Below are positions 1 to 53,270 of a stretch of DNA of 53,270 nt, in pieces. Position 1 is the first letter of the stretch; each line of letters opens with the position of its first letter. Where the stretch lies: assembly GCA_947460455.1 (NCBI GenBank), contig CANHKG010000006.1, positions 1-53,270 on the forward strand, read 5' to 3'. The notes under the pieces are model-generated. The model worked only from the letters and a program-made list of their open reading frames with translations. It had not been told where the DNA came from and made no database searches. This DNA is from Rhodospirillales bacterium (GTDB lineage Bacteria; Pseudomonadota; Alphaproteobacteria; Acetobacterales; Acetobacteraceae). The position numbers and the translations under genes are program-made.

Positions 1-480
1 GGCCAGCACCCCCGCGCCGAGCGCCAGCCCGGGCCCCCTGGCCGCCAGGGCCAGGGCGATCCCGCCGACCGCGAGGGGGGCCAGGAGCAGCTCGCCATTG
101 GTGCCATCGCCCACCCCGCGCATCGACAGCATCACATAGGCCAGCCCCGCCAGCGTGCCGGCCGCCGGCAGACCCGGCAGCAGGTGCCGCCCGATGGCAC
201 GCAGCCCCAGCGCGGTGGCCGCCACCAGCAAGGCGGTGCCCAGCCGCAGTGCCAGCACGCTGCCGCCGCCGGCGATGTGGAAGGGCGCCAGCAGCGCGAA
301 CAGGCCGGGCGGCTTGCGATCCCAGGTGGCGGTGTAGGGCAGCTGCCCGGCCGCCAGTTCGCCGGCCATCTGCCAGTACAGCGCCTCGTCCCAGTTCAGC
401 TCCACGAACAGCAGGGCAGGGGCCCGCACCGCCAGCGCGGCCAGCGTGAACAGCAGCGCGGCGCGGACGGTTTCAGCCAT
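1..480 (-). CDS. ArnT/PMT-type membrane glycosyltransferase (GT39-like), 3' part missing
   Basis: The gene starts at the ATG at 480 on the minus strand and runs off the left edge, so only about 160 N-terminal residues are visible. After a first hydrophobic helix (about residues 7-26) comes LNWDEALYW and then TWDRKPPGLF. An acidic residue in the first periplasmic loop followed by D-x-K-P-P-G is typical of integral-membrane glycosyltransferases of the PMT/ArnT family, which use polyprenyl-phosphate sugars as donors. The rest of the fragment is hydrophobic and Ala/Leu/Gly-rich, as expected for a multi-pass protein. Its 5' end overlaps the stop of the upstream acetyltransferase gene by 8 bases, suggesting co-transcription. 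The acceptor cannot be inferred. Confidence 0.75.
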   Translation of the reverse strand, partial: MAETVRAALLFTLAALAVRAPALLFVELNWDEALYWQMAGELAAGQLPYTATWDRKPPGLFALLAPFHIAGGGSVLALRLGTALLVAATALGLRAIGRHLLPGLPAAGTLAGLAYVMLSMRGVGDGTNGELLLAPLAVGGIALALAARGPGLALGAGVLA

Positions 481-970
481 GGCCGGCCAGGGCCTTTTCC
501 ATGTCCACGAAGGTGGGGTGCGCATAGCCGGGATGGGCGTGCTGCGCCGTTTCCACGAAGCCGCAGCGCGCGAACAGACGCCGGTTGTCGGCGAGCACCA
601 ACCGGGTGGAGAGCAGCAGCCGCGGCAGCCCGCGCGCCCGCGCCTCCTGTTCCAATGCGGCGATCATTGCCGGCGCGATCCTCCGCCCGCGCCAGGCCGG
701 ATCCACCGAAACCCGCCCGAGATACAGCCCGCGTTCCTGCACCTGCCAGATCACGCAGCCGGCCAGCGACTCGCCGATCCACGCCCCGATCCCGCCCTGG
801 TCCTGCTCCGCCAGGCTCGCCGCCACGCTGGCGCCGGTTTCGCGCAGCGCGGAGGGTGGCGGGTCGGTGGCGACGGTCTGGGCGGCGAAGGCGGTGCGGA
901 TCAGCGCCGCCACCGCCTCTGCGTCTGATGCGCGCAGGGCACGCAACACGTATTCGCGATGCTCTTCCAT
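473..970 (-). CDS. GNAT-family N-acetyltransferase
   Basis: A protein of about 165 residues with the GNAT acetyl-CoA-dependent fold. It opens with YVLRALRASDAEAVAALI, typical of strand 1 and helix 1. The core strand and acetyl-CoA loop follow in GLYLGRVSVDPAWRGRRIAP, where R-G-R-R-I-A stands for the usual Q/R-x-x-G-x-G/A pyrophosphate-binding loop. Near the C-terminus ARCGFVETAQHAHPGY matches the conserved Y/F-x-x-x-G-F segment. I prefer the ATG at 970; an in-frame GTG at 979 would add three residues. The gene diverges from hslO with under 50 bp between them and overlaps the downstream glycosyltransferase gene. The substrate is unknown. Confidence 0.8.
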   Translation of the reverse strand: MEEHREYVLRALRASDAEAVAALIRTAFAAQTVATDPPPSALRETGASVAASLAEQDQGGIGAWIGESLAGCVIWQVQERGLYLGRVSVDPAWRGRRIAPAMIAALEQEARARGLPRLLLSTRLVLADNRRLFARCGFVETAQHAHPGYAHPTFVDMEKALAGHG

Positions 971-1016
971 GCCTGCCACGGTAGCCCCGGGCGGGCCGGC
1001 TGCCTATCTTCTCCCC

Positions 1017-1988
1017 ATGTCCGAACCCTCCGGCTTTCATGCCCCCGCCTTCCTCGATGCCGATCGCCCGCCCGTGCCCGACCTCGTCGTGCCGCGCGGC
1101 GTGGTGCCCTTTCACCTGCCCAACCGCCCGGTGCGCGGCCGGCTGGTGCGCCTCGGCGCGCTCGCCGATGCGCTGCTGACCCGGCATGACAACCCCGAGC
1201 CTGTCACCCGCATCGCCGGCGAGGCGCTGGCCCTGGTGGCGGCCCTGGCCACGGCGCTGAAATTCCGCGGCTCCTTCAGCCTGCAGGCCAAGGGCGACGG
1301 GCCCGTGGGCATGCTGCTGGCGGATTGCACCGAGGCAGGCGCCCTGCGCGGCTATGCCCGCGCGGATGAAGAAAAGCTCGCCGCCCTGCTGGCCGAAACC
1401 GCCACGCCCAGCGCGGCCCAGCTGCTCGGCACCGGCTACCTGGCCTTCACCGTGGACCAGGGGCCGGACATGGAGCGCCACCAGGGCATCGTCGCCATTG
1501 AAGGCGCGGGCCTGGCCGACATGGCGCTGCACTACTTCGCCACCTCCGAACAGCTGCGCTGCGCCATCCGCATCGCCTGCGCCCACACGCCCGCCGGCTG
1601 GCGCGCCAGCGCGTTGATTCTCGAGCGCATCGCCGGTGCAGGGGGCATTGCACCAGACCTCGACGAGGCCGCGCAGGAGGAGGCCTGGAACACCGCCACC
1701 ATCCTGGCCAGCACGCTCAGCGACGCCGAGTTGCTGGACGACAGCCTGCCGCCGGAGCAGCTGCTCTACCGCCTGTTCCACACCGAGGGTGTGGCCGCCG
1801 ATCTGCCGCGGGCGCTGGCCTATGGCTGCCGCTGCTCGCGCCAGCGCCTGTCCGGCATTCTCACCACCTTCGCCGAGGACGATCTGGACCACATGGCGAT
1901 CGATGGCCGTATCGTGATGACCTGCGAGTTCTGCAACTTCAACTTCAGCTTCGATCGCGCCGAGATGCGCAGTGCCGCGGAAGGCTAG
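1017..1988 (+). CDS. hslO: Hsp33 redox-regulated molecular chaperone
   Basis: This 323-residue protein is a cytoplasmic holdase chaperone activated by oxidation. Its C-terminal zinc-binding redox switch is complete: CRC at about 271-273 and CEFC at about 303-306 give the C-x-C...C-x-x-C arrangement of Hsp33. The N-terminal domain shows the family pattern, including FRGSFSLQAKGDGPVGMLLA and GYLAFTVDQG. The reading frame stays open upstream, but MSEPSGFHAP at 1017 gives the expected family length. There is no clear Shine-Dalgarno; TATCTT at 1005-1010 lies six bases before the ATG, so a leaderless mRNA is possible, although no good -35 is seen. Confidence 0.95.
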   Translation: MSEPSGFHAPAFLDADRPPVPDLVVPRGVVPFHLPNRPVRGRLVRLGALADALLTRHDNPEPVTRIAGEALALVAALATALKFRGSFSLQAKGDGPVGMLLADCTEAGALRGYARADEEKLAALLAETATPSAAQLLGTGYLAFTVDQGPDMERHQGIVAIEGAGLADMALHYFATSEQLRCAIRIACAHTPAGWRASALILERIAGAGGIAPDLDEAAQEEAWNTATILASTLSDAELLDDSLPPEQLLYRLFHTEGVAADLPRALAYGCRCSRQRLSGILTTFAEDDLDHMAIDGRIVMTCEFCNFNFSFDRAEMRSAAEG

Positions 1989-2071
1989 GGGCGGCATTGA
2001 CCCCGCCCGCCGGCGGCGCCACGTTGCGGGTACAGACCATGTTGCTGTTTCAATCGGATGCACGAACGCGA

Positions 2072-2836
2072 ATGACCTTTGCCCGCCGCTCCCTGATGGC
2101 CCTGGGGCCCCTGCTGCTGCTGGCCGCCTGTGGCGATGAGCCGGCGCCGGCCCGCTACCCGCCGCCCAACTACGACTACCTCAACAAGGTGGAGCTGAAG
2201 GTCGGCCGCATCGAGATCGACGACAGCTGGGCGCCACGCGGCGCCGGGCGCCGGGTGGAATCCCTGGCGCCGATCTCGCCGCGTGAGGCGCTGCGCCGCA
2301 TGGCGGAAGACCGGCTGGTGGCCGCCGGCACCAGCGGCCGCGCGGTGTTCGTGATCGAGGATGCCTCCATCATCCGCGGCCCGCGCGACTACCAGGCGAG
2401 CCTCGCGGTGCGGGTGGACATTGCCGACGACGCCGGCAACCGCCTGGGCCAGGCGCCGGCGCGCGTGGTGCTGGTGCGCCCGGTGCGGGGCGAATCCGAA
2501 CGCGCGGTGCGCGACGACCTCTATGCCTTCGTCCGCGAGCTGATGGACGAGATGAACGTGGAGTTCGAGTACCAGGTCCGCCGCACGCTGCGCGACGCGC
2601 TGAACCAGACAGCGCCGAACGCGCCGGAACCCGGCCCGGTGGAGGCGCAGTCGCTGGACAGCCCCGGCGCCGCACCGGCGGCCCCTGCTGCGTCCCCTGC
2701 CGCGTCCCCTGCTTCGGATCGGCCGGACCCGCCCGTTTCGATGTCACCCCGCCCGGCGGATCTTGGCACCTTGCCCGTGCCCCGCGCGCCCGGCGCGCCC
2801 ACCCCGCTGGCGCCCACGCCGCTCGCGCCGCGCTGA
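2072..2836 (+). CDS. Predicted lipoprotein with Pro/Ala-rich tail
   Basis: A protein of about 254 residues starting MTFARRSLMALG. Basic residues, a hydrophobic stretch and the lipobox LLAAC (acylated Cys about residue 20) mark a signal-peptidase II lipoprotein. The body (about residues 35-180) is a soluble domain with SWAPRGAGRRVESLAPISP and a predicted helix RDDLYAFVRELMDEMNVEFEY. The last 65 residues are a low-complexity Pro/Ala/Ser linker, for example PRAPGAPTPLAPTPLAPR. In-frame ATGs at 2039 and 1997 would lengthen the N-terminus; 2072 gives the best signal peptide. I do not recognise a functional family. A strong terminator follows directly. Confidence 0.7.
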   Translation: MTFARRSLMALGPLLLLAACGDEPAPARYPPPNYDYLNKVELKVGRIEIDDSWAPRGAGRRVESLAPISPREALRRMAEDRLVAAGTSGRAVFVIEDASIIRGPRDYQASLAVRVDIADDAGNRLGQAPARVVLVRPVRGESERAVRDDLYAFVRELMDEMNVEFEYQVRRTLRDALNQTAPNAPEPGPVEAQSLDSPGAAPAAPAASPAASPASDRPDPPVSMSPRPADLGTLPVPRAPGAPTPLAPTPLAPR

Positions 2837-2847
2837 CCCAGACGCAG

Positions 2848-2884
2848 AAAGGGCCGGGAACGTCTCCGTTCCCGGCCCTTTTTT
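2848..2884. terminator. Rho-independent terminator (bidirectional)
   Basis: A 15-bp perfect stem (2848-2862 with 2867-2881) closes a TCTC loop and is followed by a run of T on the plus strand. The first arm begins AAA, so the stem also reads out into TTT on the minus strand. It sits between the convergent lipoprotein and flavoprotein genes and can serve both. Confidence 0.92.
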
Positions 2885-2899
2885 GTGTCTTGGCGGCGC

Positions 2900-4312
2900 T
2901 CAGCGCCCCGTCATGATCCGTTCGACCAGCTGCTTCACCGTCGGCACGAAGCCGTTGCTGTAGAATGGGTCGGAGCCGAAGCGATAGGCGTTGTGGCCGG
3001 AGAACATCAGGTTGTTGTTCAGCACTTCGTCGCTGTCGCTGTGGTGCGCGATGTCCTGCAGCGTTTTCTGGATGCAGAAGCTGCGCGGATCCGCCTTCTT
3101 GCCGTTGGTGAGGTCCTCGGCATGCTGCGCCCAGTTGGAGAAGCGGCACTGGCTGAGGCAGCCCATGCAGGCCACCTGGTCGGCCAGGATCTCGCGACCC
3201 TTTTCAGGGGTGACGAAGATCAGCGTTGAATCCGGTGTGCGCAGCGCGTCGGTGAAGCCGGCGCGTTCCCAGGCCAGCGCCCGGTCGCGGTCGGCGGCGG
3301 TAACATAGACGATGCGCTTGCGCGGCCCCACGCCGTATTCGGCGGTCAGTTCGCCCGCCGGCTCCGCTACGAAGGCGATCTGGCGGTCGTTGCGGGCGCG
3401 CAGCTCCTGGATGAAGCTGTTGTTCACGGCCGAGGAATAGAACCCGGTGGGGCTGAAGCGGTTGAGGAACACATCCCCTTCCTTCAGCGTCAGCAGCCGG
3501 CGCTTCCAGGCCGCCCCGATCGGGCTTTCCTGCGTGAGCAGCGGGCGGGTGCCGAACTGGAAGGCGATGGGGCCAAGATCGGGGTTGTCGATCCAGTCCG
3601 CCCATTCCTCCAGCCACCACACGCCGCCGGCCATGATGATCGGTGTGTCGCCAAGGCCGAATTCGCGCATGAGCTTGCGCAGCGCCATCACGCGCGGCAT
3701 CGGGTCTTCCGGCTTGGTCGGGTCTTCGCTGTTGGACAGGCCATTATGCCCGCCGGCCAGCCACGGATCCTCGTACACCACCCCGCCCAGCAGGTTGGCC
3801 GCTTTGTGGTAGGCGCGCTTCCACAGCGCACCGAAGGCGCGGCCGGAGGAGACGATGGGGTAGTAGTGGACGTTGTATTTCTGCGCGATGTCGGCCAGGC
3901 GATAGGGCATGCCGGCGCCGCAGGTGATGCCGTTGATCAGCCCCTTGGCGCCTTCCATGATGCCGTTGGCCACGCGCTCGGCCCCGCCCATCTCCCACAG
4001 GATGTTCATGTGGATACGGCCGCGGCCGCCGGAGATCTCATGCGCCCGGCGCGCCTGCTCGATGCCGCCCTGGATGCCGTAGGCCACCAGTTCCTCATGC
4101 CGCGCGGAACGGGTTTTGGCGTGGTATACCTGAGGGATCGGGTTGCCCTCGGCATCGTAGCTGTCGGGGTTCACCGCCGACAGCGTGCCGGCGCCGCCGG
4201 AGGCAGCCCAGTGCCCGGCGGTGATGCCGTTGGACACGGCCACGCCCTTGCCGCCTTCAACCAGCGGCAGAACGTCTACCCCGCCCATCCGGATCGCGTT
4301 GATCGCCTTCAT
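2900..4312 (-). CDS. Nitronate monooxygenase-like (NPD family) FMN oxidoreductase with C-terminal Cys cluster
   Basis: A 470-residue TIM-barrel flavoprotein related to nitronate monooxygenases/2-nitropropane dioxygenases. Family-like segments are MGGVDVLPLVEGGKGVAVSN, GLINGITCGAGMPYRLADIA, DTPIIMAGGVWW and GPIAFQFGTRPLLTQESP; the latter two resemble the FMN phosphate-binding region. The start MKAINAIRMGG at 4312 follows AGGGCGAG. The protein is longer than classical NMOs. Its last ~70 residues carry DQVACMGCLSQCRFSNW and a further Cys in PRSFCIQ, a C-x2-C-x3-C cluster that could bind metal or Fe-S. It is a single gene between two terminators. The true substrate is unknown; nitronate oxidation is only the default family assignment. 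Confidence 0.82.
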   Translation of the reverse strand: MKAINAIRMGGVDVLPLVEGGKGVAVSNGITAGHWAASGGAGTLSAVNPDSYDAEGNPIPQVYHAKTRSARHEELVAYGIQGGIEQARRAHEISGGRGRIHMNILWEMGGAERVANGIMEGAKGLINGITCGAGMPYRLADIAQKYNVHYYPIVSSGRAFGALWKRAYHKAANLLGGVVYEDPWLAGGHNGLSNSEDPTKPEDPMPRVMALRKLMREFGLGDTPIIMAGGVWWLEEWADWIDNPDLGPIAFQFGTRPLLTQESPIGAAWKRRLLTLKEGDVFLNRFSPTGFYSSAVNNSFIQELRARNDRQIAFVAEPAGELTAEYGVGPRKRIVYVTAADRDRALAWERAGFTDALRTPDSTLIFVTPEKGREILADQVACMGCLSQCRFSNWAQHAEDLTNGKKADPRSFCIQKTLQDIAHHSDSDEVLNNNLMFSGHNAYRFGSDPFYSNGFVPTVKQLVERIMTGR

Positions 4313-4381
4313 CTCGCCCTGATGCCCCGTTTCCGATCGGCCAGTTCCCGACCGTATCATCCGAGTATAGCAAAATCGTAA

Positions 4382-4409
4382 CCCCGGGGGTGCGGTTGCA
4401 CCCCCGGGG
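4382..4409. terminator. Stem-loop terminator downstream of pnp
   Basis: A 12-bp perfect GC-rich stem (4382-4393 with 4398-4409) with a GGTT loop, 18 bases beyond the pnp stop. On the minus strand it is followed by TTACGATTTT, an imperfect U-tract. It probably ends the long rimP-to-pnp transcript. Confidence 0.75.
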
Positions 4410-4427
4410 CTTTCGGTTGAGAGGCGG

Positions 4428-6689
4428 TCAGCCCTCGCCGGCAGCTTCGCCGGCCGGGGCGTCGTCGCCACCGGAGCGGCGCTCGCCACGGTCGCGGCCA
4501 CGGCCACGATCGCCACCGCGATCGCCGCCACGGTCGCTGCGCTCGCCACGGTCACGGTCGCCGCCGCCAGCCTTCGGGCCGACCTGCTCGGAGATGTCCG
4601 CACCCGTCTCCTGATCGACCACGCGCATGGACAGCTTCACCTTGCCGCGGTCGTCGAAGCCCAGGACCTTCACCTTGACCACGTCGCCCTGGTTGACCAC
4701 GTCGGTGGTCTTGTTCACCCGGCCCTGCTGCAGCTCGCTGATGTGCACGAGCCCGTCCTTGGAGCCGAGGAAGTTCACGAAGGCGCCGAATTCGGCGGTC
4801 TTCACCACCTTGCCGGTGTAGATCACGCCCACTTCCGGCTCGGCCACGATGCCGCGAATCCAGTCGATCGCCGCCTGCGCCTTGGCGCTGTCGTTGGAAG
4901 CGACCTTGATGGTGCCGTCGTCCTCGATGTCGATCTTGCAGCCCGTGTTCTCCACGATCTCGCGGATCACCTTGCCGCCGGTGCCGATCACTTCGCGCAC
5001 CTTTTCCTTCGGCACCTGGATGATGCTGATGCGCGGCGCGGTGGCGGCCACGTCGGTGCGGTTGCCGGTGATGGCGCGGGCCATCTCGCCCAGGATGTGC
5101 ATGCGCCCACCCTTGGCCTGCGCCAGCGCCACTTCCATGATCTCCATGGTGATGGACGTGATCTTGATGTCCATCTGCAGGCTGGTGATGCCCTGGTCGG
5201 TGCCGGCCACCTTGAAGTCCATGTCGCCGAGGTGATCCTCGTCGCCCAGGATGTCGGACAGCACGGCGAAGCCGCGGTCTTCCTTGATCAGGCCCATGGC
5301 GATGCCCGCCACGGGGCGCAGCAGCGGCACGCCGGCATCCATCAGCGCCAGCGAGGTGCCGCAGACGGTGGCCATGGAGGAGGAGCCGTTGCTCTCGGTG
5401 ATCTCGGAGACGACGCGCAGCGTGTAGGGGAAGTTCGCCTTGGTCGGCAGCACCGGGTGGATCGCGCGCCAGGCCAGCTTGCCATGCCCGATCTCACGAC
5501 GGCCGGGGGAGCCCATGCGGCCGGCCTCGCCCACCGAGTACGGAGGGAAGTTGTAGTGCAGCATGAAATGCTCGCGGTACTCGCCCTCGAGCGCGTCGAT
5601 GATCTGCTCGTCCTGCCCGGTGCCCAGGGTCGCCACGCACAGCGCCTGCGTCTCGCCACGGGTGAACAGGGCCGAGCCATGGGCGCGCGGCAGCACGCCC
5701 ACTTCGGCGACGATCTGGCGCACGGTCTTGGTGTCGCGGCCGTCGATGCGCAGGCCGGTATCGAGGATGGCGTTGCGGACGATGTCCGCCTCCAGCTCCT
5801 TGAACAGCCCCTTCGCCTTGTCGGCATCCAGCCCTTCGGCGGCCAGCGCGGCGGCGGCGGCCTTCTTGGCGGCGGAGACCTTGTCCTGGCGGACCTGCTT
5901 CAGCGGCTCCTTGTAGGCATCGGCGATCCCGGCGCGAGCGAGGGCATCGACGCGGGCGGCCAGGGCCGTCACTTCGGCGCTCTGTTCCGGCAGCGGCCAG
6001 GGGTCCTTCGCGGCGACCTCGGCCAGTTCGATGATCGCCTGGATCACCGGCTGGAAGCTCTCATGGCCGAACTTCAGGGCGCCGAGCATCATGTCCTCGG
6101 ACAGCTCCTGCGCCTCGGACTCCACCATCAGCACGCCTTCGGTGGTGCCAGCGACGACGAGGTCGAGCTTCGATTCCTTCACCTGCGCCGAGGTCGGGTT
6201 CAGCACATAGGCGCCCTGGATCACCGCCACGCGGGCGGCGGCCACCGGGCCGAAGAACGGAATGCCAGACAGCGTCAGCGCCGCCGAGCAGCCGATCATC
6301 GCCACGATATCGGGATCGTTCTCGAGGTCGTGGCTGAGGACGGTGGCGACCACCTGGACCTCGTTGCGGAAACCCTGGGGGAAGAGCGGGCGGATCGGGC
6401 GGTCGATCAGGCGGGAGACCAGGGTCTCCTTCTCGGTCGGGCGGCCTTCGCGCTTGAAGAAGCCGCCGGGGATCTTGCCGGCAGCGAAGGTCTTCTCCTG
6501 GTAGTTCACCGTCAGCGGGAAGAAATCCTGGCCCGGCTTGGCGGTGCGCACGCCGACGGCGGTGCAGAGCACGATGGTGTCGCCGTAGCTGATCATCACC
6601 GCGCCATCGGCCTGGCGGGCGATCTTGCCGGTTTCGAGCACGAGCTTGCGCCCGCCCCATTCCAGCTCCTTGCGGAAGTAGTTGAACAT
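4428..6689 (-). CDS. pnp: Polyribonucleotide nucleotidyltransferase (PNPase)
   Basis: This 753-residue enzyme is the phosphorolytic 3'-5' exoribonuclease of the degradosome. Domain order: first RNase PH domain (about 1-220), all-helical linker, catalytic second RNase PH domain (about 315-545, with [15 protein letters not shown] and the [20 protein letters not shown] region), KH domain with [15 protein letters not shown] (about 560-615) and S1 domain with [18 protein letters not shown] (about 625-690). The last ~45 residues form an Arg/Gly/Asp-rich tail, [18 protein letters not shown] and onward. [13 protein letters not shown] at 6689 follows AAGGA; an ATG 15 bases upstream is in frame but contains that Shine-Dalgarno. 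It lies downstream of rpsO, as in most proteobacteria, behind a long structured leader. Confidence 0.97.
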
Positions 6690-7151
6690 CGTCGAATCCT
6701 TCATGGATGGCGATGCCGCGGCCGGCCAGGCGCCGGCCCGTCCTCCTCATGCGGAAGACGGCGTCTCGGGCGGCATGGGGCGGACCACAGCGGAAGTTCT
6801 GGGGGGTCCGCGGTGCCGTGAGTTGCCTCACGACGACCATGTTGCCGGAAACGCCGTTCTGCCCTCCGCGGTTGGGTCGGGGCGCGGTGTTCTGCCGGTC
6901 CGCCGCATCGGCGGCGATCGGGGGCGAACCCCCGATATGTCAAACCCCGGCACCACCATGGCACCGGGGCCAGTCATCCCCCCTTATATCAAATCAGGGG
7001 GCAATTTCGCCAGCGCAGCGTGGGAAGGGCAGCACTGCCGCCCCGTCACGCTGAGCGTGGTCGTCGGAGGCGGTACCGCCAGAGACGTGAATCACGCGAT
7101 CAAGCAAAGGGCTAGGCCGTGATCCACGCCTCATCAGGCGGGGATCTTGGG
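6690..7151 (-). promoter_or_regulatory. Structured pnp leader / rpsO-pnp intergenic region
   Basis: No gene is seen in these 462 bases. The region is rich in inverted repeats. An 8-bp stem (6917-6924 with 6929-6936) reads on the minus strand as a UUCG tetraloop hairpin, and a 6-bp stem lies beside it (6901-6906 with 6911-6916). An imperfect palindrome lies around 6944-6969, a 12-bp palindrome GGCGGTACCGCC at 7069-7080, and CCCCCT/AGGGGG arms surround a -10-like TATAAG (6988-6983, minus). In enterobacteria the pnp leader is folded and cleaved by RNase III, and PNPase then represses its own translation; a similar role here is inference. No convincing -35 pairs with the TATAAG. Confidence 0.45.
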
Positions 7152-7424
7152 CTAGCGACGCAGGCCGAGCTTGGCGATCAGGGCTTCGTAGCGGCCCTGG
7201 TCCTTCCGCTTCAGATAGTCCAGCAGGCGGCGGCGGCGGCCGACGAGCATCAGCAGGCCGCGGCGGCTGTGGAAATCCTTCGCATGGATCTTGAGGTGCT
7301 CGGTCAGCATGGAGATGCGGGCCGAGATCAGCGCCACCTGAACTTCCGGGCTGCCGGTGTCGTTGGCGGTGGTGGCATGGGCCTTGATGAGAGCGTAGCG
7401 GCTCTCGGCGGTGATCGACGACAT
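7152..7424 (-). CDS. rpsO: 30S ribosomal protein S15
   Basis: A 90-residue protein, close to the usual length of S15, which binds 16S rRNA and helps assemble the platform of the small subunit. The sequence is typical throughout: [40 protein letters not shown] and [20 protein letters not shown]. The ATG at 7424 is preceded by AGGAG at good spacing. It lies 39 bases downstream of truB and upstream of pnp in the conserved order truB-rpsO-pnp. Confidence 0.98.
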
Positions 7425-7463
7425 CGTGATACTCCTGAACGGGGTTGCGGATGCGCGCGCGGC

Positions 7464-8393
7464 CTACATCAGCCGTTCGGGTTTCAGCCAGCCATCCTGC
7501 AGCCGGCACAGCCCGATCACGCGACTCCCCGCCATGGCGCGGGCCAGGCCCCCATCGGGGTTGGCCGCCTGTGGAATGCGGCCCATCAGGTCAACCAGGC
7601 TGATTGCCTGGCCGTGTGACAGGCCGAAGGCTTCCGCCTCCGTCAGGGCCAGCGCCGGGATGTCGGCCAGCGCGGTCACAACGGGGAGCAGGAAGTCCGG
7701 GGAAGTGGGCGGGGTATCCTCCCCCCGGATCAGTTTGTCCAGCGGAATTGCCTGCGTTTCGGTAAAGGGTCCCACGCGCAGGCGGCGCAGGGCGGCGATA
7801 TGGCCCAGCGTGCCGCAGGCGGCGGCGAGGTCGCGGGCCAGGCTGCGCATGTACACGCCCTTGCCCGACTGCACCTCGAACACGGAATGATCGGCATCCA
7901 GGTGTTCCACCAGCTCGAACCGGTCCACCCGGGCCGGGCGCGGTTCCAGTACCGGGGGGCGGCCTTCGCGCGCCATGTCGTAGGCGCGCTCGCCGGCCAC
8001 CTTGATGGCGGAAAACACGGGCGGAATCTGCATGATGTCGCCACGCAGCGCCGGCAATGCCGCCTCGATCTGGGCATCCGTGGGGCGCACGTCGCTGGTG
8101 CCGGTGATGGCGCCATCGGCATCGTCGCTGTCGCGGCCTTCGCCCCAGCGCAGGGTGAAGCGGTAGAGCTTGGTGCCGTCCATGATGTAGGGCACGGTCT
8201 TGGTCGCCGACCCGAATGCCACCGGCAGCAGCCCGGTCGCCAGCGGATCGAGCGTGCCGCCATGGCCGGCCTTCTGGGCATCGAACCAGCGCCGCACGCG
8301 GTTCACCACATCGGTACTGGTCAGGCCCGCAGGCTTGTCCACAATCAGCCAGCCGTCGAGCGCGCGCCCGCGCGGTTTGCGTTGTCGTGCCAC
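7464..8393 (-). CDS. truB: tRNA pseudouridine(55) synthase TruB
   Basis: A 309-residue enzyme that makes pseudouridine 55 in the T-loop of tRNAs. The N-terminal GWLIVDKPAGLTSTDVVNRV and the catalytic motif HGGTLDPLATGLLPVAFG (Asp is the nucleophile) are diagnostic. KLYRFTLRWGEGRDSDDADG and QIPPVFSAIKVAGERAYDMA are further TruB signatures, and SGKGVYMRSLARDLA is the conserved C-terminal catalytic-domain motif. The start is a GTG at 8393, reading (M)ARQRKPRGRALDGW, with AAGG upstream. It is 33 bases downstream of rbfA and probably co-transcribed with it. Confidence 0.97.
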   Translation of the reverse strand: MARQRKPRGRALDGWLIVDKPAGLTSTDVVNRVRRWFDAQKAGHGGTLDPLATGLLPVAFGSATKTVPYIMDGTKLYRFTLRWGEGRDSDDADGAITGTSDVRPTDAQIEAALPALRGDIMQIPPVFSAIKVAGERAYDMAREGRPPVLEPRPARVDRFELVEHLDADHSVFEVQSGKGVYMRSLARDLAAACGTLGHIAALRRLRVGPFTETQAIPLDKLIRGEDTPPTSPDFLLPVVTALADIPALALTEAEAFGLSHGQAISLVDLMGRIPQAANPDGGLARAMAGSRVIGLCRLQDGWLKPERLM

Positions 8394-8426
8394 GTCGGTC
8401 GCCTTATCAGTCGAGTCGGGGAAAGT

Positions 8427-8840
8427 TCAATCGCGCTTCAGGTCGCGCGCCACGTCGGGCGCGCGCAGAAGCTCGTCCACATGCATCGCGTAATCGATGC
8501 TGGTATCCGCCACGAAGGAGATATCGGGTGCCACGCGCAGGCGCAGCTGCTTGGCCAGCTGTCCCCGCAGGAACGGGGCCGCGCGCCGCAGCGCCGGCAC
8601 CTTCTCCGCCATGTCCGACCGGCCGAGCCGGGTGACGAACACGGTGGCGCGCTGCAGGTCTGGCCCGATGCGCACCTCGTTCACCGTCACGACAACGTCG
8701 GCCAGTTCGGGATCGCGGATTTCGCCGCGGGCGAAGATGCCGGCCAGAACGTGGCGGATTTCCTCGGCCACCCGCAACTGGCGCTGCGACGGCGGCTTGG
8801 CGCCAGGAACGCTGCTCCTGGCGCCGCGCGGCTTGCTCAC
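8427..8840 (-). CDS. rbfA: 30S ribosome-binding factor RbfA
   Basis: A 137-residue KH-type fold protein needed for late 16S rRNA maturation of the 30S subunit. The family pattern is visible in [56 protein letters not shown] and the final [13 protein letters not shown]. The frame is open further upstream into infB, but the GTG at 8840 (reading [12 protein letters not shown] after the start) lies 11 bases after the infB stop with AGGAG eight bases before it, so I use that start. Confidence 0.95.
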
Positions 8841-8851
8841 GGCAGCACTCC

Positions 8852-11611
8852 TCAGCCGGGAACCATCTCCACCTCGAAGCACTCCACGACGTCGCCTTCG
8901 CGCAGGTCGTTGTAGTTGGCGAAGGACAGGCCGCACTCGTAGCCACGGGCCACTTCGCGCACATCGTCCTTGAAGCGCTTCAGCTGGGTCAGCTCGCCAT
9001 TGTGGATCACCACGCCCTCGCGCAGCAGGCGCACGCCGGCGCCGCGCTTCACGAGGCCTTCGGTGATCATGCAGCCAGCGACCTTGCCGGTCTTGGTGAT
9101 GTCGAACACCTTGCGGATCTCGGCGTAGCCCAGGAAACGCTCGCGCGCCTTCGGGGCGACCTTGCCCTTGACCAGCTTCTCCACGTCATCCGCCACGTCG
9201 TAGATGATCGAGTAGTAGCGGATATCGACGCCATCACGCTGCGCCATCTCGCGCGCCTGGGTGGTGGCACGCACGTTGAAGGCGACGATCACGGCGTTGG
9301 AGGCACGGGCGAGCTGAATGTCGCTCTCTGTGATCTGGCCCACGCCGGCGATCAGCACGCGCACGCGCACTTCCTCATGCGCGAGCTTGGTCACGGTGGC
9401 GGTGATCGCCTCCGCGCTGCCCTGCATGTCGGCCTTGATGACGATCGCCACTTCCTTCTGGGCGCCGGCCTGGATGCGGGCCAGCATCTCGTCCAGCGTG
9501 CCACGGGCTGCCGTCATCACGCCGGCGGCCTTCTCGCGCAGCTTGCGCTGGCGGAACTCGCTGATCTCGCGGGCACGGCTTTCGCTGTCCACGGCCACGA
9601 ACGGCTCGCCGGCGGCGGGCACACCCGAAAGGCCGAGGATTTCCACCGGGGTGGAGGGCGGGGCGTAGCGCATCTGCTCGCCCTTGTCGTCCAGCATGGC
9701 GCGCACGCGGCCCCATTCGGCGCCGGCCACCACGATGTCGCCCTGGAAGAGCGTGCCCTTCTGCACCAGCACGGTGGCCACCGGGCCACGCCCGCGGTCC
9801 AGCCGGCTTTCGATCACGCTGCCCTCGGCCGCACGTTCCGGGTTGGCCTTCAGGTCCAGGATCTCGGCCTGGAGCAGGATCGCCTCCTCCAGCTTCTCGA
9901 TGCCCGTGCGCTGGGTGGCGGAAACCTCCACGTCCTGCGTGTCGCCGCCCATCTCCTCCACCACGATGTCGTAGCTGAGCAGTTCCTGGCGCACGCGGTT
10001 CGGGTTGGCGTCGGCCTTGTCCATCTTGTTGATGGCCACGATGATCGGGGCATCCGCCGCCTTGGCGTGCTTGATGGCCTCGATCGTCTGCGGCATCACG
10101 CCATCGTCGGCGGCCACCACCAGCACCACGATATCGGTCACGGAGGCACCGCGCGAACGCATGGCGGTGAAGGCCTCGTGGCCCGGCGTGTCGATGAAGG
10201 TGATGGAGTTGCCGCCCGGGAGTGCCACGTTATAGGCGCCGATATGCTGGGTGATACCGCCGGCCTCGCCGGCCGCCACGTCGGTGGCACGCAGCGCATC
10301 CAGCAGGCTGGTCTTGCCGTGGTCGACATGGCCCATGACGGTGACAACGGGGGGGCGCGGGATCAGGTCGGCGACCACATCGCGCTCGCCCTCCAGCCCG
10401 ATCTCCACGTCGTCCTCGCTGACGCGCTTCACCTTGTGGCCGAATTCCTGCACCACCAGCTCGGCGGTGTCGGCATCCAGCGTCTGGGTGATGGTGGCCA
10501 TCACGCCCATCTTCATCAGGGCCTTGATCACGTCCGGCCCACGGGCGGCCATGCGGTTGGCCAGTTCCTGCACCGTGATCGTCTCGGGCAGGATCACGTC
10601 GCGCACCACGCGCACCTGGTCGGAGCGCAGGCGCTCCAGCTCGGCCTGGCGGCGCTCACGCTCGCGCTGGCGGCGCACGGAGGCGAGCGAACGAACGCGG
10701 TCGTCCTCGCCTTCGATCGCGGCCTGCACGTCGATGCGCCCGGCGCGGCGGCGGTCGTCGCCGGCCTTCTTCGGGGCCACCACGGGGGGCTTGCGCGGCG
10801 GCATGCCGCCACCGGGGCCCGGGCGGCGAACCGTGCGGGCTTCCTCTTCTTCCTCTACGGCGCGGGTGCGCAGGCGCAGCGTCTCGCCGGGCACCGCGGG
10901 GGCGGCCGGCGTGGTCGCGGGGCGTGCCACGCGGCGCTGCTCGTCGGCAGGGCGGGCCACGGGGGCTGCGGTGCGGGCCACGGTCGCGGCGGTTTCGGCG
11001 GCCTTGCGGGCCTCTTCCTCGGCCTTGGTCCGCGATTCCTCCTCGGACTTGCGGCGCGCGTCTTCCTCGGCGGCCTTGCGGGCCTCCTCCTCGCGGCGGC
11101 GCGCTTCCTCGGCTGCGGACAGGATGGAGATCTTTTCCTGGTCGCGGCGTTCCTGATCACGGCGCTCGGCGTCGCGGCGTTCCTGCTCGCGGCGCTCCGC
11201 CTCCCGGCGCGTGGCTTCGCGCTGCTGCTCGATCAGCGCGCGCTGGCGTGCGGCCAGTTCGGTGGCGGTGAGTGCGCGGCCGCCCGGCCCGCTGGTGCGC
11301 CCGGCGGGCGACCCCATGGGCTTCGGCGCGGGCGGTGCCACGGTGGCGCCGGCCGAGGCCAGCGGAGCCGCACCCACGGGGGCTGCCACGGGTGCCGCGG
11401 GCGCGGCCGGTGCCGGTGCCGGTGCCGGTGCCGGGGCGCCCGGGGTGGGCGCGCGCTTCTTGCGCACCTCCACCTGCACCACCTTGGATCGCCCATGGCT
11501 GAAACTCTGCCGCACGGATCCGGCATCCACGGTACGGCCCAGCTCCATGCGCCCTGCCGGCCGCAGTGAAAGCCTGCCCTTGCCCGCGTCCTGATCGTTG
11601 CCTTCGCTCAT
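8852..11611 (-). CDS. infB: Translation initiation factor IF-2
   Basis: A 919-residue GTPase that delivers fMet-tRNA to the 30S subunit. The N-terminal 320 residues are low-complexity: an Ala/Pro stretch near 55-75 with AP repeats and a long Glu/Arg/Lys coiled stretch (about 120-210). The conserved IF-2 N-terminal domain follows with [20 protein letters not shown]. The G domain shows G1 [13 protein letters not shown]3 DTPGHEAF, G4 NKMD and G5 SATQRTG, followed by domains II-IV ending in [13 protein letters not shown]. Its ATG overlaps the stop of the ylxR-L7Ae gene in an ATGA junction at 11608-11611, indicating translational coupling. Confidence 0.98.
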
Positions 11612-12426
11612 CTACCCGCCTGTATCTCTCGCCCGACCCGCGGCACCGCCGTGGGATCTGCTGTCATGCTCCCGGGAACACCGGGAGAGTCCGCCGCCGT
11701 GGGGATGCCGCGCACCCCGTCCAGCCGCTCCGATTCCATCCGCATCCGCTCGGCCAACCGGCCGGGCTGAAGCACCACATGCACCGCGTGGTCGCGGCCG
11801 AACACCCCTCCAAGCTGCGATGCATCGAGCGGCGCGACCACCGGTACCCGGCCTCGCCATCCGCTCAGAAATCGCTGCCGTTCCTCCGGGCTGCCGTCGC
11901 TCGCCTGGACCACCAGGCCGGCTCGACCGCCGTCCAACCACTCCCGCGCCTTGCCGTAGCCGGCCACGGCCTGCCCGGCGCGGCGGGCGAGGCCCAATGT
12001 CTCCACGACCCGACGGGTCAGCCCCGCCACCAGGTCGGACGTGAGATCGGGAGAAACCGTCACCGGACAGCGGGCTGCCCGGGCGAACGCGCCGCGCGAG
12101 CGTGCCGTTTCTACCACATCCCCAAGCGCGCTCAACCAGATTCCCCGGCCGGGCAGCGTTGCGGCAAGGTCGGGAACGACCTCCACCAGCTTGCGCCCCG
12201 CCGCAGGATCCGCCGGCCGCAGCACGAAACGGATCATCCGCTCCTTCGGCCGCCGCTCACGCGTGACGATGCACCGGCGCAGCGGGCCCGACTCGGATTC
12301 CTCCTGGTCGGGTGCGTCTGGCTCGGCCCCGTTCTGCGCGGGCTCGTCCTGCTCTGGAAGCGCGTCAGTCGTGGCTCGCCTCCTTCTCCCCGCCTTCGGC
12401 GTCACCGCTTGCGGCGCCTTCGGCAT
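11608..12426 (-). CDS. YlxR (DUF448) - L7Ae-like fusion RNA-binding protein
   Basis: A 272-residue protein with two domains. The YlxR domain (about 48-115) has [20 protein letters not shown] and the later [11 protein letters not shown], matching the R-x-C and GRG-hydrophobic motifs of DUF448. The second half (about 135-235) resembles the L7Ae/YlxQ ribosomal-protein family, with [20 protein letters not shown]. In many alphaproteobacteria these two proteins are fused and encoded between nusA and infB, as here. The ATG at 12426 lies inside nusA, giving a 62-base overlap, and no usable start occurs near the nusA stop. YlxR-like proteins bind RNA and have been linked to nucleoid or RNase P functions elsewhere; the role here is unknown. 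Confidence 0.85.
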
Positions 12427-13954
12427 CGCCCTCGGCTTCGTCCGCGGTGGCCTCGTCGTCGCCGAACCAGTGCGCGCGCGCGGCCATGATCACGGCGTTG
12501 GCCGTTTCCTCGTCCATCGCCTCGGTGCCCACGATCTCGATCAACTCGTCCGACGCGAGGTCGGCGAGATCATCCAGCGTCTTCACGCCCTTCTCGCCCA
12601 GCGCCACCAGCATGGCCGGGGTGAAGGTTTCCATCGCGCCGATATCGTCGGACACGCCGAGCTCGATGCGCTTCTCGTTCAGCTCGGTGTCGCGCTTCAG
12701 CAGATGCGTCTCGGCGCGGCGGATCAGCTCCTCGGCCACCGCCTCGTCGAAGCCTTCGATGTCGGCCAGCTCGTCCACCGGGGTGAAGGCCAGTTCCTCG
12801 ATCGTGTTGAAGCCCTCGGTCACCAGCAGCCCAGCGATCACATCGTCGACATCGAGTGCTTCCACGAACAGCCCGGTGCGGCGGCGGAATTCCTCCTGCC
12901 GGCGCTCGCTCTCTTCCGCCTCGGTCAGGATGTCGATGTCCCAGCGGGTGAGCTGGCTGGCCAGGCGCACGTTCTGGCCGCGGCGGCCGATGGCGAGGCT
13001 AAGCTGCTCGTCGGGCACCACCACCTCGCAGCGGCCGGCTTCCTCATCCAGCACCACCTTGGTCACCTCGGCCGGGGCCAGGGCGTTCACCACGAAGGTG
13101 GCGGTGTTGGGCGACCAGGGGATGATGTCGATCTTCTCGCCCTGCAGTTCCTGCACCACGGCCTGCACGCGCGAGCCGCGCATGCCAACGCAGGCGCCCA
13201 CGGGGTCGATCGAGGCATCGCGCGAGATCACCGCCATCTTGGCGCGGCTGCCGGGGTCGCGGGCCACGGCCTTGATCTCGATGATCCCGTCGTAGATTTC
13301 CGGCACTTCCTGCGCGAACAGCTTGGCCAGGAAGCCGGGATGGGTGCGGCTGAGGAAGATCTGCGGCCCGCGCACTTCCTCGCGCACGTCGAAGATGTAG
13401 GCGCGCACGCGGTCGCCGTTGCGGAAGCTTTCGCGCGGGATCAGCTCGTCGCGGCGCAGCAGCGCCTCGGCGCGGCCCACTTCCACCATCAGGTTGCCGT
13501 ACTCGGTGCGCTTGACCACGCCGTTGACGACTTCGCCCACGCGGTCCTTGAACTCATCGAACTGCTTCTTGCGCTCGTATTCGCGCACGCGCTGCACGAT
13601 CACCTGCTTGGCGGTCTGGGCGGCGATGCGGCCGAAATCGATCGGCGGCAGCGGGTCGACGATGAAGTCGCCGACGCCCTTCTCGGGGAACATGCGCTTG
13701 GCGATGTTCGCCGCCATCTGCGTCTCTTCGTTCTCCACCGTCTCCACGATCTCGGTCCAGCGCGACAGGCGCACATCGCCGGTTTTCTTGTCGATGGTGG
13801 CGCGGATGTCCTTCTCGTGGCCGTACTTGGCGCGGCCGGCCTTCTGGATGGCCTGCTCCATCGCTTCCAGCACCTCGTCGCGATCGATCGACTTCTCGCG
13901 GGCGACGGCATCGGCGACCAGCAGCAATTCCGGGCGGGCGATCGCGGTGTCCAT
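12365..13954 (-). CDS. nusA: Transcription termination/antitermination factor NusA
   Basis: A 529-residue RNA-polymerase-associated elongation factor that modulates pausing, termination and antitermination. Order of domains: N-terminal RNAP-binding domain starting [21 protein letters not shown]1 domain (about 135-200), KH1 containing [22 protein letters not shown]2 with [19 protein letters not shown], then two C-terminal acidic helix-hairpin-helix repeats ([20 protein letters not shown] and [19 protein letters not shown]) and a short acidic tail. The ATG at 13954 has GAGGT upstream and follows rimP after 32 bases. Confidence 0.98.
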
Positions 13955-13986
13955 GGGTGAACCTCGTGGTGGAACGGCGAAAGGGG

Positions 13987-14553
13987 TTAGTTGGTCGGGG
14001 TCGGGCGGGCCGTCGCGGCAATCAGCGCGTCGGTCAGCACCAGCTTGGCGCGGCGGATGTCGTCATGCGGCAAGGCGAGCTCAACGCCGTCATCCAGCCG
14101 CATGCGGGCATGGGTCTCGTCGGCGCCCAGCACCACGCCGGAGATGCGCCGGCGGCCTTCCACCGGGATGGCCATTTCCGCGCGGGCCAGGTGGCCGGCA
14201 AAGCGGTTCCAGTCCTTCACGCGGGTCAGCGGCCGGTCGATGCCGGGGGAGGAAGCCTCTAGCGTCCAGGCGCCGGTGATGATGTTGGCCACGTCCAGCA
14301 CGGCGCCGATGCCCTGACTGATCGCCTCACAGTCGGAAACCGAGATCGGCGCGCCATCGGCGCGGTCGGCCATGATCTGCACCGTCGGGCGTTCGCGGCC
14401 GAGCACGGCGACGCGCACCAGCTCATAGCCCATGCCGGAGAGGGAGGGGGCGATGGCGGTCACGATTCGCGCCTCAAGGCCGGCCGCGCGCGGCAGGTCC
14501 TCGTGCGGCGAGTCGTTCGCCAGGTCATCGCTGTCGGGATCGTCGTGGGGCAT
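13987..14553 (-). CDS. rimP: Ribosome maturation factor RimP
   Basis: A protein of 188 residues required for 30S subunit maturation. Recognisable segments are [39 protein letters not shown] and [20 protein letters not shown], the last being the RimP hallmark (V-S-S-P-G-l-d-R-p-L). I use the ATG at 14553 ([14 protein letters not shown]); an in-frame GTG at about 14577 would add eight residues. The gene heads the nusA operon, as usual. A promoter and an attenuator-like hairpin lie in the 150 bases upstream. Confidence 0.95.
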
Positions 14554-14613
14554 GTGCTCGTCGAGCAGGTCTGTCACCGCAGATGGGGGCGCCGCAACGG
14601 GGGGCCGCAAAAC

Positions 14614-14639
14614 AAAAAAGGCGGCCCGTGAAGGCCACC
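14614..14639 (-). terminator. Intrinsic terminator/attenuator in the rimP leader
   Basis: On the minus strand a 7-bp stem with one U-G pair (14639-14633 with 14626-14620) closes a six-base loop and runs straight into six U. It lies about 60 bases upstream of the rimP start and downstream of a promoter-like sequence, so it can attenuate the nusA operon as well as end transcripts from the glycosyltransferase gene upstream. Confidence 0.75.
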
Positions 14640-14671
14640 CCCCGAAAGACACCGGAAGATTTCGTAACCTG

Positions 14672-14700
14672 CGTATAGCGACTTGCCTCACCGAAGGCAA
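14672..14700 (-). promoter_or_regulatory. Predicted sigma-70-type promoter of the rimP-nusA operon
   Basis: On the minus strand TTGCCT (14700-14695) is separated by exactly 17 bases from TATACG (14677-14672). This places the start near 14665 and a leader of about 110 bases before rimP. The -35 is also one arm of a 7-bp hairpin just after the preceding gene's stop. This is a sequence match only. Confidence 0.5.
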
Positions 14701-14706
14701 GGTTGC

Positions 14707-16164
14707 TCAGCGCGGCTGCATCACGGAGACGTCGATGCCGCTGTCGTCCCGCGCGCCGCCGCGCAGCAGGCGGATCTCCTGCCGCGTGGCTGAAAGTGCC
14801 GCCACGGCGGCCTCATGCCGCGCCGTGGCGCGCCGGGTCACGATCCAGACTGTCGTATCGCGCTCTGGCGCCGGCAGCGCCTCGCCTGGCGCCAGGCTCC
14901 GGCCAGGGAAGCGGCCGTACCACGCAACGTCCCTGGTGCCGTAGAGCTCGTATCCCGCTGCATTCCAGCCATGGTGGCGCAGCATCAGTTCGGCCTCCAT
15001 CGGCACTACCAAGATGGCATCGCCGGGCTGCATGCGTGCGCTCAGCAGGGCGGCGACCTCCGGCCAGCGTTCCGCCGAAGCGGTGGGCCGCCAGAACGGC
15101 ACCGCGTGCAACTGGGCCACGCCGAGCAGGGCGGCCAGCGCGAGGCCGGCCCAGCGCATCCGCCCGAGTGCCACGCCGACCAGCACGATGAACACCGGTA
15201 CCAGCCAAAGCAGCACGCGCCCGTTCATCAGCGGGCGCCACTGGCTGATGATCCAGGTGGCCGCCGGCACCGATGCCAGCACCGCCACCAGCCCCAGCGC
15301 CGCCCAGCGGCCGAGCCCGCCGCGCCGCACCAGCAGCGCCGCCCCCGCCGCGCCGAGCCCGATGAATGCCGCATCCGCCCAGGGCTGCGGCCAGTCGATC
15401 CACGGCAGGCCCACCACCTTCTGCACCGCGTAGCGCAGGGCCGTCAGCGAGGGGACCGGGATCCAGAAGCGGCCCAGCGTGTCGCCCAGCTGGAACAGCA
15501 CCGTCGGCAGCCAGAACAGCCAGGCGAGCGCCACGCCCGCCTGGACTGCGAGCCAGCGCCGCTCCATCCCCGGCCGCACCTGGCCGCCGAGCCACAACAC
15601 GAGGGCGAAACCGTTCAGCGCGGCCAGCATGATCGCGGCCACGTTGTGGGTGTAGAGCGCCAGCGCCTCCACCAGCCCCAGCGCCGCGAACCAGCGCCAG
15701 CGCCCGTCGCGCAGGGCGGTGAGGGCCAGCAGGATGGCCAGCAGCCCGAGCAGCCCGAGCAGCGAATAGGCCCGCGCCTCCAGGCTCAGTTCGATCAGTG
15801 TGGCTGAGCAGGCCACCAGCCAAGCGGCCGCCAGCCCCGCCAGCGCCCCGCCCAGCCGCCAGGCGAGCAACCCGGCCGCGGCGGCGGTGGCGGCATCCGG
15901 CAGGATGGAGAGCAGGCGCAGCCCTTCGGGTGACAAGCCGAGCCGTGCACCGATCCCGGCGAGGGCGTAGAACAGGGGTGGGTTCGTCTCCTGCCGGCCG
16001 GCGGCGCCCCACAGCTCCGCCCAGGGGAGGGAGGCGAAGTAGGCGGTGGCGGCTTCGTCGAAGGTGAGTTCGCGGTGCGGCAGCATGAACAGGCGCAGCG
16101 CGAGCCCGAGCAGGCCCGCGGCGGCGATCCCCGACGCGACAAGGCGCTGCTTTCCGACCGGCAT
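14707..16164 (-). CDS. GT39-type membrane glycosyltransferase
   Basis: A 485-residue multi-pass membrane protein. It begins with an N-terminal membrane helix and then HRELTFDEAATAYFASLPW, placing an Asp-Glu pair in the first periplasmic loop as in PMT/ArnT-type glycosyltransferases, followed by RQETNPPLFYALAGIGARLG. About ten further hydrophobic segments follow, then a soluble C-terminal part (about 400-485) containing PGDAILVVPMEAELMLRHHG. Such enzymes transfer a sugar from a polyprenyl-phosphate donor to a lipid or protein on the outer face of the membrane. The neighbouring divergent gene encodes an enzyme of the type that makes such donors, so the two may act together; the acceptor is unknown. 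Start ATG at 16164. Confidence 0.8.
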   Translation of the reverse strand: MPVGKQRLVASGIAAAGLLGLALRLFMLPHRELTFDEAATAYFASLPWAELWGAAGRQETNPPLFYALAGIGARLGLSPEGLRLLSILPDAATAAAAGLLAWRLGGALAGLAAAWLVACSATLIELSLEARAYSLLGLLGLLAILLALTALRDGRWRWFAALGLVEALALYTHNVAAIMLAALNGFALVLWLGGQVRPGMERRWLAVQAGVALAWLFWLPTVLFQLGDTLGRFWIPVPSLTALRYAVQKVVGLPWIDWPQPWADAAFIGLGAAGAALLVRRGGLGRWAALGLVAVLASVPAATWIISQWRPLMNGRVLLWLVPVFIVLVGVALGRMRWAGLALAALLGVAQLHAVPFWRPTASAERWPEVAALLSARMQPGDAILVVPMEAELMLRHHGWNAAGYELYGTRDVAWYGRFPGRSLAPGEALPAPERDTTVWIVTRRATARHEAAVAALSATRQEIRLLRGGARDDSGIDVSVMQPR

Positions 16165-16251
16165 GAGCCCAGCTTGACAGTCGTTGCGGGCGTGGCGCAA
16201 GGCTGCGCGTTCCCAACCCTGCATGAGGCATGGCCGATGATGGAGGCCCCG

Positions 16252-17355
16252 ATGGATCAGCCTCATGGTGCCGTGCCCGAGCTGTGCGTGGTGATCCCCG
16301 TGCTGAACGAGCGCGACAACATCGCGCCGATGGTTGCCCGGCTGGGGGAGGTGCTGGCCGGGGTCGAGTGGGAAGTGATCTTCGTGGACGACGATTCGCG
16401 CGATGGCACGCGCGAGGCGGTGCGGGCGGCGGCGGCGGGGCAGGCGCGGGTGCGGCTGCTGCACCGGATCGGGCGGCGGGGCCTGGCCTCGGCGTTCATC
16501 GAGGGGGCACAGGCGAGCCTGGCCACCAACATCGCCGCGATCGATGGGGATTTGCAGCACGACGAGACGCTGCTGCCGAAGATGCTCGCGGTGCTGCGCG
16601 AGGGTAGTACGGATATCGTGGTGGGCAGCCGGCATGTGGAGGGCGGTGGCATGGGCGAGTTCGCCGCCGCACGGGTGGGGATGAGCAACTTCGCCACGCT
16701 GCTTGCGAAACCGGTGCTGCGCACGCCGCTGTCTGACCCGATGAGCGGGTTCTTCATGCTGCGGCGCGAGGTGTTCGACCGGGCGGTGCGGCGGCTGTCG
16801 GCGATGGGGTTCAAGATCCTGCTCGACATCGTCGCCTCGCTGCCGGAGCCGCCCCGCATCCGCGAGCTGCCGTACGAGTTCCGCACGCGCCAGCATGGCG
16901 AGAGCAAGCTGGATGCCGGGGTGCTGCGCGACTACCTGCTGCTGATCGTGGACAAGCTGATCGGGCATATCCTGCCGGTGCGCTTCGTGCTGTTCGCCGG
17001 CGTGGGCGCGGTGGGGATCGCGGCGCATCTGCTCGTGCTGCGGCTGTGCCTGTGGACCTTCGGGCTGGAGTTCGCCGTGGCGCAGACCGTGGCGACCGCG
17101 GTGGCGATCCTGGGCAACTTCCTGCTCAACAACATCTTCACCTTCAGCGACCGGCGGCTGAAGGGGCGGCGGTTCGTGTGGGGCCTGCTGACCTTCGCGG
17201 CGATCTCCGCCATGGGGGCGGCGCTGAACATCAACATCTCGTCGGTGCTGTTCGGACCGGCGCGATGGAGCTGGTATTTCGCGGGCTTCGCGGGGGCGGC
17301 GATGAGCCTAGTGTGGAACTACGCGGTTTCGTCCGCCGTGACCTGGCGCCGCTAG
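16252..17355 (+). CDS. Polyprenyl-phosphate glycosyltransferase (GT2) with C-terminal GtrA domain
   Basis: A 367-residue protein. Residues about 10-235 form a GT2 catalytic domain of the dolichyl-phosphate mannose synthase type: CVVIPVLNERDNIAPMVARL, VIFVDDDSRDGT, AAIDGDLQHDETLLPKML and SDPMSGFFMLRREVFDRAV. Residues about 240-367 hold four hydrophobic helices with FAGVGAVGIAAHLLVLRLCL and NFLLNNIFTFSDRRLKGRRF, typical of GtrA-like domains proposed to flip or handle polyprenyl-linked sugars. The expected product is a polyprenyl-phosphate monosaccharide. Of three clustered in-frame ATGs (16237, 16240, 16252) the last has GGAGG five bases upstream. Its TAG stop lies in a palindromic repeat. Confidence 0.88.
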   Translation: MDQPHGAVPELCVVIPVLNERDNIAPMVARLGEVLAGVEWEVIFVDDDSRDGTREAVRAAAAGQARVRLLHRIGRRGLASAFIEGAQASLATNIAAIDGDLQHDETLLPKMLAVLREGSTDIVVGSRHVEGGGMGEFAAARVGMSNFATLLAKPVLRTPLSDPMSGFFMLRREVFDRAVRRLSAMGFKILLDIVASLPEPPRIRELPYEFRTRQHGESKLDAGVLRDYLLLIVDKLIGHILPVRFVLFAGVGAVGIAAHLLVLRLCLWTFGLEFAVAQTVATAVAILGNFLLNNIFTFSDRRLKGRRFVWGLLTFAAISAMGAALNINISSVLFGPARWSWYFAGFAGAAMSLVWNYAVSSAVTWRR

Positions 17356-17458
17356 AGCGGTAGCCGACCTGATAGAAGGTCAGCCACCACTCTAGCTCTT
17401 TGTTTTGGCGAGCAACTTAAGCCTGTCGGATGATTCCATCCGATAGGCTGTTGCTCTA
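17353..17458. repeat. Palindromic intergenic element with two hairpins
   Basis: A 106-base element bounded by TAGAGC (17353-17358) and GCTCTA (17453-17458). It folds as two hairpins. The first (about 17353-17393) has interrupted arms: TAGAG/CTCTA, GGT/ACC, GC/GC, GACCT/AGGTC. The second (17411-17455) has arms AGCAAC/GTTGCT, AGCCT/AGGCT and TCGGATG/CATCCGA around an ATTC loop. Between them is CTCTAGCTCTTTGTTTTGGC, a stretch resembling dispersed palindromic elements I associate with other alphaproteobacteria. The TAG stops of both convergent flanking genes are formed by the element's ends. It may also act as a bidirectional terminator. Confidence 0.75.
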
Positions 17459-18154
17459 GGGGCGGCGATAGGCCGACCAGTAGAGCGGGCCACGGCCGGC
17501 GGCCAGCGCCTTGGCCTCGTAGCGGGTGGGGGGCCATCCCTCGGGGCGGGTGGTGGCCGGCGGGGGCACATCGAACAGGGTTTGGGCCGCGAGCACGTCG
17601 GCGGTCCAGGCCTGGTAGGTGGGATCGTCGCTGGCGATGCGCCATTCGGCGCCGGGCTTCAGCACGCGGGCAACGACCTTGAGCATTTCCGGATGCACGA
17701 AGCGGCGCTTGGCGTGGCGGGCCTTGGGCCAGGGGTCGGGGAACATCAGGAACAGGCGATCGAGGCAGGCGGCGGGCAGCGTGCGCAGCAGCACGCGGGC
17801 GTCGTCATCCCACAGGCGCAAATTGCCGGGCAGCGGGGCGGTGGCCTCGCCGCCTTCGGGGACCACGCGGGAGAGCAGGGAGCAGATGCCGTTCTCGAAC
17901 ACCTCGCAGGCGATCAGGCCGATCTGCGGGTTGGTGGCGATCTGGGCGAGCGCGTGCTCGCCGCCGCCGAAGCCGACTTCGAGCCAGAGTTCGCTGGGGC
18001 GGGTTGTGAAGGCGGCGCCTGGGGTCTCGACGGAATCGAAGCGGAGGCGCGGGAGGGTTTCGGCCAGCAGAAGCTTCTGGCGGGGCCGAAGCGTTTGCCC
18101 CCGCTGGCGCCCGTAGAGGCGGTCCGGCGGGGGCTTGACGGTAGGCGTGCTCAG
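17456..18154 (-). CDS. trmB: tRNA (guanine-N7-)-methyltransferase TrmB, apparent CTG start
   Basis: A 232-residue SAM-dependent enzyme that methylates G46 of tRNAs. The frame 18154-17456 reads LSTPTVKPPPDRLYGRQRGQ, then SELWLEVGFGGGEHALAQIA (SAM-binding motif I), LFLMFPDPWPKARHAKRRFV (the diagnostic TrmB motif) and a C-terminal PTRYEAKALAAGRG. No ATG, GTG or TTG exists in this frame between an upstream stop inside metK (TGA at 18178-18176) and a GTG at 17902, which would delete the SAM-binding region. The best candidate start is CTG at 18154, one base after the metK TAA, suggesting translation coupled to metK. The stop lies in the palindromic element downstream. Confidence 0.88.
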   Translation of the reverse strand: MSTPTVKPPPDRLYGRQRGQTLRPRQKLLLAETLPRLRFDSVETPGAAFTTRPSELWLEVGFGGGEHALAQIATNPQIGLIACEVFENGICSLLSRVVPEGGEATAPLPGNLRLWDDDARVLLRTLPAACLDRLFLMFPDPWPKARHAKRRFVHPEMLKVVARVLKPGAEWRIASDDPTYQAWTADVLAAQTLFDVPPPATTRPEGWPPTRYEAKALAAGRGPLYWSAYRRP

Positions 18155-18155
18155 C

Positions 18156-19343
18156 TTAGCGGCCGAAGGCGGACTTCAGGGCGGCGACCAGGTCGGTCTT
18201 TTCCCAGGTGAAGGTGCCCTTTTCCAGATCCGGCTCGCGGCCGAAATGGCCGTAGGCGCTGGTGATGCCGTAGATCGGGCGGTTGAGGTGCAGGTGCTCG
18301 CGGATGCCGCGGGGGCGGAGATCGACCAGCTCGCGCAGGGTCTTCTCCAGCTTGCTCTCATCCACCTCGTAGGGGTTGCCGTGCAGCTCGACATAGAGCG
18401 ACAGCGGGTGGGAGACGCCGATGGCGTAGCTGAGCTGCAGGGTGCAGCGATCGGCCAGGCCCGCGGCCACCACGTTCTTGGCGAGGTAGCGGCAGACATA
18501 GGCGGCGGAACGATCGACCTTGGTGGGGTCCTTGCCGCTGAACGCACCGCCACCGTGGGGCGCAGCCCCACCATACGTGTCCACGATGATCTTGCGCCCG
18601 GTGAGGCCGCAATCGCCATCCGGCCCGCCGATGACGAACTTGCCGGTGGGGTTGATGTAGATTTCCTTCTCCGCCGGCATCCAGCCCTTGGGCAGCACGC
18701 TTTCGATCAGCGGGAGCAGCTTCGCCTTGAGGGCGACCTGGTCCATGCCTTCCTCATGCTGGGTGGAGATCACGACCGAGGTGGCGGCGACCGGCTTGCC
18801 GTCGATGTACTTCAGCGTGACCTGGCTCTTGGCATCCGGCAGCAGGCCGGACACCGAGGCGTCGCCGTTGTTGCGGCGGTCGCGGATGGTACGCAGCAGC
18901 TCGTGCGAATAGTAGAGCGGGGCGGGCATCAGCGTTGGCGTTTCGCGGCAGGCGTAGCCGAACATGATGCCCTGGTCGCCCGCACCTTCATCCTTGTTGC
19001 CGGAGGCGTCGACGCCCACGGCGATGTCGGCGGACTGGGCGTGCAGGTGCACGGCGATGTCGGCATGCTTCCAGGAGAAGCCTTCCTGGTCGTAGCCGAT
19101 GTCCTTGATGGCCATGCGGGTGAGGTGGGTCAGCAGCTCCGGCGTGACGCTGTCGGGGCCGCGGGTTTCGCCGGCGAGGACCACGCGGTTGGTGGTGACG
19201 AGCGTTTCGCAGGCGACGCGCGCATAGGGGTCGGCGGCCAGGTAGGCATCGAGCACCGTGTCGCTGATGCGGTCGGCAACCTTGTCGGGATGGCCTTCCG
19301 AGACCGACTCGGATGTGAACAGGAATTCGCCCTTGTCGCGCAT
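18156..19343 (-). CDS. metK: S-adenosylmethionine synthetase
   Basis: A 395-residue enzyme that makes S-adenosylmethionine from methionine and ATP. Signatures: [20 protein letters not shown] at the N-terminus (catalytic His in GHPDK), [20 protein letters not shown] (ATP-binding motif), [18 protein letters not shown] (P-loop-like motif) and a complete C-terminus. [14 protein letters not shown] at 19343 is the usual start; the longer open frame upstream is non-coding. It is followed after one base by the apparent trmB start. No SAM riboswitch class could be recognised in the 160 bases upstream. Confidence 0.98.
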
Positions 19344-19503
19344 CGTAGGTTCCCGGAATGCTGTGCGTGGCCGACCGTGGCCGGGCCCCGAGGGAATCCG
19401 GGGCGACGCTGTGTGGCGGAAAGGGCCGGGGGGGTCAAGGCTTCGGACCTGGTGGGCGTGGCACACGATTGCGTGGATGCTTTGTTAAGCAGATGGGACG
19501 CCT

Positions 19504-20274
19504 TCAGCGCATCCCCAGCACGTCGCGCATATCGTAGAGGCCGGGCGGCTTGCTGGCGACCCAGAGGGCGGCGCGGATGGCGCCGGTGGCGAAGGCGCGG
19601 CGGTCCATGGCGCGGTGGGAGAGGGTGATCTGCTCGCCCGCCGCGGTGAAGATCAGGCTGTGTTCGCCGACGATCTGGCCGCCGCGCAGGGCGGCGAAGC
19701 CGATGGCGCCGGTTTTGCGGGCGCCGGTGTGGCCGTCTCGCCCGGATTCGGTGACATCCTCCAGCTTCACGCCGCGGCCGGCGGCCACCGCGCGGCCGAT
19801 GCCGACGGCGGTGCCGGAGGGGGCATCGACCTTCTGGCGGTGGTGCATTTCCAGGATCTCGGCGTCGTAGGTTTCGGCGGGCAGGGCCGCGGCCATGCGT
19901 TCGGCGAGGACCATGGTGAGGACGACGCCGGGGGAATAGTTGGGCGCGTACATCACCGGGATGGATTTCGCGGCCTGGGCGACGGCTGCTTCCTGTTCGG
20001 CGTTGAGGCCGGTGGTGCCGATGAGCCAGGCGCGGCCGGAGGCAGCCATGGCGGCGGCGTGGGGCAGGGTGGTGCTGGCGTGGGTGAATTCCACGACCAC
20101 GTCCGATGCGGCGGCGAGGGCGGCGAGATCGGCGAAGCTGCCGGCGGTGTTGGGCAGCGCCGTGCCGGGGGCGTCGATGCCGCCCGCGAGGGTGGCGCCC
20201 GCTGCGAGGGTTTCCTCGGCGAGAAGGCGGCCCATGCGGCCGGCGATGCCGGCGATGCCGATCCTGGTGGTCAT
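19504..20274 (-). CDS. dapB: 4-hydroxy-tetrahydrodipicolinate reductase
   Basis: A 256-residue NAD(P)H-dependent reductase of the diaminopimelate/lysine pathway. The N-terminal Rossmann motif is RIGIAGIAGRMGRLLAEE. SDVVVEFTHASTTLPHAA, LIGTTGLNAEQEAAV, YAPNYSPGVVLTMVLAERMA and the active-site region EILEMHHRQKVDAPSGTAVG are characteristic. The frame extends upstream, but MTTRIGIAGIAG at 20274 is the natural start. It lies upstream of metK on the same strand with a 160-base gap, so co-transcription is uncertain. Confidence 0.97.
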   Translation of the reverse strand: MTTRIGIAGIAGRMGRLLAEETLAAGATLAGGIDAPGTALPNTAGSFADLAALAAASDVVVEFTHASTTLPHAAAMAASGRAWLIGTTGLNAEQEAAVAQAAKSIPVMYAPNYSPGVVLTMVLAERMAAALPAETYDAEILEMHHRQKVDAPSGTAVGIGRAVAAGRGVKLEDVTESGRDGHTGARKTGAIGFAALRGGQIVGEHSLIFTAAGEQITLSHRAMDRRAFATGAIRAALWVASKPPGLYDMRDVLGMR

Positions 20275-20409
20275 GCTTTTGTCCCTGTGACGGCCCGGTG
20301 GGGTGCGATGCTGGGGCGCGATCCTGGGGCGGGTGGGGGCGGCGTGCAAGCTGGGCGTAGGTGGAACAGAATGTTAGTGGAATGAATGGGGTGTGGGTTG
20401 GTGGTTGGC

Positions 20410-21132
20410 TCAGGCGCCTTTTCCGAATCTTCGGCGGTTGTAGCGGGCGAAGGCGAGGGCGTTTTTGGGGATGGGGCGGTCGGTGGGGAGGAGGCCTGGC
20501 GGGGCGGCGTATGAGGCGACACCCCCCTCCGTACTCCCCCCGCATGTGCGGGGGGAGGGCAGTCTTTGTTTGCGGATGCGGGGCGGGCGCGGGGGGCCTT
20601 GGAACTGGAGGGGGGTGGGGAGGTCGAGGGCCAGGAGGCGGGTGGGGCCGCGCAGGATGCGGGCGATGGTGGCGCGGGCCTGGGCCGGAGCACGGGAGAG
20701 GATGGATTGGGTGCCGGGGTCGTTCAGGAGGTGGGTGAGCTGGCTGGCGTGGGCGCGGACGTGATGATCGGTGACGTGGGCGAGCCAGCCTTTGCGGCGG
20801 GGGAGGTAGGGCGTGGGGGCGCGCGTGCGGGTGGGGCGCGGGGTGCTGGGGCGCGGGGGCTGCCAGGTGCCTTCGGCGAGGCGGTGCAGGAGGGCGGCGA
20901 GGCGGGCATGGGCGCGGGCGAGTCGGGTGCGGGCCTGGAGAATACGGGCCATCAGCAGCGGCGCCGGGGTGAGGATGGCGAGTTGGGGGGCGGTGGGGAG
21001 GAGGTTGGCGAAGCTGGCGATGGCGAGGAAGAGGGGGCGGAAGACGGATTCCAGGCGCGCGGTCAAATCCAGCCCCGGGTGGGGTGGGTGGTCGTGTGCA
21101 ACCGGTACGGGGTTGTGCCATGCCCATGTCAT
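20410..21132 (-). CDS. Hypothetical protein, leaderless gene carrying an internal palindromic repeat
   Basis: A basic protein of 240 residues that I cannot assign to a function. It begins MTWAWHNPVPVAHDHPPHPG and has a helical, weakly hydrophobic segment PLFLAIASFANLLPTAPQLA followed by a long Ala/Leu/Arg-rich helix (MARILQARTRLARAHARLAA). A second conserved-looking block is KGWLAHVTDHHVRAHASQLT followed by RGPTRLLALDLPTPLQFQGP. The C-terminal region is Pro/Arg-rich and includes a stretch encoded by a perfect palindrome (20534-20557). The start at 21132 sits seven bases after a good -10, so the mRNA is probably leaderless; an in-frame ATG at 21168 would overlap the -35. High basicity suggests nucleic-acid or ribosome contact, but this is only a guess. 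Confidence 0.65.
   Translation of the reverse strand: MTWAWHNPVPVAHDHPPHPGLDLTARLESVFRPLFLAIASFANLLPTAPQLAILTPAPLLMARILQARTRLARAHARLAALLHRLAEGTWQPPRPSTPRPTRTRAPTPYLPRRKGWLAHVTDHHVRAHASQLTHLLNDPGTQSILSRAPAQARATIARILRGPTRLLALDLPTPLQFQGPPRPPRIRKQRLPSPRTCGGSTEGGVASYAAPPGLLPTDRPIPKNALAFARYNRRRFGKGA
20534..20557. repeat. Perfect palindrome inside a coding region (REP-like)
   Basis: Arms of 11 bases (20534-20544 and 20547-20557), C/G-rich with six consecutive C and G, separated by two bases. It lies within the 3' part of the hypothetical gene and codes for a Pro/Ser/Arg/Gly-rich stretch. Its form suggests a REP-type palindrome inserted in frame; only this copy is recognised in the window. Confidence 0.55.
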
Positions 21133-21139
21133 GGATGGG

Positions 21140-21168
21140 AATATACGCCCAGCGACGGAGCGATGCAA
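21140..21168 (-). promoter_or_regulatory. Predicted sigma-70-type promoter for leaderless transcription
   Basis: On the minus strand TTGCAT (21168-21163) and TATATT (21145-21140) are separated by 17 bases. The ATG at 21132 begins eight bases downstream of the -10, where transcription would be expected to start, and no Shine-Dalgarno fits. An A/T-rich block (about 21177-21204) further upstream could act as an UP-like element. Confidence 0.65.
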
Positions 21169-21215
21169 GGGAAGGTTAGCAAATTTATTTAACGAGTCGG
21201 TTTTGGGTGTGGCAG

Positions 21216-21235
21216 GCCCGCATCGAGATGCGGGC
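21216..21235. terminator. Stem-loop after the TRIC-family gene
   Basis: A 9-bp perfect stem (21216-21224 with 21227-21235) with a two-base loop, directly abutting the TAG stop of the channel gene on the minus strand. There is no U-tract, so it may be a repeat-type hairpin or a 3'-end stabiliser rather than a true intrinsic terminator. Confidence 0.5.
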
Positions 21236-21867
21236 TACGGGGGGGAGGGGGGCGTACCGGCGCGCGCGGCGGTGGGGAGGCGCCAGCCGCGGTAGATGGC
21301 CATGAGGCGGAGGAAGAAGCAGACGGCGGCGCCGAGGGGGACGGCCAGCGTGGGGGGCAGGCCGAAGGTGTCGGCCAGGACGACGACGAGGGCGCCGAGC
21401 AGGGCGGCCAGGGCGTAGATCTCGGCCTGGAAGACCACCGGGACGCGGGCGGTGAGGACATCGCGGACGATGCCGCCGCCGATGCCGGTGACCATGCCGA
21501 GGACGGCGGACATCGGGGCGTTCAGCTTGTGCTCCAGCGCGATCTGGGCGCCGGCGGCGGCGAAGACGCCGAGGCCGGCGGCATCGAAGAACTGCACGGG
21601 ATGGCCGAGGCGCTCTGGCAGGGCAGGGCGGAGGAAGCAGGCGAGACCGGCGGCGGCGGCGAGGGCGATGGGGTGCCAGTTGGCGATGGAGGCCGGGGGA
21701 ATGGCGCCGATCAGCAGGTCGCGCAGGATACCGCCCGACACCGCCGTGACGATGGCGAGGACCAGGACGCCGAACAGGTCCATGCGGGCGCGCACGGCCA
21801 GGGTGGCGCCGCTGAGGGCGAAGGCGATGGTGCCGGCGAGATCGAAGAGGCGGAGGAGAGGGTCCAT
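21235..21867 (-). CDS. TRIC / UPF0126 (YadS-like) cation channel family protein
   Basis: A 210-residue integral membrane protein with about seven hydrophobic helices. It is an internal duplication of a three-helix unit, each with the family's Gly-rich motif: TAVSGGILRDLLIGAIPPAS in the first half and TGIGGGIVRDVLTARVPVVF in the second. LDLAGTIAFALSGATLAVRA-like and DAAGLGVFAAAGAQIALEHK segments begin the two halves. Prokaryotic members form trimeric cation channels. The start ATG at 21867 has no obvious Shine-Dalgarno. Function in this organism is not known beyond the family. Confidence 0.88.
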   Translation of the reverse strand: MDPLLRLFDLAGTIAFALSGATLAVRARMDLFGVLVLAIVTAVSGGILRDLLIGAIPPASIANWHPIALAAAAGLACFLRPALPERLGHPVQFFDAAGLGVFAAAGAQIALEHKLNAPMSAVLGMVTGIGGGIVRDVLTARVPVVFQAEIYALAALLGALVVVLADTFGLPPTLAVPLGAAVCFFLRLMAIYRGWRLPTAARAGTPPSPP

Positions 21868-21894
21868 CCGTGAGGAATAGCGCGGGGGGCCGGT

Positions 21895-21981
21895 TTAGCC
21901 GAGACGGCGCCGGAGGCGGTGGGTCAGCCGAGGAGCCGCCGGAGGCGGTTGGTCAGCTAAGGAGCCGCCGGAGGCGGCCGG
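21895..21981. repeat. Three 29-bp tandem repeats at the methyltransferase 3' end
   Basis: Units start at 21895, 21924 and 21953 with a period of exactly 29. Units two and three differ at only a few positions; unit one is more diverged. Each contains CCGCC-GGA-GGCGG, a short hairpin. On the minus strand the unit at 21953-21981 is the end of the methyltransferase gene including its TGA; the other two repeat this end, again with stop codons (TGA, TAA), in other frames. Confidence 0.8.
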
Positions 21982-22627
21982 CAATGCGCCTGGGCAGGCT
22001 GCGGGGCGGTGGGGGCGGCGGTTCCGGCAGTGGGGTGGGGGCGCCGGTGAAGAGGCCTGGCAGGTCGTAGATGAAGGTTTCCGGCGTGGGGGCGGTTTTG
22101 GTGCCGAAGAGGCAGGAGTTCAGGAAGGCGGGGCGGGTGATGCCGACGACGGAATGGATCTCGGCGGGGAACTCATGCAGCGTGCCGCCGATGGTGAAGC
22201 CCATCTGCGGCGGGAACATCGCCGCCAGCGCCTCTGTCGAGAAGCGGAAATAGTCGCTGGGATAGGCGTGCAGATGGAAGGTCTGGTGCGTTTGGATGAA
22301 CAGGCGGCCGCCGACCTTGAGGCATTTCAGGATCTCGTGGGCGGCGAGGAACGGGTATTTCAGGTGCTCGAAGGTGGAGAGCGAGATGATCGCGTCGAAG
22401 CTTTCGGGGGTGAAGGCTTCGGACAGCGAATGGGCGTCTGCCACCACGTCGACATCGAGGCCGGCCTGGAAATCGGTGCCGATATACTCGGCGGCGCCGG
22501 GGAAGAGGGCGCGCGAGATCGACGGCTTGTCTGGCTGGGAGCGGCAGGTGCCGAGCTCCAGGATGCGGGCCGCCGGGATCTGGCGGACATCGAGGATGAA
22601 GCGGTTCCAGATGTTCTCGTCGGTCAT
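21953..22627 (-). CDS. Class I SAM-dependent methyltransferase
   Basis: A 224-residue protein. Motif I lies near residues 20-30 in IPAARILELGTCRSQPDKPS, an acidic motif II follows in AEYIGTDFQAGLDVDVVAD, and AFTPESFDAIISLSTFEHLK matches post-I motifs of Methyltransf_11-like enzymes, with KCLKVGGRLFIQTHQTFHLH afterwards. HAYPSDYFRFSTEALAAMFP is found in methyltransferases encoded near glycan or sugar clusters. The C-terminal 30 residues are low-complexity (six or more consecutive Pro, then Arg-rich). GGAG lies seven bases before the ATG at 22627. The substrate is unknown. The 3' end is tandemly repeated. Confidence 0.82.
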   Translation of the reverse strand: MTDENIWNRFILDVRQIPAARILELGTCRSQPDKPSISRALFPGAAEYIGTDFQAGLDVDVVADAHSLSEAFTPESFDAIISLSTFEHLKYPFLAAHEILKCLKVGGRLFIQTHQTFHLHAYPSDYFRFSTEALAAMFPPQMGFTIGGTLHEFPAEIHSVVGITRPAFLNSCLFGTKTAPTPETFIYDLPGLFTGAPTPLPEPPPPPPRSLPRRIAGRLRRLLS

Positions 22628-22756
22628 GGCGGCTCCGCGGAGGGTTGGCGGGGAGGCGGGGCGGCCGAAGCCCGTGCATCAGGGGCGGCAACGCGCCGTG
22701 TGATCCGTTACGCATCGCACGGGTGGGCGAGTCGCGGTGTGTTGGGAGGAGGCGCG

Positions 22757-23194
22757 CTATTCGGAGCGTGGAACGTGGCGCAGCCTGCGTTCCTGGTGCA
22801 GTTGCAGAAGGCGGTTGCGAATGTGGGCGAAGAAACGGGGTGGCAGCATGCCGTACTCAATGCGGCCGGGTGTGATGCCGGGGCGGGGCCGCAGGTCTGG
22901 GCCGGGCCAGTGGAAGTCGTTGACTTCCGTGACGACGACCCAGGAGGGCTGATCGTCGAGGCCCAGATGGGCTTTCAGGGCGGGAGGGAGTTCGATCGCG
23001 TCGGCCGGGTTGCTGGGCGGGGTGTGGGTGACCGGCACGACCGTGACGGTTTCGCGGCCGGCGATGACCTGGCGGGCGGCGACGATGGCGCAGGGGCGGT
23101 TCTTGCGGCCTTCCTCGGCGCCGCTGACGTGCTCCCTGGCCCAGAGATAGGCGTAGGAGATGACGAGGCCTGGCTGAGGCTTCGGCAGGCTCAC
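22757..23194 (-). CDS. PemK/MazF-like toxin of a type II toxin-antitoxin pair
   Basis: A 145-residue protein with features of the PemK/MazF endoribonuclease superfamily: GLVISYAYLWAREHVSGAEE at the start, KNRPCAIVAARQVIAGRETV (the R-P-C-x-I/V-x strand), VTVVPVTHTPPSNPADAIEL (the P-V-T-h-T strand) and the later SWVVVTEVNDFHWPGPDL. MazF-type toxins cut RNA at short sequence motifs. The start is a GTG at 23194 overlapping the antitoxin stop by four bases (GTGA), so the two are translationally coupled. The N-terminal insertion WAREHVSGAEEGR is longer than in classical MazF, so this is a divergent subfamily and activity is inferred. Confidence 0.78.
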   Translation of the reverse strand: MSLPKPQPGLVISYAYLWAREHVSGAEEGRKNRPCAIVAARQVIAGRETVTVVPVTHTPPSNPADAIELPPALKAHLGLDDQPSWVVVTEVNDFHWPGPDLRPRPGITPGRIEYGMLPPRFFAHIRNRLLQLHQERRLRHVPRSE

Positions 23195-23451
23195 GGGGTC
23201 CAGTCTTTGACGACCTCATCGAGCGCTGCGAATTCTGGCGCCACGGCGCTTTCGGCGATGGCCCTGAGCGTGTCGGGGTCGAGGTCTTCGACCGGGCGGG
23301 CGATGCGGCCTTTCATCATGAGTTCGAAGAAGGCTGCGGACATGAGGACCGTATGGGGGCGGCCGTTCTTGGTGATGGCGACAGGGCGCTGCAGGGCGGC
23401 ATCCTGGTAGCGGCCGACATTCTGCTGGAATTCGGTGGCGGTGATTTTCAT
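23191..23451 (-). CDS. Phd/YefM-like antitoxin
   Basis: An 86-residue protein. The N-terminal MKITATEFQQNVGRYQDAAL, ITKNGRPHTVLMSAAFFELM is the classic Phd/YefM DNA-binding fold (M-x-i/v-s-a-x-e-f...N-G...p-v-v-l-x). The C-terminal half is acidic and likely the toxin-binding tail (EDLDPDTLRAIAESAVAPEF). AGGAG lies seven bases before the ATG at 23451; an in-frame ATG at 23472 lies within the operator. The gene precedes the toxin and overlaps it by four bases. Phd/YefM antitoxins usually partner Doc or YoeB toxins, so a PemK-like partner is less common. Confidence 0.85.
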   Translation of the reverse strand: MKITATEFQQNVGRYQDAALQRPVAITKNGRPHTVLMSAAFFELMMKGRIARPVEDLDPDTLRAIAESAVAPEFAALDEVVKDWTP

Positions 23452-23463
23452 GGCGGGCTCCTG

Positions 23464-23498
23464 GCTATCCATTTTAGATAAAGTGGATAGCTCTGCAA
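23464..23498 (-). promoter_or_regulatory. Toxin-antitoxin promoter with overlapping palindromic operator
   Basis: A near-perfect 28-base palindrome (23464-23491) has outer arms GCTATCCA/TGGATAGC and inner arms TTTA/TAAA with one mismatched pair. It overlaps a minus-strand promoter: TTGCAG (23498-23493), 16-base spacer, TAAAAT (23476-23471). The antitoxin ATG is 13 bases downstream of the palindrome. This is the arrangement expected for antitoxin-mediated autorepression. Confidence 0.78.
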
Positions 23499-23735
23499 CC
23501 TGGGATCGTTCCTACCGAAGGATTCCGAGGACCGCCACGCCAGAGAGTTCCATGCGGCTCAATCGATGCCCGTTCGACACCCTGGAATCTTGTTTGCCAG
23601 CCACTGGCTGGCATCTTGAAGCCGCCACGCCGGAATGGCGGCGATGGGCAAATCGATAGGGTCTGGGGCCCAAGCCGTCGCGCGAAGGTGCGCTCGAGTC
23701 CCTGCGGGGTCGAGGGGCAGAGCCCTCGCCTGTGC
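23492..23735. other. Non-coding stretch between dnaJ and the toxin-antitoxin locus
   Basis: No gene is supported here. Two clear hairpins are present: 9-bp arms at 23595-23603/23605-23613 around one base, and 7-bp arms at 23621-23627/23636-23642. The part next to dnaJ (about 23690-23730) contains a further GAGGG/CCCTC-type inverted repeat. The whole looks like accumulated intergenic repeat sequence, perhaps including the dnaJ 3' end. Confidence 0.4.
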
Positions 23736-24869
23736 TTAGCTGCGCCCGCCTTCGAAGAATTCCTTCACCTTGGCGAAGAAGCCTTCGGATTCCGGGCTGC
23801 CCTTGGTGCTGCCTTTGCCTTCGGCCTCGAATTCCTCCAGCAATTCGCGCTGGCGCTTGGTGAGGCTTTGCGGGGTTTCGACGGCGACCTGGATGTACAT
23901 GTCGCCGCGGGCGGCGCTGCGCAACACGGAAAAACCTTTGCCGCGGAGGCGGAATTGTTCGCCGGACTGGGTGCCGGCGGGGATTTTGACGCGGGCCTTG
24001 GTGCCGTCGATGGCGGGGACTTCGACTTCGCCGCCGAGGGCGGCCTGGGTCATGCGGAGGGGGACGCGGCAGAAGATGTTGGCGCCGTCGCGCTGGAAGA
24101 TTTCGTGCGGGCGGAGGCCGACATGGACGTAGAGGTCGCCGGCCGGGGCGCCGGGGCCGCCGGCTTCGCCTTCGCCGGTGAGGCGGATGCGGGTGCCGTC
24201 TTCCACGCCGGCGGGGATCTGGACGGAGAGCGTGCGTTCGCGCTGGACGGTGCCGGCACCTTGGCAGATGCGGCAGGGGTTGCGGATGGTCTGGCCGCGG
24301 CCCTGGCAGGTGACGCAGGTGCGTTCGACGAGGAAGAAGCCCTGCTGCATGCGGACCTTGCCCGCGCCCTGGCAGGTGGGGCAGGTCTCGACCGCCTTGG
24401 CGTCTTTCGTTTCGGAGCCGGTGGCATTGCAGGCCTCGCAGGAGACGCGGGTGGGGACGCGGAGCTGGACCTTGGTGCCGGAGAAGGCCTGGGAGAGGTC
24501 GATTTCCACCGCGGCGCGGATGTCGTTGCCGCCGCGCGGGCCGCGGCTGCGGCCGCCCATCTGGCCGAACATCTGGTCGAAGATGTCGCCCAAGCCGCCG
24601 CCGCCGAAATCGAATCCGCCGGCCTGCTGGCCGCCGCCGCCATTCTCGAAGGCGGCGTGGCCGAAGCGGTCGTAGGCGGCGCGCTTCTGCTCGTCCTTGA
24701 GGACGTCGTAGGCTTCGCTGACTTCCTTGAACTTGGCTTCGGCCGCGGCATCCCCGGGGTTGCGGTCTGGGTGGTACTGCATGGCGAGCTTGCGGTACGC
24801 CTTCTTGAGGTCGTCTGCGCTGGCGTCGCGGGCGGAGCCCAGGGTGGAGTAGTAGTCGGCCTTGGCCAT
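23736..24869 (-). CDS. dnaJ: Chaperone DnaJ (Hsp40)
   Basis: A 377-residue co-chaperone that stimulates DnaK ATPase and delivers substrates. The J domain (1-70) has HPD at residues 33-35. A Gly/Phe-rich region follows (about 75-115). The zinc-binding domain has four C-x-x-C motifs ([32 protein letters not shown]). The C-terminal beta domains include [20 protein letters not shown] and [12 protein letters not shown]. The first zinc motif has Ala where Gly is usual (CNATG), which should not affect the Cys ligands. It lies downstream of dnaK, separated by the composite three-hairpin element. Confidence 0.98.
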
Positions 24870-24980
24870 GTTCAGCCCTCAGTGTGGCGCTGAAGATCAG
24901 GGCCTCGGCACGCATTAGCGGCTTCGGCCCGGTTTTCGCAACGGGCGCATGCCTTTGGGGAGCCCGAAAGGAAGGAAGGC

Positions 24981-25095
24981 CTTCTTTTTCTGAAGAAAAA
25001 GAAGCAAAAAGACTTTCATTCATTGATGCGGAGAAGCCACGCCTCTCCGCATCAGGTCAGAAAAGTTTTTTGGTTCTTTTTTTCAAAAAAGAACC
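24981..25095. repeat. Composite three-hairpin element, copy 1
   Basis: Three consecutive perfect 11-bp hairpins: T/A-rich hairpin A (24981-25004), a G/C-rich central hairpin (25024-25034 with 25044-25054) and T/A-rich hairpin B (25072-25082 with 25085-25095). Read on the minus strand the order is B, AAAAAACTTTT, centre, A. The same architecture recurs at 49220-49331 with matching A and B but a different centre. It lies directly after the dnaK stop, so hairpin B can act as the dnaK terminator and limit readthrough into dnaJ. Confidence 0.85.
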
Positions 25096-25106
25096 GCTTC
25101 CTTGCC

Positions 25107-27047
<1,941 letters not shown>

Positions 27048-27114
27048 GTGTGTCTCCTTCTAGCGGGTCCGGCCGGCCCGAAGCACCGGTGGGACCCCCG
27101 TTATGACGTAGCCG

Positions 27115-27143
27115 ATGTATTCAGCGCCCTGCCCCGCGGCAAG
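27115..27143 (-). promoter_or_regulatory. Possible heat-shock-type promoter of dnaK
   Basis: On the minus strand CTTGCC (27143-27138) lies 17 bases from ATACAT (27120-27115). A -35 beginning CTTG is shared by RpoH-dependent promoters of alphaproteobacteria; the -10 is not diagnostic. No CIRCE inverted repeat (TTAGCACTC/GAGTGCTAA) is seen in this gap. Confidence 0.35.
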
Positions 27144-27172
27144 GGGGTGGGGGCGGCATAAGTGATGAATTT

Positions 27173-27775
27173 TTAGGCAGTCGTGTTGACCTTCGGGCCC
27201 TCGGTGGCCGGGGGCTTGGCGACGACGACCATGGCGGGGCGGAGCAGGCGGCCGTTGAGGGTCCAGGCCTGGGTCCAGGCCTGGATCACAGTACCGGGAG
27301 GATGATCGGCGGTTTCGTGTTCGGCCATCGCCTGGTGCAAATTGGGGTCGAACGCGCTGCCGGTGGGGTCGGTGCCGGTGATGCCATTGCGTTCGAGCAG
27401 GCCGACGAAGCTGCGCTCGATGCCCTCGAAGCCATCGCGCAGCTTGCCGACCAGATCCGGCTCGCCGGGGGCGGCGGGAGGGATGGCGTGCAGGCCGCGG
27501 CGCAGGTTCTCGGCGGCTTCGGCCACGTCGCGGGCGAATTTCTGGACCGCGAACTGGCGTGTTTCATCCACGTCGCGCTTGGCGCGGGCGCGGACATTGG
27601 CCATTTCGGCCTCTGAGCGCATCCAGCGGTCCTTCATCTCCGCGAGTTCGCCTTCGAGCGTGGCGATGCGCTCCGAGGCGGCGTGCATCAGCTGCTCCGG
27701 CGTTTGCGGGGCGGCGGGTTGGGCTTCGGCCGGATCCGCCTGGGGGGCGGGCTGGGGAGAGGGTTCGGTGCTCAT
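27173..27775 (-). CDS. grpE: Nucleotide exchange factor GrpE
   Basis: A 200-residue protein that releases ADP from DnaK. The N-terminal 45 residues are Pro/Ala/Gln-rich and disordered, followed by a coiled coil (IATLEGELAEMKDRWMRSEA, EMANVRARAKRDVDETRQFA). The C-terminal beta domain contains the conserved FDPNLHQAMAEHE and TLNGRLLRPAMVVVAK. A small duplication, QAWTQAWTLNGR, replaces the usual Q-x-G-Y-T-L-N-d-R-l-l. Its start ATG is at 27775. It lies 125 bases upstream of dnaK and downstream of the hybrid kinase gene. Confidence 0.97.
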   Translation of the reverse strand: MSTEPSPQPAPQADPAEAQPAAPQTPEQLMHAASERIATLEGELAEMKDRWMRSEAEMANVRARAKRDVDETRQFAVQKFARDVAEAAENLRRGLHAIPPAAPGEPDLVGKLRDGFEGIERSFVGLLERNGITGTDPTGSAFDPNLHQAMAEHETADHPPGTVIQAWTQAWTLNGRLLRPAMVVVAKPPATEGPKVNTTA

Positions 27776-27852
27776 GACACGTCAGTTAGTCGTCTGAGGG
27801 GGCTGGCACAAGGCGCAGCGGGCGGTGCAGGGCTGCGCCCGGAGCCACGGGC

Positions 27853-30741
27853 TTATGCGGCTTCCGCAGGGGAGGGGGCGGGGGTGGAAGAGGCGGGGCG
27901 GGGGGCGAGGGCGCGCAGGCCTTCGTGGACCAGGGGGGCGAGGGCTTCCACGGCGGCGGGGTCGATGGGGGCGCCGCTGCGGACGGCGCGTTCCATGGTG
28001 CGCAGGGCGGTGGCCAGGGCATCGAGGCCGACGGTGCCGGCGCTGCCGGCGAGCGCGTGGGCTTCGCGGGCCAGGCCGGGGCTATCGGCTTCGGCGGCCA
28101 GGATGCGCAGGCGGGCGAACTGGCCCGGCGCTTCCTCTGTGAAGGCGCTGGCGATGAGGGCGGCGGTTTCGGCGCCCAGCGCCTCGGCCAGGGCGGAGAG
28201 GGCCGCGGGCATTGGCGGGATGGCGGATGGGGGGGCGGGCGGGGGCTCCGCGATGGTGCGGGCCATGGCCTCGGCGAGCTGGTGCAGGGTGACGGGCTTG
28301 GTGACGAAGCCGTCCATGCCGGCGGCGATGGCTTCGGCCTCGTCGCTGCGGAAGGCGTTGGCGGAGAGGCCGATGATGGGGATGCGGGATTCCGGGCCGG
28401 GCAGGGCGCGGATGGCGCGGGTGGCGGCCAGGCCATCCATCTCCGGCATCATCACGTCCATCAGCACGAGGTCGTAGCCGCCTTCCTGCACGGCGGCGAG
28501 CGCGGCGCGGCCATCGGCGACGGCGGCGACGCGGCAGCCCAGGCGCTCGGCCATGCGGGTGGCGACGAGGCGGTTCACGCGGTTGTCCTCGGCGAGCAGG
28601 ACGGTGAGGTGGTGGCGGGCGACGACGGCCTCCGGGCCCGGGCCTTCCGGCTGGCTGGCGAGCTCGGCGGGGGCTTCGGCCACCTGGATGTCGAAGCGGA
28701 AGGTGCTGCCGCGGCCGGGGGTGCTTTCGACGGCGATGGCGCCGCCCATGGCCTGGACCAGGCGGCGGGAGATGGCCAGGCCCAGCCCGCTGCCGCCGAA
28801 GCGGCGGGTGATGGAGCCATCCATCTGGGTGAATTCCTGGAACAGCTGGGGCAGCACCTCTGGTGCGATGCCGATGCCGCTGTCTTGCACGGCGAAGGTG
28901 AGGCGCCAGCCGCCGGGCACGGGGGCGACCTCCAGCCGCGCGTCGACACGGCCCTGGCGGGTGAACTTGATGGCGTTGCCGAGCAGGTTGAGCAGCACCT
29001 GGCGCAGGCGGTAGGCATCGCCGATCACCCGGGCGGGCAGGTCGGGCGGGAGGTGGCAGCCCAGCGCCAGGCCCTGTTCGGCGGCGCGCGGGCCGACCAT
29101 CTCGACGGCGCCGCGCAGCACCTGGGCGGGGTCGAAGGGCAGGGATTCCAGCTCGATCCCCTGCTGGTCGATCTTGGAGAAATCCAGGATGTCGTTCAGC
29201 AGGTCGAGCAGGTGCTGGCCGGACTGGCGGATGACGGCGACGAAGCGGGCCTGTTCCGGCTCGTGGGCGATGTCGGCCAGGAGTTCCGCCACGCCCAGGA
29301 TGCCGTTGAGCGGCGTGCGGATCTCGTGGGACATGACGGCGAGGAACTGGGCGCGGGCGCGCGAGGCGGCCTCGGCGGCGTCGCGGGCGGCGACCAGGGC
29401 GGCCTGGGCGGTTTCCCAATCGGTGACGTCGCGGAAGGCGCGCACGGAGGAGCCGTCGGGCAGCTGGATGGTGCGGATTTCCAGCCAGATGCCGTTGGGG
29501 CGGCGGCGGCGATAGGTGCCGGGCATGGACCGCTCGGGGGTGGGCGATTCGGCGATGGTGCGGACCAGCTCGGGGGCGGTGCCGGTGCCGAACTCGCCGG
29601 TGGTGCGCTGCCAGGCGACGAGATCGGCGAAGCGGCTGCCGGTGCCGAAGCTGGGCGGGATATCGAGCAGCTCGATGGCACGGCCGTTGATGAGGGCGAT
29701 GTTGCCGCGCGGGTCGACCATGATGATGCCCTGGCCGACATTCTCGATCGCGACCTGGGTGATGGTGCGGGCATCGGCGAGCTCGCGCTGGCTGCGGCGG
29801 ATGGCCCAGCCGAGCAGGAGCATCAGCAGGGTGAGGCCGGCGCCGATGAGGCCAATGGCAGAGGCCGACTCCGCGAAATTGTCCAGCGCCTCGTCCTGCG
29901 CGAGGCCGACCGAGACGAGCAGGGGGTAGCCTGGGACGCGGGCGAAATTCTCGATGCGGACGGTGCCGTCGGCCGGGTCGGTCCAGACGAAGCTGCCTTC
30001 GGTGGCCAGGGCCGCCGCGGCGATCGCGGGGGAGGTCGAGGTTTCGCCGATCGGGGCGGTGGCGGATCCGCCGCCGGCGCGGGCGCGGATGACCCCGTCG
30101 AGGCCCATCAGGGTGACGGTGCCGCGCTTGCCGATATCGATCGCCGAATAGAACTGGGCGAGGTAGCCCGGCGACACGGAGAGCACGACGATGCCATCGA
30201 ATGCGCCGGCTTGGGTTTTCAGCATGCGGACGAACTGGATCGTCCAGGCCCGGGAGACACGGCCGAGCACGGGGACGCTGACGAAGAGATGGTCGCGCAG
30301 CGGGGCATCGGCCGGCTGGTCGGCGAAGTGGCGGAAATGCGGGCGATCCGACAGGTCCAGCCGCTCCGTGACCGGGCGCAGGTTGCTGAGCGCGACGATG
30401 CCATTGCGGTCGGTGGTGGCGATTTGCAGGGCGAGGCGCATTTCCGGCCCCGTGCCTTCGACCCAGGGGCGCAGGTCGAGGTTGTTGCCCTCGCGCTGAT
30501 GCAGGGCGCGGACGAAGAGCAGGGTCTGATCGACTTCGTGGATGGTGCGCAGCATCGACTCGCGGAAGGCGCGGGCGAGGTTGGCGCCATTGGCGCGCGC
30601 GTGCCCCATTGCCTCTGCCCGTTCGTGGGCGATGTGCAGGCCGATGCCGAGCCACATGACGGCGATGCCGAGGATGGGCCAGATCCAACCGGGCGCGGTG
30701 GCGAGCCGGTGGCGCAGCCCGCGGGTTCGCATGCGTGCCAT
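27853..30741 (-). CDS. Hybrid sensor histidine kinase (dCache-like - PAS - HisKA - HATPase - REC - HPt)
   Basis: A 962-residue membrane kinase. A membrane helix (about 18-38) and a second (about 300-322) flank a large periplasmic sensor with dCache character (DLSDRPHFRHFADQPADAPL, RAWTIQFVRMLKTQAG). A PAS domain follows (about 335-455), then HisKA with FLAVMSHEIRTPLNGILGVA (phospho-His), the N box LLNLLGNAIKFTRQGR, G boxes DSGIGIAPEVL and GGSGLGLAISRRLV, a receiver domain with YDLVLMDVMMPEMDG and FVTKPV, and a C-terminal HPt with EAHALAGSAGTVGLDAL. All relay residues are present. It sits between a REC-EAL gene and grpE, so it likely phosphorylates the REC-EAL protein; the signal is unknown. 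Confidence 0.93.
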   Translation of the reverse strand: MARMRTRGLRHRLATAPGWIWPILGIAVMWLGIGLHIAHERAEAMGHARANGANLARAFRESMLRTIHEVDQTLLFVRALHQREGNNLDLRPWVEGTGPEMRLALQIATTDRNGIVALSNLRPVTERLDLSDRPHFRHFADQPADAPLRDHLFVSVPVLGRVSRAWTIQFVRMLKTQAGAFDGIVVLSVSPGYLAQFYSAIDIGKRGTVTLMGLDGVIRARAGGGSATAPIGETSTSPAIAAAALATEGSFVWTDPADGTVRIENFARVPGYPLLVSVGLAQDEALDNFAESASAIGLIGAGLTLLMLLLGWAIRRSQRELADARTITQVAIENVGQGIIMVDPRGNIALINGRAIELLDIPPSFGTGSRFADLVAWQRTTGEFGTGTAPELVRTIAESPTPERSMPGTYRRRRPNGIWLEIRTIQLPDGSSVRAFRDVTDWETAQAALVAARDAAEAASRARAQFLAVMSHEIRTPLNGILGVAELLADIAHEPEQARFVAVIRQSGQHLLDLLNDILDFSKIDQQGIELESLPFDPAQVLRGAVEMVGPRAAEQGLALGCHLPPDLPARVIGDAYRLRQVLLNLLGNAIKFTRQGRVDARLEVAPVPGGWRLTFAVQDSGIGIAPEVLPQLFQEFTQMDGSITRRFGGSGLGLAISRRLVQAMGGAIAVESTPGRGSTFRFDIQVAEAPAELASQPEGPGPEAVVARHHLTVLLAEDNRVNRLVATRMAERLGCRVAAVADGRAALAAVQEGGYDLVLMDVMMPEMDGLAATRAIRALPGPESRIPIIGLSANAFRSDEAEAIAAGMDGFVTKPVTLHQLAEAMARTIAEPPPAPPSAIPPMPAALSALAEALGAETAALIASAFTEEAPGQFARLRILAAEADSPGLAREAHALAGSAGTVGLDALATALRTMERAVRSGAPIDPAAVEALAPLVHEGLRALAPRPASSTPAPSPAEAA

Positions 30742-30799
30742 GGCGGCTACTGCCCTGTCTGCGCGGTTGGGGGGGCTGCCTGGTGGTCTGCCCAGGGCA

Positions 30800-32044
30800 C
30801 TAGGCCGGAACCTTGACGCCCGGAGCCTGGAGGCGGGCGGTGAGGGCGGCTTCGTCCAGCGGGCGGTCGAACAGGTAGCCCTGGCCGGTGCCGCAGCCGA
30901 GATCGTGCAGCTGGTTGGCCACGCCCTCGGTTTCGATGCCCTCGGCGACGATGTCCAGATCCAGCTCGCGGCCGAGGGAGAGCACGGCGCGGACGACCTT
31001 GCCGGCTTCCGGATCGGTTTCCAGCGGGCGGATGAAGGCCTGGTCGATCTTCAGCTCCGCGAAGGGCAGGCGCAGGAGCGAGAGCAGGGAGGAATGGCCG
31101 GTGCCGAAATCGTCGATGGCGAGCTTGAGGCCGCGGATGCGCAGGCGGGTGAGGATATCCGCCGCCAGGACGTAATCCTCCATGACCGCGCCTTCGGTGA
31201 CTTCGAGCACCAGGGCTTCCGGAGGCACGCCGGCGGCCTGCAGGGCGGCGCTGACGCGTTCGGGCAAGGACAGGTCGGTGAGGCTGAGCGGGGAGAGGTT
31301 GACCGCCATGGTGAGGCCCGGGGAGAGGGCGCGCCAGGCGGGGAGCGGGGCCAGGGCGGTGGCGAGGACGCGTTCGGTGAGGGCGTCGATCAGGCCGTGG
31401 CGTTCGGCGAGCGGGATGAAGATGCTGGGCGGGACGGCGCCGTAGAGCGGGCTTTGCCAGCGCACCAGGGCTTCCACGCCGAGGATGCGGCGATCGACCA
31501 GGGAGACCTTGGGCTGGTAGCGGCAGGTGATCTCCAGGCCCGGGATGGCGGCGGCGAGCACGGCGGGGTCGATGGCGGCGGGGTGGAGGATGGGCGGCTT
31601 GGGGCGCGGGGCCGGGATGCGGCGCAGCAGGGCGAGCAGCTCGCCCACCGGCAGCGGCTTGCCCAGCGTGCCGGCGACGCGCAGGCCGAGGGCGGAGGCG
31701 AGGCGGGCCGCGGCCTCCCGCACGCGCTGGTCGAAGCCGGAGACGAAGATGAGCACGGGATCGAGGCGGGCGCGGGCGATGCTGCGCAACAGCTCGATGC
31801 CGTCGTGGTCGCGCAGGCTGAGATCCAGCACGATCACGTCGTAGGGGTGGGATTGCACCAGCGCCTCGGCTTCCTCCAGCGTGGCGGCGGACTCGGCGAT
31901 GTGGCCGAGAGAGGCGGCGGCGCGGGTGACGAGCAGGCGCTGCACCGTTTCATCATCGACGACAAGGAGGCGCACGATCCGCTCCGCCGGGGAGGACGGC
32001 GGAACCGCTGGGGCGGAGGGCGGTGTGCCGGCGTTGTGTTCCAT
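30800..32044 (-). CDS. REC-EAL response regulator, predicted c-di-GMP phosphodiesterase
   Basis: A 414-residue cytoplasmic protein. The receiver domain (about 25-145) has VRLLVVDDETVQRLLVT, the phospho-acceptor in DVIVLDLSLRDHDGIEL and the Lys in GTLGKPLPV. The EAL domain (about 165-405) keeps the catalytic set: EALVRW, NLSPLSL, EVTEG, IDDFGTGHSSL, LKIDQAFI, AEGIET and QGYLF. Hydrolysis of c-di-GMP controlled by phosphorylation is therefore expected. It lies between hrcA (upstream) and the hybrid kinase (downstream) on the same strand, its probable cognate partner. Confidence 0.93.
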   Translation of the reverse strand: MEHNAGTPPSAPAVPPSSPAERIVRLLVVDDETVQRLLVTRAAASLGHIAESAATLEEAEALVQSHPYDVIVLDLSLRDHDGIELLRSIARARLDPVLIFVSGFDQRVREAAARLASALGLRVAGTLGKPLPVGELLALLRRIPAPRPKPPILHPAAIDPAVLAAAIPGLEITCRYQPKVSLVDRRILGVEALVRWQSPLYGAVPPSIFIPLAERHGLIDALTERVLATALAPLPAWRALSPGLTMAVNLSPLSLTDLSLPERVSAALQAAGVPPEALVLEVTEGAVMEDYVLAADILTRLRIRGLKLAIDDFGTGHSSLLSLLRLPFAELKIDQAFIRPLETDPEAGKVVRAVLSLGRELDLDIVAEGIETEGVANQLHDLGCGTGQGYLFDRPLDEAALTARLQAPGVKVPA

Positions 32045-32092
32045 GCCGGTATCGTCGCGTTACAGGGTTGCGTGGAGGTTAACGGCCGATTG

Positions 32093-33190
32093 CTATCCGA
32101 GCAGGCGGCCGATAACGCGGGCGGTGTAGTCCACCACGGGAATGATGCGGCCGTAGTTGATGCGGGTGGGGCCGATCACGCCGATGGCGCCGACGATGCG
32201 GTTGGCGGCGTTGCGGGCGGGGGCGACGACCATGGAGACGCCGGAGGTGCCGAACAGGCCGCTTTCGGAGCCGATGAAGATCCGCACGCCGTCGCTGCGT
32301 TCGGCCAGCTCCAGCAGGCGGATCATGGTTTCCTGGGCTTCCAGGCGGTCGAACAGGACCTGGATGGCCGAGAGGCGCTCGATCTGGGTGACATCCTGCA
32401 GCAGCCGGGCCTGGCCGCGCAGGATGAGGCTGGCGCCGCGGCCTTCGCCGGTCCAGGTGGCGAGGCCGGCTTCGACGACCTGGGTGGAGAGTTCGTCCAG
32501 CTCCGTGCGGTTGGCGGCCATCTCTGCGGCGACGTGGCGGCGGACCTCGGCCAGCGGTTTTCCGGAGAGGCGGGCGTTGAGGTAGTTGCCGGCCTGTTGC
32601 AGGGCGCTGGGGGGCACGCCGGGCGGGATCTCGATGACCCGGTTTTCCACATGGCCATCGGCGGCGACGAGCACGACGAGGGCGCGGCCGGAGCCGAGCG
32701 GGACGAATTCGATGTGGCGGACCGGGCCTTCGCTTTTCGGCGCGAGGACGAGGCCGGCGGCGGCGGAGAGGCCGGAGAGCATGGTGGAGGCTTCCGCCAG
32801 CGTATCCTCCAGGCTGCGGCCGGAGGTGGCGAGCGAGGTGGCGATGGCGTCCCGGTCGTCATCCGACAATTCGCCGAACTGGAGCAGGCCATCGACGAAC
32901 AGGCGCAGGCCGAGATCGGTGGGCAGGCGGCCGGCGGAGGTGTGCGGCGCGAAGAGCAGGCCGGCATCGGTGAGGTCGGCCATCACGTTGCGGATGGTGG
33001 CAGGAGACAGGTTCATCGGCAGGCGGCGCGAGAGGGTGCGGCTGCCGACCGGCTCACCGGTTTCGACGTATTGCTCCACGATCTCGCGCAGCACGGCCGA
33101 TGACCGTGCGTCGAGCGTGGGGGGGAGGGCCGTGCGGGCGCCAAGCACGGGGCGACCGCCGGCGGGGTTCACCGGGTGGTCCATGGGCAT
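32093..33190 (-). CDS. hrcA: Heat-inducible transcription repressor HrcA
   Basis: A 365-residue repressor that binds CIRCE operators and responds to GroEL availability. The N-terminal winged helix has LREIVEQYVETGEPVGSRTL and LSPATIRNVMADLTDAGLLF, followed by HTSAGRLPTDLGLRLFVDGL, all diagnostic. The C-terminal domain contains GVIGPTRINYGRIIPVVDYT. The start MPMDHPVNPAGG at 33190 has a second ATG two codons later. A promoter lies just upstream and gives an almost leaderless mRNA. In other bacteria hrcA precedes grpE directly; here two signalling genes intervene. Confidence 0.97.
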   Translation of the reverse strand: MPMDHPVNPAGGRPVLGARTALPPTLDARSSAVLREIVEQYVETGEPVGSRTLSRRLPMNLSPATIRNVMADLTDAGLLFAPHTSAGRLPTDLGLRLFVDGLLQFGELSDDDRDAIATSLATSGRSLEDTLAEASTMLSGLSAAAGLVLAPKSEGPVRHIEFVPLGSGRALVVLVAADGHVENRVIEIPPGVPPSALQQAGNYLNARLSGKPLAEVRRHVAAEMAANRTELDELSTQVVEAGLATWTGEGRGASLILRGQARLLQDVTQIERLSAIQVLFDRLEAQETMIRLLELAERSDGVRIFIGSESGLFGTSGVSMVVAPARNAANRIVGAIGVIGPTRINYGRIIPVVDYTARVIGRLLG

Positions 33191-33199
33191 TGCCTATCG

Positions 33200-33227
33200 A
33201 ATGTAGCGTAGCGTGGGCATGCGCCAA
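33200..33227 (-). promoter_or_regulatory. Predicted sigma-70-type promoter of hrcA
   Basis: On the minus strand TTGGCG (33227-33222) and TACATT (33205-33200) are separated by 16 bases. Only nine bases separate the -10 from the hrcA ATG, so the 5' leader would be two or three bases at most. The promoter lies in the 43-base gap after the amidohydrolase stop. No CIRCE-like inverted repeat overlaps it. Confidence 0.5.
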
Positions 33228-33233
33228 GAGGGT

Positions 33234-34472
33234 TCAATTGGCGGTTCCGGCGAGGTCCAGGATCGTATCCAGCAGAACCTGGGCGCCGTGGGCGAGCTGG
33301 GCCTGGGTGGAATACTCGCCGGGGTTGTGGGTGATGCCGCCGACGCTGGGGATGAAGAGCATGGCGGATGGCACCACGGCGGCGGCCATGACGGCATCGT
33401 GGCCGGCAACCGCCGTCATGTCCCGCGTGGAAAGCTGGCGGGCGGCGGCGCTGTTGCGCAGGCGGGCGCACAGGGCGGGGTCGAAGGTGACGGGGCCGAA
33501 GGTGGTGTAGGGGTCGATCTCGATTTTCAGGGTTCGGCGTGTGGCGATTTCGGCGATGGCGGCTTCCAGCTCGGCCTGCATTTCGGCAGCGCGGGCGGGG
33601 CTTTCGTGGCGGACGTCGCAGTGCAGGCGGGTGATGGCGGAGTTGGCGCCGCGGGCGTTGGGGGAATTCATGATCCAGGTGGTGGAGGAGCGGCCGCCGG
33701 GTTCGCCGGCCCGGCCGATGCGTTCGACGGCGAGGATGATCTCGGCGGCGCCGGAGAGGCTGTCTTTCCGGCGGTCCATGGTGGTGGGGCCGGCGTGGCT
33801 GGGCTCGCCGGTGACGGTGACGAGGAAGTAGCGGGCCTGGACGGTGCCGGTGACGATGCCGATGTCCTGGTGGTTGGCTTCCAGGATGGGGCCCTGCTCG
33901 ATGTGGGGTTCGATCAGGCAGGCCCAGTGGCGGGGGGCCGGTGGGGTGGGGCCGGCGAGGTTGGTGGCGGCCAGCGCCTGGGCGACGGTGGTGCCGGAAT
34001 CGTCGGCCGTGGCCAGGGCTTCGGCGAGGGGGAGGTGGCCGGCGTGGACGCGGCTACCCATCATGGCCGGACGGAAGCGGATGCCTTCCTCGTTGGTCCA
34101 GTTGACCAGTTCGAGCGGGGCCGTTGTGGCGAGGCCGGCTTCGTGGAGGGTGCGCAGGACTTCGAGGCCGGCGAGGACGCCGAAGATGCCGTCGAACCTT
34201 CCGCCGGTGGGGACGGTGTCGAGATGGCTGCCGAAGGCGATGGCGGGGGCGGCCTGGTTGGTGCCGGGGCGGCGGTAGAAGCTGTTGGCCAGGGCGTCGC
34301 GTTCCTCGGCCAGGCCGAGCTCGGCGCACCATTGGCGCAGGAGGGCGCGAGCCTCGGCATCCCCAGCGGAGAGGGCGGGGCGGTTGCTGCCGCCCTCCGG
34401 CGTGGCGCCGATCTCGGCCATCCGCATATGGGCGTTCCACAGGCGCTGGGCGTTCACGGACAGGGATGGCAT
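33234..34472 (-). CDS. Zn-dependent amidase, hydantoinase/carbamoylase (M20) family
   Basis: A 412-residue metallohydrolase of the family that includes allantoate amidohydrolase, beta-ureidopropionase and N-carbamoyl-L-amino-acid hydrolase. Metal-site motifs are AIAFGSHLDTVPTGGRFDG (His and Asp ligands), LVNWTNEEGIRFRPAMMGS (Glu-Glu), CLIEPHIEQGPILEAN and the dimerisation/catalytic loop TGEPSHAGPTTMDRRKD. The C-terminal GGITHNPGEYSTQAQLAHGA supplies the last His ligand. No pyrimidine or purine catabolism genes are adjacent, so the exact substrate is not assignable. It ends 43 bases before hrcA. Confidence 0.9.
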   Translation of the reverse strand: MPSLSVNAQRLWNAHMRMAEIGATPEGGSNRPALSAGDAEARALLRQWCAELGLAEERDALANSFYRRPGTNQAAPAIAFGSHLDTVPTGGRFDGIFGVLAGLEVLRTLHEAGLATTAPLELVNWTNEEGIRFRPAMMGSRVHAGHLPLAEALATADDSGTTVAQALAATNLAGPTPPAPRHWACLIEPHIEQGPILEANHQDIGIVTGTVQARYFLVTVTGEPSHAGPTTMDRRKDSLSGAAEIILAVERIGRAGEPGGRSSTTWIMNSPNARGANSAITRLHCDVRHESPARAAEMQAELEAAIAEIATRRTLKIEIDPYTTFGPVTFDPALCARLRNSAAARQLSTRDMTAVAGHDAVMAAAVVPSAMLFIPSVGGITHNPGEYSTQAQLAHGAQVLLDTILDLAGTAN

Positions 34473-34513
34473 GGGTGAACGCTAGGGCCGGGGGGCGGTT
34501 GCCGCAAGCGTGG

Positions 34514-34585
34514 TCAATTTTTGAGGATGCCTGTGCCTCAGGCCGCGAGGATTCCCCTGCTTCAGGCCGCGAGGATTCCCTCGAC
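34514..34585. repeat. 24-bp tandem repeats at the Gfo/Idh/MocA gene 3' end
   Basis: Units start at 34514, 34538 and 34562. The last two share 19 identical leading bases (TCAGGCCGCGAGGATTCCC); the first is diverged but in phase, keeping TCA and GAGGAT-CC. On the minus strand the unit at 34562 is the end of the oxidoreductase gene with its TGA. Because 24 is a multiple of three, each later copy carries a stop in the same frame, so readthrough would add two short near-repeats ending in TGA. Confidence 0.85.
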
Positions 34586-35506
34586 AATCGTCTGCACGTC
34601 CAGCGCTTCCTGGATGGTGGCGAGGTGGTGGGGTTCGCCCTGGGTCATGCGGGCGACGCCTTCGAGCTGGCGGCGCAGGACGAGGGGGCGCATGCGTTCG
34701 TTGGGCATGGCGGCGGGGTCGGGCACCCACTCGCTGCCGGTGAGGCGTTCGGCCACCGACCAGTCGCGCAGGCGGATGGCGCCCTGGGTGCCCCAGAGGG
34801 TCCAGGTGTTGTGGTCGTCCTTCAGCGTGGTGCCGACGCCGCCGAGGAGGGTGACGGGCAGGCCGCCGGCGGTGAGGCGGGCGGCGATGGCGCGTTCGCT
34901 CGCACCTTCCGTGTGGAAGCCGGCGTGGGCCTGCTCCAGCACCATGGGGCCGCAGAGGCGGCGGGTGAGGAAGAGGAAGTGGGAGACGACTTCGCGCGTG
35001 AAGCCGCCCTGGGCCGGGCGGTCGAGCCAGGCGGAAGCGTCGGCCTGCCAGGGGCGGGGCCAGATGCGGAAGCTGGTCTCGATCTCAAGCCGCAGCGGCG
35101 TGCCGATGGAGGGGAGCCATTCGCGCATGGTGGCGACGCCGAGGGAGGAGGCCATGGGGAAGTTGACGGCGGCGCGGGCGGTGGGGTGGGCAGCGAGGAA
35201 GGCCTGGGCGGCGGGGACATCGACGGCCAGGGGCTTTTCGCAGAAGGCGGCCTTGCCGGCGGCGAGCGCGGCCTGGGCGTGCGGCAGGTGGGAGGCGGGC
35301 GGGGAGGCGATGTAGATGCAGTCCGCACTCGCGATCAGGGCCTCGGCACTGGCGGCGTGGGGGGCGGCGCTGCCGATGCGGGCCAGGGCGGTGGCGCTCG
35401 GGTCCCAGATGGCGGCGACGCGCACCACGTCTGGCGCCTGGTCCAGGGCGGCGCGGAGCATGCGCTCGCCCATGATGCCGGCGCCGATGATGCCGAGAGA
35501 GATCAT
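34562..35506 (-). CDS. Gfo/Idh/MocA-family oxidoreductase
   Basis: A 314-residue NAD(P)-dependent dehydrogenase-like protein. The Rossmann fold begins ISLGIIGAGIMGERMLRAAL; ADCIYIASPPASHLPHAQAA and AALAAGKAAFCEKPLAVDVP (the conserved E-K-P) are family hallmarks. The C-terminal domain includes FTREVVSHFLFLTRRLCGPM and NTWTLWGTQGAIRLRDW. I start at the ATG at 35506 (MISLGIIGAG); an upstream in-frame Met at 35548 seems non-coding. The substrate is unknown. The upstream side holds the partial composite element; the 3' end is tandemly repeated. Confidence 0.87.
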   Translation of the reverse strand: MISLGIIGAGIMGERMLRAALDQAPDVVRVAAIWDPSATALARIGSAAPHAASAEALIASADCIYIASPPASHLPHAQAALAAGKAAFCEKPLAVDVPAAQAFLAAHPTARAAVNFPMASSLGVATMREWLPSIGTPLRLEIETSFRIWPRPWQADASAWLDRPAQGGFTREVVSHFLFLTRRLCGPMVLEQAHAGFHTEGASERAIAARLTAGGLPVTLLGGVGTTLKDDHNTWTLWGTQGAIRLRDWSVAERLTGSEWVPDPAAMPNERMRPLVLRRQLEGVARMTQGEPHHLATIQEALDVQTIVEGILAA

Positions 35507-35544
35507 GCGTTGGTTCCCGTGGATGAGCGCGGCCTGGAGGCGGC

Positions 35545-35590
35545 GCAAGGTCAGGACGTCTTTTTGCTTCTTTTTCTGCAGAAAAAGAAG
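35545..35590. repeat. Composite three-hairpin element, partial copy 3
   Basis: A perfect 24-base palindrome (35567-35590) matches hairpin A of the two full copies. The sequence before it (about 35543-35566) matches the right arm of the centre and the spacer of copy 2, sharing GGCGCAA-GTCAGGA-GTC and TTTTTGCTTC. Hairpin B and the left centre arm are missing. It lies between the divergent Gfo/Idh/MocA and rph genes. Confidence 0.75.
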
Positions 35591-35676
35591 GCGCTTGCTT
35601 GCTTCCCCGCGCCGGGCTTGCGCGGCGGCGCCTGGGCGGTCATGTGGTTCCCATCTTGAGAGATGGAGCCCCGACG

Positions 35677-36396
35677 ATGCGCCCTTCCGGCCGTGCCCTT
35701 GATGCCTTGCGCGACGTGACGATCACGCCCGGATTTTCGCACCATGCCGAGGGGTCGGTGCTGATCAAGATGGGGGGGACCGAGGTGCTGTGCGCGGCGA
35801 GCGTGGAATCGCGGGTGCCGCCGTTCATGCGCAACCAGGGGCTGGGCTGGGTGACGGCGGAATATGGCATGCTGCCGCGGGCAACGCATACGCGCGGGGA
35901 TCGCGAGGCGGCGCGGGGCAAGCAATCGGGCCGGACGCAGGAGATCCAGCGGCTGATCGGGCGTTCGCTGCGCGCCGTGGTGGACCGGGCGGCGCTGGGG
36001 GAGATGACGATCACGCTCGATTGCGACGTGCTGAATGCCGATGGCGGGACGCGGTGCGCTTCGATCACCGGGGCGTGGGTGGCGTTGAACCTGGCGCTGA
36101 AGCACCTGGTGCGGATGAACGTGCTGAAGAGTGTGCCGCTGGTGGGTCAGGTGGCGGCGGTGTCTTGCGGGTTGTACCAGGGCAAGCCGGTGCTGGACCT
36201 GGATTATGCCGAGGACAGCGATGCCGATGCGGATGCGAATTTCGTGCTGACCGATGGCGGCGGGATCGTGGAGATCCAGGGCACGGCGGAGAAGGCGCCG
36301 TTCAGCGATGCGCAGTTCGCCGAGCTGATGCGGCTGGCGCGCGTGGGCACCGGGCGGCTGTTCGAGATGCAGCGCGCGGCGGTGGAGGCGGCCTGA
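35677..36396 (+). CDS. rph: Ribonuclease PH
   Basis: A 239-residue phosphorolytic exoribonuclease that trims tRNA 3' ends. [80 protein letters not shown] and [20 protein letters not shown] are hallmark motifs. The frame is open further upstream, but [14 protein letters not shown] at 35677 is the canonical start. It heads a plus-strand chain, and its TGA overlaps the next ATG (TGATG). Confidence 0.98.
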
Positions 36397-36995
36397 TGCG
36401 GACGGTTCCGCGCGGCGCGAAGCTTGTTCTGGCCAGCCATAACCAGGGCAAGCTGCGCGAGATCGCGGAGCTGATGGAGCCGCTCGGCGTGGAGGTGGTC
36501 TCGGCGGGGGCGCTGGGGCTGCCGGAGCCGGAGGAGGGCGAGGAGAGCTTCGAGGCGAATGCGCGGATCAAGGCGCTGGCGGCGGCCACGGCTTCCGGGC
36601 TGCCGGCGCTTTCGGATGATTCCGGGTTCTGCGTGGGCGCGCTGGACGGGGCGCCCGGCGTGGTTTCCGCCCTGTGGGCTGGGCCGGGGAAGGATTTCCG
36701 GCCGGCGATGGAGCGGGTGCGGCGGGAGATGGGCGAGAGTGCCGACCGGCGCGCCTGGTTCATGTGCGTGCTGTGCCTGGCTTGGCCGGATGGGCATGCG
36801 GAGTGCTTCGCGGGGCGGGTGGATGGCAGCGTGGCGTGGCCGCCGCGCGGGGCAAACGGGCATGGCTATGACCCGATGTTCGTGCCCGAAGGCGGCGCGC
36901 TGACCTATGGCGAGATGGACCAGGGGGAGAAGCACGCCACCAGCCATCGGGCGCGGGCGTTTGCGAAGCTTGTGGCGGCGTGCTTCGCGCGCTGA
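36396..36995 (+). CDS. rdgB: dITP/XTP pyrophosphatase RdgB (Ham1 family)
   Basis: A 199-residue nucleotide pyrophosphatase that removes ITP, dITP and XTP. The start [19 protein letters not shown], the active-site [20 protein letters not shown] and the C-terminal [20 protein letters not shown] and [14 protein letters not shown] are diagnostic. The ATG overlaps the rph stop, a very common pairing. The 3' end overlaps the following gene's GTG start by 16 bases. Confidence 0.97.
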
Positions 36996-37720
36996 TCCTG
37001 GGGTGGCTGCTGGGAGCGTCGCCGGCTTGGGCGGGGCTGCCGGAGGATGCGGCGCCTTTGGTGCCGGCAGGGGTGGTGGCGCCCCGGGGGGCGCCGGACG
37101 CGGCGCGCGGTGCGGTGGTGTGGCTGCACGGCTCCTACGATGCGGCGACCGAGGCGCGGCCGGAGGATCCCGTGTGGCTGCGGCCGCTGTTGGCGCGGGG
37201 ATACGAGCTTTGGCATTTCGACCGGCCGACGCGGCCGGATCCGCTGGCCGAGGGCGGCGCGCGGCTGCTGCAGGGCGTCGCGGCGCTGCGGGCCGGGGGG
37301 TATCGGCGCGTGGTGGTGGCGGGGTTCTCGCGCGGGGCGTTCATCGGGCTGGCGGCGCTGGCGCGGCCGGAACTGGTGGATGCGGTGGCGGCGGTGTCTC
37401 CGGCGGCGCATGGGCGGCGGGTGGAGCGGCGGGGCGAGGCGTTGGCGGCGTTCGGTGCGCTGATGGATGCGGGCGGCGACGTTGGGCTGGCGCTGGTGCT
37501 GCTGCGCGACGATCCCTGGGACCCGGGGCCGGAGGCGCGGGCGGCGCTGGCGCGGGCCTCGGCGCCGGGGCGGGCGGGGCGGTTGCTGCTGCTGGATCGG
37601 CCCGAGGGGCTGGAGGGGCATATGGGCAGTTTCGAGCCTGAGTTTGCGGCGCGGTTCGCGGGGTGCCTTGCGGCGTTCCTGGATGGGGCGGCGCCGGCGA
37701 GCGCGTGCGCGGGGCGGTGA
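36980..37720 (+). CDS. Secreted alpha/beta hydrolase
   Basis: A 246-residue protein with a Sec signal peptide ([18 protein letters not shown]). After cleavage it has [19 protein letters not shown] (oxyanion-type H-G), the nucleophile elbow [20 protein letters not shown] (G-F-S-R-G) and a plausible catalytic His in [13 protein letters not shown]. The fold is that of dienelactone-hydrolase-like alpha/beta hydrolases; the substrate is unknown. The GTG start at 36980 lies within rdgB, and the stop overlaps the hemW ATG, so it is in the same operon as rph, rdgB and hemW. Confidence 0.78.
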
Positions 37721-38868
37721 TGGAGGCGCTGGCGCTTTACGTTCATTGGCCGTTCTGCCTGGCGAAGTGCCCTTACTGCGACTTCAATTCCCATGTGCGC
37801 GAGCGGATCGACCAGAAGCGGTTTGCGGCGGCGCTGCGGGCGGAACTGGCGTGGGAGGCGGCGCGGTTGGGGCGCCGGAAGCTGGCCTCGATCTTCTTCG
37901 GGGGCGGGACGCCGAGCCTGATGGCGCCGGAGACGGTGGCCGCGCTGATCGCCGATGCGCGGCTTCTGTTCGATGCCGAGGGGGAAGTGGAGATCACGCT
38001 GGAGGCGAACCCGACCAGCGTGGAGTCGGGCAAGCTGGCGGCGTTCCGGGAGGCTGGGGTGAACCGGATCTCGATGGGCATCCAGAGCCTGCGCGAGGAA
38101 CCGCTGCGGGCGCTGGGGCGGCAGCATTCGGCAGGGCAGGCCGTGGCGGCGCTGGAGACGGCGCGGCGGTTGTTTCCTCGGGTGTCCTTCGACCTGATCT
38201 ATGCGCGGCCGGGGCAGACGATGGCGGATTGGCGGGCGGAGCTGCGCGAGGCGCTGGCGTTGGCGCATGACCATTTGTCGCTCTACCAGCTGACGATCGA
38301 GCCCGGCACCGCCTATGAGGCGCTGCATCGGCGCGGCGAGCTGGTGCTGCCGGACGAGGAACTGGCCGCGGCGTTGTACGAGGCAACGGCGGAAGAGGCG
38401 GCGAAGTTCGGGCTGCGGGGCTATGAGATATCGAACTACGCGGTCCCTGGCGGGGAAAGCCGGCACAACTTGGCCTATTGGCGTTATGGCGATTACGCGG
38501 GGATCGGGCCCGGGGCGCATGGGCGGGTGAGCGTGGGTGGGCAGTTGCTGGCCACGCGGCGGCATCGCGCGCCGGAGCCCTGGGCGGAGATGGTGGAGGC
38601 GCGGGGGCACGGCACCACGCGCGAGGACCCAGTGGCGCCGGTGGAGCGGGCGCGCGAGGCGCTGCTGATGGGGTTGCGCTTGGCCGAGGGGATCGACGAG
38701 GCGCGGTTCGCGCGGCGCACGGGCGTGGCGATGGACGATGCGGTGGACGGCGATGTGCTCGCGCAGGCGATCGAGGAAGGCTACGTGGCGCGGGATGGCG
38801 GGCGGCTGGTGGCGCTGGCGGAGGGGCGGCTGCGGCTGGATGCGTTGCTGGGGGCGCTGGTTTTGTGA
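37720..38868 (+). CDS. hemW: HemW heme chaperone (radical SAM, HemN-like)
   Basis: A 382-residue radical-SAM protein that binds heme and is thought to insert it into respiratory proteins. The 4Fe-4S motif is VHWPFCLAKCPYCDFNSHV (C-x3-C-x2-C). Further motifs are SIFFGGGTPSLMAPETVAAL, VEITLEANPTSVESGKLAAF, GVNRISMGIQSLREEPLRAL and LTIEPGTAYEALHRRGEL. The C-terminal domain retains GYEISNYAVPG. Unlike HemN it lacks the extra N-terminal extension. HemW is commonly found next to rdgB in alphaproteobacteria, as nearly here. The ATG overlaps the previous stop in TGATG. Confidence 0.95.
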   Translation: MEALALYVHWPFCLAKCPYCDFNSHVRERIDQKRFAAALRAELAWEAARLGRRKLASIFFGGGTPSLMAPETVAALIADARLLFDAEGEVEITLEANPTSVESGKLAAFREAGVNRISMGIQSLREEPLRALGRQHSAGQAVAALETARRLFPRVSFDLIYARPGQTMADWRAELREALALAHDHLSLYQLTIEPGTAYEALHRRGELVLPDEELAAALYEATAEEAAKFGLRGYEISNYAVPGGESRHNLAYWRYGDYAGIGPGAHGRVSVGGQLLATRRHRAPEPWAEMVEARGHGTTREDPVAPVERAREALLMGLRLAEGIDEARFARRTGVAMDDAVDGDVLAQAIEEGYVARDGGRLVALAEGRLRLDALLGALVL

Positions 38869-40097
38869 GGGCGTGGCTGGCGCTGTGGCTGCTGCTGGCG
38901 GGGCCCGCCTTCGGGCAGGCGCTGCCGGTGTTCTCGATGGATGGGCACGACGCGGTGGCGCACGGGCTGGAGCGTGGCTACCCCGTGCCCGGCTCTGCCC
39001 CGCAGGCCCGGTCGCAGCCCTTCATGGTGGGGGGCTACAGCCATTTCGAGGGCCTGCTGCCGTCTCGCCGCGTGCCGCGGCCGGTGGTGGCGAGCGGGTT
39101 GGGGCGGGCGGCGCGGGAGCTTTCGCTTTCCTATGGGCATCGCGGGCAACAGCAGACGGTCGAGACCTATCTGGAGCGGCATCCGGCCACCGGGCTGCTG
39201 GTGATCCGCGACGGGGTGATCCTGCTGGAGCGCTACCGCTATGGGCGGCGGGATACGCACCGGTTCACCTCCCAATCCATGGCCAAGACGGTGACGGCGA
39301 TGCTGGTGGGGATCGCGGTGGCCGACGGGAAGATCCGCTCCATCGACGATCCGGCCGGGGATTATGTGCGGGAGTTCGCCGGCACGGAGCTGGGGCGCAC
39401 GCCGGTGCGGGCGCTGCTGAACATGGCCAGCGGGTTGGCGTTCACCGAGACCTATGACGGCACGGACGATGCGGCACGGATGAGCCGGGAGCTGTGGCGG
39501 CCGAATGGGGCCGGGACGGCGGCGGCGGTGGCGCAGTTCAGCCAGCGGGAGGCAGAGCCTGGCACGCGCTGGCTGTATGCGGGGCGCGATACGGCGGCGC
39601 TGGGGTTGGTGCTGCAGCGGGCGACGGGGAAATCCCTGGCGGAACTGCTGGCGGTGGGGATCTGGGGGAAGATCGGGGCGGAGGCGGATGCCGCCTGGGT
39701 GATGGATGCCTCCGGCCAGGAAGCGGCGCATTGCTGCCTTTCCGCGGTGCTGCGCGATTGGGGGCGACTGGGGCTGCTGCTGGCGCGGGACGGGGCGTGG
39801 AACGGCCGCCAGATTATACCGCGCGGCTGGGTGCTGGAGGCGACGACGGCGGCGCCGGGCAGCTTCCTGGCGCCCGGCACGGCCAGCCGCTTCTACGGCT
39901 ACGGGTTCCAGACCTGGATCCTGCCGGGCGCGCGGCGGCAATTCGCGCTGCTGGGTATCCATGGGCAGACGATGTTGGTGGACCCGCAGGCGAAGCTGGT
40001 GCTGGTGCATACCGCGGTGCGGGTGCGGCCGACTGGGGACCCGACGGCGGGCGAGTTGCTCAGCCTGTGGCGGGCCTTGGTGGCGCAGGAAGGCTAG
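38865..40097 (+). CDS. Serine hydrolase of the beta-lactamase / class C family (NylB-like)
   Basis: A 410-residue exported protein with a signal peptide ([15 protein letters not shown]). The active-site S-x-x-K is in [20 protein letters not shown], a Tyr motif in [20 protein letters not shown], and [20 protein letters not shown] replaces the K-T-G motif. [18 protein letters not shown] is typical of esterase/6-aminohexanoate-dimer-hydrolase-type members. It may act on amides, esters or peptidoglycan; beta-lactam hydrolysis is not implied. The GTG start overlaps hemW by four bases. Its TAG shares a CTAG with the stop of the convergent chemoreceptor. Confidence 0.85.
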
Positions 40098-42118
40098 GCG
40101 GCACGGGCCTGGGGCGATGCGGCGACGTGGGCGAGGAGGGTTTCGGCCAGGGCCAGGGTTTCCGGGTTCTGGCGGAAGGCGATGGCGATCTCGTCGGCGT
40201 CCAGGCGGGCGATGCGGCCGTGCAGGACGAGATCGGGGGTGACGGAGACCGAGACATCGTCGCCCAGGCGCAGGCCCGTGGGGTCGCAGCGCAGGGCGGT
40301 GCCGCCGGGGGCGACATCGGCGATGCGGGCGGGGCGGGAGGGGGGCGCGCCGCGGCGCATGGCGGCAGTGCCGGCGGCGACGGTGACAGGCAGGTTGTGG
40401 CCGGGCAGGCGTTCCCAGGCGCGGCGTTCGCCCCGGGTTACGTGCATGGCGGCGAGGAACTCCTTCACCTCCCCGCCCAGCGTGCCGGCGGCGCTGTTCA
40501 CCTCGCGGGCGGCGGCTTCCACCTCTGCGCCGGCCTGGGTGCCGGCGGCGGCGCCGGAGACGATCTCCTCCATCACGTGGGAGATGCGGCTGGCCATTTC
40601 GGCCACGCCGGTGACGCGGCTGGCGATTTCGGCAGTGGCGCTGCCCTGTTCCTCCACCGCGCCGGCGATGGAACCAGCCACGCCTTCCACATGGCGGATG
40701 GAGGCGAGCACGGCGGTGGCGGCGGCGGCGGAGTCTCGCACCAGGGCGCGGATGGCATCGACCTGGCCGGCGATTTCCGCGGTGGCGTTGCTGGTTTGGG
40801 TGGCGAGCTGCTTCACCTCGCTGGCGACCACGGCGAAGCCCTTGCCGGCGTCTCCGGCGCGGGCGGCCTCGATGGTGGCGTTCAGCGCCAGGAGGTTGGT
40901 GCGGCCGGCGATGGAGGTGATGAGATCCACCACGGTGCCGACGCGGTCGGCGGCCTGGAGCAGGGATTGCATCTGCGCGCCGGCGCGGTCGGCGTGTTCC
41001 ACCGCGGCGCGGGTGGCGCTGGCGGCCTCACTGGCGCGATCGGCGATGCCCAGGGCGCTGGCGGAAAGCTGTTCGGTGGCGGCAGTGACGGCGCCGAGGT
41101 CGCCCATGGCGGCAATGGCCTCGGCCGCGCTGCGTTCGGCATGGGTTTGGCTGCCGGCGGCGATGCCGGCCATGTCCTGCGCCAGGGTTTGCATGCCGGC
41201 GGCGGATTCCGCGAGGGCGGCGAGCACGCCGGAGATCGACTGGCCGAAATCCTGGGTGTGGCGGTCCATCGCGGCCTGGCGTCGGTCGGCGGAGGTGCGG
41301 GTGGCGGCGACGGCTTCCTGCGCGGTTTGGGCCACGCGCAGGGCCTCGCGCAGCTGGTGCATGGCGGCGACGATCTGGCCGATTTCGCCGGTGGTGTTTT
41401 GCGGCAGGCGGGCTTCGTCCAGCCGGCCCTCGGCCATGGTGCCGATGGCGGCCGTGAGGGCGTGGACCGGGCGGGCGATGGTGCGGCGGACCATCCAGAC
41501 GGCGAGTGCCAGCACCAGCAGCACGGCGGTGGCGGTGACGGCGAGCAGCGTGTTGGCCAGCGCGTTGCTTTCGGCGGACTGGGCGGCCTTCATCGCGGCG
41601 AGGGTGGTGGCGAGTTCCTCGGCCAGGCGGTCCAGGCTGTTGCTGAAGGCGGTGCGGGCGGCGCGGTTGGCATCGTTGTTGCCCAGGCGGTCGGCGGCCT
41701 CGCGGCCCTGTTCCACGCCGACGCGGGCGAGTTCGGCGCGCAGGGTGAGGAAGGCCTGCAGCGGGGCCTCGGCCTTTTCCAGCGCGGGGCGGTGTGCTTC
41801 CGGCACGGCCTGGCGCAGTTCGGCGAAGCTGGCGCGGATGTCATCGAGCCCGCGCAGCAGGTTGCGGGCAAAGCCTTCGGCCTGCTTGCGGTCGGCGGCG
41901 AGGTAGAGGCCGCGGCTTTCCATGACGACCTGGTAGATGCCGGCGCGCAGGCGCTCGATCAGCGGGCGGCTTTCGTCGGCGCGGTCGAGGGCCGCGAGGG
42001 CGGCTTCCTGGCGCTGGGCATAGGTAAAGGTGACCCCGGCGCCGGCCATGGCGACGGTGGCGAGCAGCAAAAGCAGCGCGATGACGCGCCCCCCGATGGT
42101 GGCGGGCAGACGAAGCAT
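40094..42118 (-). CDS. Methyl-accepting chemotaxis protein with C-terminal PilZ-like domain
   Basis: A 674-residue receptor. A first membrane helix (about 10-35), a periplasmic helical region (about 36-185), a second helix (about 186-208) and a HAMP domain ([20 protein letters not shown]) precede the signalling domain, whose tip is [20 protein letters not shown] with [20 protein letters not shown]. After the receptor domain, residues about 580-660 resemble Pil[37 protein letters not shown] and [16 protein letters not shown]. The c-di-GMP motifs are degenerate (R-R...R; D-V-A-P-G-G in place of D/N-x-S-x-x-G). No che genes are nearby. ATG at 42118. Confidence 0.9.
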
Positions 42119-42212
42119 ATGGTGGCGCCCCCGTTGCAAAACATTGCGACGGGCGTGGAGCTACCAGTGGAACGCTAATTCGGGGTGAATATGGGCGGTG
42201 TAGGCGGCGGCG

Positions 42213-43115
42213 TTAATCTTCCCGGCCCGTGAGGGCGAGGGCGCGGGCATAGACCTGGCGGCGCGGCAGGCCGGTGGCGGCGGTGACCTGGGCGACGGCT
42301 TCCTTGAGGCTGTGCGAGGCGAGGGCGGCGCTGAGCAGGGCGTCGAGGTCGGCTTCCGGCGTTTCCTGCTCCGGAGGTGGGCCGGCGAGGATGACGATCT
42401 CACCGCGGGCGGCGTTGGTGGCGTAGTGGGCGGCGAGGTCCGGCAGGGTGCCGCGGCGCACTTCCTCGAAGCGCTTGGTGAGTTCGCGGGCGATGGCGGC
42501 TGGGCGGTCGCCGAGGCTCTGTGCGAGGTCGGCCAGGGTTTCCGCGAGGCGGTGGGGGGCTTCGTACCAGATCAGCGTGGCGGAGATACCGGCGCGCTCG
42601 GCGCCGCGCAGCGCGGTGAAGGCGGCCAGCCGGGCGGCCTGGCGCGGCGGGGGGAAGCCGAGGAACAGGAACGGATGCGGCGGCAGGCCGGAGAGGGTGA
42701 GGGCCAGCAGGGCGGCGTTGGCGCCGGGAATGCCGGAGACGGGCAGGCCCTCGGCGATGGCGGCGCGGACGAGGCGGTAGCCGGGGTCGCTGACCAGGGG
42801 CGTGCCGGCATCGGAGACCAGGGCGATGCGCTTGCCCTCCCGCAGCAGGGCGAGCACCTGGGTGGTGCGGCCATCCTCGTTATGCTCGTGCAACGCCATG
42901 GTGCGGGCGGAGATGCCGTGGGCGGAGAGCAGGCGCGCGGTGGTGCGGGTATCCTCGCACAGCACGAGGTCCGCCGAGCGCAGGGCGCTGAGCGCGCGGG
43001 CGGAGATGTCGGCAAGGTTGCCGATCGGCGTCGAAACAAGCACAAGTCCGCGGGGCACGCCTGGGGCGGGCTCCGGCGTGGTATCGTCGTTGGTAGGTGG
43101 GCAGGAGGTGGGCAT
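42213..43115 (-). CDS. rsmI: 16S rRNA (cytidine-1402-2'-O)-methyltransferase RsmI
   Basis: A tetrapyrrole-methylase-fold enzyme of up to 300 residues that 2'-O-methylates C1402 of 16S rRNA. GLVLVSTPIGNLADISARAL, VLCEDTRTTARLLSAHGI, IALVSDAGTPLVSDPGYRLV, GIPGANAALLALTLSGLP and IWYEAPHRLAETLADLA are diagnostic. The first ATG is at 43115, within a CATG shared with the divergent start; no Shine-Dalgarno precedes it. An in-frame GTG at 43058 would make a 281-residue protein, also within family length, so the start is uncertain. Confidence 0.95.
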   Translation of the reverse strand: MPTSCPPTNDDTTPEPAPGVPRGLVLVSTPIGNLADISARALSALRSADLVLCEDTRTTARLLSAHGISARTMALHEHNEDGRTTQVLALLREGKRIALVSDAGTPLVSDPGYRLVRAAIAEGLPVSGIPGANAALLALTLSGLPPHPFLFLGFPPPRQAARLAAFTALRGAERAGISATLIWYEAPHRLAETLADLAQSLGDRPAAIARELTKRFEEVRRGTLPDLAAHYATNAARGEIVILAGPPPEQETPEADLDALLSAALASHSLKEAVAQVTAATGLPRRQVYARALALTGRED

Positions 43116-44373
43116 GTTTCGTCGTGCATTCGCGCTGGCGCTTGGCACGCTAGCACTCGCGGCCTGCGCTGTATCGCCTGAGCCTGCAACGCAGCGGCCG
43201 GCGGCGGTGGTGCGGCCGGTGGTGCCGGTGGGCACGCCTTCCACGGTGGCGCCGCCGGGGCGTGCGGTGGCGCTGCTGGCGCCGCTTTCGGGGCCCAATG
43301 CGGAACGTGGCCGCGCGCTGGCGCAGGCGGCGCAGCTGGCGCTTTCGGCGCCGGGCTCGCCGCCGCTGGATGTGCGGGATACCGGCGGCACGGCGCAGGG
43401 GGCGGCCCAGGCGGCACAGGCGGCGCTGGCGGCGGGGGCCGGGATCATCCTGGGGCCGCTGACGGCGGCGGAAACCGCGGCGGTGGCGCCGGTGGCGCGG
43501 GCGGCGGGGGTGGCGGTGCTGGCCTTCACCACCGATCCCGCGCAGTCGCAGCAGGGCGTGTGGGTGCTGGGCATCACGCCGGCGCAGCAGGTGCGGCGCC
43601 TGGTGGCCGCGGCCTCCGCGCAGGGCAAGACGAAATTCGCGGCCGTGCTGCCGGAAGGCGATTTCGGCAAGGCGATGGCCGATGCGCTGGCCGGCGCCGT
43701 GTCTTCCGCCGGGTTGGCGGCGCCGGATATCCGGTTCCATGCCGGCACCACGGCTTCGATCAACACGACGATGCGCGAGGTGGCCAATTACGGCGCGCGG
43801 CGCGGGCCGGTGGATGCGCAGATCCGCGCGGCGCGGGCGACGCGCACGGCCGAGGGGCGCAAGAAGGCCGAGGAGCTTGGCCGCACGCCGATTCCGCCGG
43901 CGCCGATGGATGCGCTGCTGCTGGCCGATGTCGGCGAGAAGCTGGGCACGATCGCGAGCCTGCTGCCGTACTACGACCTCGATCCGCCGGAGGTGCGGGT
44001 GATGGGGCCGGCGCTGTGGGCGGCCCCGGCTTCGCGGTCTGACGCGGAGATGCCGGGGGCGTGGTTTGCGGCGCCGGATCCAGGGGCGCGCGAGGTGTTC
44101 GACGGGCAATACAAGGCGCAGTTCGGGTCGCCGGCGCCGGGGTTGGCGGATTTTGCCTATGATGCCGCTTCGATCGCGCGGGTGCTGGCGGCCGAGGGCG
44201 GGTATTCCGCCGCGGCGCTGACGCGGCCCGAGGGGTTCGCGGGGGTGAACGGGGTGCTGGCGCTGCAACCGGATGGCACGGTGCGGCGCGGGCTGGCGTT
44301 GTTCGAGATTCGCCGCGGCGGGGCCGAGATCGTGGAGCCAGCGCCGGCAGCGGTGGGGACTCCGGGCACCTGA
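43114..44373 (+). CDS. LpoA-like penicillin-binding protein activator (periplasmic-binding-fold lipoprotein)
   Basis: A 419-residue lipoprotein. The signal peptide ends in the lipobox LALAAC (Cys about 18), followed by a Pro/Val-rich linker. The rest has the periplasmic type I ligand-binding fold: AVALLAPLSGPNAERGRALA, GIILGPLTAAETAAVAPVAR, VAVLAFTTDPAQSQQGVWVL and FAAVLPEGDFGKAMADALAG. In gammaproteobacteria LpoA, also divergent from rsmI, activates PBP1A; alphaproteobacterial members share fold and position but activation of a PBP is inference. GGAGG six bases before the ATG at 43114 supports the start, which overlaps the rsmI start codon. Confidence 0.85.
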   Translation: MFRRAFALALGTLALAACAVSPEPATQRPAAVVRPVVPVGTPSTVAPPGRAVALLAPLSGPNAERGRALAQAAQLALSAPGSPPLDVRDTGGTAQGAAQAAQAALAAGAGIILGPLTAAETAAVAPVARAAGVAVLAFTTDPAQSQQGVWVLGITPAQQVRRLVAAASAQGKTKFAAVLPEGDFGKAMADALAGAVSSAGLAAPDIRFHAGTTASINTTMREVANYGARRGPVDAQIRAARATRTAEGRKKAEELGRTPIPPAPMDALLLADVGEKLGTIASLLPYYDLDPPEVRVMGPALWAAPASRSDAEMPGAWFAAPDPGAREVFDGQYKAQFGSPAPGLADFAYDAASIARVLAAEGGYSAAALTRPEGFAGVNGVLALQPDGTVRRGLALFEIRRGGAEIVEPAPAAVGTPGT

Positions 44374-44392
44374 CCCCCCGGGATCGCACGGC

Positions 44393-45724
44393 ATGAACGG
44401 CATGGCCTGGCTGGCGGCGAGCGCCCTGCTGGCGGTGGTGCCGGTGGGCGTGCTGGCCGTGTTGGTGCTGGGCGGTGCGCTGGCGCTGCTGCCGGCGGTG
44501 GCGGGTGGGCTGGTGGTGCTGGCCGCCGCGATGCTGGCCGCCGCGCTGGCGCAGCGCGACCTCGGCCGGCTGCATGCGGCGCTGGACCGGGTGGAGGCGA
44601 GCGGGCAGGTCGACGGGGCCGATCCGCGCCTGCCGCCGCTCGCCGCCCTGTCACGGCGGATCGCGCGGATTGCGCGGGCGCGCACGCGGCGGGCGGAGGA
44701 GCTTTCGGCCGCGCTGGGCGCCAGCGAGGCGATCATCGAGCGGCTGCCGGACCCGTTGATCGCGCTGGATGCCGCGCGTGCGGCCGGGCGGGCCAATGCG
44801 GCGGCGCGGGCGGCGTTCGGCGCCGATGTGCCGGCGGTGCTGCGCCACCCGCTGTTGCGCGAGGCGATCGACCGGGCCTGGCAGGAACGTGTGGCGCAGA
44901 CGGCGGAGTTGGCGCTGCCGGTACCGGTGGCACGCACGCTGCAGGCCACGGTGATCCCGTTCGAGACGCGGCTGCCGGATGGCACGCAGGCGCTGGTGGT
45001 GCTGTCTGACCGGACGCGGGAGCGCGCGGTGGAGCAGATGCGGGCGGATTTCGTGACCAATGCGAGCCATGAGCTGCGCACGCCGCTGGCCAGCCTGATG
45101 GGCTTCGTGGAGACGCTGCGCGGCCCGGCGGCGGATGATCCGCCGGCGCAGCAGCGCTTCCTGGGCATCATGGCCGAGCAGGCGGCGCGGATGGCCCGGC
45201 TGATCGACGACCTGCTGAGCCTGTCGCGTATCGAGCTTTCCGAGCATTCGCCGCCGGCGGAGCGGATCGAGCTGGGGGCGCTGGTGGGGCGGGTCCTCGC
45301 CTCCTTCGAGGTGCGGCTGGGGGAGCGGCGGCAGCGCCTGGCGGTGGAGATTGCGCCCAAGCTGCCGGCGGTGATCGCGGATGCCGACCAGATGGCGCAG
45401 GTGCTGACCAATTTGGTGGACAACGCGATGAAATACGGCCGCGAGGGCGGCACGGTTTCGGTTTCGTTGCAGCCGGCGGCCAATGGCGTGGTGCTGTCGG
45501 TGCGCGACGACGGGCCCGGCATTGCGCGCATTCACCTGTCGCGGCTGACCGAGCGGTTCTACCGCGTGGACAAGGCGCGCAGCCGCGGGGCCGGGGGCAC
45601 CGGGCTGGGGCTCGCCATAGTGAAGCACATCGTGAACCGGCATCGCGGCCGGTTGTTGATCGAGAGCGAGGAGGGGCAGGGGGCGCATTTCTCCGTGTTC
45701 CTGCCGACATCGCTCGATGCCTGA
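44393..45724 (+). CDS. PhoR-like sensor histidine kinase (orphan)
   Basis: A 443-residue membrane kinase. Two N-terminal helices (about 5-25 and 28-50), a cytoplasmic PAS-like region (about 108-215, IIERLPDPLIALDAARAAGR), HisKA with FVTNASHELRTPLASLMGFV (phospho-His), N box QVLTNLVDNAMKYGREGG, and G boxes VRDDGPGIARIHLSRLTERF and GAGGTGLGLAIVKHIVNRHR. The S-H-E-L-R-T-P-L and F-Y-R-V-D-K-A-R pattern is that of PhoR-like kinases. No PhoB or Pst genes lie nearby; it follows the LpoA-like gene by 19 bases and precedes pepN. Assignment to phosphate sensing is only by resemblance. Confidence 0.88.
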   Translation: MNGMAWLAASALLAVVPVGVLAVLVLGGALALLPAVAGGLVVLAAAMLAAALAQRDLGRLHAALDRVEASGQVDGADPRLPPLAALSRRIARIARARTRRAEELSAALGASEAIIERLPDPLIALDAARAAGRANAAARAAFGADVPAVLRHPLLREAIDRAWQERVAQTAELALPVPVARTLQATVIPFETRLPDGTQALVVLSDRTRERAVEQMRADFVTNASHELRTPLASLMGFVETLRGPAADDPPAQQRFLGIMAEQAARMARLIDDLLSLSRIELSEHSPPAERIELGALVGRVLASFEVRLGERRQRLAVEIAPKLPAVIADADQMAQVLTNLVDNAMKYGREGGTVSVSLQPAANGVVLSVRDDGPGIARIHLSRLTERFYRVDKARSRGAGGTGLGLAIVKHIVNRHRGRLLIESEEGQGAHFSVFLPTSLDA

Positions 45725-45737
45725 GACTGGAGCGACC

Positions 45738-48323
45738 ATGTCCGACCCCGCCGCCGTGTTCCGCCGCGACTATCAGCCCTACGCCTTCCGGGTGGAGGAG
45801 GTGGACCTGCGCTTCGAGCTGGATCCGAAGGCCACGCGCGTGCGCTCCCGCCTGGTGTTGAAGCGCGACCCGGCGCAGCCCGACGCGAAGCTGGTGCTGG
45901 ATGGGGAGGCGCTGGAGCTGGTCTCGCTGCGGCTGAACGGCGAGGTGGTGGGGGAGAACCGCTACCGGCGCCTGCCCTCCGGCGGGCTGGAGATCGACGG
46001 CGTGCCGGATGAGGCCGTGCTGGAGGTGGAGACGCGGATCGATCCCGAAGCGAACAGCGAGCTTTCCGGGCTGTACACCTCGGGCGGGGCGTTTTTCACG
46101 CAATGCGAGGCGGAGGGGTTCCGGCGCATCACCTTCTTCCCGGACCGGCCGGATGTGATGGCGCGCTACACCACCACGATCTCGGCCGACCGGGCGGCGG
46201 TGCCGGTGCTGCTGGGCAATGGCAACCCGACGGCTTCGGGCGTGGAGGGCGGGCGGCACTGGGCGACCTGGACCGACCCGCACCCGAAGCCAAGCTACCT
46301 GTTCGCGCTGGTGGCCGGCGACCTGGTGGCGGTGCGGGACAGCTTCACCACGCGGTCTGGCCGGCGCGTCGATCTGGCGATCTGGGTGCGGCGCGGGCAC
46401 GAGGATGCCTGCGGGCATGCGATGGATTCGCTGAAGCGGTCCATGACCTGGGACGAGGAGGTGTATGGGCTGGAATACGACCTCGACGTGTTCAACATCG
46501 CCGCGGTGAGCGACTTCAACATGGGGGCGATGGAGAACAAGGGGCTCAACGTCTTCAACACCAAATACGTGCTGGCGCGGCCGGAGACGGCCACCGATAC
46601 CGACTACCAGGGCATCGAGGCGGTGATCGCGCACGAGTATTTCCACAACTGGACCGGCAACCGCGTGACCTGCCGGGACTGGTTCCAGCTTTCGCTGAAG
46701 GAAGGGCTCACGGTGTTCCGTGACCAGCAGTTCAGCGCGGACATGGGCAGCCCGGCGGTGAAGCGGCTGGGCGATGTGCGTGGGCTGCGGGCGGGGCAGT
46801 TCCGCGAGGATGCCGGGCCGCTGGCGCATCCGGTGCGGCCGGAGAGCTACATCGCGATCGATAATTTCTATACCGCGACGATCTACAACAAGGGCGCGGA
46901 GGTGGTGCGGATGCTGCACCGCCTGGCCGGGGTGGAGGGGTTCCGGCGTGGCATGGACCTCTACATCGCGCGGCACGACAACCAGGCGGTGACGATCGAG
47001 GATTTTGTCGCCGCGATCGGGGATGGGGCGGGGATCGACCTCTCGCCGTTCATGGCGTGGTACGACCAGGCGGGCACGCCGGAGCTTTCCTTTGCCGAAA
47101 CGTATGATGCCGCCGCGCGGCGCTATGTGCTGACGCTGCGGCAGGCGACGAAGCCGACGCCGGGGCAGCCCACGAAGAAGCCGCTGCCGATCCCGGTGGC
47201 GATGGGGCTGCTGGGGCCGGACGGGGTGCCGCTGGCGGAGCGGCTGCTGTTGCTGGACGCGGCCTCGCAGGATTTCGTGTTCGAGGATGTGGCGGCGATG
47301 CCGGTGCCCTCGCTGCTGCGTGGGTTCTCGGCGCCGGTGAAGCTGGTGGGGATGGACCGGGCGCGGCTGCGCTTCCTCGCCGCGCACGACACCGACCCGT
47401 TCGTGCGCTGGGATTCGCTGCAGGGCTACGCGACCGAGCTGATGCTGGAGCGGATCGCCGATGGTTCGCGCGGGGTGGATGAGGGGTTGCTGGCGGCCTT
47501 CGTCTCCACGCTGGATGGGTCGGATGCCGACCCGGCCTTCGCTGCCGCGTGCCTCGCCTTGCCGGCGGAAGCGACGGTGGCGGACCGGATGGCGGTGGTG
47601 GATGTGGAGGCGATCCACGCCGTGCGGCAGGATCTGCGGCGGGCCCTGGGCGCGGCGCTGGCCGGGCGGTTGCGCGCCACCTATGACGCGCTGGCCGATG
47701 CCGGACCATACAGCATCGATGGGCGCGCGATCGGGCGGCGTTCGCTGCGCAATGCCTGCCTGGCCTACCTCGCCGCGGCCGGGGCCGAAGGTGTGGCGCT
47801 GGCGCAGGCGCAATACCGGGCGGCGGGGAACATGACCGACCAGCTGGCGGCGCTGGATGTGCTGGCGGCCAGCGATGGCCCGGCGCGGGAGGACGCGCTG
47901 GCGGATTTCCACGCGCGCTGGCGGCAAGAGGAACTGGTGCTGGACAAGTGGTTCATGCTCCAGGCGCTTTCCCCGCGCGCCGACACCCTCGCGCGGGTGG
48001 AGGCGCTGGCGAAGCATCCGGATTTCGACCTGCGCAACCCGAACCGTGCGCGCTCCCTGCTGGCGGTGTTCCCGGCCAACCAGGTGCGATTCCACGATGC
48101 CGCCGGCGGGGGCTACCGATTCCTGGCCGATGCCGTGATTGCGCTCGATCCCGCCAACAGCCAGACGGCGGCGCGGCTGGTGGCGCCGCTGGGGCAGTGG
48201 CGGCGGCAGGATGCCGGACGCCAGGCGCTGATGCGCGCGGAACTGCGGCGCATCCTGGCGTTGCCCGGGCTGAGCCGTGGCACGTTCGAACAGGCTTCGC
48301 GTGCGCTGGGGGAGACGGGCTGA
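45738..48323 (+). CDS. pepN: Aminopeptidase N (M1 family)
   Basis: An 861-residue zinc aminopeptidase of the broad-specificity PepN type, cytoplasmic in Gram-negatives. The exopeptidase motif is NMGAMENKGLNVFNTKYVLA (G-A-M-E-N), and the zinc site is AVIAHEYFHNWTGNRVTCRD (H-E-x-x-H) with the downstream Glu in QLSLKEGLTVFRDQQFSADM. The C-terminal half is the long helical domain typical of PepN. GGAG precedes the ATG at 45738 (MSDPAAVFRRDYQPY). It follows the sensor kinase gene with a 13-base gap. Confidence 0.97.
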   Translation: MSDPAAVFRRDYQPYAFRVEEVDLRFELDPKATRVRSRLVLKRDPAQPDAKLVLDGEALELVSLRLNGEVVGENRYRRLPSGGLEIDGVPDEAVLEVETRIDPEANSELSGLYTSGGAFFTQCEAEGFRRITFFPDRPDVMARYTTTISADRAAVPVLLGNGNPTASGVEGGRHWATWTDPHPKPSYLFALVAGDLVAVRDSFTTRSGRRVDLAIWVRRGHEDACGHAMDSLKRSMTWDEEVYGLEYDLDVFNIAAVSDFNMGAMENKGLNVFNTKYVLARPETATDTDYQGIEAVIAHEYFHNWTGNRVTCRDWFQLSLKEGLTVFRDQQFSADMGSPAVKRLGDVRGLRAGQFREDAGPLAHPVRPESYIAIDNFYTATIYNKGAEVVRMLHRLAGVEGFRRGMDLYIARHDNQAVTIEDFVAAIGDGAGIDLSPFMAWYDQAGTPELSFAETYDAAARRYVLTLRQATKPTPGQPTKKPLPIPVAMGLLGPDGVPLAERLLLLDAASQDFVFEDVAAMPVPSLLRGFSAPVKLVGMDRARLRFLAAHDTDPFVRWDSLQGYATELMLERIADGSRGVDEGLLAAFVSTLDGSDADPAFAAACLALPAEATVADRMAVVDVEAIHAVRQDLRRALGAALAGRLRATYDALADAGPYSIDGRAIGRRSLRNACLAYLAAAGAEGVALAQAQYRAAGNMTDQLAALDVLAASDGPAREDALADFHARWRQEELVLDKWFMLQALSPRADTLARVEALAKHPDFDLRNPNRARSLLAVFPANQVRFHDAAGGGYRFLADAVIALDPANSQTAARLVAPLGQWRRQDAGRQALMRAELRRILALPGLSRGTFEQASRALGETG

Positions 48324-48366
48324 GCGCCGCGCGCTATCCTTGCGGCAACGAAGCGGAGGGACGGCG

Positions 48367-49209
48367 ATGGACGCGCAGCAGATGATGGTGATGCCGGTTT
48401 CCGGCGCCGTGGGGGCCGAGGTGCGGGGCATCGATATCTCCCGCCCGCTGCCGGCGGTGACAGTTGCCGCCCTGCGCGCGGCGCTCGGGGAGCACGGGGT
48501 GCTGTTCTTCCGCGACCAGGCGCTGACCGAGGCGCAGCACATCGCCTTTGCCGAGCAGTTCGCCAAGATCAACATCAACCGCTTCTTCCGCGCGGTGGAG
48601 GGCTGGCCCCAAATCGCCGAGGTGCGCAAGGAGCCGGAGCAGACCAAGAATATCGGCGGCGGCTGGCATACCGACCACAGCTACGACGACATTCCGGCCC
48701 TCGGCTCCCTGCTCTATGCCCGCGAGGTGCCGCCCTCCGGCGGGGATACGATCTTCGCCAGCATGTTCGCGGCCTACGACGCGCTGTCAGACGGGCTGAA
48801 GCGCACGCTGGAAGGGCTGCGCGCCGTCCATTCCAGCCGCCACGTGTTCGGCACCCAGGCCAAGCGCGGCGATGACCTGAAGGACCGGCTGGGCAACGCC
48901 GAGGCCGCCACGCAGGACGCGGTGCACCCGATGGTGATCAGGCACCCGATCAGCGGCAAGAAGGCGCTGTACGTGAACCGCGGCTTCACCACGCATATCG
49001 AGGGCTGGACCGTGGAAGAGTCCAAGCCGCTGCTGGAATACCTCTACCAGCACGGGGCGCGGCCGGAGTTCTCCTGCCGGTTCAACTGGGCGCCCGGCTC
49101 GATGGCGTTCTGGGACAACCGGGCGACGTGGCACCTGGCGGTGAACGACTATCAGGGGCATCGGCGGTTGATGCACCGGATTACGCTCGAAGGAGTGGCG
49201 ATTTCCTGA
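48367..49209 (+). CDS. TauD/TfdA-family 2-oxoglutarate/Fe(II) dioxygenase
   Basis: A 280-residue non-heme iron oxygenase. The iron ligands are H and D in IGGGWHTDHSYDDIPALGSL and a distal His in FWDNRATWHLAVNDYQGHRR; the Arg in the last segment binds 2-oxoglutarate. Opening VSGAVGAEVRGIDISRPL and GVLFFRDQALTEAQHIAFAE are standard TauD-family features. GGAGG lies upstream of the ATG at 48367. No sulfonate transport genes adjoin, so taurine is not assured; alkylsulfate or aromatic ether substrates are possible. A composite repeat follows the stop. Confidence 0.9.
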   Translation: MDAQQMMVMPVSGAVGAEVRGIDISRPLPAVTVAALRAALGEHGVLFFRDQALTEAQHIAFAEQFAKININRFFRAVEGWPQIAEVRKEPEQTKNIGGGWHTDHSYDDIPALGSLLYAREVPPSGGDTIFASMFAAYDALSDGLKRTLEGLRAVHSSRHVFGTQAKRGDDLKDRLGNAEAATQDAVHPMVIRHPISGKKALYVNRGFTTHIEGWTVEESKPLLEYLYQHGARPEFSCRFNWAPGSMAFWDNRATWHLAVNDYQGHRRLMHRITLEGVAIS

Positions 49210-49219
49210 GCAAGGAAGC

Positions 49220-49331
49220 GGTTCTTTTTTGAAAAAAAGAACCAAAAAACTTTTATGACTTTGCGCAAGGGTTAGCCTCGGCGCAAAGTCAGGAAGTCTT
49301 TTTTGCTTCTCTTTTCTTCAGAAAAAAGAAG
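49220..49331. repeat. Composite three-hairpin element, copy 2
   Basis: Hairpin B (49220-49230 with 49233-49243, 11 bp), a central G/C-rich stem (49256-49266 with 49281-49291, 11 bp) and hairpin A (49306-49317 with 49320-49331, one mismatch). A and B and the A-run between B and centre match copy 1 at 24981-25095; the central stem differs in sequence but has the same length. It lies between the convergent dioxygenase and sulfurtransferase genes and can terminate both. Confidence 0.85.
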
Positions 49332-49339
49332 ATTCTTGC

Positions 49340-50209
49340 TTAGCCTGCCTCCATCGGCAGCGACGGATCCTTCACCCACTCGCTGAGTGAGGCGTCGTAG
49401 AGTTTCACATCCTTGTGGCCGAGCATCGTCAGCACCAGCGCATCCGCGCTCGCCGCGATGCCGCCGCCGCAATAGGTGATCACGCTGCGGTCCATGGCGC
49501 CCACGGCTTCGAACTTCGCACGCAGCTCCTCGGCCGGCAGGAATTCGTTGGTGGCGGGATCGAGCAGGTTGGTCGCGGCCACGTTGACGCTGCCGGCAAT
49601 GCGGCCGGGACGGCCGTAGTGCACGCCGCCGGTGCCGGTGTGCTGTTCCGGCCGCAGGGCGTTGATGGTGCAGACGGCGCCGTTGTTGATGGCGGCGAGC
49701 ACCTCGTTCTTGTCGGCCATCAGCGGGCGCGGGGCGCGGGCGGTGAAGTGACCTGCGGCGCGGGGCTTGCCGGCGCCGGTTTCCACCGGGCGCTGCTCGG
49801 CAGACCATTTCTGGAAGCCGCCATCGAGCACGGCGGCATTGTCGTGGCCGAACACGCGCAGCAGCCACCACACGCGGCTGGCCCACCACACATTGGCGGT
49901 GCTGTAGAGGATCACGCGCGTGGCGTCGCCAACGCCCAGCCGGGCCATGCTGGCGGCAAAGCGCTCGGCGCTGGGCAGCATGAAGCGGAACTGATGGCCG
50001 GGCTCGGACAGGTCGGCCTGGAGGTCCACGAACTGGGCGCCGGGGAGGTGGCCCTGTTCGAAATCGGCGCGGCCGGGCTGCGCGGTGTAGCCGGCGCCGA
50101 CGCTGGGGATCAGGTGAGTGGTGGCATCCAATACCACCACGCCGGGATCGTCCAGGTGCACGGCAAGCCAGGCGGTATCGACGAGGTATTCGGGATGGGC
50201 GAAGGCCAT
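49340..50209 (-). CDS. sseA: Sulfurtransferase (3-mercaptopyruvate sulfurtransferase / rhodanese type)
   Basis: A 289-residue protein of two rhodanese domains. The first (about 5-125) is inactive, starting PEYLVDTAWLAVHLDDPGVV. The second carries the active-site Cys in DRSVITYCGGGIAASADALV. C-G-G-G-I-A is closer to mercaptopyruvate sulfurtransferases (C-G-S-G-V-T) than to rhodanese (C-R-K-G-V-T). NAAVLDGGFQKWSAEQRPVE and VKLYDASLSEWVKDPSLP are standard. It follows argF on the minus strand behind a terminator. Confidence 0.92.
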   Translation of the reverse strand: MAFAHPEYLVDTAWLAVHLDDPGVVVLDATTHLIPSVGAGYTAQPGRADFEQGHLPGAQFVDLQADLSEPGHQFRFMLPSAERFAASMARLGVGDATRVILYSTANVWWASRVWWLLRVFGHDNAAVLDGGFQKWSAEQRPVETGAGKPRAAGHFTARAPRPLMADKNEVLAAINNGAVCTINALRPEQHTGTGGVHYGRPGRIAGSVNVAATNLLDPATNEFLPAEELRAKFEAVGAMDRSVITYCGGGIAASADALVLTMLGHKDVKLYDASLSEWVKDPSLPMEAG

Positions 50210-50264
50210 GGCGCGGTTTCCCCTGTGTTTCCAAAAGGCGTACCGCGCGGCACCGGCAAAGAAA

Positions 50265-50295
50265 AGCCCCGCGCCGGGGGAGCCGGGGCGGGGCT
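50265..50295 (-). terminator. Terminator after argF
   Basis: An 8-bp G/C stem (50265-50272 with 50288-50295) continues inward with CCGG/CCGG and, on the minus strand, is followed by TTTCTTT. It lies between argF and sseA and ends the argD-argF transcript. Confidence 0.8.
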
Positions 50296-50318
50296 GTTCA
50301 CGGTGCGGCGATGGGCGG

Positions 50319-51290
50319 CTAGCCGGCCGCGCCCATCGCCCAGGCCAGCACGCCCTTTTGCGCGTGCAGTCGGTTCTCGGCTTCGTCGAACACCACGCTC
50401 TGTGGGCCGTCGATCACTTCGTCCGTCACTTCCTCACCGCGATGGGCCGGCAGGCAGTGCATGAAGATCGCGTCCGACGCCGCCTGGGCCATCAGCTCCT
50501 GCGTGACGCGATAGGGGGCAAGCAGGTTGTGGCGGGCGGATTGCGGGTCGTCGCCCATGCTCACCCAGGTATCGGTCACCACGCAGCGGGCGCCGCGCAC
50601 GGCTTCGGCGGGGTCTTCCATCAGCTCGATCCTGGCACCCTGGGCCAGGGCCCATTCCACCACCTCGGCGGGGGGCTGGAGTTCCTTGGGCGTGGCCAGG
50701 CGCAGGGTGAAGCCGAAGCGCGCGGCACTTTCGATCCAGGTCCGGGCCACGTTGTTGCCATCGCCGCACCAGGCGACGACCTGGCCGGCGATCGGGCCGC
50801 GATGTTCCTCGAAGGTCATCACATCGGCCATCAGCTGCACGGAATGGCTGCTGTCGGTCAGGCCGTTGATCACCGGCACGGTGGCGTATTGTGCGAATTC
50901 CTGCAGCCGGGAATGGGCGAAGGTGCGCAGCATCACGGCATCGACATAGCGGGAGAGCACGCGCGCGGTATCGGCGATGGTTTCGCCGCGGCCCATCTGC
51001 ATGTCGTTGGAGGTGAGGTTGATCACGTCGCCGCCCAGCTGGCGCATGCCGACCTCGAAGCTCACGCGGGTGCGCGTGGAGGGCTTCTCGAAGATCAGCG
51101 CCAGCACCTTGCCGGCGAGCGGCTTGGGGATCACCGCGCCGGATTTGAGGGCGCGCTTGTAGCCGGAGGCGACCTCCAGCATGCGGCGCAGCGTGGCGCC
51201 GTCGTGGTCGCGGATGTCGATGAAGTGGCGGGGAGAATCGCTCTCCCCGCCCTCCATGGAGGACTCGCGCCGCAATGCGGCGCCGCTCAC
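50319..51290 (-). CDS. argF: Ornithine carbamoyltransferase
   Basis: A 323-residue enzyme making citrulline from ornithine and carbamoyl phosphate. [20 protein letters not shown] is the carbamoyl-phosphate motif; [20 protein letters not shown] and [19 protein letters not shown] (catalytic Cys and ornithine loop) confirm it. I use the GTG at 51290, 14 bases after the argD stop with GGGAG upstream; an ATG at 51257 is an alternative. Co-transcribed with argD. Confidence 0.97.
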
Positions 51291-51304
51291 GGTGGCGCTC
51301 CCGA

Positions 51305-52498
51305 TTACTGCGCCGCGGCCTTGGAGGCCGTGGCGAGATCGGAGGCGGCGCGGCGCATCATGCCCAGCGCCTCGGCGATGTCGGCTTCGGTCGTCACCAG
51401 CGGCGGCACGAGGCGAACCACGTTCTCACCGGCGGTCACGGTCATGAGGCCGGCGCCGGTGAAGGCCACCTGCACCTGGCCGGCCGGGATCACGCACTTG
51501 ATGCCCTGCATCAGCCCGCGGCCGCGGCTTTCGGCGAAGATGCCGGGGAATTCGGCGATCAGCTTCTCCACGCCCGCCTTCAGCAACTCGCCCTTGGCGA
51601 TCACGCCATCGAGGAAGCCTGGGGCCATCAGCACATCCAGCACAGCGTTGCCCGCCGTGCAGGCGAGCGGGTTGCCGCCGTAGGTGGTGCCGTGGGTGCC
51701 GGGCACGAGGTGCTTGCCCACCCATTCCTTCGCCAGCACGGCGCCGAGCGGGAAGCCGCCGCCGATGCCCTTGGCGGCCGAGATCACGTCCGGCTCGATG
51801 CCGGCCCATTCATGGGCGAACAGCTTGCCGGTGCGGCCCATGCCGCACTGCACTTCGTCCAGCGCCATGATCAGGCCGAACTCGTCGCACATGGCGCGCA
51901 GGTCGCGCATGAACTGGATGTCGGCCGAGCGCATGCCGCCCTCGCCCTGCACCGGCTCCACCATCACGGCCGCCGTGTTGCCGTCGATCGCGTCGCGCAC
52001 CGCGTTCATGTTGTTCAGCGGCACGTGCTTGAAGCCCTCCACCTTCGGGCCGAAGCCTTCCAGGTAGTGGCTGTTGCCGGTGGCGGCGAGCGTGGCGAGC
52101 GTGCGGCCGTGGAACGCGCCCTCGAAGCAGATGATGCCGTACTTCTCCGGCTTGCCGGTGCTGGCCATCGTCTTGCGGACCATCTTGATCATGCCCTCGT
52201 TCGCCTCGGCGCCCGAGTTGCAGAAGAAGACGGTGTCCGCGAACGTGGCTTCCACCAGCCGGGCTGCGAGCTGCTCGGCCTGCGGGATGCGGTACAGGTT
52301 GGAGACGTGCATCACCTTGTGGGCCTGCGCCGAGATGGCGTCGGCCAGGTGCTTGTTGCCGTGCCCGAGGGAGGCGGTCGCGATGCCGGATCCGAAATCG
52401 AGGAATCGTCGGCCGTCTGTCGTCCACAGCCAGGCACCCTCGCCCCGCTCGAAGGCGAGGTCGGCGCGGTTGTAGTTCGGCAGAAGGGCGGAAATCAT
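51305..52498 (-). CDS. argD: Acetylornithine aminotransferase
   Basis: A 397-residue PLP enzyme of arginine biosynthesis. [40 protein letters not shown] (PLP phosphate contact), [38 protein letters not shown] and the Schiff-base Lys in [20 protein letters not shown] are all present. The ATG at 52498 lies in a divergent gap with recX. ArgD enzymes often also act in diaminopimelate synthesis. Confidence 0.97.
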
Positions 52499-52680
52499 AT
52501 CCGGGTGACCCTCATTGGTCCCTCGTGCTGGGGACGTTGTTCCACGGGATTGCGGCCACTGGCGCCCATGCGCCGGCGGTTCCGGGGAAGCGGGAACAAT
52601 GGGGGGGCGGCGGCGCCGGTGTCAAATGGCGGGAATGTTGCGCATGGCGCCCATGCGCGGGCCGTGGCAGGAATCGCTGC
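52499..52680. promoter_or_regulatory. Divergent argD/recX intergenic region
   Basis: No gene is supported. A perfect 8-bp inverted repeat GCGCATGG/CCATGCGC (52640-52647 with 52651-52658) lies shortly before recX, and its inner part GGCGCCCATGCGC also occurs at about 52561-52573. These could be operators or simply repeats. No convincing LexA box or promoter pair was recognised. Confidence 0.35.
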
Positions 52681-53259
52681 ATGGCTCGTGTTCCCGGCCC
52701 TCCTGGCCCTGCCCCCGACGAACCCGCGTTGCGCGAGGCGGCGCTGACCCATCTTGCGCGCTACGCCACCACGCGGGCGGGGCTGGTGGCGGTGCTCGAT
52801 CGCCGCATCCTGCGCTGGCTGCGCGCCTCCGAGGGCAACGAGGCCGCCCCGGCGCAGGCCGCGGCGGCGCGCGAGGCGGCGCGGCGCGTGGCAGACCGGC
52901 TGGTGCAGCTTGGCGCGCTGAACGATGCGGTGTTCGCCGAGTCGCGCGCCCGCAGCCTCAACCGCGCCGGCCGTTCCCGCCGTGCCGTGGCCGCCCATCT
53001 CGCGGCCAAGGGGGTGGATGCCGAAACCGCCCAATCCGCGTTGCCGGACGACCCGGAGGCCGAACTCGCCGCCGCCGTGGCCCATGCCCGCCGCCGGCGC
53101 CTGGGCCCGTTCCGCACCGTGGCCGCCGATCCCGCCCGGGTGCAGAAGGAACTGGCCGGCTTCGCCCGCGCCGGCTTCAGCCGCGACACCGCGCTGCGCG
53201 CCCTGCGCATGGACCCGCAAGACGCCGAGGAATTGCTGCGCGCCGCGCGCGAGGCATAG
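52681..53259 (+). CDS. recX: Regulatory protein RecX
   Basis: A 192-residue helical protein of the RecX family, which modulates RecA filaments. Three helical repeats are visible: REAALTHLARYATTRAGLVA, RVADRLVQLGALNDAVFAES with RSLNRAGRSRRAVAAHLAAK, and VQKELAGFARAGFSRDTALR. It starts MARVPGPPGPAPDEPAL at 52681 with a weak AGGA upstream; earlier in-frame Met codons lie in non-coding sequence. recA is not in the window. The stop lies 11 bases before the window end. Confidence 0.87.
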   Translation: MARVPGPPGPAPDEPALREAALTHLARYATTRAGLVAVLDRRILRWLRASEGNEAAPAQAAAAREAARRVADRLVQLGALNDAVFAESRARSLNRAGRSRRAVAAHLAAKGVDAETAQSALPDDPEAELAAAVAHARRRRLGPFRTVAADPARVQKELAGFARAGFSRDTALRALRMDPQDAEELLRAAREA

Positions 53260-53270
53260 CCGGCGCAACC

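Follow-up and report, generated by a model that had tools for sequence, protein, structure and literature searches.

Why do two convergent genes both end exactly at the boundaries of a single palindromic repeat? The question is raised by a 53,270-nt stretch of a Rhodospirillales genome (the window hereinafter, meaning the whole of this stretch), in which a gene for a GT2-GtrA glycosyltransferase and trmB face each other across such a repeat. The first-pass annotation of this DNA had taken the arrangement to suggest either an insertion that trimmed or replaced both 3′ ends, or strong selection for stop codons at the termini of the repeat. Its description of the termini themselves holds: TAGAGC opens and GCTCTA closes 17353-17458, and the list of open reading frames confirms that the stop of GT2-GtrA is the TAG at 17353-17355 and that the TAG of trmB is read from the CTA at 17456-17458. 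The genes and the parts of the repeat are the following:

16075-17355, plus strand: GT2 + GtrA glycosyltransferase gene (Pfam PF00535, PF04138)
17456-17902, minus strand: trmB, a tRNA methyltransferase by Pfam match (PF02390, Methyltransf_4), 3′ part
17353-17458, no strand: probable IS630-type MITE including both flanking TA, 106 nt, with evidence from own-genome matches and empty sites
17355-17456, no strand: core of the element, GAGC...GCTC, 102 nt
17353-17354, no strand: target TA, left copy (a single TA at the empty site)
17457-17458, no strand: target TA, right copy (a single TA at the empty site)
17352, no strand: C of the presumably ancestral CTAG target, closing the final sense codon of GT2-GtrA; the empty site has this C too
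17459, no strand: G that closes the presumably ancestral CTAG target; the empty site has this G too

Each stop codon is thus composite: the left TA together with the first G of the element (17355) makes the TAG of GT2-GtrA, and the last C of the element (17456) together with the right TA makes the CTA that is the TAG of trmB. The far ends of the two genes are less sharply defined. The start codon of GT2-GtrA is uncertain, with our home-made gene caller placing it at 16273. The conserved frame of trmB extends upstream of 17902 (17902-18180, minus strand); its N-terminal part, TVKPPPDRLYGRQRGQTLRPRQ..., is kept as a protein frame in four relatives (G005, G007, G008, and G002), and in the window the stretch from the upstream stop to the GTG at 17902 contains no in-frame ATG, GTG, or TTG. 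One guess is that trmB uses an unusual start, such as a CTG directly after the metK stop.

The repeat and its empty sites

The element is short (106 nt), multicopy, and without a transposase gene of its own. Nineteen matches to it, some of them partial, are dispersed through its own genome (G000), and further matches were recovered in 14 of the 59 relatives searched, among them seven of the eight belonging to the same genus (own genome not counted). A search of 72,556 plasmid records, a set from which near records of the own genome are possibly missing, gave none, and a comparison of 17000-17900 with Rfam returned a single sub-threshold match (P37, 21.9 bits vs 50).

GT2-GtrA and trmB are also adjacent in two relatives of the same genus, G003 and G005, in which the element is absent. 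The empty junction there, ...CTGGCGCCGC-TA-GGGGCGGCG..., equals that of the window minus 104 nt (one TA among them), and the bases beside the junction are otherwise identical. Both TAG stops overlap, on opposite strands, within one palindromic CTAG, and the TA that occurs once in the empty site occurs twice in the filled one. The C-termini of the two proteins in G003 and G005 are the same as in the window, GtrA ending in TWRR and TrmB in SAYRRP immediately before the stop. The empty site in these two relatives bears out the part of the first-pass proposal that invoked an insertion, whereas the idea that this insertion trimmed or replaced the gene ends is refuted by element-free orthologs that end at the same residues, an outcome that the annotation itself had named as refuting it. 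Replacement, in which both genes would have lost their former 3′ ends to an element that brought its own stops, would fit coding regions that stop exactly at the boundaries of the element; yet the element-free orthologs have those residues followed by overlapping TAG stops, and a second site at which an element ends both of its neighbors (G000:C98, L006) is likewise a single CTAG when empty, as seen in G003. We accordingly give replacement next to no chance. At this second site, G001 and G005 have CTAG and CTAA, with a 6-nt length difference nearby; for a third site (L002), the relatives yielded one-flank matches only and no full empty site.

The absence of the element at the GT2-GtrA/trmB junction extends to all six relatives from the genus that were found to have the two genes side by side (G002, G003, G004, G005, G007, and G008), and we infer that the empty state is ancestral. 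GtrA ends in TWRR in five of these six, the exception being G004. The C-terminus of TrmB differs in G002, G004, G007, and G008; three of these four are without CTAG at the junction, and at the junction of G002 a CTAG is present but is the stop of GtrA only. As for the second TA of the filled site, an empty site with a single TA fits duplication of the TA and an element carrying an extra TA alike. Taken side by side, the filled and empty sites show how a mobile element can land on the ends of two genes at once with the end of neither protein altered.

Target sequence and the genomic background of CTAG

The survey of copies drew on 77 loci, 19 from the own genome and 58 from eight relatives, which are a part of the places listed (at most the best ~14 candidates per genome). 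Requiring a coverage of at least 85 nt of the query gave 71 rows, and removal of one composite (a 91-nt minus-strand row at L046, which fuses a truncated neighbor with a real copy in reverse) left 70 copies. TA is found at both ends in 56 of these 70; 64 have a C immediately ahead of the left TA, 56 have a G immediately behind the right TA, and 53 have both, giving a target rule in which TA is preferred within CTAG. The L046 locus itself (G003:C116:10819-10976) holds a truncated copy of the element in head-to-tail order with a complete one. The two have a single TA in common, which would fit one copy having inserted at the terminal TA of the other.

Scored for the use of a terminal TAG as a stop, 49 of the 70 copies supply one or both in frame, so that most copies lie on stop codons; the other refuting outcome named in the first-pass annotation, a majority of copies away from stops, did not arise. 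Both convergent genes take their stop from the element in 15 copies, one gene does in 34, and none does in 21. When apparently orthologous sites are merged, which can be done approximately, 63 events result, of which 13 supply both stops, 32 one, and 18 none.

For the background, genes were called with a simple home-made caller, and element copies were masked. CTAG is ~14-fold depleted in the own genome (0.20/kb observed vs 2.82/kb expected from base composition); the 453 kb sampled contain 91 CTAG outside elements, which comprise 35 that are the stop of one gene, three common to the stops of two genes, 25 inside genes, and 28 elsewhere. The corresponding figures for 400 kb of G005 are 107 CTAG, with 31 serving as one stop, four shared, 21 in genes, and 51 elsewhere. 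The use of stops by the copies (49/70, 15 with both) exceeds that expected by chance from background CTAG in the own genome (38/91, three shared). Gene orientation departs from the background as well: of the events for which both neighbors are known, 36/51 have convergent ones, the figure for non-interior CTAG sites being 30/148 (p ~2e-10); this background covers the own genome and G005, and the copies a larger set of genomes. Shared stops are also in excess overall (13/51 events vs 7/148 non-interior CTAG sites, p = 1e-4); within convergent junctions, an extra preference for them is unsupported (13/36 vs 7/30, not significant at p = 0.29).

The other arm of the first-pass proposal, strong selection for stops at the termini, is hence not needed: CTAG is depleted, it is often a stop where it is left, and shared stops are not significantly preferred. 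With no such preference shown within convergent junctions, the target rule together with retention at convergent 3′ ends explains the pattern, and the both-stops arrangement recurs because CTAG is rare, its remaining sites are often stops, and persisting insertions lie mostly at convergent 3′ ends. The convergent bias would then stem from retention at such ends. All that it takes is a target that is both a palindrome and a stop codon, the duplication of two bases, and a G at the terminus of the element. A repeat whose ends are stop codons is thereby accounted for, a pattern that one might mistake for truncated genes or for selection on stop codons.

Insertion sequences with related ends

Several sequences with ends related to those of the element were found near contig ends, as expected because insertion sequences (IS) collapse in assembly. 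One contig (C144:1-965) comprises most of one IS, with its first 57 nt identical to the inward portion of the opposite end of this IS. It contains two ORFs with Pfam matches to HTH_23 and HTH_Tnp_IS630 (PF01710), and to DDE_3 (PF13358, E 3e-34). Compared by eye, its ends, TAGAGCAGTAGCCCA and TAGAGCGTTAGCCGA, agree with the ends of the element at 12/16 and 14/16 bases, and a relative of this IS in G008 has an end, TAGAGCGGTAGCCGAT, that agrees at 15/16. The likeness spans only ~16 nt, and no IS with ends identical to those of the element was found, which makes this IS a candidate partner. Thirty-two IS ends were examined, 30 of them anchored: C precedes the TA in 25 and T in five, the same target as that of the element, and six of the 32 supply the TAG of a neighboring gene. 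Against the link to IS630, the G005 assembly gave no DDE_3 match despite its 16 matches to the element; matches to IS ends are present on its contigs.

Taking these ends with the empty sites and the target rule, we consider it highly probable that the element is a non-autonomous MITE of the IS630/Tc1-mariner type, lodged in the central TA of the CTAG where both stops overlap in relatives. Judging from the shared termini, an IS630-type transposase would have mobilized it in trans, inserting it by cut and paste into the central TA with duplication of that TA. The terminal G of the element rebuilds TAG on each strand and so leaves the C-termini of both proteins unchanged; CTAG is rare in this GC-rich genome and often a stop where it is left, and the surviving insertions are mostly at convergent 3′ ends. 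IS630 itself reportedly prefers the TA in CTAG, going by the title of a 1991 paper by Tenzen and Ohtsubo. Elements of the IS630 family are described as inserting at TA and duplicating it, and those of Shigella sonnei (IS630) and ISY100 have the same TA target and TA duplication as the present element (PMC2170065); they are autonomous, whereas the present element encodes nothing.

The nearest known element is RUP (repeat unit of pneumococcus), an IS630-Spn1-related MITE whose likeness is one of description. According to PMC2229807, RUP is 107 bp long, inserts at TA, and has terminal inverted repeats (TIRs) resembling those of an IS630-family IS of its host, with indirect evidence suggesting mobilization by IS630-Spn1. 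The present element is very probably a further IS630-type MITE, of the same kind as RUP; it differs from RUP in its host, in its preference for CTAG, in having many copies on convergent stop codons, and in its two co-varying hairpins. Among the matches listed, titles and abstract openings describe no MITE that splits the overlapping stops of convergent genes.

Two other origins were weighed against the IS630-type one. The presence of two palindromes per element, and of one Y1_Tnp gene above the family cut-off in the own genome, would suit a REP/BIME-like repeat mobilized by a RAYT (Y1 tyrosine transposase); but the 3.3-kb locus of that gene has other, GTAG-tagged palindromes and only a 9-base match to the element, which for its part has ends in common with an IS630 IS and TA on both sides. 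With the own genome searched, the palindrome of the element was not found flanking the Y1 transposase gene, and we disfavor a RAYT-mobilized repeat as extremely improbable. The single RAYT-like Y1 gene (L340, G000:C4:3983-4318) is accompanied by its own tagged palindromes, GTAGCCCGCATC...GATGCGGGC, which are unrelated to the element.

IS711, which is associated with the Bru-RS repeats of Brucella, is an IS5-family element. A MITE of an IS like this one, from the IS5/IS427 group, would follow the same target rule, IS711 being described as targeting YTAR and duplicating TA (PMC2266754). Yet the IS that shares the ends of the element carries IS630 domains, and PF13586, the IS5-type domain searched in the own genome, gave two matches that are both below the cut-off; an IS5-type origin is accordingly disfavored and, in our assessment, very unlikely. 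Bru-RS, too, is palindromic and dispersed, and its copies measure 103-105 bp (PMC2267715; compared by description); it is associated with a YTAR-targeting IS (PMC2266754), just as the present element too adjoins an IS end, in G005:C83. At that place (L136/L153, G005:C83:15671-15852), the terminal CTA is common to the IS end and the element copy, as if one of them had used the end of the other as its target. A further element of comparable size is MITEPsy1 of Pseudomonas syringae, a 100-nt MITE that inserts at CTAG or YTAA; by the account in PMC3189936, it differs from the present element in its 4-nt duplication, tentative IS5 assignment, and different TIRs.

The two hairpins and convergent 3′ ends

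Two hairpins make up the predicted fold of the 106 nt, which at −56.5 kcal/mol (z = −9.0) was equaled by 0/200 shuffles:

17353-17394, no strand: hairpin 1 (H1), TAGAG...CTCTA, from the fold, with double-sided changes in 11/17 pairs
17410-17456, no strand: hairpin 2 (H2), GAGCAAC...GTTGCTC, from the fold, with double-sided changes in 8/20 pairs

We aligned 62 copies, one per site; these are related, and changes in them are not independent. Across both hairpins, 92.7% of the cells are paired, and double-sided changes affect 19 of the 37 pairs and 162 cells, as against a shuffle mean of 48.6 such cells, with 0/500 shuffles reaching 162. When the partners are slid, pairing falls to at most 44.3% of cells and double-sided changes to at most 33 cells, and pairing of the element end to end gives no double-sided changes in the 62 copies. 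DDE transposition is not known to need such hairpins. Because it should not require them, they are either selected, as RNA or as cruciforms, or maintained through palindrome correction.

The compensatory changes in both hairpins (end-to-end pairing having none) and the convergent bias described above would both be expected if the element, its IS630-type arrival unchanged, were kept by positive selection as a bidirectional 3′-end module between convergent genes, where it might act as RNA 3′-end protection, as a transcription barrier, or as a supercoil sink. Each of these lines can also be read otherwise. Purifying selection against insertion in operons and promoters yields the same distribution, and intramolecular palindrome correction can also generate compensatory changes, which in related copies are not independent. 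Moreover, no T-run or terminator-like site (a stem followed by a T-run, as in an intrinsic terminator) occurs in 17200-17650, and the counts of G-T versus A-C point in opposite directions in the two hairpins (14 vs 74 in H1, 27 vs 18 in H2), giving no clear RNA strand signal. We therefore regard positive selection for such a module as possible but less likely than not. The fuller proposal, that a stop-regenerating transposon has turned into a bidirectional 3′-end module, splitting overlapping TAG stops of convergent genes by virtue of its CTAG target and its ends that begin with G, while leaving the proteins unaltered and adding two selected hairpins, strikes us as rather unlikely. If it were true, the inserted hairpins would furnish the two genes with separate 3′ untranslated regions and shield both from antisense read-through. 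The filled and empty sites are natural pairs of alleles in which an influence of such hairpin repeats on the transcription ends of convergent genes could be seen.

Elsewhere in the window, there are two other near-identical inverted repeat pairs (25056-25105 with 49210-49259, and 24979-25013 with 35558-35592), which are T/A-rich hairpins of terminator-like appearance dispersed through it.
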